Shown: piece after piece, positions 1 through 64,000 of the stretch | Layout: the number at the start of each line of letters is the position of its first letter | Numbering within the stretch: position 1 is the stretch's first letter | NCBI GenBank assembly: GCA_026984795.1 | Contig: JALSRK010000052.1 | Location: 186,001-250,000 of the forward strand | DNA length: 64,000 nucleotides | DNA from: Solibacteraceae bacterium | Lineage (GTDB): Bacteria > Acidobacteriota > Terriglobia > Bryobacterales > Bryobacteraceae | Reading direction: 5' to 3' | Made by a program: the position numbers and the translations under genes | Notes under the pieces: model-generated | What the model was told of the DNA's origin: nothing | Database searches by the model: none | The model's input: the letters and a program-made list of their open reading frames with translations, nothing else

Positions 1-2
1 AC

Positions 3-632
3 AACGTCCTCGACGGCGGCCTGCGGTACGAGGTGACGCGGGGCTCGCACGGCACGACGGCCGCGGCCCAGGCGGCGGGGACGCCGGTCTACCACCTGGA
101 CCGGAACGTCTTCGTCATCCCGTTCGTCAAGGACTTCTTCGGCAGCCCGGCCAGCGGCAGCTTCAGCTATCCGATCTTCCTGCCCGACGTCCGCATCGCT
201 GCGGCTGAGCTGTTCATGACCAATTCGCGGGGCAACAGCGAATCGACGCGCAACGCCTTCACCGCCAACACCGACGAGGGGCTGCGGACGCTCTCCGGCG
301 GCCAGTTGTCGATCCAGGTGGAGGGACCGCTGGCGGTGGAGTCCAATGCCGCGCCGCCGCTGGTGATCGAGGAGGCGCACGCGGTGCGGGACGTCTTCGC
401 CGTGGTGCAGGAGGCGCCCACCGAAGCCCCGGTGGATCTGGAGCTGCTCCAGGACGGCGTGACCTACTGCACGCTGACGATCCCCGCGGGCCAGCGCACC
501 TCGAACGTGGTGGATGGCTTCGGCTTGCCGCCGCTTCAAGAGAAGTCCGAGCTGACGCTGCGGATCGTCTCGGTGGGGCAGACCTCGACGGCCACGCCGG
601 GGCGCGACTTGACGGTGATTATCCGCCTGTGA
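3..632 (+). CDS. Phage-tail-like structural protein, 5' truncated by window edge
   Basis: An open frame runs from the window edge (first full codon at base 3) to TGA at 630-632, giving 209 visible residues; the true start lies outside. The visible part has no signal peptide, no membrane segment and a beta-rich, Ser/Thr/Pro/Val-heavy composition, ending in alternating hydrophobic residues (DLTVIIRL). The next gene starts 6 bases after the stop in the same direction, so the two are surely co-transcribed. The neighbour looks like a tail-associated protein, which is the only reason for suggesting a virion-like or injection-system structural role here. I recognise no catalytic motif. It could equally be a secreted or surface beta-sandwich protein. 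The coding call is secure from the long frame and tight spacing; the role is inference. Confidence 0.6.
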   Translation, partial: NVLDGGLRYEVTRGSHGTTAAAQAAGTPVYHLDRNVFVIPFVKDFFGSPASGSFSYPIFLPDVRIAAAELFMTNSRGNSESTRNAFTANTDEGLRTLSGGQLSIQVEGPLAVESNAAPPLVIEEAHAVRDVFAVVQEAPTEAPVDLELLQDGVTYCTLTIPAGQRTSNVVDGFGLPPLQEKSELTLRIVSVGQTSTATPGRDLTVIIRL

Positions 633-638
633 GGAGCG

Positions 639-3380
639 ATGCCGGAAACACTGGAAAAACTCCGCCCGGACCGGGACCTGCGCTGCTTCTTCGAGCGGCC
701 GTCGGCGATCGCCGCCATGCACCACGCCTCGCCCACCGGGTTCCAGGTGTCGGGCACGTGGCGGCAGCAGTTCGACTGGGCGGTCGTCGAGTGGAACCGC
801 GACAACGTCATCGAGCACCCGCTGCTCAGGAACCTGCCCGACGGCGACTTCCGCGGCATCACGCTCACCTACGACGAGGCCCGGACCAACTGCCTGGCGA
901 TGGATTCCGACATCTATCCGACGGTGGACTGGCCGTATCTGCGCATCTGGGCCGACGACGGAACCGGCGAGCAGTTCTACCGCGTCCGGCTGAAGGACTA
1001 CGCCACGGCCATCGAGGGCAGCTACGTGCCGGCCACGGCGGAACTGACGCTCCAGGGCAGCCCCACCTCGGGCGACTACATCGGCGTCTCCTTCCTCGAC
1101 GAGCACCACACCTATCAGTTCAACGCCGGCGACACGCTGGAATCGGCGGTGCAGGCGGTGGTGGACAGCGTCAACGCCTTCTCCACGCGGCTCGAGGCCG
1201 AGCGCATCGGGACGACCATCCGGCTCACCTACGTCGGCGAGGGCCAGACGGCGGCTACCAGCACCACCGGGGCCAACGGCAACCGGCTCGGCGTGTACGG
1301 CTTCGTCTCCGGCGCCAAGACCGAATCATGGAACCCGTGGTGGACGCGCTTCAGCGGCGGCCAGTCGCCCACGCGGTGGCGGGTGACACTGCCCTTCGAC
1401 AACCTCACGGCCATCGACGGGCGCGCGGTACCGGCGGCGGCCATCCGCAAGATGCGGTGGACCTACGCCGCCGAGCTGCAGGACGGGGCCTTCCAGCGCA
1501 GCGAGTTCCTGGTGGAGGTCACCAACTGGACGGTGACCGGCGGCTCGCGCAGCTATTCCGTCGCCGGGCCGGGCAGCCGCCGCATCGAAGACGACGCTCC
1601 GGAGGCGTCCTACAGCGGAACGTGGAACTCCGCCAAGGGCAACTTCTCCGGCGGCACGATCCACTACACGGACCAGCCCGGCTCCTCGGTGACCATCCAG
1701 TACCGGGCTTCGGCGGCGCACAAGCTCTATCTCGGAACGCGCAAGACCTTCAACGGAGCCGCGATCACGATCACCGTGGACGGCGGCGCAGCGCAGAGCG
1801 AGAGCCTCTTCATCGTCGGCGAGGACGTGTTGTGCCGCGTCGAGGTGGGCGACCTCGGGGCCGGCGACCACACGGTGACCCTCACGCACAACGGGACGGC
1901 GGGCAGTTATTTCTACTTCGACTTCATCGAGCTGGCCGTTCCGGCCACGGCGCTTCCGGACCTGCCCGTGGAGCCGAAGATCACGCTGGCGACGGACTGG
2001 GACACGGACCACTCGCTCTCGATCCCGGCCGAACGGACGGCCTGGCTGATCCAGAAGCTCGGCTTCCGCGGGCGGGTGAATCACTACGTAGGGGCCCTGT
2101 GGTTCTACGAGCTCTACCGGCCGGGGCACCAGTACGCTTCGGCCACGGTGGACTTCACCGGCACGCCGGTCTTCAGCGAGATCACCGAGCTGCGGATCGG
2201 CACGGTGGGCGAGCCGCCGGAGAACGACACGGTGATCCAGCACGTCAACCGCATCGGCGACACCGCCGAGACGATCGCCAAGGCGTTCGAGCTGGAGCTG
2301 AACCGCGGCTACACGGCTGTCAGGGCCGAAGCCAACGGCTCGCAGCTCGTCGTCTACGCCCGCGCCATGGGCGAGCAGGGCAACACGGTGACCATCCAGG
2401 CCAGCCCGACGTCCGGGCAGTTCACCGCCGTCGCCAGCAGCTCGACGCTCACCGGCGGGGTGGACGGCGACTGGCGGACGGACCTGACGGCCTCGCCCCG
2501 GCTGAACCGCGCCGTGCGCGACTGGTCGCTCGCCTTCTTCCAGGCCCTGGCGGGCTACGGCCTCGACGCGGCGGCGGCCTTCAGCATGGAGCTGCAGCAC
2601 GGTGATCCGTCGGTGGCGGCGGGGATCGCCCAGCGGTACCCGGACGGCTCGCCGGTGCTGCTGAACACGCCGGCCCTGCAGACCAACTTCTCCCCCACCA
2701 GCACGGACTTCTGGAAAGAGGTCTACCGCGAGGCGGCGGACCTGATGGCGAACGCCGGCCTGCAGCCCTTCCTGCAGTTCGGCGAGGTGCAGTGGTGGTA
2801 CTTCCCGCTCTCCGGCGCCGGCATGCCCTACTACGACGACTACACGCAGAACAGCTTCCAGTCCACGTACGGCCGCGCCATGGCCGTCATCACGGACCAG
2901 TACGCCGACCCCAACGCCTACCCCGACGAGGCGGCCTTCCTGCCCACGTTGATCGGCCAGTTCACCGACGCGGTGATGGCCCATGTGCGGGTGTCGCATC
3001 CGAACTGCCGCTTCGAGGTTCTCTACCCCACCGACGTGAACGAGACGGCCTGGAACTCGGCGGTGAACTACCCCGCCGCTCAGTGGACGCCGTCGCAGCT
3101 CACCAACCTGAAGACGGAGAGCTTCACCTACACCTACGCGCGCGATCTGGACAAAGCCAAGGGCACGGTCGAATACGGCAAGTCGCGGAGCTTCACGCAG
3201 AGCGCGCGGAGCTTCCTGGTGGGCATCTCGGACTCCTCGACGGCATGGATCAAAGAGCTGCGCCACGCGCTGGCCGAGAACGTCGAATCGATCGTGCTCT
3301 TCGCCCTCGACCAGTACTGCCTGATCGGCTATCCCACTCCCCTGCCCCGGAGCTCGCGCCGGGCGCTGCGGCTCGGATGA
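639..3380 (+). CDS. Large modular tail-like protein with TIM-barrel-like region and duplicated beta module
   Basis: The 913-residue product starts at ATG 639 with GAGGAG just upstream. No signal peptide or membrane span is visible. Several modules can be seen. A beta module at about residues 135-235 begins near SPTSG and carries GDTLESAVQAVVDSVN. A jelly-roll-like beta sandwich lies at about 325-430. From about 445 there is an alternating beta/alpha region rich in Trp, Tyr and Phe (for example FLQFGEVQWWYFP), like the TIM-barrel of a glycosidase. A second copy of the SPTSG/GDT beta module is inserted at about 510-620. Such inserted 'GDTxxxIAxAxxxxxN' modules are common in phage tail tube and sheath proteins. 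I infer a tail-sheath- or tail-fibre-like component of a prophage, gene transfer agent or injection system whose other genes would lie upstream. Catalytic activity is unproven. Confidence 0.6.
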   Translation: MPETLEKLRPDRDLRCFFERPSAIAAMHHASPTGFQVSGTWRQQFDWAVVEWNRDNVIEHPLLRNLPDGDFRGITLTYDEARTNCLAMDSDIYPTVDWPYLRIWADDGTGEQFYRVRLKDYATAIEGSYVPATAELTLQGSPTSGDYIGVSFLDEHHTYQFNAGDTLESAVQAVVDSVNAFSTRLEAERIGTTIRLTYVGEGQTAATSTTGANGNRLGVYGFVSGAKTESWNPWWTRFSGGQSPTRWRVTLPFDNLTAIDGRAVPAAAIRKMRWTYAAELQDGAFQRSEFLVEVTNWTVTGGSRSYSVAGPGSRRIEDDAPEASYSGTWNSAKGNFSGGTIHYTDQPGSSVTIQYRASAAHKLYLGTRKTFNGAAITITVDGGAAQSESLFIVGEDVLCRVEVGDLGAGDHTVTLTHNGTAGSYFYFDFIELAVPATALPDLPVEPKITLATDWDTDHSLSIPAERTAWLIQKLGFRGRVNHYVGALWFYELYRPGHQYASATVDFTGTPVFSEITELRIGTVGEPPENDTVIQHVNRIGDTAETIAKAFELELNRGYTAVRAEANGSQLVVYARAMGEQGNTVTIQASPTSGQFTAVASSSTLTGGVDGDWRTDLTASPRLNRAVRDWSLAFFQALAGYGLDAAAAFSMELQHGDPSVAAGIAQRYPDGSPVLLNTPALQTNFSPTSTDFWKEVYREAADLMANAGLQPFLQFGEVQWWYFPLSGAGMPYYDDYTQNSFQSTYGRAMAVITDQYADPNAYPDEAAFLPTLIGQFTDAVMAHVRVSHPNCRFEVLYPTDVNETAWNSAVNYPAAQWTPSQLTNLKTESFTYTYARDLDKAKGTVEYGKSRSFTQSARSFLVGISDSSTAWIKELRHALAENVESIVLFALDQYCLIGYPTPLPRSSRRALRLG

Positions 3381-3428
3381 GACCGATTGTGGGCCGGCGC
3401 CACGCCGCGTTATAGTCGTCGTTTCGGC

Positions 3429-4616
3429 GTGATTCTCGTCCAGCGCGTCTCGAAAGTCTACCGCCTCTACGAGCGGCCCTCGGATCGCATCCTGGAGATC
3501 TTCCCCCTCGTCCGGCCCCGGCACCGGGACTTCTGGGCGCTGCGCGACGTGAACCTCAACGTGGAGCGCGGCGAGACGCTGGCGGTGATCGGCCCCAACG
3601 GCTCGGGCAAGAGCACGCTGCTGCAGATCGTCAGCGGCATCCTGCAGCCGACCTCCGGCCGGGTGGCCACCGAAGGCCGCATCGCGGCGCTGCTCGAGCT
3701 GGGCGCGGGCTTCAACCCCGAGTTCACCGGCCGGGACAACGTCTTCCTGAACGGCGAGATCATGGGCCTGAGCCGGGCCGAGGTGGCGCGCATCTTCCCC
3801 GAGATCGAGGCCTTCGCCGGCATCGGCGAGTTCATCGACCGCCCGGTGAAGGAGTACTCGAGCGGCATGTACGTCCGGCTGGCCTTCGCCACCGCCATCC
3901 ACGTGAACCCGGACATTCTGATCGTCGATGAAGCCCTGGCCGTCGGCGACGCCGTCTTCTCGAACCGCTGCATCCAGAAGTTCGAGGAGCTCAAGCAGCG
4001 CCGGGTCACGGTGCTGTTCGTCTCCCACGACCTCGGACTGGTGAAGCGGCTGGCCGACCGGGCGGTGCTCATGGTGAACGGCCGGGTGGCCTGCGAGGGA
4101 AGCCCGAAGGACGTGGTGAACCGCTACGTGGGCATGGTGCTCGGGCGCGAAGAGGAGCCGGAGCCCGAGGAGACGGCCAGGCCGAGCCGCCACGGCGACG
4201 GGGCGAGCCGCATCGAAAGCGTCGAGCTGGTGGACGAAGCGGGAAGGAAGGCGACCACCATCGAGAGCGGCTCGAAGATCGCCGTGCGCATCACGGCGCG
4301 GTTCGAACGCGACGTGGAGCGCGTAGTGGCCGGCATCCTGATCCGCAACCGCCTGGGCATCGACGTCTTCGGGACCAACACCAGGATCGAGGGCCTTCAG
4401 ATGGGCCCCTTCCGCGCGGGCGAGCGCCTCCGCGTCGAGTTCCGCTTCGCCTGCCTGCTCACCCGCCAGGACTACACCCTCACCGTCGCCACGCAGAACT
4501 GGGACGGCACCAGCCAGGACTGGCTGGACGACGTGCTGGCCTTCACCGTGGTGGACCCGCACGAGACGGCGGGCTTCGTCAAGCTGGCCACCGACATTCA
4601 CTGGGAGAAACTATGA
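3429..4616 (+). CDS. Wzt-like polysaccharide ABC transporter ATP-binding protein
   Basis: Cytoplasmic ATPase expected to drive export of lipid-linked glycans (O-antigen or teichoic-acid type) with a Wzm-like permease. The nucleotide-binding domain shows Walker A GPNGSGKST, signature YSSGMYVRLAFA, Walker B DILIVDEALAVGD and the switch His in VSHD. The last ~140 residues form a beta-rich domain like the Wzt C-terminal substrate-binding domain. I chose GTG 3429 because the family normally begins close to the VSKVYRLYERP motif; the frame is open further up to 3387 but those residues do not look conserved. No permease gene is adjacent, which is unusual because Wzm and Wzt are normally neighbours. 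The stop overlaps the next start by 4 bases (ATGA), so it is coupled to a peptide transporter gene. Confidence 0.85.
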   Translation: MILVQRVSKVYRLYERPSDRILEIFPLVRPRHRDFWALRDVNLNVERGETLAVIGPNGSGKSTLLQIVSGILQPTSGRVATEGRIAALLELGAGFNPEFTGRDNVFLNGEIMGLSRAEVARIFPEIEAFAGIGEFIDRPVKEYSSGMYVRLAFATAIHVNPDILIVDEALAVGDAVFSNRCIQKFEELKQRRVTVLFVSHDLGLVKRLADRAVLMVNGRVACEGSPKDVVNRYVGMVLGREEEPEPEETARPSRHGDGASRIESVELVDEAGRKATTIESGSKIAVRITARFERDVERVVAGILIRNRLGIDVFGTNTRIEGLQMGPFRAGERLRVEFRFACLLTRQDYTLTVATQNWDGTSQDWLDDVLAFTVVDPHETAGFVKLATDIHWEKL

Positions 4617-6097
4617 GCGCCACGGAACACGCCGCCCGCCAGGGATTCTTCGGCCACCCGAAAGGGCTATCGACGCTGTTCTTCACCGAGATGTGGGAGC
4701 GCTTCGGCTACTACGGGATGCGCGGGCTGCTGATCCTGTTCATGACCGCGCCCGCGGCCGCCGGGGGTCTGGGATTCAGCGTGGCCAAGGCCGGAGCGAT
4801 CTACGGCATCTACACCTCGATGGTCTACCTGGCGTCGCTGCCCGGCGGCTGGATCGCCGACCGCATCCTGGGCCAGCAGCGGGCGGTGCTGGTAGGCGGG
4901 CTGATCATGTCGGTGGGCTATCTGACGCTGAGCGCGCCGGGGCTGGCCCCCTTCTACACGGGACTGGTGCTGGTGGTGCTCGGCACGGGGCTGCTGAAGC
5001 CGAACATCAGCACCATCGTCGGGCAGCTCTACTCGCCGGAGGACCGCCGCCGCGACGCCGGCTTCTCGATCTTCTACATGGGCATCAATCTGGGAGCGTT
5101 CCTGGCGCCGCTGGTCTGCGGCTTCGTCGGCGAGACCTACAACTACCGCTGGGGGCTGGCGCTGGCCGGCGTGGGCATGGTGATCGGCGTGCTCACCTTC
5201 GTGCGCGGGCGGCCGCGGCTGGGCGAGGCCGGGTTGCACCCAGCGGCCCCGGAGGAAGAAGCCGAGCGGGCGGCGGTGCGCCGGAAACTCTACCAGTCCG
5301 GGATGGGCCTGGCGCTGGTCGTCGTGGCGGCTGTGGCGGGCGAGGCGGCGGGAATGTACGAGCTGACGGCCGAGGTGGTGGTGAATCTGGTGGGCCTGTT
5401 CCTGTTCGCCGTGGTGATCGCGCTGTTCGGCTGGATGTTCTTCGCCGGGGACTGGACGCCGGTAGAGCGCAAACGCCTGATCGCCATCCTGGTGCTGTTT
5501 CTGGTCTCCTGCTTCTTCTGGTCGGTCTTCGAGCAGGCCGGCTCCACGCTGAACCTGTTCGCCAAGCAGGACACCGAACGGCTGCTCTTCGGCTTCGAGT
5601 TCCCGGCGAGCTGGCTGCAGTCGCTCAACAGTTTCTTCATCTGGACGCTGGCGCCGGTCTTCGCCTGGCTGTGGATGCGCCTGGGGCCGCGGGAGCCGTC
5701 GAGCCCGGCGAAGTTCGCTTGGGGAATGGTGCTGGTGGGGGCGGGCTTCCTGGTGCTGGTGCCGCCGGCGATGGGCGTGCAGGGCGGAGAGAAGGCGGCG
5801 TTCCACTGGCTGCTGCTCACCTACCTGCTGCACACCATGGGCGAGTTGTGCCTCAGCCCGGTGGGCCTGAGCGCGGTGACCAAGCTGGCTCCGGCGCGCG
5901 TGGCGGGCATGATGATGGGCGTGTGGTTCGTTTCGATCTCGATGGGCAACTACCTGGGCGGGCGCATCGCCTCGGTCTACGAGGCCTTTCCGCTGCCGCT
6001 GCTGTTCGGCGTGGTGGGCGGCTTCGCCGTGGCGGTGGGGCTGGTTCTGGCGCTGTTCGTCAAACCGATCGTGAGACTGATGGGGGGTGTGAAATGA
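4613..6097 (+). CDS. Proton-dependent oligopeptide transporter (POT/PTR2 family)
   Basis: Inner-membrane symporter of the major facilitator superfamily that imports di- and tripeptides with protons. The 494-residue product has the length and spacing of bacterial Dtp/PepT proteins, with 12-14 hydrophobic segments. The family fingerprint ExxERFxYYG is present in TM1 as EMWERFGYYG (residues 26-35); these residues belong to the proton-coupling and peptide-binding site. A second characteristic stretch, GELCLSPVGLS, lies in the C-terminal half. The start overlaps the preceding ABC ATPase gene by 4 bases and the end overlaps the aminopeptidase gene by 4 bases, so the three are translated as a coupled unit. 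Together with the peptidase this suggests peptide uptake followed by cytoplasmic hydrolysis. Confidence 0.93.
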   Translation: MSATEHAARQGFFGHPKGLSTLFFTEMWERFGYYGMRGLLILFMTAPAAAGGLGFSVAKAGAIYGIYTSMVYLASLPGGWIADRILGQQRAVLVGGLIMSVGYLTLSAPGLAPFYTGLVLVVLGTGLLKPNISTIVGQLYSPEDRRRDAGFSIFYMGINLGAFLAPLVCGFVGETYNYRWGLALAGVGMVIGVLTFVRGRPRLGEAGLHPAAPEEEAERAAVRRKLYQSGMGLALVVVAAVAGEAAGMYELTAEVVVNLVGLFLFAVVIALFGWMFFAGDWTPVERKRLIAILVLFLVSCFFWSVFEQAGSTLNLFAKQDTERLLFGFEFPASWLQSLNSFFIWTLAPVFAWLWMRLGPREPSSPAKFAWGMVLVGAGFLVLVPPAMGVQGGEKAAFHWLLLTYLLHTMGELCLSPVGLSAVTKLAPARVAGMMMGVWFVSISMGNYLGGRIASVYEAFPLPLLFGVVGGFAVAVGLVLALFVKPIVRLMGGVK

Positions 6098-7272
6098 GCT
6101 TCGATCTGCGGGCCATCCAGCAGGCGCTCCGGGAAGAAGGCCTGGACGGGTGGCTCTTCTTCGACCATCACGAGCGCGACCCGCTGGCCTACCGGGTGCT
6201 GGGATTCCGGCCGCCGCGCACGCCGACGCGGCGGTGGTACTACCTGGTCCGGGCCGAAGGCGAGCCCGCCGGGCTGGCGCACCGGATCGAGGCGGAGATG
6301 CTCGACGCGCTCCCCGGCGAGAAGCGCCTCTACGCAAGCTGGGAAGAACAGACCCACAAACTGGCCGGGCTCCTGGCCGGCTGCAAGCGGGTGGCGATGC
6401 AGTACTCGCCGCGCTGCGCCGTGCCGTACGTGGCGATGGTGGACGCCGGCACGGTGGAGCTGGTGCGCGAGGCGGGCGTCGAGGTCTGCAGCTCGGCCAA
6501 TCTGGTGCAGTACTTCGAAGCCCGGTGGACGAGGCGGCAGCTCGAGACGCATCTCGAAGCCGGCCGCCGCGTGGACGCGATCCGCCGCGCGGCCTTCGAG
6601 GAGACCGGCAGGCGGCTGCGCGGCGGAGTGGCGGTAAACGAATGGGACATCAAGCGGTTCATCCTCGAAGCGTTCGAGCGGGAAGGCATGGAGACCGACC
6701 ACGGCCCCATCGTCGCCGTCAACGAGAACGCCGCGAACCCGCACTACGAGCCCACCGCGGACGTGCACCGCGAGATCCGCCCGGGCGACTGGCTGTTGAT
6801 CGACCTGTGGGCGAAACTGCGCGAGCCGGACGCGGTCTACTACGACATCACCTGGACCGGCTATTGCGGGACGGCGGTTCCCGGCGCGATTCAGAAGGTC
6901 TTCGACATCGTCCTCGAGGCCCGCGACGCGGCGGTGAACAAGGTCCAGGCGGCGGTAGCCGCCGGTCGGGCGCTCCACGGCTACGAGGTGGACGACGCCG
7001 CCCGCGAAGTGATCCGCGGCCACGGCTACGGCGAGCGGTTCATCCACCGTACGGGCCACTCCATCGGCCGCGAGGTGCACGGCGCCGGCGCCAACATGGA
7101 CAACCTGGAGACGCACGACGAGCGGCGGGTGATCCCGTGGACCGGCTTCTCCATCGAGCCGGGAATCTACCTGGAGGAATTCGGCGTGCGCTCAGAGGTG
7201 AACATGTTCGTGGGCGACCCGGAGGCCATGGTGACCGGCGAGATCCAGCGCCGCCCGGTGACGATCGGTTGA
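6094..7272 (+). CDS. M24 family metallopeptidase (Xaa-Pro aminopeptidase/prolidase-like)
   Basis: Predicted dinuclear-metal aminopeptidase of the pita-bread fold, 392 residues, cleaving Xaa-Pro bonds or dipeptides in the cytoplasm. The ligands expected for M24 are visible in order: Asp in LLIDLW, Asp in YYDITWTG, His in RTGHSIGREVHG, Glu in SIEPGIYLE and Glu in VRSEVNM. The N-terminal creatinase-like domain covers roughly residues 1-150. The ATG at 6094 overlaps the stop of the peptide transporter (ATGA); the frame is open far upstream, but that stretch is only the out-of-frame shadow of the transporter gene. Context supports degradation of imported Pro-containing peptides. The exact substrate (prolidase against aminopeptidase P) cannot be settled from sequence alone. 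Confidence 0.9.
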   Translation: MSFDLRAIQQALREEGLDGWLFFDHHERDPLAYRVLGFRPPRTPTRRWYYLVRAEGEPAGLAHRIEAEMLDALPGEKRLYASWEEQTHKLAGLLAGCKRVAMQYSPRCAVPYVAMVDAGTVELVREAGVEVCSSANLVQYFEARWTRRQLETHLEAGRRVDAIRRAAFEETGRRLRGGVAVNEWDIKRFILEAFEREGMETDHGPIVAVNENAANPHYEPTADVHREIRPGDWLLIDLWAKLREPDAVYYDITWTGYCGTAVPGAIQKVFDIVLEARDAAVNKVQAAVAAGRALHGYEVDDAAREVIRGHGYGERFIHRTGHSIGREVHGAGANMDNLETHDERRVIPWTGFSIEPGIYLEEFGVRSEVNMFVGDPEAMVTGEIQRRPVTIG

Positions 7273-7285
7273 TCGGCGGGGAGCC

Positions 7286-7313
7286 CCCGTGCTAGCTTCC
7301 TAGGTAACACGGG
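7286..7313 (+). other. Inverted repeat between M24 peptidase and selenoprotein gene
   Basis: Arms CCCGTG (7286-7291) and CACGGG (7308-7313) enclose an inner CTAG...CTAG pair, and the Shine-Dalgarno-like GGGAGGGG follows at once. It lies 13 bases after the M24 stop and 10 before the peroxiredoxin ATG. It could be a weak terminator, an operator or a 5' leader hairpin; there is no U-tract. Only the symmetry is seen directly. Confidence 0.3.
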
Positions 7314-7323
7314 AGGGGATCCA

Positions 7324-7839
7324 ATGAAAGCACTTAGACTGTTCCTCGGCGCGGCGCTGGCGGCGGCCTTGCTGCCGGCGGCCACGCACCTCAAAGTGGG
7401 CGACAAAGCGCCGGACTTCACGCTGCCGGCCACCACCGGAGGCAAGATCTCGCTGGCCGACTACATCGGCAAGAAGATCGTCGTGGTGGGCTTCTTCCCG
7501 GCGGCCTTCACCGGCGGTTGAACGAAGGAAGCCAAAGCGTACCAGGATGGTATCGCACAGTTCCAGGAAGCCGGGGCGCAAGTATTGCTGATCAGCACCG
7601 ACAACCTGCCGAGCCTGCGGGCGTTTGCGGGCCAGCTCGGGGTGAGCTACCCGCTGCTGAGCGACTTCGCCGACCGCAAGGTAGCCAAGGCCTACGGCGT
7701 GTTGAACGAGGAAAGGGGCATCGCCAACCGCACCACCTTCGTGATCGGGCTGGACGGCCGCATCCAGGAGATCATCGAAGGCCGGGAGGCCCTAGATCCC
7801 ACCGGGGCGTTGCAAGCTTGCCGCCGGATCAGCAAGTAG
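7324..7839 (+). CDS. Predicted selenocysteine-containing peroxiredoxin, exported (in-frame TGA at 7519-7521)
   Basis: AhpC/TSA-Bcp type thiol peroxidase reducing H2O2 or alkyl hydroperoxides. ATG 7324 follows a good GGAGGGG site. Residues 1-20 form a signal peptide (hydrophobic core [13 protein letters not shown]), so the enzyme should act in the periplasm. [12 protein letters not shown] and [13 protein letters not shown] are classic peroxiredoxin blocks; at residue 66, exactly where the peroxidatic Cys is expected (GGxTKE), the codon is TGA. The same frame then continues without a break for 105 more codons with typical family features ([42 protein letters not shown]) to TAG at 7837-7839. A SECIS-like hairpin sits 15 bases after the TGA. 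I read it as a selenoprotein of 171 residues; Cys166 is the only other thiol and a possible resolving residue. The alternative is a recent nonsense mutation or sequencing error. Standard callers would truncate it at 65 residues or start it late. Confidence 0.85.
7537..7556 (+). promoter_or_regulatory. Bacterial SECIS-like hairpin downstream of in-frame TGA
   Basis: Immediately 3' of the TGA, GCG-UACC (7537-7543) pairs with GGUA (7549-7552) and CGC (7554-7556), leaving a single bulged U at 7553 and a 5-base loop AGGAU (7544-7548). The loop starts 23 bases after the UGA, and a G occupies its second position. Known bacterial SECIS elements have a short upper stem, a small apical loop with a conserved G among its first two bases, and a UGA-to-loop distance of about 16-37 bases, so the fit is good. 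It lies entirely within codons, as bacterial SECIS elements do. Thermodynamic support was not computed. Confidence 0.7.
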
Positions 7840-7945
7840 GGCCCGCTCCAGAACGGCTGGGCGCTTCTTGCGGCGCCGGTCACCTGACGGCGTGCAGCTC
7901 TCTCCCGCGCAGGCGGCCGTCCGGAGCTGTGGTTCAATTGACCTG

Positions 7946-10900
7946 ATGGCTGTCGAAAGCCTGCGGGGAGAGGACAAACGCCTGGTCGCAGCCGTAGCGC
8001 TCGTTCTTGCGGCCTCAGCGGCCTTCACCATCGCGAACTATTCGGCGGCCTTTCCTCAGGCCTCGATCGAGCTTCGCTACACCAAGGCCGAGATCACCGA
8101 GAAGGCCCGGCGGTTCCTCAAGGACCGTGGCTTCTCCACTGAGGGCTTTCACAACATCACGCTGTTCGACTCCGACACCAGCGCCCAACTGTTTCTGGAG
8201 CGCGAACTAGGTCTCGAAGAGGCCAACCGCCTGATGGAGCGCGACGTGTCGGTCTGGCGGTGGCGGGCCCGCTGGTTCCGGCCGCCGGAGAAGGAAGAGC
8301 TGCGTGTTTACCTGGCGCCGGACGGCCGGCTCGTCGGGTTCCGCCACGTGATTTCCGAGGCCGAGCCCGGGGCGCGGCTCAGGCGAGACGAGGCCTACGC
8401 GATCGCCGAGCGCTTCCTGCAAGAGCAGACCAGCGCCGCCCACCGGCTGGTGGAGGAGCGGCTCGAAGAGCGCCCCGCGCGTTACGACTACGTCTTCACG
8501 TGGGAACAGGAAGGGTTCCAGGTCAAAGACGCCACCTACCGGCGCACGGTGGTGATTCAAGGGGCGGACGTCGGCGAATACTCCGAATACCTGCACGTAC
8601 CGGAGCGGTGGACGAGGGAGTATGCGCGGCTGCGGTCCGCCAACGAACTGTACGCGACGATTGCCTGGTCCTTGTTCGCGCTGCTGATCGTGGCGGCGGT
8701 GGCGGTCCTGGTCCGCGCCTTGCGGCGTCACGAAGTCCGGTGGAAGCCCCTGCTGGTGATTTGCGGTGTGGTAGGCGCGGTGGCGGCGCTGAACGAATGG
8801 AACCTGCTGCCTTTCTATGTGGACGGCATGCCCACCAGTTCGACATTCCACCAGATGGTGCTGCTCAGCATGCTTTCGGGACTGGGAACGGGGGTGGGCT
8901 ACCTGGCCTACGTCCTCCTTGGGGCGGCGCCGGGACTGACGCTCTACCGGCGGAGTGCTCCGGAGCGGCTGGCTCTGCCCCATATATTCAGCGCCCGCGG
9001 CCTCGAGACGCGGGAGTTCTTTCGGGGCGCAGTAGCCGGGTTGGGTTTTGCCGGGTTCCACCTCGCTTACGTGGTGGCTTTCTACCTGCTGGGAAAGCGA
9101 TTCGGCGTCTGGACTCCGCAGGACGTGGGCTACTCCGACGTACTCTCCACGGCGGCGCCGTGGCTCTATCCGATGGCGGTGGGCATTCTGGCCTCGACAT
9201 CGGAAGAGTTCTGGTTCCGGCTGCTGGCGATCCCGCTGCTGAAGAAACACCTGAAATCTTCATGGCTGGCGGTGCTCATCCCGGCGTTCCTGTGGGGCTT
9301 CCTGCATGCCAACTATCCCCAGCAGCCGGGCTACATCCGCGGCGTCGAAGTCGGGATCATCGGGGTGGCGGCGGGCTGGCTGTTTCTCCGGTTCGGCATC
9401 GTAGCCACGCTGGTCTGGCACTACACGATCGACGCCCTGCTGGTGAGTACGATGCTGTTCGAGGCACAGGGCTGGCACTACCGGCTGAGCGGAATCCTGG
9501 TCTCGGGCGCGGCGCTGGCGCCGCTGGGCTACTGTTTGTGGCGCTACCGGCGGCGGGGCGGATTCGTAGCCGATGAAGCTCTGCTGAACCGGGCCGCAGC
9601 GCCGGAGGCTCCGCGGGCCGGAACCGTGCGGCGCATCCCGGGAGAACCGATCCGGGCGGCGTGGCCTGTCCGGTATCTGTATCTGGCGGCGGCCGGCGCC
9701 CTGGCGGCGGGCCTGTGGCTGAAGCCGGTGGTCTTTGGGGACTTCCTCGAGATCAAGGTTCCGCGGGCCGAGGCGCTGCGGATCGCCGACGCGGCGCTCC
9801 GCGGGCGTGGAGAGGAGCCGGAGAGATGGCGGCGGGCGGCGACCTTCCTGCCGAACCTCTCGCTCGAAGACTTCGAATACCTGCGGCAAGTGGCCGGCGC
9901 GGAAGTGGCCAACCGGGTCGTCGGAGAGCGCACGTTCCATGGCGTCTGGTACGTCCGCTACGTGCGGCCGCTCGAGCGCCAGGAGTGGCGAATCTACGTA
10001 CGGCAGGACGGCAAGGCCTACCGGGTGGATCACCTGCTGGCGGAGACCGATCCCGGAGCCGACCTGCCCGAAGAAGAAGCCCTGGCCCTCGCCCGCGACT
10101 ATGTCACCCGGGAACAGCAGATCGATCTGGCCGGCTACCGCCTGGTGAGCAGCAAGTCGGAGAAGCGCGAGCGCCGCCGGGACTATGAATTCGTCTGGGA
10201 AGACACTGAGTTCCGCGCCGGCGAGGCCCGGGCGCGGCTCTCGCTTTCGCTGCTCGGCGACGAGCCGGCGTTCTTCCGCAAGTTTCTGAAGCTGCCCGAA
10301 GAGTGGCTGCGTGCCTTCCGCCGTCCGCGCCTCCAGCAGTACGTGGCCCCGGCGCTGCTAGGCGCGCTGGCGACACCGCTGCTGGTGCTCTTTGTGTTGC
10401 GGCTCGGCGCCCGGCGCGAGGAGTCGCGGACCCACTACCGCTGGCGCTTCTACGCCGGTGCGGGCGCCGTGGCGATGGCGCTGTCGGTGACCAGCGGATT
10501 CAACCAGTGGCAAGACGCCTTGCTGGGCTACGATACAGCTCAACCGTTCGAAAACTTCGCCGGGCGGTGGCTGCTGAACCGGTTCGTGTTGATCTTGATC
10601 ACCGGACTCGGGGCGGCGATCATCGTTACGGCTTGCGACGTCTTCCTGCAGCTGGCGGCCGGCTACCGGCGGTTCGTGCGCCCTTCGCTCAGGCGCACGG
10701 CCTCGGTGACAGCGCTCATGTGGGGCTTGTTCCGCATGTTTCGCTGGCTGGAGAGTTTCCTACCTGGAGAAAGGTTGAGCCTGCCGTTGCGGGACATTCC
10801 GGGAGCCGGCGCCTTCCTGCCGGCTCTCTCGGCTGTTACACGAAGCGCTTTCGCGACGCTGCTGGCGGCCGGAGTGGTGATCGTGGCGGGAGCAGCGGCC

Positions 10901-11245
10901 TACCGCTATTTGCGCAGCCGCTGGGGGGCCGGACTGCTGTTCGCGGTCCTGAGCCTGGTGGCTCTCAGCCGGGCGACGAACGTCTGGCAATGGGGCGCGT
11001 ATTTCGCCGAGGCGGCGCTGGCCGTGGTCTTGCTCGTGTTCATCGTCCATACCCTCGGCCTGGACCCGGCCGGTTTCGCGGTGAGCATCTTCTGGCTGGA
11101 AGCCGCCCAAGCCTCTACCGCACTGATGGCCCAGCCGGCGGCCGATATGCGATGGAACGGCGCTACGGCCGCAGCCGTCTGCCTGGCGGCGGGGTGGGCA
11201 TTCCTGCACTGGTTCGCCCGCTACACGGCATCTCCACGAGCGTAA
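7946..11245 (+). CDS. Duplicated CPBP-family intramembrane metalloprotease
   Basis: Polytopic membrane protein of 1099 residues. The CPBP (CAAX protease and bacteriocin-processing) motifs are all in the first half: E420-E421-x3-R425 in SEEFWFR, WGFLH ending at His454, and HYTID with His492 and Asp496. These would bind the catalytic zinc within the membrane. Each half starts with a soluble alpha/beta stretch like paired PepSY-type repeats (about residues 30-215 and 605-790) followed by membrane helices. The second half repeats the soluble part, but its membrane part (about 790-1095) shows no CPBP motif. ATG 7946 is chosen because hydrophobic residues start soon after; the frame is open to 7868. 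It stands alone between the selenoprotein and decarboxylase genes. Substrate is unknown; maturation of exported proteins or prenyl-type processing are family precedents. Confidence 0.75.
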   Translation: MAVESLRGEDKRLVAAVALVLAASAAFTIANYSAAFPQASIELRYTKAEITEKARRFLKDRGFSTEGFHNITLFDSDTSAQLFLERELGLEEANRLMERDVSVWRWRARWFRPPEKEELRVYLAPDGRLVGFRHVISEAEPGARLRRDEAYAIAERFLQEQTSAAHRLVEERLEERPARYDYVFTWEQEGFQVKDATYRRTVVIQGADVGEYSEYLHVPERWTREYARLRSANELYATIAWSLFALLIVAAVAVLVRALRRHEVRWKPLLVICGVVGAVAALNEWNLLPFYVDGMPTSSTFHQMVLLSMLSGLGTGVGYLAYVLLGAAPGLTLYRRSAPERLALPHIFSARGLETREFFRGAVAGLGFAGFHLAYVVAFYLLGKRFGVWTPQDVGYSDVLSTAAPWLYPMAVGILASTSEEFWFRLLAIPLLKKHLKSSWLAVLIPAFLWGFLHANYPQQPGYIRGVEVGIIGVAAGWLFLRFGIVATLVWHYTIDALLVSTMLFEAQGWHYRLSGILVSGAALAPLGYCLWRYRRRGGFVADEALLNRAAAPEAPRAGTVRRIPGEPIRAAWPVRYLYLAAAGALAAGLWLKPVVFGDFLEIKVPRAEALRIADAALRGRGEEPERWRRAATFLPNLSLEDFEYLRQVAGAEVANRVVGERTFHGVWYVRYVRPLERQEWRIYVRQDGKAYRVDHLLAETDPGADLPEEEALALARDYVTREQQIDLAGYRLVSSKSEKRERRRDYEFVWEDTEFRAGEARARLSLSLLGDEPAFFRKFLKLPEEWLRAFRRPRLQQYVAPALLGALATPLLVLFVLRLGARREESRTHYRWRFYAGAGAVAMALSVTSGFNQWQDALLGYDTAQPFENFAGRWLLNRFVLILITGLGAAIIVTACDVFLQLAAGYRRFVRPSLRRTASVTALMWGLFRMFRWLESFLPGERLSLPLRDIPGAGAFLPALSAVTRSAFATLLAAGVVIVAGAAAYRYLRSRWGAGLLFAVLSLVALSRATNVWQWGAYFAEAALAVVLLVFIVHTLGLDPAGFAVSIFWLEAAQASTALMAQPAADMRWNGATAAAVCLAAGWAFLHWFARYTASPRA

Positions 11246-11307
11246 CGGAGGGGGCCGAAGGGCGGGCCCGGGTCGCTTGGGCCGAAGCCGGTGCTATCGT
11301 GTGAGGC

Positions 11308-12714
11308 ATGAGCGCACCCATGGATGCCGAGGAGTTCCGCCGCTTCGGACACGAGGTGATCGACTGGATCGCCGATTACCTGGCCAATGTCCGCGACTAT
11401 CGCATCCTGCCCAAGATAGCGCCTGGCGATCTAGTGAAGAAGCTGCCGGCCTCGGGCCCGGAGCAGGGCGAGCCTATGGAGGCGATCCTGCGGGATTTCC
11501 GCGGCCTGATCCTGCCTGCCTCCACCCATTGGAACCATCCGCGGTTCTGCGGCTATTTCTCAATCACCGGATCGGCCGAGGGGGTTCTGGCGGAAGCGCT
11601 TGCGGCGGCGCTGAACATGAACGGCATGTTGTGGCAGAGCTCGCCGGCGGGGACCGAACTGGAGCAGGTGACGCTCGATTGGCTCCGGCAATGGTTGGGG
11701 CTGAAGCCGGGTTGGTTCGGTCTGATTCTGGACACGGCGTCAGTCGGGGCGCTGCACGCCATGGCCGCGGCGCGGGAAGCGGCGGACCCGGGGGCCCGTG
11801 CGGGCCAGACACCCTTGCCGCTGACTGTCTATGCCTCGGAACAGGCGCACTCGTCCATTGAGAAGGCCGCCGTCACCGCCGGAATCGCCCAAACCCACGT
11901 GCGCAAGATCCCCGTGGACGCTGAGTTCCAAATGATTCCCGAGGAGCTGGAACGGGTGATCGAGCGGGACGCCGCCGAAGGCCTGCGGCCGTTCTTCGTC
12001 GCCGCCACCGCCGGCACCACCTCGGTGGCCAGTATCGATCCGATCGGCCCGATCGGCGAGATCGCGGCCCGCTACGGCCTCTGGCTCCACGTGGACGCGG
12101 CCTACGGAGGCTCGGCGGCGGTGGCCGAAGAGTTCCGGTTCGTGCTCGACGGAGTGGAGACGGCCCATTCACTCGTCGTCAGTCCACAAAAGTGGCTTTT
12201 CACCCCGATGGATTGCAGCGTGTTCTACACCCGCCGGCGGGAGGTCTTGCGCCGGGCCTTCACCCTCGCACCGGAATACTTGCGGACCGACGAGGACTCG
12301 CGGGCGGTGAATTTCATGGACTATTGCCTGCCCCTGGGCCGCCGCTTCCGGGCGCTGAAACTCTGGTTCCTGATGCGGCGCCTGGGCCGGGAAGGAGTGG
12401 CGGAGCTGATCCGCAACCACGTGAGCTGGGCGAAGTGGCTGGCCAGGCAAATGAAGGAGGACGGGCGATTCGAGATCGTCGCCCCGGTGCGGCTCTCGCT
12501 GGTCTGCTTCCGCTACCGGGGTTCGGACGAACAGAACCGGCGGCTCTTCAAAGCCGTCAACGATTCGGGAGACGTATTCCTGTCTCACAACGTGCTGAAC
12601 GGGCGGTTCGTGATCCGGTGCGCCATCGGGAACGCGAAGACGACGAAAGAGGACGTCGAAACGACATGGCGCCGGATCCGTGAGGCGGCAGAGAGCCTAC
12701 CTGCACGGGGCTAG
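11308..12714 (+). CDS. Pyridoxal-phosphate-dependent amino acid decarboxylase (group II)
   Basis: A 468-residue fold-type I decarboxylase related to aromatic-L-amino-acid, tyrosine and tryptophan decarboxylases. Visible motifs: MPxx-type N-terminus replaced by [16 protein letters not shown], substrate/PLP region [14 protein letters not shown]-stacking His181 in SEQAHSS, Asp263 in LHVDAAYGG (pyridine nitrogen), and Schiff-base Lys296 in [10 protein letters not shown]. The residue before the lysine is Gln, where most family members have His (HKW); this may tune reactivity. ATG 11308 lies 62 bases after the CPBP gene, apparently its own unit. The last 18 bases overlap the end of the convergent histidine kinase gene. 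Product would be a biogenic amine and CO2; the exact amino acid cannot be read from sequence. Confidence 0.9.
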
Positions 12715-14400
12715 GTTTCCGGATACGGGCGCCGGGGCGGCGCTTCCGCGGCCGTTGGCGTAGCGCTCCACCACCGACAGCAGGGCCGTACGGTTCACCG
12801 GTTTGGTCAGGAAACCGTCCATGCCCTCCCGCAGGCAGAGCTCGCGGTGAGTGGCCGGCGAGTGCGCCGTGACGGCGACGATGGGGATGGAAGCCCAGGC
12901 GGGGTTCCGGCGGATCCGGTGGGTGGCCGTCAGCCCGTCCACGCCGGGCATCTGGATGTCCATGAGTACGAGCGAGAAGGCGCTGCGGCCGAGCGCGGCG
13001 ATGGCCTGTTCGCCGTCGGAGGCCAGCTCGACGTCGTAGCCCTCGCGCTTGAGGATGGTCGCGAAGACGCGCTGGTTCACCGTGTTGTCCTCGACGATGA
13101 GGACTTTGCCTTTCGAGGGGCGGCGCGCTCCGTTGCCGGCCGAGGCCCGCTCCTGCCGCGAAGCAGCCTTCTGGGGGCCGGGCCAGGGCGAGACGGGCCG
13201 GCATGGCACTTCGACGCGGAAGGTGCTGCCTTTGCCCACGGTGCTGACGACGCTGACCTGCCCGCCCATCATTTCTACGAGGCGCCGGGTAATCGCCAAT
13301 CCCAACCCCGTACCTCCATAGCGGCGGCTGATGCTGCCGTCGGCCTGGGTGAACTCGTCGAAGATCAGGGTGAGCTTCTCCGCCGGGATCCCGGGTCCGG
13401 TGTCTTCGACCTCGACGACCAGGTGCGGCGGGCCAGCGAGGTCCGACCGCGGGGGCGTAACCGAGACCCGCAGCTCCACCCAACCTTCGCCGGTGAACTT
13501 GATGGCATTGCTCAACAGATTGTTCAAGACCTGGCGCCATCGCAAGGGATCGCCGCTGACCATCCGTGGCACGCCTTCGCCGAGACGAACCCGCAGTTCC
13601 ACATCCTTCTGATTCGCCCGCGCTCGCAGAGCGGCAGCGGTCTCGCGGACCGTGACGTGGAAATCGAATGGGATCTCTTCGAACGACATCTTGCCCGCCT
13701 CGATCTTCGAGAGGTCGAGCAGGTCGTTCAGCAGGCCCAGCAGGCTGCGCGCACAGTTCTTGGCGGTCACGAGCTGCTCGCGCTGGCTAGGGTCCAGGTG
13801 CCCGTCCAGGACGATGTCGATCATGCCGAGAACACCGGTGAGCGGGGTGCGGAGCTCATGGGACATGTTGGCCAGGAACTCGCTCTTCGCTTTGCTGGCC
13901 GCCTGGGCCCGCAACGAAGCCTCCTCGAGGGCCCGGGTCCGTTTCTGGACGAGGTCCTCCAAGGACTCCTGGTACTCACGGAGCTTGTTTCGGTAAGCGG
14001 CGAGGTCCTCGATCATCGCGTTGAAACTCTCGGCGACGAACTCGATCTCGTCGCGCGTCCGGCTGACGCGGATCGGCTCGAGGCGCCCTTCGCGCACCGA
14101 GGTGATTCCGTCGAGCAGGTACTGGAGCGGCCTGGCGAGCAGTCGGTTGGTGTACTTGGCGATGGCTCCGGCGATCAACGCCGAAAGCGCCACCATGGCG
14201 AGCGCTTTCGGCATGTTGAAGGCGCCGGCGTGGATGTCGAGCGCGATGATGACGAAGTTGACGTAGGCGAGGAGGACTGCAGTGAAGACACTGTACTTGC
14301 GAGCGATCGAGCCGCGCCTGCGCGAAACGAACACACTTCTCTTTCGCTGTGGATTCGGCTCCACCTCCTCATAATGAGGGATGTCGTGCGCCACTCCCAT
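12697..14400 (-). CDS. Membrane-anchored hybrid sensor histidine kinase
   Basis: 567-residue two-component kinase. Order of domains: two predicted membrane helices (about residues 36-56 and 62-84) with almost no periplasmic loop, a HAMP-like linker (about 85-138), coiled coil (139-172), HisKA with phospho-His181 in MSHELRTPL, HATPase_c with the N box ([10 protein letters not shown]), G1 (DTGPGI) and G2 (GGTGLGL), then a C-terminal receiver domain (431-550) with Asp481 in [12 protein letters not shown] and the conserved Lys in FLTKPV. The lack of an extracellular sensor domain suggests it senses membrane or internal signals. No response regulator gene is adjacent, so phosphorelay partners are elsewhere. 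It converges on the decarboxylase gene and overlaps its 3' end by 18 bases. Confidence 0.93.
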
Positions 14401-14469
14401 CCGGAGTTCGTCTTAGGAAGAAGCGCCGCATGACCGTAGTACCCACGAGACAGGGGAGGGGCAGACCCT

Positions 14470-14486
14470 CGGGCAGCGCCTGCCCG
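14470..14486 (-). terminator. Hairpin after the FGE-propeller gene
   Basis: CGGGCAG (14470-14476) and CTGCCCG (14480-14486) form a 7-bp stem with a 3-base loop, 3 bases beyond the stop of the minus-strand gene ending at 14490. There is no U-tract, so it may be a Rho-assisted or weak terminator or an RNA 3'-end stabiliser. The rest of the 89-base gap up to the kinase start shows nothing else. Confidence 0.45.
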
Positions 14487-14489
14487 CCG

Positions 14490-16847
14490 TCAGGGCTGCC
14501 ACACGAAATAAGATGGGTAGCCGCCGCCCCAGTTGTGCGCCAGCCAGAGCCGGTACTCGCGTTGCGCCGTGCGCGTCACTTCGCGGCGGGAGACCGGAGC
14601 GGTGTTGGAATAGATGAAGATGGCCGGGGCGCCGCTGTCGGCTCGGCCGATGCAGACGATCTCGTCACGGTAGTCTCCCAGCAGATCGGCTGTCAGGCGG
14701 CAATTTCCGCCGCTCCGCTGCGTGCCGGGGATCCCTCGCAGTTCGACGACCGTGCGCCCGTCGAAACGGCCGATCCTTCGGCCGTCGCCGCTCATCAGGT
14801 CGCGGACAGGGCCGCCGGTCCAGTTCACCGGCCGCCAGCCGCGGGGGAACGGGTTCAGCAGGATCTTGCCGTCGGCGGCGAACAGCACCAGGTCGCGGGC
14901 GAGGTGGCCGTCGCGGTTCGTCAGCATCTCGATGCCCGGAGAGTCCGCCCAGATGTCCGCCGCCCAGCCGGTGTGAGCGTGGACCCAGCGCGGGTCTTCC
15001 TCGGCGTTGAGCTTCCAGAGGATCTTGCCCGTGCCGGCATCCACGAGGTAGGCGCCGGCGTGCACGCGGCTCTCGACGGCGAAGAAGACCTGGCGGCCGG
15101 GCGAGCCGGGCAAGATGCGGGCCACGGTGACGATGTCGGGATGCATCTTGTAGATGGCCCAGCGCAGGGTCCCGTCGGGATTGAGCAGCATCGTCCCGTT
15201 GAAGACCTCGTCGCGGCCGTCGCCGTCCACGTCGGCCACAACGATCCGGTGCGCGCCGCTGCCGCTGGTCTCGGCGAAGCTCTCGTAGGTCCATAGATGC
15301 TTCAGGCCGGCGTCATAGGCGTCCAGCACCTCGTTCTCGTAGAGGCCCGTCTGGGTGACGATGGCTGGGCGGCGGCCGTCGAGAAAGGCCACGGACATGT
15401 GGATGCGGGTGGAGGACTTGGCGAAGTCGGAGACCATCGCCCGCCAAGGGGTCTTTCGCAGCACCTTGCCCGTCATGCCGTCGAGCACGGCCAGGAAAAC
15501 GTCCTCGCCTTCCTGGAGCCGGGCGATGACCTCGGCCCTGCCGTCGCCGTCCAGGTCGAAGACATTCACCGGCACGTTGTTGGCATTGCCGAAGCAATGG
15601 TCGTGGCGCACCAGGGGCCGCCGCCACAACTGCCGGCCGTAGCTGGTGAAGGCTTCGAGCTCCACCGGGACGCCCGGGTCGCGGGACATCTCCCGGATGC
15701 CGTTGTCGAGCCGGAGCACCACGTCGAGCAGCCCGTCGCCGTCCAGATCGCCGAAGACCGGAACAATCCCGCCTTGGTCGACCGATGCCTCGTAGACCGC
15801 GACGAGGGTGGCCGGCTCGCCGCCCGGCTCGATCCCGGCCCATTCCGACGGCGGCCCTTCGGAGCCGTCCTCCAGGACCGGGCGCACGCGGTAGTAGATC
15901 CGGCGGCCCCGGGGCGGGTCCCGGTCAACGAAGTTGGTCGAACCGGCGACGGGCGCCTGGGTGACGCGGATGCCGGCGGCGTCGCGCCGGGGGGAACGGT
16001 AGACGTGGAAGCCGGCGCCCTTGGGATCGGAGGGAAGCAGTTGCCAGCCGAGGTAGACGGCCCCGCCGGGGGCATGGGCCGCCAGCACGCGGCGGACCTG
16101 GCGGCGGAAATGCGCGCTACCCTCCGGCTCGCGCACCAGCCGGAAGCCGATGTCCGGGTGCCGGATGCCCGGGGAGGCGCTGCCGAAGACGCCGCAGCGC
16201 AGATAGTACTCGCCCCGGGCCCAGGATCCCCCGGCCAGGCCCCGTTCACGGTCCACCGGATCCATGACGCGGTAGACGAAGCGCCGGGTGGCGGGGTCCG
16301 GGTACGAATCCACCATCTCCCAGACGTTGCCGGCCATGCCGTAGAGGCCCCAAGGGTTCGGCTCACCGGAGCGGGCCGGTTGCAGATAGCGGCGCCACTC
16401 AGTGAAGCTGCGGGCGCCGGCGGGGTCGTAGTTGGCCCGGCCCTCCGGACTCTCGTTTCCCCACGGGTACCGGGCATCGCTCCGGCCGGCCCGGGCGGCG
16501 TACTCGTACTCGGCGCCGGTCGGCAGCCGGTAGACGCGGCCTTCCTTCTCCGAGCGCCAGCGCAGGTATGCCTGCACGTCGTAGCGGTTGACGAAGATCA
16601 CCGGGTTGTCCTCGAAGCCCTCCGGTATGCGTCCGTTCTCCCAGTGAAGCGGCGGCGCATGCCCGGTGGCGTCCACGAACTGCTGGTACTCGCGATTGGT
16701 CACCGGGCGGACCGCCATTTCGAAGCTGTCCACGCGGGTCTCGGGCCGGTCCGGCAGGGCGCCGCCCCGGATCAGAACGAACTCTTCGGCCGCGGCCGGG
16801 GCGGCCAGAAGCGAAGCGATCCCCAGCAGCAGGAATTCCGGTCTCAT
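14490..16847 (-). CDS. Secreted fusion: formylglycine-generating-enzyme-like domain plus PL11-like FG-GAP propeller
   Basis: Start at ATG 16847 gives a clean signal peptide (MRPEFLLLGIASLLAAPAAA); the frame is open to 16865. Residues ~20-245 are an FGE-sulfatase (SUMF1) domain: VRPVTNREYQQFV, LPTGAEYEYAARAG, GMAGNVWEMV, GGSWARGEYYLRC and GFRLV. The Cys pair needed for sulfatase Cys oxidation appears absent: one Cys occurs in LRCG and none just after GGS. Next is a fibronectin-III-like stretch (about 265-345, WQLLPSDPKGAGFHVYR), then a propeller with Ca-binding-like repeats DLDGDGLLDV, DLDGDGRAEV and DVDGDGRDEV, resembling family 11 rhamnogalacturonan lyases. I infer an exported carbohydrate-binding or lyase-like protein; enzymatic activity is not established. 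It is divergent from the radical SAM gene across a 212-base gap. Confidence 0.75.
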   Translation of the reverse strand: MRPEFLLLGIASLLAAPAAAEEFVLIRGGALPDRPETRVDSFEMAVRPVTNREYQQFVDATGHAPPLHWENGRIPEGFEDNPVIFVNRYDVQAYLRWRSEKEGRVYRLPTGAEYEYAARAGRSDARYPWGNESPEGRANYDPAGARSFTEWRRYLQPARSGEPNPWGLYGMAGNVWEMVDSYPDPATRRFVYRVMDPVDRERGLAGGSWARGEYYLRCGVFGSASPGIRHPDIGFRLVREPEGSAHFRRQVRRVLAAHAPGGAVYLGWQLLPSDPKGAGFHVYRSPRRDAAGIRVTQAPVAGSTNFVDRDPPRGRRIYYRVRPVLEDGSEGPPSEWAGIEPGGEPATLVAVYEASVDQGGIVPVFGDLDGDGLLDVVLRLDNGIREMSRDPGVPVELEAFTSYGRQLWRRPLVRHDHCFGNANNVPVNVFDLDGDGRAEVIARLQEGEDVFLAVLDGMTGKVLRKTPWRAMVSDFAKSSTRIHMSVAFLDGRRPAIVTQTGLYENEVLDAYDAGLKHLWTYESFAETSGSGAHRIVVADVDGDGRDEVFNGTMLLNPDGTLRWAIYKMHPDIVTVARILPGSPGRQVFFAVESRVHAGAYLVDAGTGKILWKLNAEEDPRWVHAHTGWAADIWADSPGIEMLTNRDGHLARDLVLFAADGKILLNPFPRGWRPVNWTGGPVRDLMSGDGRRIGRFDGRTVVELRGIPGTQRSGGNCRLTADLLGDYRDEIVCIGRADSGAPAIFIYSNTAPVSRREVTRTAQREYRLWLAHNWGGGYPSYFVWQP

Positions 16848-17059
16848 GATGGCGCACTCTACCACAACGGAGCCGGACCGGGGCCGGGCCGTGGAGCGGA
16901 CGGCGCTTTCAAGGCTGATTTGCCGCCATTCGGGTCCGGATGGCGCTGATTCGCTGCACGGAAGTTGCTCGGTTCAAAGGGGATCTGCTAGCATGGCACA
17001 CTGCGGAGGGCGCGTGGGTGAATTGTGCACCCGACTGCCCATCCGCGGGCTGGCTCACC

Positions 17060-18097
17060 ATGCGGAAGACACCTCTCGGGCAGTCGCTCAGGATCATCGC
17101 CCGCGGCACGCTCAACTGGGTCCGCCAGCGGCCCATCGTGGTCTCCTTCGAGGTCACCGACTCCTGCACCTGCTGGTGTAAGCACTGCGACCACGGCGGG
17201 CCCAAGGATGATTCCCGGAACCTGAAACCCGAGGACTACCGCCGCTACATGGACGTGCTGCGGCCGTGCGTGGTGCAGATCTCCGGAGGGGAGCCGCTGT
17301 TGCGCCGCGACCTGGTGGAGATCGTCCGCAACATCAAGCAGCCGGATTCCCTGCCCTACACGATCCTGGTCTCGAGCTGGTCGCTGATGACCGAGGAGAA
17401 GTACGAAGCCCTCCACGAGGCCGGCGTGGACCAGTTCTCAGTGAGCCTCGACTTCCCCGACGAGCGCCACGACGCCTTCCGCGGCGTGCCCGGGCTCTAC
17501 AAGCGCCTGGAACGGCTGATCCCGAAGCTCGCCAAGCTCGGCTACGACGACATCGTGCTGAACTCGTGCATCACCAGCGCCAACGTGGGCGAGATCGAGG
17601 CAATGGCCGCCAAGGCCCGCGAGTGGGGCGTCAACATCTGCTACAGCGCCTATTCGGCGCGGCGCACCGGCTGCCGCGACCTGTTCCCGAACACCCCGGA
17701 CGAGTTGCGGCAGATCAACGCCGGCTTCGACTACGTCGAGGCCCAGCGGGACGATACGAACTGGATCGTCAACTCCACCTCCACGCTGGACGGGACGCGC
17801 CGCTACTTCGAGCGCGGCGGCGCCCCAGGCTGCTCGGCGGGCCTGCGGTTCCTGGTGGTGACGGCCGACGGGAAGCTCCAGCCGTGCTCGATGCAGTTCC
17901 GGCGGTACGAGCTCCACGAGCAGGCGAAGATGGTCCGTGAGTTCACCCGGACGAACACCTGCGACGAGTGCTACGTCTCGATCCGGTCATATTTGGACAA
18001 GAGCTTTCCACAGCTCCTCAAGGAAAACGTCGCCGGCTACTTCTCCTTCCAGACCGGGCCGCGGCGGCCGGCGGCCGGCGGCACCGCCGTTTCCTAA
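17060..18097 (+). CDS. Radical SAM protein with SPASM-like C-terminal cysteines
   Basis: 345-residue [4Fe-4S]-S-adenosylmethionine enzyme. The cluster motif is CTCWCKHC (CxxxCxxC), followed by the SAM-binding ISGGEPLLR stretch. A C-terminal set of cysteines (PGCSAG, QPCSMQ, NTCDECY) resembles a SPASM/twitch auxiliary cluster, found in peptide-modifying and cofactor-assembly enzymes. ATG 17060 is chosen because conserved-looking sequence starts there; an in-frame start at 16940 is possible but its extra 40 residues look non-coding in composition. The end overlaps the convergent VWFA-like gene by 4 bases. No short precursor peptide gene is obvious next to it, so a RiPP role is not supported. 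Substrate unknown. Confidence 0.85.
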   Translation: MRKTPLGQSLRIIARGTLNWVRQRPIVVSFEVTDSCTCWCKHCDHGGPKDDSRNLKPEDYRRYMDVLRPCVVQISGGEPLLRRDLVEIVRNIKQPDSLPYTILVSSWSLMTEEKYEALHEAGVDQFSVSLDFPDERHDAFRGVPGLYKRLERLIPKLAKLGYDDIVLNSCITSANVGEIEAMAAKAREWGVNICYSAYSARRTGCRDLFPNTPDELRQINAGFDYVEAQRDDTNWIVNSTSTLDGTRRYFERGGAPGCSAGLRFLVVTADGKLQPCSMQFRRYELHEQAKMVREFTRTNTCDECYVSIRSYLDKSFPQLLKENVAGYFSFQTGPRRPAAGGTAVS

Positions 18098-19545
18098 GGA
18101 CGCCCGGACAAAGTTCTGCCGGGCAACCCTCCTTGGTTACGGGGTCTCCGCGGCGGCCGCCGGGGAGGCTTGCGGGCCTCGAGAGTCAGCGCGCGCGGGC
18201 TGTCGAGCCAGCGCATCTGCTCCGGGTCCCGGAACAGGGGGACGTGGATCTGCACCGGCTCGCCGCCGTTGCCTGCGCCGGAATGCGAGCGCGCCGTCTG
18301 GACGGGAAACACTGCGGCCGCCCGCTGCTTCCTCGCCGCGATCCGCCGTTCCATCTCCCGGATAGCCTTGGCGAGATGCGCCGGCTTGCGGATGCCGAAG
18401 ACTTTGCCGTGCTGCGCCTTAGTCAAGCTCTCGATGGGGTCGGGCCAAGGGAAACGCCAAGAGAAATAGTCGAGGTGGAGGTAGAAAAAGAGCGGCTTGC
18501 GCACCCCGGTCCGCTCGATGCGGCGGGCGGGGAACTTATCGCTGTGGCGGGTATTCGGACCGATAAAGACGATGGCGTCCGGGGGATCGGCCGATGCGGC
18601 GGCACGGTTCACCAGCCCGGCAAGGAAGTCGATGCGGCCCTTCGGGTTCGCATACTGATCGATACCGATCGTTCCGAGTTCGAATTCCTCCATGGCTTCG
18701 AGCAGCCGCTGGAAACTCCGAGTGTCGAGCCGGGCGGTCTCGAAGATCGTTTCTTGCTTTTCCAGGCTCACAGCGTAGACGCCGGCCTCCTGGAAAGGCG
18801 TGTTCTCGAGTAACGAAAGCAGCAGGGTGGTCAGGAACGCCTGGTCGAAACGGGTGAGTTGGATGGAACGGGGAAACAGGGGCGCCACGTGCAGGATGAC
18901 GGCGATGCGGTAGGGCCGCTGCCGCCGGCGGGCGGGTTCTTCCCATTCCAAGACGATCGGGGCGACGGCGCCGGAATCGAGCGACCCGTTGACCCGGCGC
19001 CGCCCAGCCTTGAGTTTCAAGGCGAAGGTCCAGTCCTTGCGGCACGTCCGGCCCCGGGGACCCACCATGACCCACTCGACGCGGTAGCGCCCCCCGCCGA
19101 CGAAGAACCCCCCGCTGAAGCGGCCCGAGTGATCGCCGGTCCGCTTGCCGGGCGGCACCCGGAACTCATCCCAAAAGAGGGCCGGTTCCCCGTCCTCGGG
19201 GGTCACCCGGAATGCAACCCGCAGGGGGAAGCCCTCCTCGGGGAACTGCCGGAGGGGGAAGCGGACCCGGTAACCGGTCTGCCAGCGGAATGCGAAGTTC
19301 AGCCACGGATCGACCGGCTCCACCTTGCATCTGAGGCCGCTCCCGGCCGGGACGGCGAGGTATTCTTCAATGCGCCGCCGGAGTTTATCGGCCCCCGGGC
19401 GAGCGGGGTCGATCAGCTCCTGGCCATGAACGGGGAATTGTCCGGCGGCGAGACCCACGACCGCGAACAGGAGCAGGTGCCGCCGAACCCGCGGGACCGG
19501 GGGCAGAACCCGGCGAGCGGTGAACGGCTGTACGTTGAAGATCAC
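18094..19545 (-). CDS. Exported acidobacterial VWFA-like protein
   Basis: Predicted secreted protein of about 483 residues from GTG 19545; the frame opens at 19638 but that would run into moaA. A signal peptide is visible (RRHLLLFAVVGLAAGQFPVHGQ). The first half (to ~210) is beta-rich. The second half contains a Rossmann-like VWFA-type fold: IAVILHV, a helix with FLTTLLLSLLENTPF, IGIDQYAN and AIVFIGPNTRHSDK. A typical MIDAS DxSxS motif is not evident. The C-terminus is very basic and Pro/Arg-rich. Similar proteins are abundant in Acidobacteria and mostly uncharacterised. The gene follows moaA by 20 bases and may be in its operon, though a functional tie to cofactor synthesis is unclear. Confidence 0.7.
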   Translation of the reverse strand: MIFNVQPFTARRVLPPVPRVRRHLLLFAVVGLAAGQFPVHGQELIDPARPGADKLRRRIEEYLAVPAGSGLRCKVEPVDPWLNFAFRWQTGYRVRFPLRQFPEEGFPLRVAFRVTPEDGEPALFWDEFRVPPGKRTGDHSGRFSGGFFVGGGRYRVEWVMVGPRGRTCRKDWTFALKLKAGRRRVNGSLDSGAVAPIVLEWEEPARRRQRPYRIAVILHVAPLFPRSIQLTRFDQAFLTTLLLSLLENTPFQEAGVYAVSLEKQETIFETARLDTRSFQRLLEAMEEFELGTIGIDQYANPKGRIDFLAGLVNRAAASADPPDAIVFIGPNTRHSDKFPARRIERTGVRKPLFFYLHLDYFSWRFPWPDPIESLTKAQHGKVFGIRKPAHLAKAIREMERRIAARKQRAAAVFPVQTARSHSGAGNGGEPVQIHVPLFRDPEQMRWLDSPRALTLEARKPPRRPPRRPRNQGGLPGRTLSGRP

Positions 19546-19565
19546 GGAACGCCCAATCGCGGAAA

Positions 19566-20567
19566 TCAGCCGCCGATGGCGTACATCGGCCGCGGCGGCG
19601 GCACGAACCGCGCCGTATTGATCTCGTGGCCTTCCCACTTCGCCCGGACCGTGGAGCGGATGACGCCGATGATCTCCTCGTCCGAGGCGCCGCTCCTCAG
19701 CAGGCCCTTCACGTCGGTCTCCTCCAGGGCGAACAGACAGTAGCGGAGCTTCCCGTCGGCGGTGAGCCGGATGCGGTTGCAGTTCCGGCAGAAGGGATCG
19801 CTCACCGAGCGGATGAAGCCGACCCGGCCGATGCCGTCAGCGAAGACATATTCGGCGGCGGGCCGCAGCGGATCACCGTCTTCAGCCGGCCGGAGCGGAC
19901 CGATCTCCCTTGAGAGGCGCTCGAGGATCTCCCCGGCGAACAGCACCTTGTCCCGCTGCCAGAGGCCCTGGGCGTCCAGGGGCATGAACTCGATGTAGCG
20001 GATCTCCAGCCCCTTCTCCCGGCCGAAGCGGGCCAGGGGCACGAGGTCCGGCTCGACCAGATCCTTCACCGCCACGACATTGATCTTGATGGGCGAGTAC
20101 CCGAGGCGGCGGCAGGCCTCGACACCGGCCAGCACGCGATCCAGCTCGTCGCGGCGGGTGATCTGCCGGAACCGCTCGCGGTCCAGCGTGTCCAAGTGAA
20201 TGTTGATCCGGCGGAGTCCGGCCTGGTACAGAGGCTCGGCCAGGTCTTCCAGGAGAATCCCGTTGGTGGTCAGCGAGAGGTCCTCGATCTCGTTGATGGC
20301 CGAAAGGATGCGAATGAGTTCCGGAAGCCCCTTGCGGACCAGCGGCTCGCCCCCGGTGACCCGGACCTTCCGGATCCCCAGCCGGACACTGATGCGGACG
20401 AAACGTTCGATCTCTTCGAACGAGAGGATCTCACCGCGGGGTACGAACTCCACCGGGTGCTCGGGCATGCAGTAGAAGCACCGGATGTTACACCGGTCGG
20501 TGACGCTGACGCGCAGATTATCGTGCGAGCGCCCAAACGTGTCGAGGAGCGGTCCGTCCTGGGCCAT
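19566..20567 (-). CDS. moaA: GTP 3',8-cyclase, molybdenum cofactor biosynthesis
   Basis: Radical SAM enzyme converting GTP to (8S)-3',8-cyclo-7,8-dihydro-GTP, the first step of molybdopterin synthesis. 333 residues, the usual family length. The SAM cluster motif CNIRCFYC lies near residue 26, VTGGEPLVRKG is the SAM-binding stretch, and the second cluster is formed by FCRNCNRIRLTADGKLRYC. The protein ends in GG, as MoaA proteins do; that C-terminal GG enters the active site. The stop of nadA is 6 bases upstream of the start, so the genes are co-transcribed. No other moa gene is in the window. Confidence 0.96.
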   Translation of the reverse strand: MAQDGPLLDTFGRSHDNLRVSVTDRCNIRCFYCMPEHPVEFVPRGEILSFEEIERFVRISVRLGIRKVRVTGGEPLVRKGLPELIRILSAINEIEDLSLTTNGILLEDLAEPLYQAGLRRINIHLDTLDRERFRQITRRDELDRVLAGVEACRRLGYSPIKINVVAVKDLVEPDLVPLARFGREKGLEIRYIEFMPLDAQGLWQRDKVLFAGEILERLSREIGPLRPAEDGDPLRPAAEYVFADGIGRVGFIRSVSDPFCRNCNRIRLTADGKLRYCLFALEETDVKGLLRSGASDEEIIGVIRSTVRAKWEGHEINTARFVPPPRPMYAIGG

Positions 20568-20573
20568 GGCCGC

Positions 20574-21512
20574 CTACTTCCTCGTCGTGACGGCCAGCAT
20601 GCGCTCGAGTGGCACGAGCGCCCGCTTCATGATCTCCTCGGGAAGTTCCACTCGCGGCTCGAGCTTTTCCAGGCAATCGCGCAGCTTCTCGAGCGAGTTC
20701 TTCTTCATATATGGGCATTCGCTGCAGTTGCACTGTTCGTTTTGAACGAAGTGGAACTTCTTGTCCGGGGCCAGGCGCTGGAGGGAGAAGTTCACCCCGC
20801 TTTCGGTGACGATGATGAACTCCTTGCCCGGATGCTCCACGCACCAGCGGATGATCGCCGAGGTGGAGCCGATGAAGTCGGCCTGCCGCAGCGTCTCCTG
20901 CGGGCTCTCCGGATGCGCGGCCACGAGGGCGTTCGGGAACCGCTCTTTGGCGGCTGCGAGGCGCCGGGCGGAGAAGGTGGCGTGAACCACGCAGGAACCC
21001 TGCCAGATTTTCAGGTTGTCGCGGCCGGTCTTGTGCTTGACGTAGAGGCCGAGGTTGCGGTCCGGCACGAAGAGGATCGTCTTCTCCGGTGGAATGGAAT
21101 TGACCACGTCCACGGCGTTGCGCGACGTGCAGAGGATGTCGCTCTCGGCCTTCACTTCGGCCGAGGTGTTGATGTAGCTGACGATCACGTGGTCCGGGTG
21201 ACGGCGGCGGTAGGCCCGCAGATGCTCCGCCGGGCAGCAGTCCACCAGGCTGCAGCCGGCCTCCGGGTCGGGTACGACGACGATCCGCTCCGGATTCAGG
21301 ATCTTGGCCGTCTCGGCCATGAACCAGACCCCGCAAAAGGCGATCACTTCGCCTTCGAACTGGCGGGCCTTGCGTGCCAACTCCAGGCTGTCGCCGACGA
21401 CGTCGGCCAACTCCTGGATCTCCGGCTCCTGGTAGTGGTGCGCCAACAAGATCGCATTGCGCCGGCGTTTGAGGTCGAGGATTTCCTCGGTAATGGATTT
21501 CGTGGCCAGCAT
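20574..21512 (-). CDS. nadA: Quinolinate synthase
   Basis: Condenses iminoaspartate with dihydroxyacetone phosphate to quinolinate in NAD biosynthesis, using a [4Fe-4S] cluster. 312 residues. Family motifs: AILLAHHYQEPEIQELAD near the start, CGVWFMAETAKILNP, GCSLVDCCPAEH, and the late ECPYMKKNSLEKL. The three cluster cysteines of NadA match Cys in FCGVWFM, Cys in GSCVVHA and Cys in CPYMKKN. An AAGGGGG sequence upstream of ATG 21512 can serve as ribosome site. First gene of the likely nadA-moaA-VWFA-like operon; both enzymes carry oxygen-sensitive Fe-S clusters. nadB and nadC are not in the window. Confidence 0.95.
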   Translation of the reverse strand: MLATKSITEEILDLKRRRNAILLAHHYQEPEIQELADVVGDSLELARKARQFEGEVIAFCGVWFMAETAKILNPERIVVVPDPEAGCSLVDCCPAEHLRAYRRRHPDHVIVSYINTSAEVKAESDILCTSRNAVDVVNSIPPEKTILFVPDRNLGLYVKHKTGRDNLKIWQGSCVVHATFSARRLAAAKERFPNALVAAHPESPQETLRQADFIGSTSAIIRWCVEHPGKEFIIVTESGVNFSLQRLAPDKKFHFVQNEQCNCSECPYMKKNSLEKLRDCLEKLEPRVELPEEIMKRALVPLERMLAVTTRK

Positions 21513-21635
21513 CGGAGCAAGCCCCCTTTTCTTTGATTCTATCAGGCCATGCAGGGGGCTGACGTCACCGGAACCGGAAGGGCGCCCGCGAGAGCCGCGG
21601 CGGCGCGTGTCAGGCGGACCGGGCGCGGCTCGGGC

Positions 21636-22145
21636 CTAGTCCATCTCCGGCTCGGGGGCGGGCGGCGCCGGGGGCTGGGGCGGAACCCGCGGAGCCGGCG
21701 GCTGTGCACCCCGGGGCCTCCGGTACCGGGGCCTGTTCCACCGGCGCTCTCTCATCCGGTGAACCTTCTTCTGAAGCTCGCGCCACTGGTCGAGGGTGAG
21801 CACCTGGCGCAGTTCGAGGCTCATTTCGGCCAGCGCCCGGGTCATCTCGCCGCGCTGCTTTACCAGCTCGTCGATCACCTGCTCGGCCTGGGCCGGGTCG
21901 ATGGTTTCCATCTCGTAGAGGTCCCGCAGCCGAGCTTCGGCCTTCTCCACCGCCGCCCGCAAATCGATCATGCGGTCCCGGTACTTGCGTTGGACTTCAC
22001 GAACCTTCTCGCGCTGCTGGTCCGACAAGTGGATGTCCCGGGCGATCCGGCTCTCCCACCAGGGGAAGTAGACCCGCGGCATCTGCGCCCTGGCGCCGCC
22101 GCAAACCAGCAGCAGAATCGCAATCGTCATACGCATCTCGCTCAC
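21636..22145 (-). CDS. Spy/CpxP-like periplasmic protein
   Basis: 169 residues with an N-terminal signal peptide (MTIAILLLVCGGARAQ) and a helical body: LSDQQREKVREVQRKY, a long charged helix, and a second LTLDQW repeat near residue 115, matching the LTxxQ pattern of Spy/CpxP chaperone-like proteins. The C-terminal 40 residues are Arg/Pro-rich and probably disordered. Three Met codons (residues 1, 4, 6) could be the start. The start overlaps the anti-sigma gene end by 4 bases, so it is the last gene of a sigma/anti-sigma operon and probably senses or buffers envelope stress. The exact ligand is unknown. Confidence 0.8.
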   Translation of the reverse strand: MSEMRMTIAILLLVCGGARAQMPRVYFPWWESRIARDIHLSDQQREKVREVQRKYRDRMIDLRAAVEKAEARLRDLYEMETIDPAQAEQVIDELVKQRGEMTRALAEMSLELRQVLTLDQWRELQKKVHRMRERRWNRPRYRRPRGAQPPAPRVPPQPPAPPAPEPEMD

Positions 22146-22567
22146 CTCAAATTGTTGTCGAAGAGCCCGTAGATCGGCTCGGCCGCCATCGGTTCAGGGC
22201 TCTCGACCAAGGAATAGATCTCCGTGTACAGGCCGCCGTCGTTAGCCGCCCGCGTAGGCTGCGGCTCGGGGACGGGCCGGGACAACACCAGCGCCAGCAC
22301 CACCACGCCGACGGCGGCCAGGGCGGGGGCGAGCCGCGATGGGAATCCGCTGCGAGAACGGCCCAGCACGCGGTCCCGGATCGCTTCGCGCTGCCGCGCC
22401 AGCAGATCTACCGGCACTTCCGGCCGGCTCTCGAGCAACTCCTTCCGGCGGACCGCCAGCCGGTCCCAACGGGCGCGGCACCCCTCGCACTCAGCCAGGT
22501 GCCCGCTCTGCGGCTCCACGCCGTAGAGCATGCGGATCAGGTCGTCGTCAGTCAAATGCGTTCTCAT
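22142..22567 (-). CDS. Membrane anti-sigma factor with zinc-finger (ZAS-like) motif
   Basis: 141-residue protein. The N-terminus shows HLAECEGC (HxxxCxxC), the zinc-binding signature of ZAS anti-sigma factors, next to helices that would hold the sigma factor. One membrane helix (SRLAPALAAVGVVVLALVL, about residues 76-95) separates this cytoplasmic domain from a short ~45-residue periplasmic tail. It overlaps the upstream sigma gene by 4 bases and the Spy-like gene by 4 bases. This order fits release of the sigma factor upon an envelope signal. Confidence 0.88.
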   Translation of the reverse strand: MRTHLTDDDLIRMLYGVEPQSGHLAECEGCRARWDRLAVRRKELLESRPEVPVDLLARQREAIRDRVLGRSRSGFPSRLAPALAAVGVVVLALVLSRPVPEPQPTRAANDGGLYTEIYSLVESPEPMAAEPIYGLFDNNLR

Positions 22568-23178
22568 GGCTTTCCCCCACTTCCCGCCGGCGAGGGCTTC
22601 TCATGGCGGAAATAGAGATCCCGGAGCAAGACCCGTAGGCGGGCCACCGCCCGGGCCATGTGGGCCTTTACTGTGCCCACTTCGAGCCCGAGGATCTCCG
22701 CGATCTCATCCAGGCGCCGGTCCTCGTAATGTTTCAGCATGAAGACGGCCCGCTGTTTGGGCGAGAGCTGCTCGAGCGCCTCGGCCAGCCGGGCGCCGAT
22801 CTCCCGGGCGAAGACGCGGTCCTCGGCCGAGGGATTCCCCGCCGGCGTCATCACCAGCAGCAGCTCCTCGTCCTGCTGCCGGGGACGCCGCCGCCAGAAC
22901 TTCCAGGAGCGGGACCGCAGCCGGTCCAGGCAAGTGTTCACGGCAATCCGCGTCAGCCACTTGCCCGGATCATCCAGCTCGATCGGCCGCTGGAGCGCCT
23001 TGTACGCCTTCAGGAACGTGTCCTGGGTGGCCGTGTCAGCTTCATCCCGGTCCTGAAGCATGCGGTAGCACAGCAGGAAAATCCGGCGTTGCTCGGAGGC
23101 CATCCAGCGATCGAAATCGGCCGCCGGCAGGCTTCTCTCCACCGGGACCTCGAGCGGGCTCGCCATCACGCCCATCAT
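22564..23178 (-). CDS. ECF-type RNA polymerase sigma factor
   Basis: 204-residue sigma-70 family protein with only regions 2 and 4. Region 2 includes IFLLCYRMLQDRDEADTATQDTF and WLTRIAVNTCLDRLRS (residues ~33-90); region 4 includes LSPKQRAVFMLKHYEDRRLDEIAEILG and VGTVKAHMARAVARLR (about 138-187), the DNA-binding helix-turn-helix for the -35 element. Starts at residues 1, 2 and 5 are all Met; 23178 is the longest. First gene of the operon sigma, anti-sigma, Spy-like, all joined by 4-base overlaps. Such sigma factors usually activate their own promoter; I could not identify it with confidence in the 60-base upstream gap. Confidence 0.92.
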   Translation of the reverse strand: MMGVMASPLEVPVERSLPAADFDRWMASEQRRIFLLCYRMLQDRDEADTATQDTFLKAYKALQRPIELDDPGKWLTRIAVNTCLDRLRSRSWKFWRRRPRQQDEELLLVMTPAGNPSAEDRVFAREIGARLAEALEQLSPKQRAVFMLKHYEDRRLDEIAEILGLEVGTVKAHMARAVARLRVLLRDLYFRHEKPSPAGSGGKP

Positions 23179-23238
23179 GGCACCGTTCTGTAACTGATGA
23201 CGAGGTTCGAGAATCCAGGGATTACAGCGGTCTCCGCC

Positions 23239-25509
23239 TCACTCCGGGTCCCGCGTGAGCACGCGCGTCTCGCCGGGTTTCATGTGCAGCCGGAGGATCT
23301 TGCCGCTGAAGGGCGAGACCAGGCTGCAGACGCCGCCCTTCTCCGCCGTGACCTCGACGCGCACCACGCGCCCGCCCTGGCGTTCGGCCGAAACCAGGAA
23401 CGCCCCCTGGGCGCGCAGGGTCGTAAATGCCACGTCCTCCCAGGAAGCGGGAATCGCCGGGAAGACTTCAATGATACCCGTATGGCTCTGCAGCAGCATT
23501 TCCTGGGTGGCCGCGGCGGCGGCGAAGTTGCCTTCCAGGGTGAACGGCCGGTAGGTGAACTTCGAGTAGCCCTTGCCGGACTGGTCCCCGTTACAGTGAA
23601 AGCTGTTGCGGAGCGTGAAGGCGGTGGAGAAGATCTCGAGCATCCGCTCGGCGGTGGCCCCGTCACGGGCCCGGGCGGCGAGAGCGGCGCGCCAGGAGAA
23701 GCTGTAACCGGTCCAATGAGCGGTGCCGAGGCGGTTCAGGTGGTCGAGGGAGGCCCGGATGATGCGCTGGGCCTCGGCCCCCTGGCTCCAGTCGATCAGC
23801 CCCAGCGGGTGGATCGCCATCAAGTGGGAGAAGTGCCGGTGGGACTCTTCGAGCGGGTACCCGGCGGCCACCAGCAGGCCCTGCTCCGGGTCCACCGCGA
23901 ACTCCGGCAGCTCGGAAAGCACCTCACGCCACCGCCGGGCCTCTTCCATCAGGTCCAGTTCGTCGGCCAGCTCGGCGGCGGCCTGGAAGAGCCACCGGGT
24001 GAGCGCCAGGTCGTAGTTGGTCACCGTGTCGAACCAGGCCTCGGGGCGGTTGTCGTTGATCTCCGGAGAGGAGCTGATAGGGAAGCGCCGGCGGCCGTCC
24101 GGGCCTTTCTCCGAGGTGAAGGCCTCGAGGAAGATGCAGGCGTCCTTCAGATAAGGATAGGCGCGCTCGGCCAGAAACTTGCGGTCGCCGCTGAACTTCC
24201 AATGCAGGTAGAAGTGGTGGGCCAGCCAGGCCGCCGTAGTCGCCGAGTGGGTGTACTGGCGCCAGCCGCCGATCTGGCGTCCCTTGAGGTCCGCCGTCAT
24301 CGGGACATTCAGGCCCGGGAGCCGGAAGAAGCGCTTGGTCCAGTAGAAGCCCTCGTCCCGCGTCTCCCACAGCCAATCGAGAAACGCCAGTTCCTCTTCG
24401 AGATGATTGCCGCTGTAGGCGGGCCAGTAGCTCAGCTCGGTGTTGAGGTCGTGGTGGTAGTCGCCCTTCCACGGCGGCAGCTTCCCGTTGTCCGCCGTCC
24501 AGACGCCCTGCAGGTTGACGGGCGGAGCCCCGCGGCGGCTGGCCGAGCCGAACTTGTACTGGTCCAGGAACCACTGGCGCTCGACGACGGCGTTGGGGAT
24601 GCGGATCGACGAGGCCCGCCAGTAACGGTCCCACCAGGCCGCGTGAGACGCTTGCAGCGCCGGATAGCCTTCCCGCAAAGCCGCCCTCACCCGCCGCCGC
24701 GCCAGCGCCAGGACGTTCGAGCGCTCGAAGCTGGAGGCGATGGACCATACTCCGAACCAGGCGTCCTCTTCCTGCTTCCAGGCCACGTAGACCGCGTACC
24801 GGAAGCCCTCGGCCCCCTCCTGGACATAGGCGCTCCAGTCCGGGCCGGACATCTGCTCCGGAGCCGGGTAGCCGAGCTGACGCAGGTCGCCCGCGCCGAT
24901 GCCTCCGGAAGCGGCCTCCTTCACCTGGCCGGCGAACGGCGGCGCCGCCAGCCGCAGGTGGATCTTTTCCGTGCCCCGGATGCGGATCACGCCCACCGGC
25001 TCCACCGCGTGGACGAACACCTCCGCCGTCACTCCGCCGGCCAGCCGCACCGTGGCCGCCGCGCGCCGCAGATCTAGGCGGGCGGACTCGAACTTCGCAT
25101 CGTCCCCGAAGCTCAGCTCGATCCTTCCCGCCGGGATCTTCGTCGGGGCCGGCCGGTGGTACGGCTCTTCGTAGAGCCGGATCAGGTCCTTCACCCGGCC
25201 CGCCCGGCGCCATTCGAGCATCCGCTGGAAGTTGTAATCATCGGCGTACTCGTCCGAGTAGAACTCCGGCACCTTGCGCAGATCCCACAGGTCGCCCCGG
25301 TCGAGCGAGATCTTCAGCGGCTTGCCGTCGCCCCACACCAGGGCCCCGAGCATCCCGTTGCCGAGCGGCATCGCCTCGTCCCAGACCGTGGCGGGCGTCT
25401 TGTAGAAAAGGCCGTGCTCCGGGGCGGGCAGGTTCACCGGAATGGATTGCGCCGGCAGCAGCGCTGCGGCGGTCAGAGACAGAAGAAGTGCGACAGCGGC
25501 GTTTCGCAT
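23239..25509 (-). CDS. GH95-like glycoside hydrolase (alpha-L-fucosidase/galactosidase family)
   Basis: About 756 residues from ATG 25509 with a signal peptide (VALLLSLTAAALLPAQS). The N-terminal beta domain starts with WDEAMPLGNGMLGALVWGD, a hallmark of GH95. The catalytic (alpha/alpha)6 barrel includes DYHHDLNTELSYWPA, HRHFSHLMAIHPL, GYSFSWRAALAARA and TLEGNFAAAAATQEMLLQSH, matching conserved GH95 blocks. In the NxN pair that assists catalysis in known fucosidases, the first Asn is Asp here (HDLN), so specificity or mechanism may differ. A 30-base-class gap separates it from the upstream sugar-acid dehydratase, suggesting one operon: release of a deoxy or neutral sugar outside, then oxidation and dehydration inside. 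Confidence 0.82.
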   Translation of the reverse strand: MRNAAVALLLSLTAAALLPAQSIPVNLPAPEHGLFYKTPATVWDEAMPLGNGMLGALVWGDGKPLKISLDRGDLWDLRKVPEFYSDEYADDYNFQRMLEWRRAGRVKDLIRLYEEPYHRPAPTKIPAGRIELSFGDDAKFESARLDLRRAAATVRLAGGVTAEVFVHAVEPVGVIRIRGTEKIHLRLAAPPFAGQVKEAASGGIGAGDLRQLGYPAPEQMSGPDWSAYVQEGAEGFRYAVYVAWKQEEDAWFGVWSIASSFERSNVLALARRRVRAALREGYPALQASHAAWWDRYWRASSIRIPNAVVERQWFLDQYKFGSASRRGAPPVNLQGVWTADNGKLPPWKGDYHHDLNTELSYWPAYSGNHLEEELAFLDWLWETRDEGFYWTKRFFRLPGLNVPMTADLKGRQIGGWRQYTHSATTAAWLAHHFYLHWKFSGDRKFLAERAYPYLKDACIFLEAFTSEKGPDGRRRFPISSSPEINDNRPEAWFDTVTNYDLALTRWLFQAAAELADELDLMEEARRWREVLSELPEFAVDPEQGLLVAAGYPLEESHRHFSHLMAIHPLGLIDWSQGAEAQRIIRASLDHLNRLGTAHWTGYSFSWRAALAARARDGATAERMLEIFSTAFTLRNSFHCNGDQSGKGYSKFTYRPFTLEGNFAAAAATQEMLLQSHTGIIEVFPAIPASWEDVAFTTLRAQGAFLVSAERQGGRVVRVEVTAEKGGVCSLVSPFSGKILRLHMKPGETRVLTRDPE

Positions 25510-25557
25510 GTACCTATTCTGCCGCAACGGAGCCGGATTCAGACCGGAGGGTCCCGC

Positions 25558-27273
25558 TTAACCTTCTGCGGCCGCCCCGCCCACCAGGAAGTCGAAGTCG
25601 CAACCCTCGTCGGCCTGGGTGACGTGATCCAGGAAGAGCTTCCCGTAGCCGCGGCTGTAGTGGGGCGGCGGGGGCGTGAAGCGCGACAGGCGGCGCTCGA
25701 TCTCATCGCCGGGGACGAGCAGCTCCAGTTTCCGGTTCGGCACACCGAGCAGGATCTCGTCGCCGGTCTCGACGATGGCCAGCGGCCCGCCGACGGCCGA
25801 CTCCGGCGCCACGTGCAGGACCACCGTCCCGAAGCTGGTGCCGCTCATCCGGGCGTCGGAGATGCGCACCACGTCGGTCACCTCCTGCGCCAGCAGCGCC
25901 TTGGGCATCGGCATGTGGCCCCACTCGGGGAAGCCCGGGGCGCCCTTCGGCCCGCAGTTCTTCATCACCAGGACGGAGTCCTTGGTCACCGGCAGGTCCT
26001 CGCGCTCCACCATCTGCTTCATCTGCTCGTAGTTGTCGAAGACGAAGGCCGGGCCGCGGTGGGTGAGCAGGTGCGGAGAGGCGGCGGTCTGCTTGATCAC
26101 CGCGCCGCGGGGGCAGAGGTTCCCCCGCAGGATGGCCGTTCCGCCCTCCGGATGGAGCGGCTGGCCGAACGGGCGGATGACGTCGCGGTTGTGGCATTCG
26201 GCGGCCTCGACGTTCTCCCGCACCGTGCGCCCGTTCACCGTGAGGCAATCGCCGTGGAGCAGCGGCAGGATCTCGCGCATCAGCGCCGGCACGCCCCCGG
26301 CATGGAAGAAGTCCTCCATCAGGTGCTCGCCGGAGGGTTTGATGTTCGCCAGGTAAGGGGTGCGGCGGGAGATGCGGTCGAACAGCTCCAGCTCCAGCCG
26401 GATGCCCAGGCGGCCGGCCATGGCCACGAGGTGGACGACGGCGTTGGTGGAGCCGCCCAGGGCCATCGAAACGGTGATGGCGTTCTCGAAGGCCTCCCGC
26501 GTCATGATGCGCGAGGGGCGCAGATCTTCGTAAACGAGTTCCACGGCGCGCTTGCCGCTCAGCTCGGCGATGGCCAGCCGCCGGGAATCCGGAGCGGGGA
26601 TGCTGGCGCAGCCGGGAAGCGTCATGCCCAGGGCTTCGGCCAGGCTGGTCATCGTCGAGGCGGTGCCCATCACCATGCAGTGGCCCGCCGAGCGCGCCAC
26701 CGCCCCCTCGATCTCGCACCACTCTTCCTCGGTGATGCGTCCCATGCGGTACTCGTCGTAGAGCTTGCGGCCGTCGGTGCCCGAGCCGAGCTTGCGGTTC
26801 CTCCAGACGGCGTTCAACTGCGGGCCGCCGGGGACGACGATGGCCGGCAAGTCCGCGCTGGCCGCCCCCATCAACTGCGCCGGGGTGGTCTTGTCGCAGC
26901 CGCAGAGCAGCACCACGGCGTCCAGCGGGTTGGCCCGGATCGACTCCTCGACGTCCATCGCCATCAGGTTGCGCAGCAGCATCGAAGTGGGCTTCAGGAA
27001 GGGCTCGCCGAGGGAGATGGTTGGGAACTCGAGCGGCAGCCCGCCCGCCTTCCAGACGCCGCGCTTCACCGCCTCGGCGACCTCGCGCAGGTGCCGGTTG
27101 CAGTGGTTCAGCTCGCTCCAGGAGTTGCAGACGCCGATCACCGGGCGGCGCTCTTCGAAGATGTCGCGGTTGAAGCCCTCAGAGCGCAGGTAGGCGCGCC
27201 GGGCGAAAGCGTAGTATTCGTTCTCATAGAACCACGCGTCCGAGCGCAGTTTCCGTTTCTCGTCCTTGGCCAT
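25558..27273 (-). CDS. IlvD/Edd-family sugar-acid dehydratase
   Basis: 571-residue Fe-S dehydratase. Motifs: [20 protein letters not shown] at the N-terminus, [58 protein letters not shown] and SDARMSG near the C-terminus. The three Cys residues for a [2Fe-2S] or [4Fe-4S] cluster are visible (in [13 protein letters not shown] and [11 protein letters not shown]). The N-terminal 'RS..W' stretch is typical of pentonate/aldonate dehydratases (L-arabinonate, D-xylonate, L-fuconate type) rather than of IlvD for branched amino acids. With the GH95-like enzyme next door, a role in fucose, arabinose or galactose catabolism through an oxidative non-phosphorylated route is plausible, but the substrate is inferred. 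Confidence 0.85.
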
Positions 27274-27354
27274 GAGGTTCCATTAAAGCGAATCGGGCCG
27301 ACGCCTCGCCTGGATCGGGCGCCGAAGCGCCGCGTGGCGCCAATGGACGGAAGA

Positions 27355-27389
27355 GGCCCGCGGCCGAACAATGCGCGCAGCCGCGGGCC
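27355..27389 (-). terminator. Terminator-like hairpin after TonB-dependent receptor
   Basis: GGCCCGCGGC (27355-27364) pairs perfectly with GCCGCGGGCC (27380-27389), a 10-bp G+C stem with a 15-base loop, 13 bases beyond the receptor stop on the minus strand. The bases that follow on the transcript (TCTTCCG) are only weakly U-rich. It probably ends receptor transcription before the dehydratase gene. Confidence 0.55.
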
Positions 27390-27401
27390 GTGGATGGATG
27401 C

Positions 27402-30400
27402 CTAGAAGGCGATACGGGCGCCGAGCTGGATGGTCCGCGGAGCGGTGGCCCCGCTGATGGAACCATAAGCCGGCGATCCCATGACACTATTCGGCCGGTT
27501 GAAGTCCGGGTGATTGAACGCATTGAAGAAGTCCCCGCGGACCTGGACATACTTGCCCTCGCCGAACGGGAAGTTCTTGCTGATGGAAAGATCCAGGCTC
27601 ACCCGGCCATCGGCCCGAATGAGCCCCCGGCCGGCGTTACCGAAGGTGTAGGGCGGCGGCGCTTCGAACGCCTCGGTGTCGAACCACCGGTCCACCGAAC
27701 GCTGGCTGGTGGGCAGATTCGGGTTGCGCAGCACATTGGCGCGGAGGGCGCCGGCCGAAAACGCTTCCGTCGTGTTGGTCTGCATGGTGACGGTGAACGG
27801 GCCGCCGCTCTGCATCACGACGATGGAGCCGAGGTTCCATCCGCCAAGGATCGTCGCGGCCAGGCCCTGATTCAACCAGCGCCGGCCTTTGCCCCATGGC
27901 AGGTCGTAGGTAGAGCTGAAGGTGAAGCGGTGGATGATATCCAACGCGTCCGGGCCGCGATCCAGCCGGCGGTTGTAGACGTCCTGCCAGATCTGGTTGT
28001 TGCCGAGTTCGCTGCTCGTCGTATTGCTGGCGTCGCCGATCGAGCGCGCCCAGGTATAGCCGGTCAGGAACGTCAGCCCGTGACTCAGCCGCTTCTCCAC
28101 CCGGATCGATCCCGCATGGTAGTTGTTCGACCCGAGGGTCGCCGACAGCACCCTCACATTCAGGAACTGCGGATAGGGGCGCAGCCACTGGTTGGCGTCC
28201 GGCCCCATGAGCTCCGGCCGGATCTGATTGATCTGCATACTCCCAACCGGCAGTTTCCGGCTCAGGTTCGCAGTGTAGGTGATGTCCAGGACCATGTTGC
28301 CCGGCAGCTCCCGCTGGACGGTCAGATTCATTTGCGAAGCATACCCGGTGCGCCGGTTCATCTCGTAGAAAGAGACTTGTGTATTGGGTTTCTTCCCGAA
28401 GGGAACCGCCCCGAACGAGTCATTGAGCGGCGGCTTTTCCACCTCGACCGTCGGGCCGTTTTGCAGTAGAAACGCAGGCGTGATTCCGGCGTCGGGAGAA
28501 GAGGCCGCAGCGGACTTCTCGAAGCCGAGGGTAGCGGCGTTGGCCGAAGTCGAAGGCCCTTCGTAAAAGAGCCCATAACCACCGCGGATGACCCACTTGT
28601 CCGAACCACGAGGCCGCCAGGCGAAGCCGAAGCGCGGGCCAAAGTTGTTCCAGTCGGTGTAATAAGGCGACTTCGGCCAGCCGTTCAAACCGGCGAACTT
28701 GACCACACCGGGGGTCCCGCTCACCGGGTTGATCTGGTAACGGTCAAAACTGTTCGAACGGCCGTTCTTGTCCGTTACCGGCGTGTCCGTCTCCCAACGC
28801 AAGCCGAGGTTCAGCGTCAGGTTCGGCGTGATCTTCCAGTCGTCCTGGACGTACCAAGCAAGGTAGTAGCTGTAGCGCTCCAATTTCTCGGTCTCCCGGA
28901 GCGAAAAGGCGTTGACCCAGCCGGTCATGAAGGACGCGAAGGGATGGCCGCCTTTCTTGGTCGCCGGGTGCCTCGTGCCGGTGGCGCTGAAGTTGTACTG
29001 GCCGCTGATGATCGGGCGGTTTACATCGACGTTGATGCCCTTGCGGATCTCGCCGCCGAACTTGAACACGTGCTTGCCCTTCACCCAGGTCCAGCTATTG
29101 GTGACCTGGTGCTGCTGGATCGGCATCTGCTTGCGCTCGCTGCTTCGCCCGAGGTTGGCCATCGACGTCCCGCGAATGGCCGGGAAAGCGTCATTGGAGA
29201 CGTTCGGCAGTCCGATCTCGTCCACCGCGTTACTGCCCAGGCCCGCGCTCGTGGCATACCAGGTCCGATTGCTGAAAGCGTAGCCGACGTCCATCACCAG
29301 GTTCGGCGAGATCGTGTGGGTATCCTTGAACAAGTAAGAGGACTCCCAGCGCGTCGGCGAGAAAGGCCATTGCGGGTCGCCGACGCCTTCGAGTGGATAG
29401 TTCGTGGTCCACGAGTACGGGTCGCGGTTGTAGACGAACCGGAAGAAGAAGCGATTAGCGTCCGAGAAGATGTGATCGATACGGGAGGTGACATTGTCAC
29501 GAGTGAACTTCCGAGCCCGGTTGGCGGCGAAGTTCTGAGCACCGGTGATCTGCTTCGGCGGCCGGTTCGGCTCCGGCCAATACTTCGTCAAAGCACTGGC
29601 CACGGGATCGATCTTGTCGGGAGGGATGACGTTGCCCGGGAATGGGATGCGCTCCTTACCCTGGGTGCTGAACGGGTCGTAGATGATGATGAGGTTGCCT
29701 TTCTTGTCGTACGTCTCACTGAAATCTCCGGCCCGCTGCCGAGCCGTCGGCACCGTCAGGATCTGCGTGTTGCCGTCGGACTTACGTGTCCCTTCGTAGC
29801 CGACGAAGAAGTGGGTCTTGTTCTTGATGATCGGGCCGCCGAGAGTGCCGCCGAACAGGTTGTACCGGAGCGGGGCCTTGACCTTCTTGCCGTCTTTGAC
29901 TGGAGCGAAGAACCCGGCGGCGTCCAGCTTGTCATTGCGGAAGTACTCGAAAGCACTTCCGTGGAAATTGTTCGTGCCGGATTTCGTCGTGCTGATCAGC
30001 ACGCCGCTGGCCGAGCCTCCGTACTCAGCCGGGTAGCTGTTCTGGAGCACACGAAACTCTTTGATCACCTCCACCGGCGGATCGATATCCACTTGCAACG
30101 ACGCCATGCGGATGTTCTGGATGTTGCCGCCGTCGAGCATATACGTGCTCTTGTAGGCGCGGCCGCCGGCCACGGCGAATCGCGGCTTGGCATCACCGGA
30201 ATAATTGACGAACACGACGTTGGAAGACAAGCGCACGAGTTCGAGAGCACGCCGGTTGGCCAACGGCATGTCCTCGACGGTGCGCTGGTCGATGAACTGG
30301 TCAACGGTCGAATCCGAGGTCTTCAGCAGCGGCGCTTCACCCGTGACGGTCACGGTTTCGATGACCGCGCCGACCTCCATCTCGATGTTCAATTCCATCA

Positions 30401-30704
30401 CCTGGGAGGTTTCCACTACGATGCCCGCGCGCTCGTACTTCTTGAATCCTTCTGAAGAAGCGACGATCGTGTACCTTCCAGGCTGGAGGAACGGGAGAAT
30501 GTAGCGGCCCACCTCGTTCGTCTGGGCTTTCGTCTGCACGCCCGTGTCCTCGTTGATGGCAACGACTTCCACTCCGGGGATCACCGCCCCGTCAGGGTCG
30601 GTGACGGTCCCGACGATGCGCCCCTGAGCAGTTTGGGCCACCGCCACGACCGGCAGCAGCGCCATCAGGCACAGGGCCGAAACTATGCAAGTCATGCGAG
30701 ACAC
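27402..30704 (-). CDS. Oar-like TonB-dependent outer-membrane receptor with carboxypeptidase-regulatory-like domain
   Basis: 1100-residue protein. GTG 30704 is chosen because AAGGGAGG lies 8 bases upstream; ATG 30695 is the alternative. Signal peptide ends near VVAVAQ. Residues ~25-105 are a CarboxypepD_reg-like Ig domain (GRIVGTVTDPDGAVIPGVEV, GRYILPFLQPGRYTIVA). A plug domain follows (about 120-235, with MLDGGNIQNI and PAEYGGSASGVLISTTKSG), then a long beta-barrel ending in an aromatic residue (IQLGARIAF). This Oar/SusC-like layout is greatly expanded in Acidobacteria and imports or exports large substrates using TonB energy. Its position upstream of dehydratase and GH95 genes suggests a glycan substrate. 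An unusual long-stem region lies in its leader (30721-30752). Confidence 0.93.
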   Translation of the reverse strand: MSRMTCIVSALCLMALLPVVAVAQTAQGRIVGTVTDPDGAVIPGVEVVAINEDTGVQTKAQTNEVGRYILPFLQPGRYTIVASSEGFKKYERAGIVVETSQVMELNIEMEVGAVIETVTVTGEAPLLKTSDSTVDQFIDQRTVEDMPLANRRALELVRLSSNVVFVNYSGDAKPRFAVAGGRAYKSTYMLDGGNIQNIRMASLQVDIDPPVEVIKEFRVLQNSYPAEYGGSASGVLISTTKSGTNNFHGSAFEYFRNDKLDAAGFFAPVKDGKKVKAPLRYNLFGGTLGGPIIKNKTHFFVGYEGTRKSDGNTQILTVPTARQRAGDFSETYDKKGNLIIIYDPFSTQGKERIPFPGNVIPPDKIDPVASALTKYWPEPNRPPKQITGAQNFAANRARKFTRDNVTSRIDHIFSDANRFFFRFVYNRDPYSWTTNYPLEGVGDPQWPFSPTRWESSYLFKDTHTISPNLVMDVGYAFSNRTWYATSAGLGSNAVDEIGLPNVSNDAFPAIRGTSMANLGRSSERKQMPIQQHQVTNSWTWVKGKHVFKFGGEIRKGINVDVNRPIISGQYNFSATGTRHPATKKGGHPFASFMTGWVNAFSLRETEKLERYSYYLAWYVQDDWKITPNLTLNLGLRWETDTPVTDKNGRSNSFDRYQINPVSGTPGVVKFAGLNGWPKSPYYTDWNNFGPRFGFAWRPRGSDKWVIRGGYGLFYEGPSTSANAATLGFEKSAAASSPDAGITPAFLLQNGPTVEVEKPPLNDSFGAVPFGKKPNTQVSFYEMNRRTGYASQMNLTVQRELPGNMVLDITYTANLSRKLPVGSMQINQIRPELMGPDANQWLRPYPQFLNVRVLSATLGSNNYHAGSIRVEKRLSHGLTFLTGYTWARSIGDASNTTSSELGNNQIWQDVYNRRLDRGPDALDIIHRFTFSSTYDLPWGKGRRWLNQGLAATILGGWNLGSIVVMQSGGPFTVTMQTNTTEAFSAGALRANVLRNPNLPTSQRSVDRWFDTEAFEAPPPYTFGNAGRGLIRADGRVSLDLSISKNFPFGEGKYVQVRGDFFNAFNHPDFNRPNSVMGSPAYGSISGATAPRTIQLGARIAF

Positions 30705-30796
30705 GATACTAACCTCCCTTGGACCCGGCCCTTTCGGCAGCCGGCCGGGCCCATTTCAGATGAACTGGTGCGATGTTATCGCCGGGCGGCCGGAGT

Positions 30797-30874
30797 GTCA
30801 AGTGGAAAACGATTTCTGTCAACGCCAAATAGAAATGTCCGGTTGTCTGCCAAGTAGGAATGTCCGGTTGTCAG
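30797..30874. mobile_element. Solitary IS21-family-like terminal repeat region
   Basis: The segment begins TGTCAAGTGGAAAACG and contains two head-to-tail 25-base units (30825-30849 and 30850-30874) that differ at 3 positions; each includes AATGTCCGGTTGTC. IS21-family insertion sequences start with TG and carry several such 'AATGTCCG' repeats inside their ends where the transposase IstA binds. No istA/istB genes flank it and I saw no matching inverted end nearby, so this would be a relic left by a deletion or excision. It lies between the receptor promoter region and the aldo/keto reductase gene. Confidence 0.5.
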
Positions 30875-30996
30875 GGCGTGGGCTGGTCGGGGGTTGCAGG
30901 ATGGAGTTCTCCGCACCGGGTCGCGCCGGCGGCGGATGCCCGGCGCCGAAGCGAGTGCCTGGCCCCGAAGAGAATGAGCTGCGGCCGACGGGCGCT

Positions 30997-31791
30997 TCAC
31001 TTCCCGTAGATCGCCCGGCCGACGCGGCGCATCCATGCCATCTCCTCTTCGGAGAGCGGACCGCGATCGAGCGCGTCCAAGGCGTGTTCGGTCTGTTCGA
31101 GATCCGCGGTCCCCGTCATGCAGACGTCCACCGCCGGATTGGACAGCACGAAGCGGTAGCAGTCGCCCGCCGTGGGCGTGCGCTCGTCCTTGGGAATGCG
31201 CCGGTGCCCGAGCAGTTGCCGCCAGGAGGTGGCCGTGTAGGCGACGATCCCCGGCGGGTTCCCGGGCAGGTGGGGAAAGATGTCCCGCTCGGCTCCGGTA
31301 TGCACCGCGTTGTAGCGGATGTGAAGGATGTCGTAGGCGGGATCGCGGGCCAGGCGCGCCGCCAGCGGGCGCTTGTGCGTCGAGACGGCGAGAAAGCGGA
31401 TCAGCCCCCGGTGCTTCAGCTCCTCCACCGCGTCCAGGATCCGCGGCGGAACCGGGCGGCTCCACATGCCGAGCAGCAGTACGTCCGCGTAGTCGAATCC
31501 CAGCCGCCGCAGGGCGCGCTCGACGCTCCGCCGCACCATCCAGCCCGCCGGCGCATAGGACTGGACCACCAGTACGAACCGCTCTCGATGCCGGGCCAGG
31601 TTCCGCAGCCCCTCGGCGAAACCCTTCTTCCGGAGGCTGCCCCAGTAGAAGTAGTTCGCCCCGCGCTCGAAAGCGCGCTCGAGCGCCGCCGCCGGCATGC
31701 CGTAGCTGGAGCTCATGCCGAGCCGCCCCACCGTGAGCCCGGTGCGGCCGAGCGTCGTGGTTCGCCAATCCGCGGCCATGGCCGCCACCAT
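30997..31791 (-). CDS. Aldo/keto reductase family protein
   Basis: NAD(P)H-dependent oxidoreductase of TIM-barrel fold, 264 residues. The N-terminal LGRTGLTVGRLGMSSSYG is typical. The catalytic tetrad is only partly as expected: Tyr in NYFYWGS, His in AVSTHKRP and Asp/Lys positions are less clear (the usual 'D.A..YG..E' stretch is changed to GANYFYWGSLRKKGF). The C-terminal part lacks the complete 2'-phosphate-binding loop. Several Met starts are possible (31791, 31776). Substrate unknown. It has its own unit between the IS21-like relic and the metal resistance island. Confidence 0.8.
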   Translation of the reverse strand: MVAAMAADWRTTTLGRTGLTVGRLGMSSSYGMPAAALERAFERGANYFYWGSLRKKGFAEGLRNLARHRERFVLVVQSYAPAGWMVRRSVERALRRLGFDYADVLLLGMWSRPVPPRILDAVEELKHRGLIRFLAVSTHKRPLAARLARDPAYDILHIRYNAVHTGAERDIFPHLPGNPPGIVAYTATSWRQLLGHRRIPKDERTPTAGDCYRFVLSNPAVDVCMTGTADLEQTEHALDALDRGPLSEEEMAWMRRVGRAIYGK

Positions 31792-32153
31792 TGTCTCAAA
31801 CCGCCCGCCGCGAGTGGACTTGGGTCAGCAGGTGACGCGCCGGGACCTCGACAGCGGCCTCTTTGGCGGTGAGAAGATGCTGTCCGAAAAGCGGCAGGTT
31901 CGTCAAGAAGAGAGGAAAAAGACGGACGATCCGTCAGGTCGAGATGCGGTTCCGGCCGGGTTGTTGAGGGGCGCTCCCCGGTATCCGAATCGAACTGTTC
32001 AGGTTGACGCCTGTTCAGACGCGGCCGGGCCCCCGGTGGTGAGGGGCAAACTCGGACTTGCCGGGCTCCCGGCGCGCCGATCAGTGGACGATTCCCCGGC
32101 CACGAGGCTCCGCGCGGCGGCTCGAGACCCCATGTTACAGTAAGAAGTTAAGA
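31792..32153. other. 362-base intergenic region before the metal-efflux operon
   Basis: The frames here lack recognisable protein sequence. A short hairpin GACGGA-CGA-TCCGTC lies at 31921-31935. The promoter of the efflux operon must lie in this region, but I see no clear -35/-10 pair or metal-regulator operator; the A/T-richer stretch ATGTTACAGTAAGAAGTTA just before 32154 is a possible -10 area. Confidence 0.4.
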
Positions 32154-32489
32154 ATGATTCGCAGGATCACGGCTCGGGCGGCGGCCATTGTACTGTTGCT
32201 GCTCGTGTGCGTGGACCTGGGCATTCCTTCACTGTGCCGAGCGGAATCGGTTCCAGCGGCTCCGCCGGAAACAGCGGCCTGGAAAGCGGTTCCTGATGGA
32301 GCGCAGAAAGCGCCTGCTGCTCCCCCTGCCGGCGAAGAGGATTGTTTCTGCTGCTGTCCGCACATCCAGCCGGCGTCTCTGGTCTCGGTCGTGTCAGCTT
32401 TCGCCCCGCTGCCGGCAGAACTGCCCTTGGAAACCGAATCCGTCGGCCTGTTGCTCCCCCACACGATTTTCCACCCCCCACAACAGTAG
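32154..32489 (+). CDS. Small exported Cys-rich protein heading the metal-efflux operon
   Basis: 111 residues from ATG 32154. Residues 1-30 form a signal peptide (AAIVLLLLVCVDLGIP). The mature part is Ala/Pro-rich and then carries the cluster C64-F-C-C-C-P-H70, a likely soft-metal-binding site, followed by a hydrophobic and Pro/His C-terminus ending PHTIFHPPQQ. It precedes the TolC-like gene by 87 bases on the same strand. Small leader proteins of this kind (CzcI/CopM-like in position) often accompany RND metal-efflux genes, and a periplasmic metal sensor or chaperone role is inferred. I do not recognise a named family. Confidence 0.7.
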   Translation: MIRRITARAAAIVLLLLVCVDLGIPSLCRAESVPAAPPETAAWKAVPDGAQKAPAAPPAGEEDCFCCCPHIQPASLVSVVSAFAPLPAELPLETESVGLLLPHTIFHPPQQ

Positions 32490-32576
32490 TTCTTCGCTGG
32501 CAGTCCGCTTTGCGTCCGGCGGAAGCCGGGCCGGTGACGGCTCTCTCAAATAGCGTCCCAGGAGAAAAGGTAGTCC

Positions 32577-33869
32577 ATGCGAAATCGACTCAGGTGTGCC
32601 ATAAGGGGCAGCATATTGATGTTGGCGCTCTGCCTCATCCGCGCCTCCGGGGCGGATCTGCCCCGGTTGCTGAGCCTTGATCAGGCAATCCGGTTGGCCA
32701 TCGAGCGCAACCCTCTGATTCAGGCGGCGAGGAGCGAGATCCTCATTTCCGAAGGCGATCTGGTGGCGGCCAGCAAGCGTCTGAACCCGGCTTTCACACT
32801 GGAGAGTGAAAACTATCCGTATTTTCAAACCAACCCCGGTCCGTTCTTCAGCAACCAGGAGATTACCGCGCGGGTGGATTACGAGATTCAGACCCGCGGC
32901 CGGCGGAAGCTCCGCACGGAGGTTGCCCGGCGGGCGGTGGAGATGCAGAAGTCGCTCTATGACGACCGTCTCCGGCAACTTCGGCTCGAAGTGCAGCGCG
33001 CCTACTACCAAGTGGTGCTGGCCCGGTCCAATCTGAACGTCGCCAAGACGGTGCTGGAGCAGACAGACAGGGTGATCGAGCTGAACCGCGTTCGCTACGA
33101 ACAGGGCGCCATTTCCGAGCTCGAGCTGACGCGGGTGGAAGTGGAGCGCCTTCGGTTCGTCGATGATGTCTTCCAATCGGAGCTGGCCCTGCGTAATGCC
33201 AAAGCCGCCCTGCTCGCGCTGCTGAACGCTGACGACCTTGGCGCGGACTTCGACGTGGTCGGCGAACTGCCTGTCTCGGACCCGGCCAAGGAAACCGGCG
33301 TGCCGTGGGGCGCGAGCCTGGGCGAACTACGGCGCATCGCCTTCCAGAACCGCGCCGATCTCCGGGCGGCCATCGAGCAGGAGCGCCGGGCCGACACCGA
33401 GACGCGCCTCCAGCGGGCCATCCGATCACCGAACGTCACCGTGGGAGCGGGCTACAAGCGCAACGGACCGGTCAACAGCTTGATCTTCGGCGTCACCGTA
33501 CCGCTACGGGTCTTCAACCGGAACCAGGGGGGGATCCTGAGGGCCGACGCTGAACGGCGCCGGGCGGCCAGCCTCGCCGCGGCGGTGCGCAAGCAGATCG
33601 AACTGGAGCTGCAAAAGGCATGGAACGCAGTCGAGATCAACCGCAAGCGCGTCGAGTACATCGAGAAACAGCAGCTTCGCAAAGCCGAGGAGGCCAGCAC
33701 GGTCACGCTGGCGGCATACCGCCTGGGGGGTGCGCCGCTGATGGACTTGCTTGATGCGCAGCGGCGGTACCGGGAGACCGTGCGGATTTACAACCAGGCG
33801 CTCTACGACGAGCGGGTCAGTCTCTACGAACTAGCCGGCGTTCTTGGAATCGGAACAGGAGATCGATAG
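32577..33869 (+). CDS. TolC-family outer-membrane component of heavy-metal RND efflux
   Basis: 430-residue outer-membrane factor of CzcC/CusC type. Signal peptide (GSILMLALCLIRASGAD). The internal twofold repeat of OMF proteins is visible: LDQAIRLAIERNPLIQAARSE and ELRRIAFQNRADLRAAIEQE, each followed by long amphipathic helices and beta strands (PNVTVGAGYK, INSLIFGVTVPL-like). It would form the trimeric exit duct through the outer membrane. Its stop is directly followed by the ATG of the adaptor gene. Confidence 0.93.
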   Translation: MRNRLRCAIRGSILMLALCLIRASGADLPRLLSLDQAIRLAIERNPLIQAARSEILISEGDLVAASKRLNPAFTLESENYPYFQTNPGPFFSNQEITARVDYEIQTRGRRKLRTEVARRAVEMQKSLYDDRLRQLRLEVQRAYYQVVLARSNLNVAKTVLEQTDRVIELNRVRYEQGAISELELTRVEVERLRFVDDVFQSELALRNAKAALLALLNADDLGADFDVVGELPVSDPAKETGVPWGASLGELRRIAFQNRADLRAAIEQERRADTETRLQRAIRSPNVTVGAGYKRNGPVNSLIFGVTVPLRVFNRNQGGILRADAERRRAASLAAAVRKQIELELQKAWNAVEINRKRVEYIEKQQLRKAEEASTVTLAAYRLGGAPLMDLLDAQRRYRETVRIYNQALYDERVSLYELAGVLGIGTGDR

Positions 33870-35165
33870 ATGTCAGAAGCACAAGTTTCTCGCGCCAGGA
33901 AGTCCCGGTCCGGCATCACCTTCGCGGCGCTAACGATCGCGGTGGCCGCCGGCATGGGCCTGGGCGCTTTTCTTTACTCCTCGCTGTGGCAGCCGGAACA
34001 GTCTGAAGCCACCGCGCCAGAGGGACCAGCGGAAAACAGCGCCGGAGGCGACGGGCTGGTCACCCTGGCCGAATCCCTGCAGGAAAGCGGGCAAATCGAG
34101 GTCGAAGAAGTGAAGCACCAGGATATGCAGACGGTTCTGTCTGTCACCGGCGTCGTGTCCGCGGACCAGACGCGCGTCGCCCACATCCGGCCGCTTGCAC
34201 GCGGCGTGGTGGAGAAGGTCCGCGTCCGCCTCGGCGACCACGTGGAAGCCGGCGACCCCCTCATCGAGTATGACAACGTCGAACTCGGCATGCTGATCGG
34301 CGAGTACCTGAGCGCCGTCGCCGAACTCGACCGGGCTCGAACCGACCTGGAAGTCAAGCGCACCATCCTCGCCCGCAGCGAAGCGATGCTCAAAGTGGGG
34401 GCCACTGCCCGCACGACCCATGACATCCGGGCGGCGGAATACCGGGATGCCGAAGCCCGCGTCGCCGCCGCCCGCGCCGTCGTCGCCAAGATCGAGGAAC
34501 AAATCCATCGTTTCGGGGTCACCGACGAAGAGCTCGGGAAACTGCGCAGCCAGGAGCGGGACGCAGTCCATCGCACGCGTTCCCACAACATCCTCCGGGC
34601 GCCGTTCTCCGGAGTGGTGACTTACTACGACGTGGCCGAAGGGGAAGTCGTCTCCACTACGGACCGGCTGCTGACAATTACCGACATCTCCACCGTGTGG
34701 GTCCTGGCGGATGTCTACGAGCAGGACCTCGCCTACGTGAGTGTTGGCAAGACCGTGACCATCAAAGTCGCCTCGTATCCCACGGAATCCTTCCGCGGCC
34801 GGGTTACTTACATTAGCGATGTGATCGAGCCCAGCACCCGCACGGCCAAGGTCCGGTGTGTCGTGGCGAATCCGGGCAACCGATTGAAACTGGAAATGTT
34901 CGCCACCGTGCACATCCCGACTGGCCGGAAGCGCAATGTACTGGCAGTGCCCGCTTCGGCCATCCAGCGCATCAGCGGACGGCCGGCGGTCTTCGTTCAG
35001 GTCTCCCCGACACAGTTCCGCAAACGAGAGATCGAAACCGGCGCCGAAGCCGGCAGGTGGGTCGAGGTGCTTTCCGGGTTGCGGCCGGGTGACCGCGTCG
35101 TCACCCAGGGCAGTTTCTACCTGAAGTCCGCCCTACTGCGCGAACTGATCGGTGGGGAGGAGTAG
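33870..35165 (+). CDS. Periplasmic adaptor subunit of heavy-metal RND efflux (CzcB-like)
   Basis: 431-residue membrane fusion protein, anchored by one N-terminal helix (ITFAALTIAVAAGMGLGAFLY). It has a split lipoyl/barrel-sandwich domain (VRVRLGDHVEAGDPLIEYDN and HNILRAPFSGVVTYYDVAEGEVV), an alpha-hairpin between them, a beta-barrel (VGKTVTIKVASYP) and a membrane-proximal domain. No N-terminal His/Met-rich metal-binding stretch is present, unlike CusB. Start codon abuts the CzcC-like stop, and the pump gene begins 5 bases after its end; the three form one tripartite complex. Confidence 0.94.
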   Translation: MSEAQVSRARKSRSGITFAALTIAVAAGMGLGAFLYSSLWQPEQSEATAPEGPAENSAGGDGLVTLAESLQESGQIEVEEVKHQDMQTVLSVTGVVSADQTRVAHIRPLARGVVEKVRVRLGDHVEAGDPLIEYDNVELGMLIGEYLSAVAELDRARTDLEVKRTILARSEAMLKVGATARTTHDIRAAEYRDAEARVAAARAVVAKIEEQIHRFGVTDEELGKLRSQERDAVHRTRSHNILRAPFSGVVTYYDVAEGEVVSTTDRLLTITDISTVWVLADVYEQDLAYVSVGKTVTIKVASYPTESFRGRVTYISDVIEPSTRTAKVRCVVANPGNRLKLEMFATVHIPTGRKRNVLAVPASAIQRISGRPAVFVQVSPTQFRKREIETGAEAGRWVEVLSGLRPGDRVVTQGSFYLKSALLRELIGGEE

Positions 35166-35170
35166 CGCCC

Positions 35171-38248
<3,078 letters not shown>

Positions 38249-38259
38249 AAGGGGAATCC

Positions 38260-38601
38260 ATGAAAGAGATCAAGGCGATCATTCAGCCGTTCATGCTGGC
38301 CCAGGTGATCGACGCCCTCAGAGAACTCGGTGGACTGCCCGGGGTTACCGTCTCGGAAGTCCAAGGCTTCGCCAAGCATCGCCCGCCGGACGCGGACGGG
38401 CAGCCGCAAGAAGACCCGATCGGCTATGCCAAAAAAGCGAAACTGGAAATCGTGGTTCCGGACGAGGACGTCGAGCGCGTCGTGGAGATCATTGCGGCGA
38501 AAGCTCACACCGGCCGCGCCGGCGACGGCAAGATCTTCGTCCTCCCGGTGGACGACGTAGTCAAGATCCGAACCGGGGAACGCGGGCCCGCCGCGATATG
38601 A
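38260..38601 (+). CDS. PII-like protein of the metal-efflux-associated type
   Basis: 113-residue PII-superfamily protein. The N-terminus MKEIKAIIQPFMLAQVIDAL and the C-terminal IAAKAHTGRAGDGKIFVLPVDDVVKIRTGERG are clear PII blocks, the latter forming the nucleotide-binding region. The T-loop differs from GlnB/GlnK: instead of the RGAEY uridylylation motif there is KHRPPDADGQPQEDPIGYAKK, so it is unlikely to act in nitrogen control. PII proteins in this position, beside CzcA/CusA genes, have been described as a separate group linked to heavy-metal resistance. I infer that it senses nucleotides or metal to tune the efflux pump. ATG 38260 follows a GAAGGGG site. Confidence 0.88.
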   Translation: MKEIKAIIQPFMLAQVIDALRELGGLPGVTVSEVQGFAKHRPPDADGQPQEDPIGYAKKAKLEIVVPDEDVERVVEIIAAKAHTGRAGDGKIFVLPVDDVVKIRTGERGPAAI

Positions 38602-38665
38602 GAGGCGAATCGATCGCCACGGCCGGAGGGCCGGGTTGCCGGGATAGAATCGTGGGAGTCGGCTG

Positions 38666-40828
38666 ATGAGAGTCCGCGAAGCCCCGCTCGAGTTCAAAAT
38701 CCACGGGATGGATTGCGCCGAGGAAGTGTCGGTTCTGAAGCGCGAAGTGGGGCCCGTGGTTGGAGGCGAGGAGCATCTCGCTTTCGACATCCTCAACGGC
38801 AAGATGACCGTCCTGCCGGAAGCGCCCCACCGAGATGCGAACGCAATCGTCGCCGCCGTCGCCCGCACCGGAATGAGAGCGGAGGCGTGGCGCGGGCCTG
38901 AGCCAAGCGCCGACGGCTTCTGGAAGCGCCGCGGTCGCACGGTGATGACCGCGGCCAGCGGGATACTCCTCTCCGCCGCCTTCGCCCTCCACGCCTGGCT
39001 GGCCGGCGGCGTTGTCGCCGCCCTGGTGGCCGAGGGCGGCGGCGTCCCCGTGCCGGCCCGCATCCTCTATGGACTCGCCATCGTGGCCGGTGGTTGGTTC
39101 ATCGTACCCAAGGCCTGGATCGCCGCCCGGCGGCTGAGGCCCGACATGAACCTGCTGATGACCATCGCCGTGGCCGGGGCGGTGGGCATGGGGGAGTGGT
39201 TCGAGGCCGCCACCGTAGCGTTCCTGTTCGCTCTTTCGCTCCTGCTCGAATCCTGGAGCGTGGCCCGGGCTCGGCGGGCCGTCGAGGCTCTGATGGACCT
39301 TGCCGCGCCGGTGGTACGTGTACGCAATGAGGACGGCTCCGAAGAGGAAGTCGCCCCGGAAACGGTCCCGCCGGGTACGCGGTTCATCGTCCGGCCGGGT
39401 GAGAAGATCCCCCTGGACGGCCGTATCGTGAGCGGCGCCAGCGAAGTGAACCAGGCGCCCATTACCGGCGAGAGTCAGCCGGTGGCGAAAGAACCGGGCG
39501 AGGAAGTGTTCGCGGGGACGATCAACGGCTCCGGGGTTCTTGAAGTGGTCTCCAGCCGCCCCGCCGGCGATACGACCCTGGCCCACATCATCCGCCTCGT
39601 CGAGGAGGCCCAGAGCCGGCGGGCGCCGGCCGAGCAATGGGTGGAGCGCTTCGCCCGCGTCTACACCCCGGCCATCATCGGGCTCGCCGTGGCCGTCCTC
39701 ATCGTGCCGCCCGGGCTTTTCGGGGCTCCGTGGGAGGACTGGATCTACCGCGCTTTGGTGCTGCTGGTGATCGGCTGCCCCTGCGCGTTGGTCATCTCCA
39801 CCCCGGTGAGCATCGTCGCCGCACTGGCCGCCGCTGCCCGCAACGGCGTTTTGGTGAAAGGCGGCCTCTACATGGAGGAGCCGGCCAAGCTCCGGGCGCT
39901 GGCCCTCGACAAGACAGGCACCCTCACCGAAGGACGCCCGGCGGTGGTGGAGGTGATCCCGCTCAACGGCCATACCGAGGCGGAGGTGCTCGAGCGGGCG
40001 GCGGCCCTCGAGGCGCGCAGCGAACATCCGTTGGCCCGGGCGATCGTCGAATACGCCGGCCGCCGCGGTATTGCGCCGAGACCGGCCGTAGACCTCCAGG
40101 CGATTCCCGGCAAGGGCGCCACGGCGCGCCTGGATGGGCGCATCTTCTGGCTCGGTTCGCACCGCTACCTGCACGAGCGGAATCAGGAGGTGCCGGGGAT
40201 CCATGAGCGCCTGGAAGAGCTCTCGGGCGCCGGGCGCACCGTGGTCATCTTCGGCAACGATACCCACGTTTGCGGCATGATCGCTTTGGCCGACACGGTC
40301 CGCAGAGAGGCCCGGCCTGCGGTCGAGTCACTGAGACGTCTTGGCGTCCGCCACGTCGCCATGCTCACCGGCGACAACGAACCCACCGCCCGCGCCATTG
40401 CCCGGGAGATCGGAGTCGACGAGGTTTACGCCGAGTTGCTGCCCGCCGACAAGGTCCAGACCGTCGAGAAGCTCGTCGAGAAGTACGGCCACTGCGGGAT
40501 GGTGGGCGACGGGATCAACGACGCCCCGGCCATGGGCCGGGCTTCGGTGGGCATCGCCATGGGCGCCGCCGGCAGCGACGCCGCCATCGAAGCGGCCGAT
40601 ATCGCCTTGATGTCCGACGACCTCTCGAAGTTGCCCTGGCTGGTCGCCCACTCCCGCCGGACGCTCTTCATCATCCGTCAGAACATCGCGCTCTCGATCG
40701 CCATTAAAGTGCTCTTCGTCGTTCTCACCTTCGCAGGCCACGCTTCGCTCTGGGCGGCGATCGCCGCCGACATGGGCGTCTCACTGTTGGTGATCTCCAA
40801 CGCCCTCCGTTTGTTGCGCCGGGATTGA
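38666..40828 (+). CDS. P1B-type heavy-metal-translocating ATPase (Zn/Cd/Pb type)
   Basis: 720-residue inner-membrane cation exporter. The N-terminal metal-binding domain has GMDC17-A-E-E: one Cys and acidic residues in place of the CxxC pair, a pattern seen in some Zn/Cd exporters. In TM6 is the CPC motif (Cys371-Pro372-Cys373). Phosphorylated Asp415 lies in DKTGTLTEG, the HP dipeptide is in SEHPLARAI, the actuator loop has ITGES and the hinge MVGDGINDAPA. It would remove metal from the cytoplasm, delivering it to the CzcCBA-like pump. The gene follows the PII-like gene by 64 bases and ends the island. Confidence 0.95.
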   Translation: MRVREAPLEFKIHGMDCAEEVSVLKREVGPVVGGEEHLAFDILNGKMTVLPEAPHRDANAIVAAVARTGMRAEAWRGPEPSADGFWKRRGRTVMTAASGILLSAAFALHAWLAGGVVAALVAEGGGVPVPARILYGLAIVAGGWFIVPKAWIAARRLRPDMNLLMTIAVAGAVGMGEWFEAATVAFLFALSLLLESWSVARARRAVEALMDLAAPVVRVRNEDGSEEEVAPETVPPGTRFIVRPGEKIPLDGRIVSGASEVNQAPITGESQPVAKEPGEEVFAGTINGSGVLEVVSSRPAGDTTLAHIIRLVEEAQSRRAPAEQWVERFARVYTPAIIGLAVAVLIVPPGLFGAPWEDWIYRALVLLVIGCPCALVISTPVSIVAALAAAARNGVLVKGGLYMEEPAKLRALALDKTGTLTEGRPAVVEVIPLNGHTEAEVLERAAALEARSEHPLARAIVEYAGRRGIAPRPAVDLQAIPGKGATARLDGRIFWLGSHRYLHERNQEVPGIHERLEELSGAGRTVVIFGNDTHVCGMIALADTVRREARPAVESLRRLGVRHVAMLTGDNEPTARAIAREIGVDEVYAELLPADKVQTVEKLVEKYGHCGMVGDGINDAPAMGRASVGIAMGAAGSDAAIEAADIALMSDDLSKLPWLVAHSRRTLFIIRQNIALSIAIKVLFVVLTFAGHASLWAAIAADMGVSLLVISNALRLLRRD

Positions 40829-40868
40829 GGCTGGGCCCCTTCGAGGCGCCGGCAACTCTCGAACGGGC

Positions 40869-40891
40869 GGACCGCCGACTCGGAGCGGTCC
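40869..40891. terminator. Hairpin between P1B-ATPase and convergent cytochrome gene
   Basis: GGACCGC (40869-40875) pairs with GCGGTCC (40885-40891) around a 9-base loop in the 69-base gap between two converging genes. It has no U-tract on either strand, so a bidirectional but weak terminator is the best reading. Confidence 0.4.
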
Positions 40892-40897
40892 GGCACG

Positions 40898-43363
40898 CTA
40901 CCGTGAGCCTTGTTTCCGCCGCCAGACCAGGAACCCCGCCAGAAAGCCGAAGAGGACGGCCGCTCCACCGCCCACTTGAGTCCACGCTGCAGTGAGCAAT
41001 AGCGAATGAAGCACATTCTCGTGCCGGCGGCGGGAAACGGGAAGCAATCCGGCGGTGGCGGCGGCGTGGTGCAAGAGACTGACCGCCAGCGACCTGTCGG
41101 GGATCTCCTGGTGGCAGCCGAGACACACGTTCCGGCGGTCCAGGACGAGGCGCTGTTCTCGACTCAGTGGTCCGGAACCGGCGAAATGATGGCCGACAGT
41201 TTGTAGCTGGCGCCCGTCCCGCGTCACCACCGCGGACCAGTCCCGTTCGAGCCCGGCGATCGCTTCGATCTGCACCCGTGCGCGCCGCGGAATCACTTCG
41301 CCGCCCGGCGTCGTCAGATCCACCACCGTGGGCTGGTCCCAGGGCCGATTCAATCGCCCGCCCCCAATGCCGTAGCCGGCGGCCTTTTCCGATCCGTGGC
41401 ACGATTCGCACGTCCGCGCTCTCCCGATCGTGTGCGGCTGCACGGGACTCATGTCACTGCCGAGCTGCCCCTCCGGGCCGGCGCCCTCACTATCGGGCAA
41501 CGTGCGGAAGATATGATTCCGGACGATCTCCTTGCCGTCCGGGCCGATGATCGTCACCGAGACCTGACAGCCGGGGATCAGCGGGCTGACGCGCCCTTCG
41601 CCGTTGACGCCCAGAACAGGGTCTTCCCAGCGCATATAAGAGCGCAATTCGGTCGCTTTTCCAGGGATCATCGTACGGAACCGCGTTTCGCCTTTGACAG
41701 TCCGGCCGGCCCGGGTGGCGTGCTGGTGACCGGCGGCCACCCAGTCGAAGCTCTTTTTTGCTCCCGAATAGTCGATCTTCACGTGGCAGCCGTAGCATTG
41801 CGGCGCCCAGGATGCGTGGCAGGCGTAACATTCCATCCGCTCGATGTGCCGGCCGATGTTCACCATGGCCACCCGGGCAGCCAATGACAATGCGCCCCGC
41901 CCGGCCTTCCGTTTCAGGGGCTCCAGCCGGAGCGCCTTCCCGCCGGCGGTGTGGACCACGACAAAATCGCCGTCCCGCACCACCTCGGGCATCGGATTGC
42001 CCCGGGCGGTCAGGATCCAGCCGTCAGGCGCCTCAGCCACGGCGCCACGTCGCAGATGTTCCGGCAGATTGCGGGCGGTGCCTCTCGGCGGCCCTTCGGC
42101 AGCTCCCGGCCCGTTCTCGTCGCCGAAACCGAGCGGGAGCTCCCACGGATAGCGGTCCGGAGTCCCGTGGCAGTCGGCGCACTCGATCTCGACGCCGGCC
42201 AGGTTGGCCCCGGCGATGAAACCGTCGCCGTGCACGTCGCCCGACGTGTGGCAGTCCTGGCACAACATGCCCCGCCGGTAGTGCACGTCTTCGGTCATCG
42301 CCAGGTAGTGCTTCGTGTGCAGCGCGATCTGCCCGCCGCCTCCTTCGGTGTACGGCGAATCCCAAGCCGCTTCCATGAGGCCCTGGTAGGAGACGCCGAT
42401 ACGCTTGCCGCGATTGTGACAAGTGGTGCAGGTCTCGACGGGGATCCCGGTGTAGCGCAGGCGGCCCGTGTCCACTACAGCGTCGGAAGTCGCCTGGATC
42501 GTGTGGACCAGCAGATGGCCGGGCTGGTCTTTCGGAATCGTCCGGTCCGCCCCTTCATAGAGTCCTTCATTGCTGTAAGGGATGTGGCAGGCGCCGCACC
42601 CCATACCCCGGTAGTCGCCCCGGCGGGCGCGGCCTTTCACCGCCAGGTGGCATCGCTGGCACTCGGCCCGGATGTAGGTGAACACAGCCTGCCGCGGGTC
42701 TCTCGCAAGTCCCTCGAGACTGTCGTCGGAAGGGGCCTCCGGCAAGGTCTCCTGCCGGGTGACGAACACGTTTGGAAATGCCGCGGCCTTCCGTGCCATG
42801 TAGTCCCGGTACGCCGGCGTGCCGAGACGCTTTCCCGGATCCACCGGGTTCGTCCCGTCATAATTGGCCCACCGGTGCTCATAACCCTCGAGGGAGCCGA
42901 AGGACCAGGTCGTGCCCTGGATCTTGCCGGCCTCGGTCATCATGAGACTGTTCCACTGGGTGCGGACGAGCTGGGCATGGCACTGGCCGCAGGTACGCGG
43001 ATTCACCCAGGGCGAGGCGGGGTCGGGGTAGAAGGCATCCGGTCCCCCGCCCGCCCTGACTTCCTTGCGGGAACCGGAATGGGCCGCGGCCACCGTGCGG
43101 GCTGCCGGGTCGCCGCCGTGGCAAACGATACAGCCGTCGGGATCCCCCCACGCCCGCCCCCGCCCCAGGATCTGCTGGAACATCCCGCTCCCCGGCTGGC
43201 GGATCGGCTCGATACCGGCGTGGCACCCGGCCGCCGTACAGCCGGAACCGCTCCAACGAAACGGCTTCGACCCGTCCTGGGGGCGGGCGGCACGGGTCAA
43301 CAGCAGCGACCCGGCGAGGATCAGGGCGGATCGGAAGCCTCGGCACCCCCGGGCAAGCCCCAT
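40898..43363 (-). CDS. Membrane-anchored multiheme cytochrome c, up to 12 hemes
   Basis: 821 residues from ATG 43363; the frame is open to 44044 but the extra part is the shadow of the beta-barrel gene. Signal peptide: SALILAGSLLLTRA. Eleven CxxCH motifs are visible (CIVCH, CGQCH, CQRCH, CGACH, CTTCH, CQDCH, CADCH, CYACH, CYGCH, CESCH, CLGCH), plus one CX4CH (CTAAGCH) near the N-terminus. The C-terminus has one hydrophobic helix and a basic tail (LFGFLAGFLVWRRKQGSR), so the heme domain faces the periplasm and is anchored in the inner membrane. Such proteins belong to the octaheme/hydroxylamine-oxidoreductase-like and related groups, but I cannot assign a substrate. It may pass electrons to periplasmic or outer-membrane partners; the neighbouring barrel is a speculative partner. 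Confidence 0.92.
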   Translation of the reverse strand: MGLARGCRGFRSALILAGSLLLTRAARPQDGSKPFRWSGSGCTAAGCHAGIEPIRQPGSGMFQQILGRGRAWGDPDGCIVCHGGDPAARTVAAAHSGSRKEVRAGGGPDAFYPDPASPWVNPRTCGQCHAQLVRTQWNSLMMTEAGKIQGTTWSFGSLEGYEHRWANYDGTNPVDPGKRLGTPAYRDYMARKAAAFPNVFVTRQETLPEAPSDDSLEGLARDPRQAVFTYIRAECQRCHLAVKGRARRGDYRGMGCGACHIPYSNEGLYEGADRTIPKDQPGHLLVHTIQATSDAVVDTGRLRYTGIPVETCTTCHNRGKRIGVSYQGLMEAAWDSPYTEGGGGQIALHTKHYLAMTEDVHYRRGMLCQDCHTSGDVHGDGFIAGANLAGVEIECADCHGTPDRYPWELPLGFGDENGPGAAEGPPRGTARNLPEHLRRGAVAEAPDGWILTARGNPMPEVVRDGDFVVVHTAGGKALRLEPLKRKAGRGALSLAARVAMVNIGRHIERMECYACHASWAPQCYGCHVKIDYSGAKKSFDWVAAGHQHATRAGRTVKGETRFRTMIPGKATELRSYMRWEDPVLGVNGEGRVSPLIPGCQVSVTIIGPDGKEIVRNHIFRTLPDSEGAGPEGQLGSDMSPVQPHTIGRARTCESCHGSEKAAGYGIGGGRLNRPWDQPTVVDLTTPGGEVIPRRARVQIEAIAGLERDWSAVVTRDGRQLQTVGHHFAGSGPLSREQRLVLDRRNVCLGCHQEIPDRSLAVSLLHHAAATAGLLPVSRRRHENVLHSLLLTAAWTQVGGGAAVLFGFLAGFLVWRRKQGSR

Positions 43364-43379
43364 GTGAGAGATTGTATCA

Positions 43380-43402
43380 GCGCCCGCACAGACAGCGGGC
43401 GC
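43380..43402 (-). terminator. Hairpin between beta-barrel gene and cytochrome gene
   Basis: GCGCCCGC (43380-43387) and GCGGGCGC (43395-43402) form an 8-bp stem with a 7-base loop, 11 bases past the stop of the minus-strand barrel gene and before the cytochrome start. The following transcript has no strong U-tract (TGATACAATC), so it could be a terminator or attenuator. Confidence 0.5.
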
Positions 43403-43413
43403 CGGCCGCCTGC

Positions 43414-44076
43414 TCAGAAGATAAAGCTGATACCGGCCATTGGCGTCAGGTTGTGGATCCAGCCCCCGAGATCGGCGCCCGGGGCGGGTAGGATCACTTC
43501 CTTGGGAAACGGCGTCGTGTAGTCGAGCACTTCCACATGGAAGCGCACGTGATCGCCCGCCCGGAACTTGACGCCGGCACCGAACACCACCAGTGGTTTC
43601 CATTCCGACGTCCGCGTCAGGATGGCGTAGTCCTGCAGCGGCTGGGTGGCGCTCTCGGTCCCCGTACCGGCGTACTGTTTCACTCCACCGCCCACCGCGA
43701 TATAGGGCCGCACGCTGCTCCCACGGTCCGTGAAATGGAATTGCAGACTGTAGGCGATGGCGTGGGAACGGCCGTCCATAGTGACGGTCTCTCCCCCGGC
43801 CTTCAGCCGCAGTCCGTTCTGCTGGAAGGCGTAACGGATTTCGCCGCCGACCTTCCCATAGAGGTCCTGCGTCAGCCAGGCGCCGAGGGCGAAACTGGAC
43901 TCGAAGCCCGCCTCCGCCGAGCCCGGCGGGGCGGTGAAGCTCTTGTCGAAGTAGAAGCTCCCGCCGCCGCCGAAGCCCAGGGCCCAGGTCCCTTGCTGGG
44001 CCCCCAGGGAGCCGGCCGCCGCCATCATCATGGCCGTCAGACACACTATCCGCGTTTTCACTGTAGCCTCACCCAT
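43414..44076 (-). CDS. Outer-membrane beta-barrel protein
   Basis: 220 residues with a signal peptide (CLTAMMMAAAGSLGAQ). The mature part alternates hydrophobic and polar residues as in an 8- to 10-stranded barrel (WALGFGGGGSFYF, GAWLTQDLYGKVGGEIRYAF, YIAVGGGVKQY, PMAGISFIF) and ends in Phe, the BAM recognition signal. OmpW/OmpA-like barrels look similar. Start could be residue 1 (44076) or residue 6 region. No catalytic motif. It sits between the cytochrome gene and the TIGR03437 protein, in the same direction. Confidence 0.82.
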   Translation of the reverse strand: MGEATVKTRIVCLTAMMMAAAGSLGAQQGTWALGFGGGGSFYFDKSFTAPPGSAEAGFESSFALGAWLTQDLYGKVGGEIRYAFQQNGLRLKAGGETVTMDGRSHAIAYSLQFHFTDRGSSVRPYIAVGGGVKQYAGTGTESATQPLQDYAILTRTSEWKPLVVFGAGVKFRAGDHVRFHVEVLDYTTPFPKEVILPAPGADLGGWIHNLTPMAGISFIF

Positions 44077-44115
44077 TCTCTTTGCTCTGTGCCGGCCGCG
44101 GGCCAGCGAACCTCA

Positions 44116-47100
44116 TCACTCGACGACGCGCACGTAAACCGTCGTCTCGCTCGAGCCCTGGCTGATCACCAGGGGCTGCCGCTTACCCTTGGGCGTCCAC
44201 CAGGGTACATAGGCGTTGATCTGGTAGACGCCCACCTGGCCCGGCGCCAGACCGGCGAAGCTCACCGGAAGGCCCGTCGGGCCGATGTGTAGCTGCACCG
44301 GGATCAGCACTTCGGCAAGCGGATCTGAAGGAGCGGGGTTCCCCTCCTTGACGAAGGGATTCGTGGGCCCCAATCCAGTCAGATAGATCGTAATCATCTC
44401 CTCGCGGTGGATCGGGTTCGCGTCGGTGACCATCTGGCCGTTCTTGGCGCGCACGATCGTCGGGTAGACTTGCGTCGTCCCGGGCGCCCCATGCGAGAAG
44501 ACAGCCGGAGCCGCCGGCTGGATCGTGAGCCGGTAGCTGTCGCTCACGCCGCCCGGCGTCCGCAAGATCAGCGTCGTCTCGCCGATCGCTTCGAAGGGCA
44601 GTTGTGCATTGATCTGGGTCGGCGAGACGAACAGCACCGGCACCGGCACGCCGTTGACGGTCAGACAACTGTTGCCCAAGGCCGTCGGCAACGGAATCTG
44701 GCTGGTAGCCTCGTTGGTCGGACTCAGGTCCTGCCCGAAGATGCTGATCAGCCCGCCGGGAGCGACCGGCTCCTGATAGTCGGCTGCGTTCACCACCGCG
44801 CCGATCTTGGGCGGCGCCACGCTGGCATCGTAGTCCCAGGGCAGCACCGTAAAGCCGGACCGCGTCAGGCTGATGATCACCTTTCGCCCGTAAAGCGGCG
44901 CCAACGTCCGGGTGAAGGGGAAATCCTCGTCGCCGAGCAACGGAGCCTCCGCCATTCGGGTGGCGCCGGTACCCTGCCCCGTCTGGATGTCTACACGCTG
45001 GATGACGCCCGGCGACGAGGCGTCCGGGGCTGTCGTTCGGATACCCACGTCGTCCACGAAGGCGAATCCCGAGGGCGAACCCGTGCCCGTCTCCATGATG
45101 CTCGTGGTCACCAGCGAGGCGTTCATCAGCCGGTCGCCCACCACGTACTGGCCGAAGGCCGAAGCCGCATAGGCGCCGCTCAACTCGTCGGTGTCCTGCC
45201 GCGAAATGGTGAAGGTGTCCGCGTTGGCGTCATAGAGCATGACGTTGCCGTTCGCCATGGCCACGAGGATCGTCGCCCCGTTCGGCGAACCCACCAGGAC
45301 GGTCTGATCGTCGATGTCGTTGGCGTAGACCCCCAGGCTCGGCAGCTCCACCGCACGGCGGGCCAACAGGTCCACCCGGTCGATGGCGTGGGTGCCGTCC
45401 GCATCGCGGTTGGCGGTAAGAATGGCGTTGCCGGACGTCGCAACGGACCTTGGGTAATGGCCCCCCGGAGCCAGAACCGGCATCGAGGGCTGCAGCGTCT
45501 CGAGATCATAAACCGCAATGTACTGGGAGTTGTCGTGCCCCACCAGCAGCCACCTCCGGTCGAAGGTGATCGCCATTTGCGTGGGCGTGTTCCCCGTCGG
45601 CAGCGCCGCGATTTGCCGGTAGCTGGCGCCGTCGAAGACCAGAACTTCGTTCGTGTCCTGGCGCAGGATATAGAAGCGGTCACGCGTCGGGTCGGCCAGC
45701 ACGTCCACCAGCTTCCCCGGCACGCTCACCACCGTCCCGCGCTGGTCCGGCTCGGGCGTATGCACCAGCACCCGGACCGGTTCGGGCACGTTGATCGCCG
45801 CGCTGGAAGCGACGTCGATCAACACCTCGGCGGTCCCCGAGACGAGCTGGAACGCCGCTGGATCCACCTCGACGGTGATCGTCGCCGGCGTGGTGCCGTT
45901 GGCCGGCTGCACGGCCACGCCCGGCGTGTTCACGGAAAGCGTGAAATCGGTCTGTCCGCCGCCCGGATCCAGGAGTCGGAACTGCGCCTTTTTCACCGAG
46001 CGGTCGCAGAAGCTCCCCTCGAACAACAATTGCTTCCGGTCTGCGCGGACCCGCGGCATCTGGTCCAATTTCCCCACCGGCAGGATCAGCACGCCGCTGT
46101 CCGAGATCGAATACATGGTGTTGTGGTCGGAACTCAAGAGGCTCTTGCCCGCCAGGTTCTCCGGCAGCCGCAGCCGCTCCAGCACCGCCAGGTTGTCGCT
46201 GCGGAGCACCTGCAGGATTGCCGGCCGGTTCTTCTCGTTGGCCGTCGATGCCGTGGTCACCTGGGCGTAGACCACCCCGCGCGAGTCGTCGATCGCGTGG
46301 CTGCCCACTTGAAGCAGCCCTTCCGCGTCGGGAAACTGGGCGAGGTTCCAGACGCCGAATCCCGGGTTCCAGATGTTCGTTCCGTGCAGGGTCCAGCCGG
46401 CCAGGTACTTCGAGCCGTCCTGGTTGACGCTCACCACCCGCGGACCCTGCGGTGGTGAAGAGGTGTAGTTGAGGATCCGCAGCCAGCCGTTGCGCACGTC
46501 GTAGCCGAACTCGAAAGTGTCCGTCAACCCGTAGATCTTCATACCGTCTCCGGAGACGTTCAACGACGTGGCCACGATCTGCGGCGGAAAGTTCGCCGGC
46601 GGCGCCGGCAGACTTGTCGCCGCCAGTTCCGGGATGGTCCCCAGAGAGTCGATGACGCCGGAAACCGGGTCAAACAGAAGGAAGTCGGTGGTGGTCACCA
46701 CCAGCGCGCGGCTGCTGCGGCCGAAAGCCACTCCGAGCGCCGGCGACCCCAGCGCGTACGTCTGTTTGCCGCGGGTCTCCAGGTCAATCACGGTCAATGC
46801 GTTGGTGCCCGAAGCCGGCGGCTCGAAGTTCCCGAAGTGGGCCACGACGAGGTAACGGCCGTCCGGCGACAGCGCGATCGAACTCGGCTGCGGGGCCACA
46901 CTCATCGATGTCTCCAGACGGCGGCTTTCCAACGACACCACGTCGATGCGGTTCGCCGTGAAGTTGGCGACGTAGAGCACTCCTCGCGCCTCATCCAGGG
47001 CAATGTCGGAGGCGTGCCCCCCGATAGCCACGACCTCCCCGAAGGTGCCGCCCCACGCGGGGACGGCCAGGGCGGCCGTAACCAGCCAGGCGCTGAGCGC

Positions 47101-47130
47101 GGTGATCAACCTCCTTGACTTCCGTTCCAT
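44116..47130 (-). CDS. Exported beta-propeller protein with C-terminal TIGR03437-type domain
   Basis: 1004 residues. Signal peptide ends at about VPAWG. The N-terminal ~340 residues are YVTN-type propeller repeats (LDEARGVLYVANFTANRIDVVS, LSPDGRYLVVAHFG). A beta-sandwich stretch (about 370-450) and a second propeller (about 455-690) follow. The last ~225 residues match the TIGR03437 pattern expanded in Solibacter: INAADYQEPVAPGGLISIFGQDL-like (here VVNAADYQEPVAPGG), VSPTQINAQLPF, YLTGLGPTNP and QVGVYQINAYVP. The function of this domain is unknown; proteins carrying it are predicted secreted or surface proteins. It follows the barrel gene with a 39-base gap in the same direction. The extracellular role is inference. 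Confidence 0.85.
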   Translation of the reverse strand: MERKSRRLITALSAWLVTAALAVPAWGGTFGEVVAIGGHASDIALDEARGVLYVANFTANRIDVVSLESRRLETSMSVAPQPSSIALSPDGRYLVVAHFGNFEPPASGTNALTVIDLETRGKQTYALGSPALGVAFGRSSRALVVTTTDFLLFDPVSGVIDSLGTIPELAATSLPAPPANFPPQIVATSLNVSGDGMKIYGLTDTFEFGYDVRNGWLRILNYTSSPPQGPRVVSVNQDGSKYLAGWTLHGTNIWNPGFGVWNLAQFPDAEGLLQVGSHAIDDSRGVVYAQVTTASTANEKNRPAILQVLRSDNLAVLERLRLPENLAGKSLLSSDHNTMYSISDSGVLILPVGKLDQMPRVRADRKQLLFEGSFCDRSVKKAQFRLLDPGGGQTDFTLSVNTPGVAVQPANGTTPATITVEVDPAAFQLVSGTAEVLIDVASSAAINVPEPVRVLVHTPEPDQRGTVVSVPGKLVDVLADPTRDRFYILRQDTNEVLVFDGASYRQIAALPTGNTPTQMAITFDRRWLLVGHDNSQYIAVYDLETLQPSMPVLAPGGHYPRSVATSGNAILTANRDADGTHAIDRVDLLARRAVELPSLGVYANDIDDQTVLVGSPNGATILVAMANGNVMLYDANADTFTISRQDTDELSGAYAASAFGQYVVGDRLMNASLVTTSIMETGTGSPSGFAFVDDVGIRTTAPDASSPGVIQRVDIQTGQGTGATRMAEAPLLGDEDFPFTRTLAPLYGRKVIISLTRSGFTVLPWDYDASVAPPKIGAVVNAADYQEPVAPGGLISIFGQDLSPTNEATSQIPLPTALGNSCLTVNGVPVPVLFVSPTQINAQLPFEAIGETTLILRTPGGVSDSYRLTIQPAAPAVFSHGAPGTTQVYPTIVRAKNGQMVTDANPIHREEMITIYLTGLGPTNPFVKEGNPAPSDPLAEVLIPVQLHIGPTGLPVSFAGLAPGQVGVYQINAYVPWWTPKGKRQPLVISQGSSETTVYVRVVE

Positions 47131-47213
47131 AACCTAAACTCCAGACTGCCTTCTGTTTCGTCTCCACGAGACCGGAGGCGCTCCCGCGCCCCCGGCCCGC
47201 TGCCGTGGACGCC

Positions 47214-47312
47214 CTACTCGGCGTCCGCGTTCTTCCGACGGCGCAGCACGATCAGCCCCAGGAACAGAACCGCCAGCACTGCGCAGATGATCCGAATCAT
47301 CGTCGTATCCAT
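47214..47312 (-). CDS. Single-TM microprotein
   Basis: 32 residues from ATG 47312, MDTTMIRIICAVLAVLFLG followed by LIVLRRRKNADAE: one membrane helix then a basic then acidic tail. An AGGAG ribosome site sits 9 bases upstream, which makes translation credible although the frame is short; longer in-frame starts up to 47426 have poor sequence. It lies 121 bases after the tad operon and upstream of the TIGR03437 gene, in the same direction. Role unknown; helix-plus-RRR resembles a sorting tail but the protein is too short for a passenger. Confidence 0.6.
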   Translation of the reverse strand: MDTTMIRIICAVLAVLFLGLIVLRRRKNADAE

Positions 47313-47433
47313 CGTCGTTCTCCTTTCGCACCAGTATTCGAACTCTCTCCCCGGCCTTCCTCCTCGAAGACCGTCTCTTCGGCAGCCTCCGGCGCGCGGC
47401 GCGGCCGCCACCCGCCGCCGCGTCACGCCGGCG

Positions 47434-48354
47434 CTACATGTTATTCATCATCGGGAGCAAGTCCCGCATGATCCGGACAATCACCGGACCCACCGTCACC
47501 ACGAACAGCGACGGCAAGATACAGAAAAATATCGGGAAAACCAGTTTCACCCCGAGCTTCGCCGCCTTCTCCTCGGCCGCCTGGCGCGCCTGCACCCGCA
47601 TGAAGTCCGAGTGCGCCCTCAGGCTCTGGGCGATCCCGGTGCCGAAACGGTCCGCCTGGATCAGCACCGCCACCAGCTTCTTGAGATCGTCCACCGCCGT
47701 CCGCTCGGCCAGGTTGCGCAGCGCCTCGACCCTCCTCTTGCCCGCCTTCAGCTCCAGGTTGACCAGCCCGAACTCCTCGGCGATCGGCGGGTGGGCGTGC
47801 TCGAGCTCCTTGGCCACCTGCAGGATCGCCTGATCCAGACCGAGACCCGACTCGACGCAGACGACCATCAGGTCGAGGGCGTTCGGCAACCCTTTCCGGA
47901 TCTCCTTCTGGCGCTTCTTGGCTTTGAGCCTTACGTACTCGTTCGGGCCGAAGAAGCCGATCGCCGCCGCAGCGATGACCGCCAGTGTCTTGTTGCCCGG
48001 GTCTCCGGAAGAGCTGGCCGCCGCAACCCCAACGATCACCGGTAGCAGCACCCCGAACAGCACCTTGGTTCCATAAAGCACCTTCAAAGCGTTCGGCCCG
48101 CGGTAGCCGGCCCGGATCAGCCGGCGGCGGACGATGCTCACGTCCCGGGGTGACGCCGGCAACACCGAGCCGAGCTTGGTGATCAGTTCCCGGAACACCA
48201 GGCTCGGGTGCGTCTCCGGCTGCTCGGTCACCGTCACCGCCGCCCCGGTCACCCGGTCGATCGCTTCCTTCGGGCGCACCCACAGCTTCATCCCCACCAG
48301 GGTCAGCGTCACCGACAACATCAAGAAAAGAACGACGGTCAGGACAATCTGCAT
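47434..48354 (-). CDS. tadC: TadC-like pilus-assembly platform protein (T2SS F family)
   Basis: Inner-membrane platform component of the Tad/Flp pilus, 306 residues with an N-terminal helix (VLTVVLFLMLSVTLTLVGM) and C-terminal helices. The T2SS F domain is visible (GLPNALDLMVVCVESGLGLDQAILQVAKELEHAHPPIAEEF). It overlaps neighbouring gene spacing: tadB ends 3 bases before its start. Last gene of the recognisable tad operon. Confidence 0.92.
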   Translation of the reverse strand: MQIVLTVVLFLMLSVTLTLVGMKLWVRPKEAIDRVTGAAVTVTEQPETHPSLVFRELITKLGSVLPASPRDVSIVRRRLIRAGYRGPNALKVLYGTKVLFGVLLPVIVGVAAASSSGDPGNKTLAVIAAAAIGFFGPNEYVRLKAKKRQKEIRKGLPNALDLMVVCVESGLGLDQAILQVAKELEHAHPPIAEEFGLVNLELKAGKRRVEALRNLAERTAVDDLKKLVAVLIQADRFGTGIAQSLRAHSDFMRVQARQAAEEKAAKLGVKLVFPIFFCILPSLFVVTVGPVIVRIMRDLLPMMNNM

Positions 48355-48357
48355 GGC

Positions 48358-49332
48358 TCACACCTCGATGGTCACGATCTTCTTGATGATCAAATAGCCG
48401 ATCACCTGCAACACGGCGGCGGCGATGGCCATGATCTGTCCTGTCGGATCGGTGAAAAAGAAGCGTACGTAGTCCGGGTTGACGTAGAACATCAGCAGCG
48501 CTACCGCCAGCGGAATGCAGGTCAGGGCCACGCCGGTCATCCGTCCGTGGGCGCTGATCGCCCGGATCTTGCCCCGCAACTTGAACCGCTCCCGGATCAG
48601 CGAAGCCAGCTTGTCAAGGATCTCGGCCAAATTGCCGCCGGTGCGCCGCTGCAACAGCACCGCCGAGACGAAGAAATGCACGTCCATCGACGGCACCCGC
48701 TTGGCCAGGTTCTGCAGCGCCGTCTCGAGCGGCAGGCCCAAGTTGTGCTCCTCGAAGGTGCGCCGGAACTCGCCCGCCAGCGGCTCCTGGAACTCCCGGT
48801 GGATCATCTCCAGCGACACCGAGAAGGCATGCCCGGCCCTCATCGACCGGGCGACGAACTCCAGGCTGTCCGGAAACTGCTCCTCGAACTTCCGGATCCG
48901 CTTCATCCTGAGCCGCAACAGATGCACCACGGGCAGCGCCGCCGCGGCCAGCCCCAGCGGGATCGCCGTCCACCGGTAGCCCGGAATTCCGTACCAGCCC
49001 ACCAGGAAACCCAGCAGGAACAGCGCCAGACAGGCGTGCGCCAGCCGCGCCGCCCGCCACTTCAAACCAGCCTGCTCGATCAACTCCTGGGCCCGGTCGT
49101 GATAACGGAACTTCCGCAGCAGCCGCATGACCAGTTGCCCGGTGGACTCGTCGCGTTCGAGCAGCGCCGGCCCTTTCTTGGCCGTCTTCTTCTTGCCGCT
49201 CCGCTGCTGCGTGCCGAGCAGACGGCTCTTCATCTTGTCGGCCTCGGCTGACCGGAAAGCGTTCATCACCGCCCAGCCGGCTGCCAGGGCGACGATCCAG
49301 ATCACCGCGAATATGGCGATGTAGCTGCCCAT
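48358..49332 (-). CDS. tadB: TadB-like pilus-assembly platform protein (T2SS F family)
   Basis: 324 residues. N-terminal membrane helix, then a T2SS F domain (FPDSLEFVARSMRAGHAFSVSLEMIHREF; LPLETALQNLAKRVPSMDVHFFVSAVLLQRRTGGNLAEILDK is split here for length) and two C-terminal helices. TadB and TadC form a heteromeric platform with the ATPase below. Gene order and 10-base gap from cpaF are typical. Confidence 0.92.
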   Translation of the reverse strand: MGSYIAIFAVIWIVALAAGWAVMNAFRSAEADKMKSRLLGTQQRSGKKKTAKKGPALLERDESTGQLVMRLLRKFRYHDRAQELIEQAGLKWRAARLAHACLALFLLGFLVGWYGIPGYRWTAIPLGLAAAALPVVHLLRLRMKRIRKFEEQFPDSLEFVARSMRAGHAFSVSLEMIHREFQEPLAGEFRRTFEEHNLGLPLETALQNLAKRVPSMDVHFFVSAVLLQRRTGGNLAEILDKLASLIRERFKLRGKIRAISAHGRMTGVALTCIPLAVALLMFYVNPDYVRFFFTDPTGQIMAIAAAVLQVIGYLIIKKIVTIEV

Positions 49333-49342
49333 GACACCACCG

Positions 49343-50704
49343 TCAGACTTCCACCACCTCGTCGAACAGGTCCGGCCGCAGACGAATGCCCGCCGCCAGC
49401 AGCTTCTCGTAGAATTTCGGCCGGATGCCCGTGGCCGCGAACCGGCCCACCACCTTGCCCTCCGGCGACAGTCCGCGTTTCTCGAAGACGAAGATGTCCT
49501 GCAGGGTCACGATCTCGCCCTCCATCCCCGTCACTTCGGTCACGCTCGTCACCCGGCGGCTGCCGTCGCTGAACCGCGCCGCCTGGATGATTACGTCCAC
49601 CGCGCTGGCGATCTGCTGCCGGATCGACTTCAACGTCATGTTGGCGTTGGCCAGCGAGACCATCACTTCCAGGCGTGAGACCGCATCCCGGGGACTGTTG
49701 GCGTGCACCGTGGTCAACGAGCCGTCGTGGCCCGTGTTCATCGCCTGCAGCATGTCCATCGCCTCTTCGCCGCGCACCTCGCCGACCACGATCCGGTCCG
49801 GGCGCATGCGCAAGCTGTTGATCAGCAGCTCCCGCTGCCGCACCGCCCCCTTGCCCTCGAGGTTCGGCGGCCGGGTCTCCAGCCGCGCCACGTGCGGCTG
49901 CTTGAGCTGCAGCTCGGCCGCGTCCTCGATCGTCACGATGCGCTCCTTGGGGGAGATGAAGAAGGAGAGCGCGTTCAGCAGCGTCGTCTTGCCGGCGCCC
50001 GTGCCGCCGGAGATAACGATGTTCAGCCGCGCCTTGACCGCCGCTTCGAGCAGGTCCATCATCCCCTGCGTCAGCGCCTTGCGTTCCACCAGGTCCGGAG
50101 GCATCAGCTTGTCGGTGCTGAACCGGCGGATCGACAGCAGCGGTCCGTCCACGGCCAGCGGCGGGATGATGGCGTTGACACGGGAGCCGTCCCGCAACCG
50201 CGCGTCCACCATCGGGTTGGACTCGTCGATTCGCCGGCCCACCTGCGAGACGATCTTGTCGATGATCCGCAGCAGGTGGGCGTCGTCGCGGAACGTCACG
50301 TTGGTCAGCTCCAGAACGCCCTTGCGCTCCACGTAGACCTGCTTGTGAGTGTTCACCAGGATGTCGGAAACCGTCGGGTCTTGCAGCAGCGGCTCCAGCG
50401 GCCCCAGCCCGAAGACCTCGTCGAGAACCTCCTCGCAGATCTGCTGCTTCTCGATCGAGCTCAGCAGCGTCTGTTCCTCGTTGATCAGCGCCAGCAGCGC
50501 CTGGCGCACCTCGGTGCGGACCCGCTGGTTGTCGATCGTCGCCAGGGCCTCGAGGTTGATCTTGTCGAGCAGCTTGCGGTGGAGCGTGAACTTCAGCTCC
50601 TGGTACTCCGGCCGCAGCGCCGTCTTCGGCCGCCCGGCGTTCTTCAGCAGCCGCTGTTCCCAGCTCATGTATTGCGATCGCTTCGAGTCAACACCCGGTA
50701 ACAT
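49343..50704 (-). CDS. cpaF: Tad/Flp pilus ATPase, CpaF/TadA family
   Basis: 453-residue secretion ATPase driving pilus assembly. Visible: Walker [14 protein letters not shown], Asp box and Walker B ([22 protein letters not shown]), His box ([14 protein letters not shown]). The N-terminal helical domain precedes. The start is 50704, but ATG 50668 ([10 protein letters not shown]) is also plausible. The gap to tadB is 10 bases and to the upstream cpaE 12 bases. Confidence 0.95.
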
Positions 50705-50716
50705 CTGCTTGCCTCA

Positions 50717-51904
50717 CTATGCTGTTTGTGCCTCCAACGCCGCCGACCGCTGGCTCTCCTGGCGGGCGTTCTCGATGAGCTTGCCGGCGAACTTTTCCAG
50801 CGCCCGTCCCAGTTCGGTCTCCGGACCGAGGGCGTGGCCCAGCGAGATCACCCGGTGCAGCGAAAAGTAGTCGTTCGGAAACAAGTGCGACACAGGACAA
50901 TTGAAGATCTTCTCCATGTCGGAGGCCGTGATCCCGTCCCGCTTGCTGGCCCGGTTCACGAGGACGCGGTAGCGCTCTCTGGTAAAACCCAACTGTTCGA
51001 GCAGGCTCACCGCCCGGCGGGTCAGGTGCAGACTCGCCAGTTCCGAGGTCGTCACCACGAAAGCCTCATCGGCCTCCGAGACCGTCAGCAGGCTCGTCCG
51101 GTGCGGCAGCGCCGGCGCGTCGAGGATCACCCAGGAATAGAGCATCCGGGTGAACTCCAGCGCGTCATGGAGCCGGTTCGGTTCGACCGGCGCGCTGTCG
51201 GGTTCGTCGGGCGCCGGAATCACGTCCACCCCGTCGCAGTGCGCCACCAGGGAAGCCCAGACCGCCGGGTCGAGCCCGTCAGAGCGCTCGAACAGATCGG
51301 TCACCGAACAGGTATGGTGAAGCTTCAAATAGAAGGCTAGGGTGCCTCCCATCAGGTCCAGGTCCAGCACCAGCACCCGGTCGCCCGTAGCCCGGCGGAG
51401 GGCAAAGGCCGTCTGCACCGCAATGGTCGACGCCCCGGAGCCCGGCTTCGCACTGGCGAAAACCAGCACCCGGCCGCTCTCAGCCGTCTCGGCCGTCGCC
51501 GGCTGCCGCAGACGCTGAATCCGGGCCACCGCCTCGAGCTGTTGCTGAGCCTCGAAGGGCGTCCAGAGGAACTCGGAAGCGCCGGCCCGCAGCGTCCGGA
51601 CGACCGCCCGGGAATCGTTCGAACGGTGCAATCCCACCACCTGGGTCACCGGACGGTAGGCCGAGACGAATTCCACCAGGCGGATCGCCCGGTCCAAATC
51701 CGTGGCTACGTCGATGAGCACCACGTCCGGCTTGACCTGCCGCAAGCGGATCTCCAGCGTATGCTCGGAAGGGTACGACTTCAGTTCCGTCAGCACCTGG
51801 AAGGTGTGCAGCTCGGAAGCGCTGCGCTGGAACTGCTCGCCCAGTTCCCGGTCCGGCGCGATCAGCAGCGCCGTCAGCTCCGTTTTGCGGGCGTGGGAAT
51901 CCAT
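50717..51904 (-). CDS. cpaE: CpaE/TadZ-like pilus localisation ATPase
   Basis: 395 residues. N-terminal receiver-like domain (PDVVLIDVATDLDRAIRL, residues ~10-130, without a clear full acidic pocket) and a C-terminal ParA/MinD-type ATPase (about 145-370). The deviant Walker A reads AKPGSGASTIA, lacking the usual K in 'GKST', as seen in many CpaE proteins. CpaE/TadZ positions the pilus machine at the pole. Within the operon, between secretin and cpaF. Confidence 0.9.
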   Translation of the reverse strand: MDSHARKTELTALLIAPDRELGEQFQRSASELHTFQVLTELKSYPSEHTLEIRLRQVKPDVVLIDVATDLDRAIRLVEFVSAYRPVTQVVGLHRSNDSRAVVRTLRAGASEFLWTPFEAQQQLEAVARIQRLRQPATAETAESGRVLVFASAKPGSGASTIAVQTAFALRRATGDRVLVLDLDLMGGTLAFYLKLHHTCSVTDLFERSDGLDPAVWASLVAHCDGVDVIPAPDEPDSAPVEPNRLHDALEFTRMLYSWVILDAPALPHRTSLLTVSEADEAFVVTTSELASLHLTRRAVSLLEQLGFTRERYRVLVNRASKRDGITASDMEKIFNCPVSHLFPNDYFSLHRVISLGHALGPETELGRALEKFAGKLIENARQESQRSAALEAQTA

Positions 51905-51935
51905 TCTTCGGCCTCCCTCGAGCTTCGGTCTCTCT

Positions 51936-53303
51936 CTATTTCTTCTTCTTGATCCTGCCGTCGTAGCGCATCTGGTCCCCCGGCGCCAGATTCTCGAGGA
52001 ACTTCATCGGCATCACCGGCGTCGGTTTGGGTTCGCCCGCTTCGAGCGGAGTCACAATCTCCGGCGTCACCATGACGATCAGCTCCGTCTTGGACTTCTG
52101 CTTGTCCCGACTCTTGAACAATTCGCCGAGGATCGGAATGTGCGACAGGCCGGGAATCCGGTTGAAGGTCGCCCGCGCCCGGTCGTCGATCAAGCCGGCG
52201 ATCACAAAGCTTTGCCCCTCGCCGAGCTCGATGTTGGTCTCCATGCGCCGGGTGGCCAGAGCCGGGATCAGGAAGCCGCTGAACTGGATCGCATTCGTCA
52301 GGTCGATGGTCGAGACCTCCGGCTTCACATACATCCGGATGGTGTGATTCGGCGTGAGCTCCGGCCGGAACGTCAGCCGGATGCCGAACTCCCGGAATTG
52401 GATCGTCACCGCACCGGCGTTGGCACCGCCCTGCAGCACCGGAATCGGGAACTCGCCGCCCACCAGGAAGCTCGCTTCTTCGCCGTTGGAGGTGATCAGG
52501 TTCGGCTCGGCCAAGATCTGCAGCACCCCCTGGCTCTGCAACGCCTTCAGGAAGCCCGCCAGGTTCAAATCAGGCCGGAACGCGAAGACGTTCAACGCGT
52601 CGGAAATGGTGAACTCGCTCACCGTGCCCTCGTTGCGCCCGGGAATTACGCCGCGCAGGTCCGACGGCTGCGCCGAAGAGAACTGCCCCGTACCGATCAG
52701 CCCCGGCGTGTTCAGCGCGCCCGTAGAGAGCAGGTTCGCGGCGAACTGGCTGCCGGTCTGCCGGTCCATCTCGGCAAAGCGCACCCGTAAAAGGATCTGT
52801 TTCTTGACCGCCTCGGCCACCTGGAGGTTGTTCACCACCGCCTTGGCCAGGGAGGCCGCCAGCGCCGCCGCCCGATCCGAGATCTCTTTCGAAGACACGG
52901 TGCCGGTGAGGGTCACCGAGTCCTTGGCCGCCTGCACGTGGATCTCCTCGTTCGGAAAGGTGGCTTTCAACACCTTCTTGATCGGCGACAGATCGTACTC
53001 GACGCTGATGTTGTAGAAGTTCCGCTGGCCGTTCTTCGCCCAAACCACGACGGTGGCGATGCCGTAGTTCTTGGCGTGGAGCAGAATCTCCCGCGTCGAG
53101 ACCGCCACCGCATCGACGACGCCCGGGTCCGAGGTGGAGATCCGCGCGATGTCGGTCGGGTAGTCGATCACGATGCTCTTGCCGGCCGTGACACTGAGCT
53201 CTTCGACACTGGTGTCGGCCGCCAGCGCCACCGCCGCCGCCAGCGCGGCGAGGACCGCGAATCGCTGGAATGTCGATGCTTTCCTCATGGGGATCTCCTT
53301 CAA
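51936..53303 (-). CDS. cpaC: Tad/Flp pilus secretin (CpaC/RcpA)
   Basis: 455-residue outer-membrane secretin; signal peptide (AVLAALAAAVALA). N-terminal pilus-associated domain (ISTSDPGVVDAVAVSTREILLHAKN), a BON-like stretch (VQAAKDSVTLTGTV), then the secretin core: VRFAEMDRQTGSQFAAN, LAEPNLITSNGEEASFLVGGEFP, IPGLSHIPILGELFKS and ELIVMVTPEIV. It forms the channel for the pilus. Start at 53288 (MRKASTFQRF) is as likely as 53303; the longer frame overlaps cpaB by 4 bases. Confidence 0.93.
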   Translation of the reverse strand: MKEIPMRKASTFQRFAVLAALAAAVALAADTSVEELSVTAGKSIVIDYPTDIARISTSDPGVVDAVAVSTREILLHAKNYGIATVVVWAKNGQRNFYNISVEYDLSPIKKVLKATFPNEEIHVQAAKDSVTLTGTVSSKEISDRAAALAASLAKAVVNNLQVAEAVKKQILLRVRFAEMDRQTGSQFAANLLSTGALNTPGLIGTGQFSSAQPSDLRGVIPGRNEGTVSEFTISDALNVFAFRPDLNLAGFLKALQSQGVLQILAEPNLITSNGEEASFLVGGEFPIPVLQGGANAGAVTIQFREFGIRLTFRPELTPNHTIRMYVKPEVSTIDLTNAIQFSGFLIPALATRRMETNIELGEGQSFVIAGLIDDRARATFNRIPGLSHIPILGELFKSRDKQKSKTELIVMVTPEIVTPLEAGEPKPTPVMPMKFLENLAPGDQMRYDGRIKKKK

Positions 53304-54181
53304 TCTCCGTTCGGCGCCGCGTTCACCACCTGCACCGTCGCCTTCGTGCCCCGGATCACCACGACTTCGTTCTGCGGCGGAGGCGGAGGAGCCACCGGCC
53401 GCGGAACCTCACGGACGATCACCCGCGGCTGCGGCGGCCGCCGCGCCTTCCGCCGGCGCTGTTCGAGGGGCTTGTACAGCTCGCTCAGCGCCTTGCCCTT
53501 GGTCTTCGCGATCGACTGGTCGCTGCCGTTGCGCAGCACCAGTTGCACTCGCCCCTCGTTGGCCGCCAAGGTCAGCGTCTCGGCCTGCTCCGGCGTCACC
53601 AGCAAGGTCACCGTCGGCGCGTTGATCGCCCGCCCTTCAGCATCCGGCTGGATCGTCTGGCCCGCCGAAAGCACCAGGATGTTCTGCAGCACGGTCATCG
53701 TCACCGTGCCTTCGTCGTTGTCCGGCGGGCGCCCGGTCACCAAGACGTCCACCCGCATGCCCGGCAACACGAACCCGGCTACGCCGGCCACGTCGTTGAC
53801 CCGGATCGTCACCGCCCGCATGCCCTTGGGAATGATCGGCGCCAGACCCAGGCCGCTGCCCCGCGCCGCCAGTCGGCCTTCGTGCACGGGCTCGTCGGCC
53901 AGGATGTTGCTGATCACCGGCCGGTCGATCACCTCCTCGACCGTCGAGATCCCGCCCTTGGGGAACTGCGAGGCGGGCACCTGAACCACCTTCACGTCTT
54001 CCGGCTTGATCGTCGCGCCCACCGGCAAAGGCCGGACGGCCACCACCAGATCCTTCATGTTGGTGTCCTCCGCCTTCGGAGCCGGACTGCCGCGACCGGC
54101 CGAGATCTGATAGAAGATGGCCGATACCACCAACGCGAAGACCAAACTCACGCCGAGTACCGTCAGAAATCTGCGATCCAT
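53300..54181 (-). CDS. cpaB: Flp pilus assembly protein CpaB (RcpC)
   Basis: 293 residues. One N-terminal membrane helix (FLTVLGVSLVFALVVSAIFY), a SAF-like domain (VVAVRPLPVGATIKPEDVKVVQVPASQFPKG) and a periplasmic RcpC domain (GMRAVTIRVNDVAGVAGFVLPGMRVDVLV). It supports secretin assembly. A Pro/Arg-rich C-terminal tail (PRPVAPPPPPQNE) is unusual and probably disordered. Confidence 0.92.
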   Translation of the reverse strand: MDRRFLTVLGVSLVFALVVSAIFYQISAGRGSPAPKAEDTNMKDLVVAVRPLPVGATIKPEDVKVVQVPASQFPKGGISTVEEVIDRPVISNILADEPVHEGRLAARGSGLGLAPIIPKGMRAVTIRVNDVAGVAGFVLPGMRVDVLVTGRPPDNDEGTVTMTVLQNILVLSAGQTIQPDAEGRAINAPTVTLLVTPEQAETLTLAANEGRVQLVLRNGSDQSIAKTKGKALSELYKPLEQRRRKARRPPQPRVIVREVPRPVAPPPPPQNEVVVIRGTKATVQVVNAAPNGD

Positions 54182-54251
54182 CGTCTCACGCTCCTGAAGC
54201 TCTACCGCTTCTCATCAACGTTCTCCCCGGCGGGCTCTCCGCCGGTCCGCT

Positions 54252-54710
54252 TCACCCCTTCGGGATCAGCGCCAGCCAGACCCCGGCAGCGATCGCCGGG
54301 GCGTAGGGAATCGTCCGGGGCCGTCCCCCGTCCTGGTCCCCGCGCCGCCACCGGGCCCGCACCCAGTGGAAGCCCAGAACGCCCAGGGCCATCAAACCTC
54401 CCAAGCCGGCCGTCCATAGAGCCGCCTCGAGCAGGCGTCCAGCGCCCAACAGGGCGCCGAAGCCCGCCATCAGCTTCACGTCGCCTCCTCCCATGCCGCC
54501 CAACACATAGAACAAGAGGAAGACTCCAAAGCCTGCCGCCGTCCCCATCGCGGCCTCCCATACTCCCCGCCAACCGCTGGCCAACACCTGACACAACAGC
54601 CCGCCGGCCAGCGCCGCTACGGGAATCCAGTTGGGGATGGTCCGCGAGCGCAAGTCGGTCACCACGGCCGCCAGCCCCAGCGTGACAGCGATCGCGACGT
54701 CCAATCTCAC
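54252..54710 (-). CDS. cpaA: Prepilin peptidase (A24, CpaA/TadV-like)
   Basis: 152-residue inner-membrane aspartic protease that cleaves the prepilin leader. The two catalytic Asp residues are in VTDLRSRTIPN and GGMGGGDVKLMAG. Four to six helices are visible. The start overlaps the upstream small ORF by 4 bases. Gap to cpaB is 70 bases. Its presence implies Flp pilin substrates, though no flp gene was seen here. Confidence 0.93.
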   Translation of the reverse strand: MRLDVAIAVTLGLAAVVTDLRSRTIPNWIPVAALAGGLLCQVLASGWRGVWEAAMGTAAGFGVFLLFYVLGGMGGGDVKLMAGFGALLGAGRLLEAALWTAGLGGLMALGVLGFHWVRARWRRGDQDGGRPRTIPYAPAIAAGVWLALIPKG

Positions 54711-54949
54711 CGCCTCCCTCCTCCGGCGCTGCCGGCCGGCTCCTCATCGCCGGAGCGCCCGTCTCCATCCAACTCGAGGGCGTCCGGCGCCAGCAGCGGA
54801 GCCACCAGGCCCGCTTGCAACGCAAACTCGGCCAGTTGGTCTCCCCAGGGCAGCCGCCAGCTCTCCCGCCCAGGGGCGAAGCCGCGGCGGCCGGCCGTTT
54901 TCCGGCGGGACCACCGTCGTCTGGCCTGGCTCCGGCCGCGCTCCATCAT
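54707..54949 (-). CDS. Small hypothetical protein upstream of prepilin peptidase
   Basis: 80 residues; the frame overlaps cpaA by 4 bases (ATGA). The first 30 residues are very basic; then comes AEFALQAGLVAPLL, which recalls the hydrophobic N-terminal motif of TadE-like pseudopilins (xEFALVAPLLL) but is too short and lies mid-protein; the tail is acidic/Gly-rich. It could be a real small protein, a degraded TadE-like gene, or a chance frame. The coupling to cpaA is the main support. Confidence 0.4.
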   Translation of the reverse strand: MMERGRSQARRRWSRRKTAGRRGFAPGRESWRLPWGDQLAEFALQAGLVAPLLAPDALELDGDGRSGDEEPAGSAGGGRR

Positions 54950-54961
54950 GCGTGATCTCCT

Positions 54962-56647
54962 CTAGTACTTTCGGCCGGGGGGGACTGTTTCATTAGCCTC
55001 CGGTACCAGAATTCCGGTCCCCAGCCGCGCCTGAGCGGGATGCGCGCCGCCGGGGCCGGGGTTCGGCCCCTCGGCCCGGGGCACGAACAAGACCGCGTCT
55101 TCGTCCTCGTCGCACCGCTCCCAGTCCGGGTCCAGGTCGAGCAGTGCGGCCAGCGGGCGCTTCGGCGGAACCAGAACCGCCTCGAACTCATACTTCCGCA
55201 GCAGTTCCCGCCACCGGGGCCGGCCGTACATCAAGTCCAGATACTGCTCTCCGATCTCCTCGCCGTAGAAATCGCTCCTGCCGTCCATGAAGACCCGCTG
55301 CACCGGGAAGAACCGGTAGAGCAGGTAGTCGGCCCAGCCGTCGTCGGTGAACACCCGGCGACCCCGGATCAGGTTCTCGTTGCGTCCGATCACCGCCAGC
55401 GGGAATTCGGACTCGGGAAAATCGGAAGGCCACTTCAGCAGCCCCGGGACCGCCAGAAGCGACAGCGCAAACACGGCCGACCAGAGCGTAGCTCGGCCCA
55501 ACCCCGCCCCCAGGTCGCGCCCAAATTCGTAGAGAGTCCTCCCCGGCGATTTCCGCGGCTGCCCCAAAGCCCACGCCCTCCACGCCTTCGAGCCCTCGAC
55601 GGCCACCAACGGCGCCGCGAAGATCGCATACATCGGGATGTGCCGCGCCGACTGCAGCGAGAAATGGGCCCACGCGGCGATCCAGAGGGCATCCACGTAC
55701 CGCCGCTCCCACAGCAGCCGCCCGGCTACCAGGAGGCCGCTGATCAGCAAGATCTCGAACTGAAGCACGTTCTCGGCCCGGAAACTCGGCGACTGGAACT
55801 CGGCGATCGACATCTTGATCCAGTCCGAGCTCAGGTAACTGAGGATGTGGCGGTGCAACTCCCACCCATAGGGATTCACCAGCGTCGCCGCTGCGCAGGC
55901 CGCCGTGAGCGCTGCGTACCGCCCGCCCTGGGCCAGCCTGGTCCGCCGCTCGGAACGCCTCAGCGCCGCTTCCAGGAAGGCCACTCCCCCCACTGAGCCC
56001 AGGCAGAACAGCAACACCAGGAAGCCGCCGTGGAGGTTCGCCCAGAGCGCAGCCATCGGAACCAGCGCCCATACGGCGCGGCCCGGACGCCGCAGGTCCC
56101 GCCCGATGATCCACAAGCTGACCACCAGCAGCAGCATCGTGAAGAGGTGGGGCCGGGCCAAGTAGTGCACCGAGGCCGCCCCCACCGCCAGCAAGGTCGT
56201 CAGCAAAGCGACCAGCGGGTCGGCCCCTAGCCAAAGCGTGTACCGCAGCAAGAGCACCGCGAAAGCCGCGATCAGCACTCCCGCGAACCAGACGACTCCC
56301 TTGAGACCCAGCCAACCGTGCAGCTCCGCCAGCACTACCTCGGAGAGCCACTCCCAGGCGAACCACTCCGCCTTGGGCTTGGAGAACGAGAACGGATCCG
56401 TGGTCGGCACCGAACCGCTCGACAGGATCATTTCCCCGACCCGGATATGCCAGCCCGTGTCGCCGTCGTCCAGCAGCCGGTTCCAGCCCGGCTCCACCAG
56501 GACGAACAGCCACAGAACCAGGAAAATGAAGAACCAGTCCAGGGTCGAGGGGACCAGCAGGTTCCAAACCCTCTTGCGGTCGCCCTCGGCCGCCTGCACC
56601 GGCCGTCGTGTCTCGGCAATCGCCTGCACGGAAGCGCTCCTCCCCAT
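54962..56647 (-). CDS. Polytopic membrane protein of unknown function
   Basis: 561 residues with about 10-12 membrane helices (residues ~30-400) and a C-terminal soluble region (~400-545). A loop after TM1 carries DDGDTGWHIRVGEMIL and TDPFSFSKPKAEW, resembling GT-C type glycosyltransferases and acidobacterial 'DUF'-type membrane proteins, where an Asp-rich first loop binds lipid-linked sugar. The tail has VFTDDGWADYLLYRFFPVQRVFMDGRSDFYG, common in predicted membrane mannosyl/arabinosyl transferase-like proteins. I infer a lipid-linked-sugar transferase role at low confidence. It lies upstream of the tad operon in the same direction. Confidence 0.6.
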   Translation of the reverse strand: MGRSASVQAIAETRRPVQAAEGDRKRVWNLLVPSTLDWFFIFLVLWLFVLVEPGWNRLLDDGDTGWHIRVGEMILSSGSVPTTDPFSFSKPKAEWFAWEWLSEVVLAELHGWLGLKGVVWFAGVLIAAFAVLLLRYTLWLGADPLVALLTTLLAVGAASVHYLARPHLFTMLLLVVSLWIIGRDLRRPGRAVWALVPMAALWANLHGGFLVLLFCLGSVGGVAFLEAALRRSERRTRLAQGGRYAALTAACAAATLVNPYGWELHRHILSYLSSDWIKMSIAEFQSPSFRAENVLQFEILLISGLLVAGRLLWERRYVDALWIAAWAHFSLQSARHIPMYAIFAAPLVAVEGSKAWRAWALGQPRKSPGRTLYEFGRDLGAGLGRATLWSAVFALSLLAVPGLLKWPSDFPESEFPLAVIGRNENLIRGRRVFTDDGWADYLLYRFFPVQRVFMDGRSDFYGEEIGEQYLDLMYGRPRWRELLRKYEFEAVLVPPKRPLAALLDLDPDWERCDEDEDAVLFVPRAEGPNPGPGGAHPAQARLGTGILVPEANETVPPGRKY

Positions 56648-56750
56648 GCGCTTCTATCGGCTGGTTCGGGGTGTTCGTGTAGGCGTCAAGCAACGGTGGC
56701 CGGCTCTGCCGGTGAGCTGCGGGAAACTCCCCGCCGGCGAATCCCTTCGC

Positions 56751-57272
56751 CTAAGACCGCCGGGGCGGCGGCAGGGCCGGCGAGGCTGTCCGGCGGGGCC
56801 GGGTCCTTGCCGAGTCAGCCCGGGGATGGCGGAGGCACTCGACCCACGCCTCCTCCTCTCCGGGGCCGTCGAACTCCTTGTTCCAGAAACGCACGAAGCC
56901 CGCCACCCGCCTTCGCTGCGCCCGCTCTATGTGCTTCAGCACCCGTGCGGCGCCGGCAAGGTCGCCGGCCGCCCCGACCAGCGCCCGGGTCGCGACGCAG
57001 TCGTTGATCCGGCCCAGACGCTGCTGCAGCTCCCGCAATTTCGCCAAGCGCCCGGACAGCCCGGCGCCGTACAAGGGCTCGAAAAGCTCCAACGTGTAGC
57101 GGAACTGCTTGACCTGCAACCGGAACTCGTGCAGCCGTTTCAGCTTCGGTTTGCCCCGGGCAAGCCGGCGGCCGGCGCCGAACAGCCGTCGGGCCATGGC
57201 GGGCAAGATTTCGGCGGCGTTGTCCTGGGCGCTCTTGCCAGGATCCCAGACGATGCCCGGCGGCTTCTTCAT
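56751..57272 (-). CDS. CHAD domain, C-terminal half
   Basis: 173 residues from ATG 57272, which overlaps the stop of the upstream CHAD half (ATGA). The sequence LHEFRLQVKQFRYTLELFEPLYG is the second conserved helix of CHAD domains (polyphosphate-binding, rich in His/Arg/Lys). The helical part reaches about residue 130; the last ~40 residues are Arg/Pro/Ala low-complexity. A complete CHAD domain has two such four-helix halves in one chain, so this protein and the one upstream likely fold together as a heterodimer. Alternatively a frameshift split a single gene. Confidence 0.75.
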   Translation of the reverse strand: MKKPPGIVWDPGKSAQDNAAEILPAMARRLFGAGRRLARGKPKLKRLHEFRLQVKQFRYTLELFEPLYGAGLSGRLAKLRELQQRLGRINDCVATRALVGAAGDLAGAARVLKHIERAQRRRVAGFVRFWNKEFDGPGEEEAWVECLRHPRADSARTRPRRTASPALPPPRRS

Positions 57273-57712
57273 GAGCTTGCCCCGCCCGGCGAACCCAGGC
57301 GCTCCCCCCACTTGTCGATCAATCCGGCCTCGTAGAGTTTCCTCACCCGCTTGGCCAGACGCCGTTCGGCCCTCGCCCGGTCCCGCGCCAGGCGCCGCCA
57401 GAGCGCGGCTTCCTCGCTCAACCCCGCCTTCTTGCAGAACTGCAGCGCAATATCGCGGTCCCGGACTTCTGCGGCGGCGGTCATGATCTTCCGCAACCGC
57501 TTGCGGACCCGCTTTGTTTCCGCCTCGGGCAACAGCGAACGGAATACCTTGAGGGCTTCCGAGAACCGCCGGATGGCCACCCTCAAATCGTGGACGGTCT
57601 CCTGCTCCCGGCGGCTGAGAGCGGTCTCCAGGCGCCGGGACAGCTCCCCGAGACGCGAGGCAATCTGGCGCCGCGCGAAAACGGAGATGTCGAGCGGTTC
57701 CACTGTGGCCAC
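57269..57712 (-). CDS. CHAD domain, N-terminal half
   Basis: 147 residues from GTG 57712; the frame extends to 57934 but those residues are poor and would cross the divergent promoter. The core HDLRVAIRRFSEALKVFRSLLPE is the first CHAD signature, followed by helices with RKIMTAAAEVRDRDIALQF. The chain ends at SSTGA just as the next half begins. CHAD domains bind polyphosphate granules; with no CYTH domain attached this is a stand-alone split form. It is divergent from the thymidylate-kinase-like pair. Confidence 0.75.
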   Translation of the reverse strand: MATVEPLDISVFARRQIASRLGELSRRLETALSRREQETVHDLRVAIRRFSEALKVFRSLLPEAETKRVRKRLRKIMTAAAEVRDRDIALQFCKKAGLSEEAALWRRLARDRARAERRLAKRVRKLYEAGLIDKWGERLGSPGGASS

Positions 57713-57888
57713 AGGCTTTCTACTTACGCTAGCGCACCCCCGGCGGCCCGGCAATTTCGGCCGCCGCGGGGCCCTCTGCCGGCGCCCGAAACAGGAGGTA
57801 GAGCGCCCGTTTCTCCCATCTCCGCCGCCCGGGCCCGCCCGTGGGCGGGAAACCGCCGCTTTCGCCGAAAACCGGCGGGATGTGAGAA

Positions 57889-57894
57889 TATAAT
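57889..57894 (+). promoter_or_regulatory. Predicted -10 element for the kinase pair
   Basis: A perfect TATAAT lies 24 bases before the kinase ATG at 57919, in an otherwise G+C-rich gap; the transcript leader would be about 15-20 bases. No good -35 is found at 17 bases spacing. The 206-base divergent gap (57713-57918) also holds a CCCGCC-CGTG-GGCGGG hairpin near 57836. Confidence 0.5.
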
Positions 57895-57918
57895 TGTTGC
57901 AGCAGGCTGCACGGGCCG

Positions 57919-58638
57919 ATGCCTTATTTCGCACCCAATCAGTACCGCGGCAAGCTCATCGTCGTAGAGGGGATCGACGGATCCGGCAAGAGCACCCAGA
58001 TATCCTTGCTGAGCCAGTGGATGCGATCCATGGGCGTGGCCGTCGCCTTCAGCGAGTGGAATTCGTCCCCCCTGGTCAAGGCGACGACGAAACGCGGCAA
58101 GAAGAAACAGGCCTTCACGCCAACCACCTTCAGCCTCATTCACGCTACCGATTTCGCCGACCGCATGGAGCGCTACATCATCCCCATGCTCAAAGCCGGC
58201 GCCGTCGTCTGCGCCGACCGCTACGCCTACACCGCCTTTGCCCGCGACGTCGCCCGCGGCGTCAGCCGAAGTTGGGTCCGAAACCTCTACCGCTTCGCTA
58301 CCCGGCCGAACGTGGCCTTCTATTTCCGTGTGCCTCTCGAAGTCGCGGTGGGGCGCATTCTTGGCGGCCGGAACGCGATCAAGTATTACGAAGCGGGGAT
58401 GGACCTCGGCCTCAGCAAGAATATCGAGGAGAGCTTCCGCCTCTTCCAGGGGCGCATCTTCCAGGAGTACGAAGCGATGATCCCGGAGATGGGTTTCCAC
58501 GTCATCGACGCCACCCAGTCCATCGAAGCCCAGCAGCAGCAGATGCGGGACATCGTGCTCCGGGAGATCGGCGACAGCCTCCGCTCCGGTGTCCTGAGAA
58601 CCGAGGGAGTGATCGTCAGTGCAGAAAAAACCGCTTGA
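57919..58638 (+). CDS. Thymidylate-kinase-like protein, first of tandem pair
   Basis: 239-residue P-loop nucleotide kinase like dTMP kinases: EGIDGSGKSTQ (Walker A, residues 18-26, Lys24), DR motif in CADRYAYTAFARDVARG, and the helix LSKNIEESFRLFQGRIF. It is longer than typical Tmk (about 205-215 aa) and has a Lys/Arg-rich insert (KATTKRGKKKQ, residues ~54-64). The second gene begins 20 bases before its stop. Tmk-like proteins of this subgroup occur beside CHAD/polyphosphate proteins; the phosphate donor or substrate may not be dTMP. Function is inferred from fold only. Confidence 0.82.
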   Translation: MPYFAPNQYRGKLIVVEGIDGSGKSTQISLLSQWMRSMGVAVAFSEWNSSPLVKATTKRGKKKQAFTPTTFSLIHATDFADRMERYIIPMLKAGAVVCADRYAYTAFARDVARGVSRSWVRNLYRFATRPNVAFYFRVPLEVAVGRILGGRNAIKYYEAGMDLGLSKNIEESFRLFQGRIFQEYEAMIPEMGFHVIDATQSIEAQQQQMRDIVLREIGDSLRSGVLRTEGVIVSAEKTA

Positions 58639-59347
58639 GTATTACAGCGATCCTCTGCCTGGGGTCGATTACTCCGAACTCCACGGCAAGCTCATCGTCA
58701 TCGAAGGGCCGGACGCTGTCGGCCGGTCCACCCAGATCACCCGGCTCCGCTCCTGGCTGGAGCACGAGGGCCATGCCGTCCTCGTCACCGGCATGTCGCG
58801 CTCGGCGCTGGCCGGCAAGGGCATTCAGCAGGCCAAGGAGGGCAACACCTTCGGCCCCCTCACCATGACCCTCTTCTACGCCACTGACTTCGCCGACCGG
58901 CTGGAGAATGAGATCATCCCCGCCCTGCGGGCCGGCTTCGTGGTTCTGACGGACCGGTACATCTTTTCTTTGATGGCCCGAGCGATCGCCCGCGGCGCCG
59001 ACCGCGACTGGATCGAGAAGGTCGCCGGCTTCGCCCTGGTCCCCCACGCCATCTATTACCTCCGGGCCGACGTCCAGGACCTGGTCAGCCGGGTCGTCGT
59101 CGGACGGGGCGCCTTCGATTACTGGGAGAGCGGCATGGACATGCGCTTCGGCAACGACATGTACGAGAGCTTTGTCCGCTACCAGACCCGCATCCTTCGC
59201 GCCCTGGACAACATGGCCGAACGCTACGGCTTCCGCTTCATCGACGCTTCCCGGCCCCCGGACGTGATCTTCAAGGATTTGCAGGCCTCGATCAGCGACC
59301 TTTTCGAGCCCGCCCAGCCGAGGATCGCCTCCGGTCCGTTGCTCTAG
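58619..59347 (+). CDS. Thymidylate-kinase-like protein, second of tandem pair, Walker-A Lys replaced
   Basis: 242-residue paralog (start GTG 58619, overlapping the first gene by 20 bases). The P-loop reads EGPDAVGRSTQI: Arg36 stands where Lys is nearly invariant, so ATP binding or catalysis is expected to be impaired or altered. DR motif: LTDRYIFSLMARAIARG; helix with GNDMYESFVRYQTRIL. The first copy has the proper Lys, so the pair may be an active/regulatory heterodimer. Followed by hpt convergently. Confidence 0.82.
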   Translation: MQKKPLEYYSDPLPGVDYSELHGKLIVIEGPDAVGRSTQITRLRSWLEHEGHAVLVTGMSRSALAGKGIQQAKEGNTFGPLTMTLFYATDFADRLENEIIPALRAGFVVLTDRYIFSLMARAIARGADRDWIEKVAGFALVPHAIYYLRADVQDLVSRVVVGRGAFDYWESGMDMRFGNDMYESFVRYQTRILRALDNMAERYGFRFIDASRPPDVIFKDLQASISDLFEPAQPRIASGPLL

Positions 59348-59359
59348 AGAACCCGCGGT

Positions 59360-59382
59360 GGTTCCCCGGACGTGGGGGAGCC
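59360..59382. terminator. Hairpin between kinase pair and convergent hpt
   Basis: GGTTCCCC (59360-59367) pairs with GGGGAGCC (59375-59382) around a 7-base loop, with one G-U pair, in the 56-base gap between converging genes. No U-tract; likely a weak bidirectional terminator. Confidence 0.4.
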
Positions 59383-59403
59383 GACGCCGCGGCGCACCAG
59401 CGC

Positions 59404-59934
59404 CTAGGCCTGCGGCTGCCTTACGACATAGATGTCCGGCAACTGGCGGTACTCTTCGGCCAGGTCCAACCCGTAGCCGACCACAAATTCTTCCCCGATC
59501 CGGAACCCGACGTAGTCGATGGTCACGTCCCGGCGGTGCCGCGCCGGCTTGTCGAGCAGCGCCGCCACCCGGAGGGAGGCGGGGCGTTTCGAACGGAGAT
59601 GATCCAGCAGAAAACCCAGCGTGATCCCGGTATCGACGATGTCTTCGACCAGCACTACCGGGCAGCCGGAGATCTCCAACGTCGCATCCTGCAACAGGCG
59701 CACCTCGCCCGAGGTTTCCGTCGCGCTACCATAGCTGGCGGCGGTCACGAAGTCGAGCCGCAGAGACCGAGGGACCGCCCGCACCAGATCCGCCAGGAAC
59801 ATGAACGAGCCCTTCAGCACGCCGATCAGGCACAAGGAGCCGTGCGGATGGTCTTTGGCGATCGCTTCGCCCAGTTCCTCGACCCGCCGCCGGATCTGCT
59901 CGGCGGAGATCAGCATCTTCAGCTCAGTGGGCAC
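59404..59934 (-). CDS. hpt: Hypoxanthine phosphoribosyltransferase
   Basis: 176-residue purine salvage enzyme converting hypoxanthine or guanine and PRPP to IMP/GMP. The PRPP loop VVLVEDIVDTGITL is textbook; LIGVLKGSFMFLADLVR, the flexible-loop SYGSAT, and VGFRIGEEFVVGYGLD complete the family pattern. It is convergent with the kinase pair. Start ATG 59934 gives MPTELKMLISAEQI; ATG 59916 is also possible. Confidence 0.96.
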   Translation of the reverse strand: MPTELKMLISAEQIRRRVEELGEAIAKDHPHGSLCLIGVLKGSFMFLADLVRAVPRSLRLDFVTAASYGSATETSGEVRLLQDATLEISGCPVVLVEDIVDTGITLGFLLDHLRSKRPASLRVAALLDKPARHRRDVTIDYVGFRIGEEFVVGYGLDLAEEYRQLPDIYVVRQPQA

Positions 59935-60012
59935 GGTGCTCTCTCAACTCGCCGCCTTCGGCGGCTTGCGGCCGAGTAGCGTGGGCCGTTCCATGACTCG
60001 ATGAATTACTAG

Positions 60013-60047
60013 AAAACGGGCCACGCACCGCCTCGATGCGTGGCCCG
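60013..60047 (-). terminator. Strong Rho-independent terminator
   Basis: CGGGCCACGCA (60017-60027) and TGCGTGGCCCG (60037-60047) make a perfect 11-bp stem with a 9-base loop. On the minus strand it is followed by TTTT and an A/T-rich stretch (TCTAGTAATT), a classic intrinsic terminator, 55 bases after the small ORF at 60103. It separates that unit from hpt. Confidence 0.82.
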
Positions 60048-60102
60048 CAACATCGTTTCCACCTGGCGAATTCGATGGCTGGCAAGCCGGGGCCGGCCGC
60101 AG

Positions 60103-60309
60103 CTAACGCCTCCGCTGCTTCTGCTGGCCAATCCGGACTTTGAAGTGAGTCTTGAGCGATTCCTCGTACGCCTCCCAATCGAAACGCTTCGCCGCATCGG
60201 CGAGATACGCCTCGACGTCCGTCCCCTTGGGCAATACCGCCATCAGCGTTGCGGTTCGTTTCCCGTCGGGGCTGGTAATCCGGTACCGCTTAACGTTTGG
60301 AATCCCCAT
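60103..60309 (-). CDS. Small hypothetical protein
   Basis: 68 residues: MGIPNVKRYRITSPDGKRT, a beta start, then TLMAVLPKGTDVEAYLADAAKRFDWEAYEESLKTHFK and a basic Gln/Arg tail. The good amino-acid composition, ATG start and following terminator support coding. It lies between flagellin and hpt. I recognise no family; a soluble nucleic-acid- or protein-binding role would be a guess. Confidence 0.6.
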   Translation of the reverse strand: MGIPNVKRYRITSPDGKRTATLMAVLPKGTDVEAYLADAAKRFDWEAYEESLKTHFKVRIGQQKQRRR

Positions 60310-60373
60310 ATCTCACATCCAGTGTACCATGCGGCCGCAAATCGCCACAGCGCGCCCCATGATCAATAAGGAA

Positions 60374-60414
60374 GGCCGCGGGACCCTCCCGGCCTTCGCC
60401 GGCGTCCCGCGGCC
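60374..60414 (-). terminator. Branched terminator-like hairpin after flagellin
   Basis: GGCCGCGGGAC (60374-60384) pairs perfectly with GTCCCGCGGCC (60404-60414), 11 bp; the loop itself contains a smaller CCGGC-CTTC-GCCGG hairpin. It begins 34 bases beyond the flagellin stop on the minus strand, followed by TTCCTTATT. Likely ends the fliC transcript or protects its 3' end. Confidence 0.6.
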
Positions 60415-60447
60415 CGTATTTCCGGCGCCTCAGCTAACTGCGGGCTC

Positions 60448-62901
60448 TTAGCCCCGCAACAAGCTGAGCACCGCCTGCGGCGCCACGTTCGCCTGGGCGA
60501 GAGCGGCGATGCCGGCCTGCTGCAGGATCTGCGCCTTCGTCAGATTGGCGGCCTCGGCCGCCAGATCGGCGTCACGGATCCGCGACTCAGAAGCGGCCAG
60601 GTTGTTCAACTGCGTCTGAGCCAGGCTCACGGCGAAGTTGAACCGATTCTGGCCCTTGCCGACCACGGCTTGCGCCGAGCCCAGTTGCGAGACCGCCTCG
60701 GCCAGCGCGTTCACTGCGTGCTCGGCTCCGGCCTGGGTGTCGATCGCCACCTGGGAGCCGCCGGCCGCCTGCTCAGAGGCCAAGACGGTGCCCTGGGTCC
60801 CGCTGTCGTTGATCCCGGCGGTGCCGCCGCTGGTGTTGGTGCCGAGGGTCACCTTGAAGCTGTCACCGGAACTGATGAAGCGGATCCCCTCGTTGTTGTC
60901 GTCGATGCGCTCCTTCACCGCGACGATCTTCTGGAAGTCGGAATCGTTCGAGGTCTGCAGGACGCTGTTGATGTAGGCGATCGCCTGGTCCAGGCTCGCC
61001 CCGCTGCGCCCCTGGGCCGTCAAGGCGTCGTTGGCCAGCACGATGGCCAGCGACTTCTCGTTGCCCGCGTTGTCGGCCACCGTGACGTTGATCGTCTGGT
61101 CGTCGGTGGCGTTGCGGATCGCCGAGAAGTCCAGCGCCGCGTCGTCGGAGGCCTCCACCGTGCTCACGCCGCCCGAGTAGATCGTCGTCGAGTACCCGGT
61201 CGGTTTCGCGGTGACGTTCTCGGCCGCGTCGGCGGCGCCGGCCGCGTCGAAGCCGAAGTTCGCTGCATCGGCGCCGTAGAGGTTCAGCCGGAAGTAGGTC
61301 CCGTTCTGTGACGCGATCTGGATCTCGCCGCCGGAGGCGCTGGCCACCAGTTGCGCATCGCGGGTGGCGGCATTCCCCAGGAAGGCGTTGTTCAGCGCAT
61401 CCACGGCGGCGGCCAGCCGGGTCGCGGCGTCGGTACCTGTCGCCTGGATGTTGCCCAGACTGATCACCGCGCCGCCGGCGATGGAGACTTCGAAGGTCGT
61501 GCCTGTCCGGTCGGCGCTGAAGTCGGCGCCGGAGCCGGTGATGGTGGTGTAGTCGAAGTCGCCCTGCGAGAACGAGCCGCCGGAGCCCGACAGCCGGTAG
61601 GAGCCGAGCCCGAGCTGGTTACCCACGTCGCCGGCCACCAGCACCTCGAAGGCCTCGCCGGTCGAGCTGGTGAACTCCAACGCCGAACCGGCCGTGGCTC
61701 CGGTCATGGAGATGCCGGCCGCCTGCAGCGCGGCGTTGTTCTGGATCTGCGACTGCAGGTTGGTGATCACGTCGCCCACCGTCGTGTAGGTGTTCGTGTC
61801 GATGGTGATGTCCACCGGGCTGGAGAGACCGCCGCCCTGGAACCGGACCACGATCTTGTCGCCCGAGGCCGTGTTCGTGACCGTGGTCGCGGACGCTGCC
61901 GAAGCCGAGCCGCCCTGCACCGTGTAGTCCATCGCCTTGCCCGTCGGGTCCGAGGCGCTGGTCACGTTGCCCAGCAGGGCGTTGGCCATCCGGTCGCCGG
62001 CCCGCACCTGGAAGGCGGCGTCCGAAGAAGTGAACGACAGCCGCTTGCTGCCGTCCGTGTCGGTCTTCACCGCCGCCTGGATCTGCGCGTTCTTGAACGC
62101 GGCGGCGGCTTCGGTGGTTCCGTTGCCGGCATCCTGGATGGCCGAGTTGATGGCCGCCACCAGCTCGTCGATGTTGCTCACCCCGCTGGTGTTCACGCTC
62201 ACCTTCACGCGGTTGGCATCGCCGAATCCAGGACCGTAGAAGTAGAAATCCGTGAACCCGTCGCCCGCCGAGGAGATGTTGGTGGCGTTGTTCAGGATGT
62301 TGTTGACACTCGTCGCCTGCCCGTCGGCCAGATCGACGCTGTCGGCGCCGGCCACCTCGAAGCCGCTCAAACCGAGGCTCCGGGTGTCCACCGTGGACTG
62401 CGAAAGATCGACCGCCACCGAACCGTTGTCGATGGCCGTGATCCCCGAGTTCGCCCGGCCGCCGCCGATGAACACCGACAGGCTCCGGGCAAAGGTCCCG
62501 CCCTGGTCCAGACCGATGGCCTGGGCCTGGCGGTCGATCTCCTGGAGCACGCTCTGGAACTCGCTGTTCAGAATGTTCCGGTCACCGGTGAACGTCCCCG
62601 ATGCCGACTGCGCCGCCAGCGTCCGGGCCCGGTCGAGCAACTGCGAGATGTTGTTGATACCGCCGTCGATCGTCTGCAGCGTAGACAGGCCGTCGTTGGC
62701 GTTCCGAATGCCTTGCGTCAGCACCGCCCGGTCCGAACGGATCGCGTTGGCGATCGCCAGACCGGCGGCGTCGTCGCCCGAGCTGACGATCCGCAAGCCC
62801 GAAGTCACCCGCTGAATCGTCTTACTCTGAAACTCCGTCGTCACCCGCAGGGACTCCTGCGCCTGCAACGAAGTGATGTTCGTGTTGATCGTGTATGCCA
62901 T
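60448..62901 (-). CDS. fliC: Flagellin with very large central region
   Basis: 817-residue flagellar filament subunit. The conserved N-terminal D0/D1 (MAYTINTNITSLQAQESLR, SGLRIVSSGDDAAGLAIANAIR, ASGTFTGDRNILNSEFQSVLQEID) and C-terminal D1/D0 (GKGQNRFNFAVSLAQTQLNNLAASESRIRDADLAAEAANLTKAQILQQAG is written here in parts: QNRFNFAVSLAQ, ASESRIRDADLAAEAANLTK) are clear. Between them lie about 520 residues of Ser/Thr/Ala/Gly-rich beta sequence, double or more that of typical flagellins, likely forming surface domains that may be glycosylated. It follows fliW and csrA with a structured leader; FliW binds flagellin and CsrA represses its translation in known systems. Other flagellar genes are not in the window. 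Confidence 0.95.
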   Translation of the reverse strand: MAYTINTNITSLQAQESLRVTTEFQSKTIQRVTSGLRIVSSGDDAAGLAIANAIRSDRAVLTQGIRNANDGLSTLQTIDGGINNISQLLDRARTLAAQSASGTFTGDRNILNSEFQSVLQEIDRQAQAIGLDQGGTFARSLSVFIGGGRANSGITAIDNGSVAVDLSQSTVDTRSLGLSGFEVAGADSVDLADGQATSVNNILNNATNISSAGDGFTDFYFYGPGFGDANRVKVSVNTSGVSNIDELVAAINSAIQDAGNGTTEAAAAFKNAQIQAAVKTDTDGSKRLSFTSSDAAFQVRAGDRMANALLGNVTSASDPTGKAMDYTVQGGSASAASATTVTNTASGDKIVVRFQGGGLSSPVDITIDTNTYTTVGDVITNLQSQIQNNAALQAAGISMTGATAGSALEFTSSTGEAFEVLVAGDVGNQLGLGSYRLSGSGGSFSQGDFDYTTITGSGADFSADRTGTTFEVSIAGGAVISLGNIQATGTDAATRLAAAVDALNNAFLGNAATRDAQLVASASGGEIQIASQNGTYFRLNLYGADAANFGFDAAGAADAAENVTAKPTGYSTTIYSGGVSTVEASDDAALDFSAIRNATDDQTINVTVADNAGNEKSLAIVLANDALTAQGRSGASLDQAIAYINSVLQTSNDSDFQKIVAVKERIDDNNEGIRFISSGDSFKVTLGTNTSGGTAGINDSGTQGTVLASEQAAGGSQVAIDTQAGAEHAVNALAEAVSQLGSAQAVVGKGQNRFNFAVSLAQTQLNNLAASESRIRDADLAAEAANLTKAQILQQAGIAALAQANVAPQAVLSLLRG

Positions 62902-62997
62902 AACCGCTCCTGTGTGGTGTAAACTGGGCCTCCTTGCCCAGCTGGCGGGTCTCCCGCCTGGGGGATCCGGTGTGACTCCCCCGCTTTCACCACTCCC
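62902..62997 (-). promoter_or_regulatory. CsrA-type leader of flagellin with three GGA hairpins
   Basis: Read on the minus strand between csrA and fliC: hairpin 1 (62960-62982) GGGGGA/TCCCCC with loop ending ACCGGA; hairpin 2 (62944-62958) GGCGGG/CCCGCC with loop AGA, giving GGGAGA at the tip; hairpin 3 (62924-62941) CTGGGC/GCCCAG with loop AAGGAG. The Shine-Dalgarno ACAGGAG (about 62908-62914) follows. CsrA binds ANGGA in hairpin loops and at ribosome sites, so this leader has 3-4 candidate sites. The pattern fits CsrA-FliW control as in Bacillus hag. Folding was done by eye. Confidence 0.65.
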
Positions 62998-63273
62998 TTA
63001 TCGGAGCGACCGGAAGATTCTTGAAACAGAGGATGGAGAACCCTCGCCGCCGCGCCACCGCGCCAGCACTGACCGCAGCCTCTTCGGCGTCACCGCCCGC
63101 GCCGCCGCCCAATTCTCCTCGGCCGCCAGGCGGATCTCCTCGCGCAGGATCACGACGTCCTTCGGGGCCGTGATCCCCAGCGTCACCCGGCCCCCGGCGG
63201 TCTCGAGCACCCGCACCTCGATCCCCTCTCCGATCAGGACCGCCTCGCCCTCGCGGCGCCGGATTACGAGCAT
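62998..63273 (-). CDS. csrA: CsrA carbon storage regulator (RNA-binding translational repressor)
   Basis: 91 residues from ATG 63273. The canonical CsrA core MLVIRRREGEAVLIGEGIEV...VTLGITAPKDVVILREEI is present, including the RNA-binding Arg near residue 44 (in LREEI). It is longer than usual (61-75) with a basic tail (TPKRLRSVLARWRGGEG). It overlaps fliW by 10 bases and lies 96 bases upstream of fliC. FliW, CsrA and flagellin form a feedback loop in other bacteria: free FliW sequesters CsrA, flagellin frees it. Confidence 0.95.
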   Translation of the reverse strand: MLVIRRREGEAVLIGEGIEVRVLETAGGRVTLGITAPKDVVILREEIRLAAEENWAAARAVTPKRLRSVLARWRGGEGSPSSVSRIFRSLR

Positions 63274-63746
63274 CGCCCCTCCTCGCCGTCGAGAGCCAGA
63301 GGGTGACGGTGCGAGTACTCCGCCTCGGTCTGGATCGCCTGGATCCCCCGCCGCGTCCCGGGATTGATCACCACCGGCGCCATCAGATTCGCGGTCGGGG
63401 GCTTCCCCTCCCGCACCGTCACGATCGCCAGGCACAGCAGTTCGCCCCCCGGCTCCACCTCGCCGTCGCCCTTCCACCCGAGTTCCTCGAGATCCTCCGG
63501 AGAGGCCGACAAGCGATAGTCCGGAACCACCGCCCGCACCGGCAGGCAAATGAACGCCAGATCCTCCCGCTGCAGGCTCTGCAAGAATACCACCGGCTTC
63601 TCGGCCGGCCCCTCGATCAAGAGGAACCGCTTCTCCTCTTCGAAAGCCGGCAGGCCCCGCGGGAACTCGATCACGTCCTCGGCCTCGTACTCGATCGGCC
63701 CGAAGTTCTTCGTTTTCAATATCGGCACTGTCTCTCCTGCGGCCAA
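63264..63746 (-). CDS. fliW: FliW flagellar assembly factor
   Basis: 160 residues. FliW binds flagellin and CsrA and controls flagellin translation. Motifs: IEFPRGLPAFEEEKRFLLIEG at the N-terminus, FLQSLQREDLAFICLPV, and LCLAIVTVREGKPPTANLMAPVVINPGTRRGIQAIQ at the C-terminus, all typical. Overlaps csrA by 10 bases, so the two are translationally coupled. A 45-base gap separates it from the next upstream gene at the window end. Confidence 0.95.
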   Translation of the reverse strand: MAAGETVPILKTKNFGPIEYEAEDVIEFPRGLPAFEEEKRFLLIEGPAEKPVVFLQSLQREDLAFICLPVRAVVPDYRLSASPEDLEELGWKGDGEVEPGGELLCLAIVTVREGKPPTANLMAPVVINPGTRRGIQAIQTEAEYSHRHPLALDGEEGRCS

Positions 63747-63791
63747 CCTGTTATCTTGCGCGCCCCGGCGGCGCGAATGCCCCCGGTCCCG

Positions 63792-64000
63792 TCAACGATC
63801 CGCCTTCGCCCACAGGGCCGACTGGCGCCCGGCAAGCCCTTTGAGAAACCCCGCCAGTTGGGCGCACTGCCCGAAAACGAAATAAAACGGCGCATCCAGC
63901 GCCCGCGCCCGCGGCCCGGCCGTCCAGCGCAGCAAAGCCGCCGCCGCCAGTGCTGCCGCCCCGGCCAGCGCCAGCCGCGCCAGCGGCGCCTCCCAATGCC
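63792..64000 (-). CDS. C-terminal part of a membrane protein, possibly glycosyltransferase (start outside window)
   Basis: The frame runs off the right edge; stop TGA is at 63792-63794. The last 68 residues are visible: a hydrophobic helix (ARLALAGAAALAAAALL), then APFYFVFGQCAQLAGFLKGLAGRQSALWAKADR. This looks like the C-terminal membrane segment and tail of family 2 glycosyltransferases (final 'GRQSxxW'). Next to flagellin, a role in flagellin or surface glycosylation is attractive but unproven. An overlapping frame at 63751-63996 is Gly/Ala low-complexity and less credible. Confidence 0.55.
   Translation of the reverse strand, partial: HWEAPLARLALAGAAALAAAALLRWTAGPRARALDAPFYFVFGQCAQLAGFLKGLAGRQSALWAKADR

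Follow-up and report, generated by a model that had tools for sequence, protein, structure and literature searches.

Acidobacteriota is a large and poorly cultured phylum. In bacteria, selenocysteine (Sec) is inserted when SelB, bound to a SECIS element, brings Sec-tRNA to a UGA codon. The TxxU peroxiredoxins are listed among the selenoprotein families (PMC9312934), are also known from a second report that calls their PxxxTxxU motif highly conserved (PMC13188914), and contributed 253 sequences to a marine survey (PMC2398784). For the Acidobacteria, one count gave four selenoproteins of three families (PMC1794560), and three known selenoprotein genes were given for one acidobacterium (PMC12013277). 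The gene described here lies in a 64,000-nt stretch of DNA from a Solibacteraceae bacterium (contig JALSRK010000052.1), referred to below as the window. It is of a known kind, the TxxU selenoperoxiredoxins; what is new is the AhpE-like character of its family, the signal-like N-termini and a second cysteine about 100 residues after the Sec.

A peroxiredoxin reading frame with one internal UGA

The gene occupies positions 7324..7839 of the plus strand, from an ATG at 7324 to a TAG at 7837-7839, and encodes 171 amino acids. A Shine-Dalgarno-like sequence, GGGAGGGG (7311..7318, + strand), can be read directly 5 nt upstream of the ATG. As the initial annotation had proposed, the single internal stop is a TGA (7519..7521, + strand) at codon 66, which alignment with homologues places at the peroxidatic position, and 105 sense codons follow it in the same frame (7324-7839, +). 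The PF00578 (AhpC-TSA) match runs across the TGA (residues 25-149; 130.2 bits vs a cut-off of 26, E 5.3e-38). The PxxxTxxU motif is present as PAAFTGGU at residues 59-66, and the protein contains one Sec (residue 66) and one Cys (residue 166). Among the 136 family proteins defined below, the residue corresponding to Thr63 of the motif (7510..7512, +) is Thr in 131 and Ser in five. Arg136 (7729..7731, +), which we take to be catalytic as in peroxiredoxins in general, is invariant (136/136). The Pro of the motif, Pro59 in the window protein (7498..7500, +), is kept in 103/136 rows and is replaced by Val in 22.

A plain list of open reading frames splits the gene into 7324-7521 (65 aa) and 7585-7839 (84 aa). 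Such a split would be expected of a pseudogene, or of a sequencing error that had turned TGC or TGT into TGA, the product then being an ordinary Cys enzyme or nothing; the Cys codon present here in 23/136 family proteins speaks for the same reading. Against it, the TGA is flanked by similar constraint: dN/dS between the window gene and six relatives was low both before it (0.06-0.30) and after it (0.11-0.28), with synonymous sites approaching saturation.

The catalytic codon among homologues

A search of 151 genomes returned some match at 1e-10 or better in 149. The match list over these genomes covers the stronger matches, and figures taken from it hold among the matches listed. From 150 loci, 154 aligned segments were obtained, with TGA at residue 66 in 120, TGC or TGT in 32, CGC in one and TTC in one. 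The CGC and TTC segments are weak matches (E 8.8e-16 and 9.9e-9). The CGC (Arg) codon occurs in a partial peroxiredoxin match, the second one within its locus (L180, genome G004), possibly an inactive paralogue.

The family was defined as matches of E 1e-24 or better, with identical proteins counted once and the PrxQ-type L222 dropped, which gave 136 proteins. Segments were left out if their E exceeded 1e-24 or they had a different codon (nine listed). A handful of matches listed at about 1e-24 to 1e-25 also lie outside the family counts, and G132, with a TGA match at 1.3e-24, was classed as having none in the genome tally. Start codons were picked by rule. Because each protein was by design cut off at the next stop, this set is uninformative on further stops.

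Cys homologues had been predicted at residue 66, and they exist: 23 of the distinct family proteins have TGC or TGT there and 113 have TGA. Disrupted downstream frames in relatives, which the initial annotation would have counted against a selenoprotein, were looked for and not found. The TGA at the site is the sole stop inside the TGA-bearing matches listed, apart from two that carry one further TAG (G101 and the second copy of G135). The best named relatives of the window protein, at 71-72% identity, come from MAGs titled Bryobacterales or Acidobacteria, and relatives of the enzyme recur across the phylum. In a phylum sample, 19/99 genomes, the source genome included, matched at 1e-25 or better, and 16 of these 19 have a listed match containing TGA.

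The pseudogene or error was rejected on the 112 other distinct TGA proteins and the similar constraint on the two sides of the codon, and we give it hardly any credence. Those 112 proteins also answer, indirectly, the initial annotation's condition that resequencing might show TGC or TGT. The gene is instead, almost certainly, a functional selenoprotein gene that encodes a selenocysteine peroxiredoxin.

Selenocysteine machinery and its co-occurrence with the gene

The genes selA, selB, selC and selD, named in the initial annotation as the machinery to look for, are all present in the source genome. SelA (511.5 bits), SelB (373 bits) and SelD (372.2 bits; L129, outside the window) each scored over the curated cut-off. 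SelD is probably a selenoprotein itself, because its gene has its own in-frame TGA. The tRNA-Sec scored 79.1 bits, with a TCA anticodon assigned by ARAGORN. The cut-off of the tRNA-Sec model is weak if taken alone, since it was also exceeded by two tRNA-Ser of the source genome (49.2 and 47.4 bits) and in 5/14 control genomes; the high score and the ARAGORN assignment are therefore what decide.

The source genome also holds a second Sec peroxiredoxin outside the window (L019, 1501-1935, +), with an FTFVU motif and a PrxU model score of 283.7, over the cut-off of 270. A SelL-related redox protein, likewise outside the window (L023, 1501-1824, -), has a TGA in a DWUPYC motif and scored 52.1 vs an NCBIfam cut-off of 120.

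These data also bear on whether the UGA could be read as Trp or Cys, through codon reassignment or an opal suppressor tRNA. A precedent exists in the tRNA-Cys genes with UCA anticodons of some bacteria (PMC7609411). However, TGA terminates 6/9 of the window frames checked. Among the best eight loci of the tRNA-Sec model, the sole TCA anticodon is that of tRNA-Sec, while tRNA-Trp has CCA and tRNA-Cys has GCA. No Trp was found at the catalytic site in any of the 154 aligned segments. Recoding was rejected on these three grounds, and we consider it extremely improbable beside selenocysteine insertion.

The gene and the machinery tend to occur together. Of the 138 genomes with a SelA or SelB hit, a TGA copy (E 1e-24 or better) is present in 101, Cys copies alone in 11 and no copy in 26; for the 13 genomes that yielded no hit to either, the corresponding counts are one, five and seven. 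The difference in TGA copies (101/138 vs 1/13) gave a Fisher p of 4.8e-6 with relatedness ignored, in a set in which several genomes are incomplete and related genomes are non-independent. The one exception is G040 (85% complete), which yielded a TGA copy but no selA or selB. Some absences of selA or selB may be false, since scoring covered no more than eight candidates per genome for selB and no more than ten for selA. The gene is not universal, because ten genomes with complete machinery have Cys copies only and 21 have no copy.

A SECIS-like hairpin that accompanies the UGA

A bacterial SECIS-like hairpin had been proposed downstream of the TGA, and the proposal holds up well: the hairpin fits the published model, is kept in TGA rows and is largely gone in Cys rows. 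The apical hairpin spans 7537..7556 (+) and reads GCGUACC-AGGAU-GGUAUCGC, with a bulged U (7553) on its 3' side and, at 7540-7552, an inner 5-bp stem with a G[G/U]N loop. The best fold also pairs A7544 with U7548, which leaves a GGA loop. The published bSECIS model calls for a loop of 3-9 nt, a stem of 4-16 bp, a G in the first two loop positions, a spacing of 16-37 nt and an energy of -7.5 or lower (PMC13188914). In the window the spacing from UGA to loop is 22 nt, and the energy limit is reached only with flanks (-8.7 kcal/mol, vs -7.2 for the bare 20 nt). Folding of the single 71-nt region of the window did not set it apart from its shuffles (z -0.23; 84 of 200 fold as well). That the hairpin is more than chance is therefore argued from comparison across relatives and not from single-sequence energy.

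The comparison used 104 distinct TGA rows, each 44% or more identical to the window protein, and the 23 Cys rows. Numbered from the U of the UGA as 0, the stem pairs U21-A33, A22-U32, C23-G31 and C24-G30 can form in 92.5% of cases in Sec rows and 43.5% in Cys rows; when one side of the stem was slid by 1-3 nt, pairing was 20-67%. A fifth inner pair, A25-U29, which closes the G[G/U]N-type loop, is present in 95/104 Sec rows. All five inner pairs occur together in 82/104 Sec rows vs 1/23 Cys rows. The three outer pairs are weaker (69% paired in Sec rows, 61% in Cys rows).

Codon usage after the UGA follows the hairpin. In Sec rows the Ala codon at +9 is GCT in 73/73 cases (13% elsewhere in the same genes), the Gly codon at +10 is GGT in 66/72 (19% elsewhere) and the Gln codon at +8 is CAG in 98/98 (71% elsewhere). 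Judged from these alignments, codon choice here is forced, far beyond what the protein requires. Mean folding energy in Sec rows was -9.17 vs -5.10 for synonymous shuffles (z -21.8); in Cys rows it was -5.04 vs -4.34 (z -1.7). The inner hairpin appeared in the best fold of 84/104 Sec rows, compared with a mean of 10 and a maximum of 17 over 40 shuffles, and in 2/23 Cys rows.

Covariation also links the third base of codon +7 to the second base of codon +10. The 104 Sec rows comprise 70 C-G, 27 U-A and seven mixed combinations (p 1e-17, relatedness ignored), whereas the Cys rows show no covariation (p 0.66). Protein function hardly explains this pattern, because the change is mostly a synonymous one, TAC or TAT (Tyr), set against Gly or Asp. 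On independent, well-supported pairs of the tree the covariation scored 2.8 for and 0 against (n=4), too few for significance.

Conservation of the hairpin with TGA and not with Cys is a further point against a pseudogene or sequencing error. We restrict the SECIS claim to the 104 nearer rows, since the eight more distant TGA rows (below 44% identity) mostly lack a hairpin of the window type, with all five pairs in 1/8. One Cys form, L142 (genome G027), keeps a SECIS-like hairpin core, TACCAGGCTGGTA, downstream of its TGC codon. This would be expected after a recent change from Sec to Cys, a direction that we infer.

Fold and subfamily

The AlphaFold2 model of the window protein has a pLDDT of 92.4. 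Its best structure match by VIA is M. tuberculosis AhpE (Z 26.1, rmsd 1.5 over 152 residues, 38% identity); AhpE entries rank at Z 26.1-25.3, followed by Bcp1 (24.9), BcpB (24.7) and Bcp4 (24.5). Foldseek, ordered by E-value, placed Sulfolobus Bcp4 first and AhpE second, and by sequence the best solved match was AhpE (1.7e-24). The AhpE signature is described as PxAF(T/S)xxC, with an Ala-Phe dyad and Val or Ile before the peroxidatic residue (PMC5302317). The dyad is present in the family (A61 in 99% and F62 in 94% of the 136 rows). The Val or Ile is absent: the window protein has Gly65, and Gly occupies this position in 96% of the 136 rows. Assignment to AhpE was rejected for this reason. Assignments to PrxU and to PrxQ were rejected on scores, the window protein reaching 71.1 bits with the PrxU model NF040737 (cut-off 270) and 83.1 bits, its best NCBIfam score, with the PrxQ/BCP model PRK09437 (cut-off 140). 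None of the eight members tested, the window protein and seven others, several of them given as the matched stretch only, was accepted by an NCBIfam model. In kind, then, the window protein is a TxxU selenoperoxiredoxin; its fold and motif are AhpE-like, and it falls outside the named subfamilies.

Predicted export

The first 20 or so residues (7324..7383, +) form a predicted signal peptide by a hydropathy rule, with a mean of 2.33 and two basic residues ahead of the hydrophobic stretch; there is no twin Arg, and the cleavage site is a guess. The same rule finds signal-like N-termini in 116/136 family proteins (97/113 Sec and 19/23 Cys). An RRx[FLIVM] motif occurs in 28/136, to which the window protein does not belong, and suggests Tat export for those proteins. 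The window protein is probably exported.

Alternatively, the protein might be cytoplasmic or membrane-tethered, with the N-terminus serving as an anchor and not as a cleaved signal. This would agree with an export prediction made by rule only, and with the 20/136 rows that do not pass the rule, which include a clade of five (f5) lacking the N-terminal stretch. The 116 rows that pass, in Sec and Cys forms alike, and the 28 with the twin-Arg motif argue the other way, and we regard this alternative as unlikely compared with export. The initial annotation had called an exported selenoprotein unusual, which was overstated, as exported selenoproteins are known: E. coli FDH-N and FDH-O face the periplasm, and a [NiFeSe] hydrogenase is periplasmic (PMC10779653).

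A second conserved cysteine and a proposed mechanism

The initial annotation did not mention Cys166 (7819..7821, +), a candidate resolving cysteine in an alignment column that is Cys in 122/136 rows. In 123/136 family proteins (100/113 Sec and 23/23 Cys) the tail holds a Cys, 96-105 residues beyond the catalytic residue. The 13 without it are six of family f9, which have a Cys at U+4, five of f5 and two single cases, one of which is a tandem copy with an extra TAG. The f5 clade, with its five members, has no Cys and no signal-like N-terminus. In the six f9 proteins, which form a subfamily within f9 (L214, L217, L218, L220, L223 and L226), it is as if the resolving residue had moved to U+4. Since the tail Cys is kept in 123/136 and six of the others have Cys at U+4, this pattern points to Cys166 as a candidate resolving residue. 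Prx5 uses a similar resolution by a Cys at about +100.

The same observations bear on a simpler enzyme, a real selenoprotein with one catalytic Sec, in which an outside thiol reduces the selenenic acid directly, as in 1-Cys AhpE, and Cys166 serves some other purpose. Two observations fit such an enzyme: the top VIA matches are AhpE entries whose titles call them 1-Cys, and 7/113 Sec rows lack a Cys both in the tail and at U+4. Retention of the tail Cys in 123/136, with Cys at U+4 in 6/13 of the others, fits it poorly. We consider the one-Sec enzyme possible though doubtful, and favor resolution by Cys166.

In the mechanism proposed here, SelB on the hairpin at 7537-7556 would deliver Sec-tRNA to the UGA at 7519-7521. 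The product would be an AhpE-like peroxiredoxin with Sec66 as the putative peroxidatic residue beside Pro59, Thr63 and Arg136, as their position and conservation indicate, and the predicted signal peptide, without twin Arg, would take it out of the cytoplasm. There Sec66 would reduce hydroperoxides and become a selenenic acid (Se-OH). Attack by Cys166 would turn this into a selenenylsulfide, which would then be reduced by a thioredoxin-like carrier drawing its electrons from a DsbD-type membrane protein. A DsbD_TM protein of the source genome (104.3 bits) could be the electron supply. Neighboring genes at 132 loci (frames of at least 70 aa, 1-3 kb around) gave no hint of function or reductant, and no widespread conserved neighbor was found among them. 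The commonest neighbor family occurs at 11/132 loci, ten of one genus and one of another, and a reading of the window's downstream neighbor recurs at 8/132. The chances of the whole chain, export and resolution by Cys166 included, seem to us evenly balanced.

Evolution and significance

A quick tree required 13 changes between Sec and Cys, four of them forced by well-supported branches, compared with an average of 21.6 for shuffled labels. On this evidence from sequences, Sec and Cys forms have been exchanged repeatedly within the family, which therefore offers a natural test of selenium versus sulfur and of SECIS gain and loss. Four f6 genomes have neighboring pairs of Sec-peroxiredoxin genes (L156, L158, L166 and L204), and in G069 a Sec and a Cys gene adjoin (L143).

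The family could represent an unrecognized, exported, Acidobacteriota-wide class of peroxiredoxin, with a Sec66-Cys166 selenenylsulfide, recycling by DsbD, an AhpE-like fold and repeated Sec/Cys exchange; we would put this at an even chance. If true, it would be a cell-envelope peroxidase that works with selenium in a 2-Cys-like manner and has its resolving residue about 100 residues downstream, and, if the gene is typical, many Acidobacteriota would use selenium against peroxide at the cell envelope. The literature searched, mainly the main texts of open papers, held no description of an exported acidobacterial two-chalcogen variant, and such a variant may already be in print. Mis-annotation of the family is likely, since the UGA splits the gene and none of the eight members tested passes an NCBIfam model.

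Comparison with known systems

FDH-N is exported by Tat. FDH-N and [NiFeSe] hydrogenase are large metalloenzymes, whereas the window protein is a small enzyme whose predicted signal lacks twin Arg. The arrangement is otherwise alike: those enzymes receive their Sec in the cytoplasm and act outside it (PMC10779653), as the window protein would. Unlike PrxQ/BCP, the window protein has no Cys within 11 residues after the Sec, and it is probably exported. With AhpE (Rv2238c) it shares the Ala-Phe dyad; it differs from that Cys enzyme in having Sec, a Gly before the Sec and probable export. The solved AhpE enzyme is titled a 1-Cys peroxiredoxin, whereas in the window protein the Sec is followed some 100 residues later by a tail Cys. 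The closest likeness in kind is to the TxxU selenoperoxiredoxins (PrxU, NF040737), which likewise have Sec at the peroxidatic position in the PxxxTxxU motif of an AhpC/TSA protein. Unlike PrxU, the window protein combines this motif with an N-terminus that resembles a signal peptide and with a tail Cys that is conserved.
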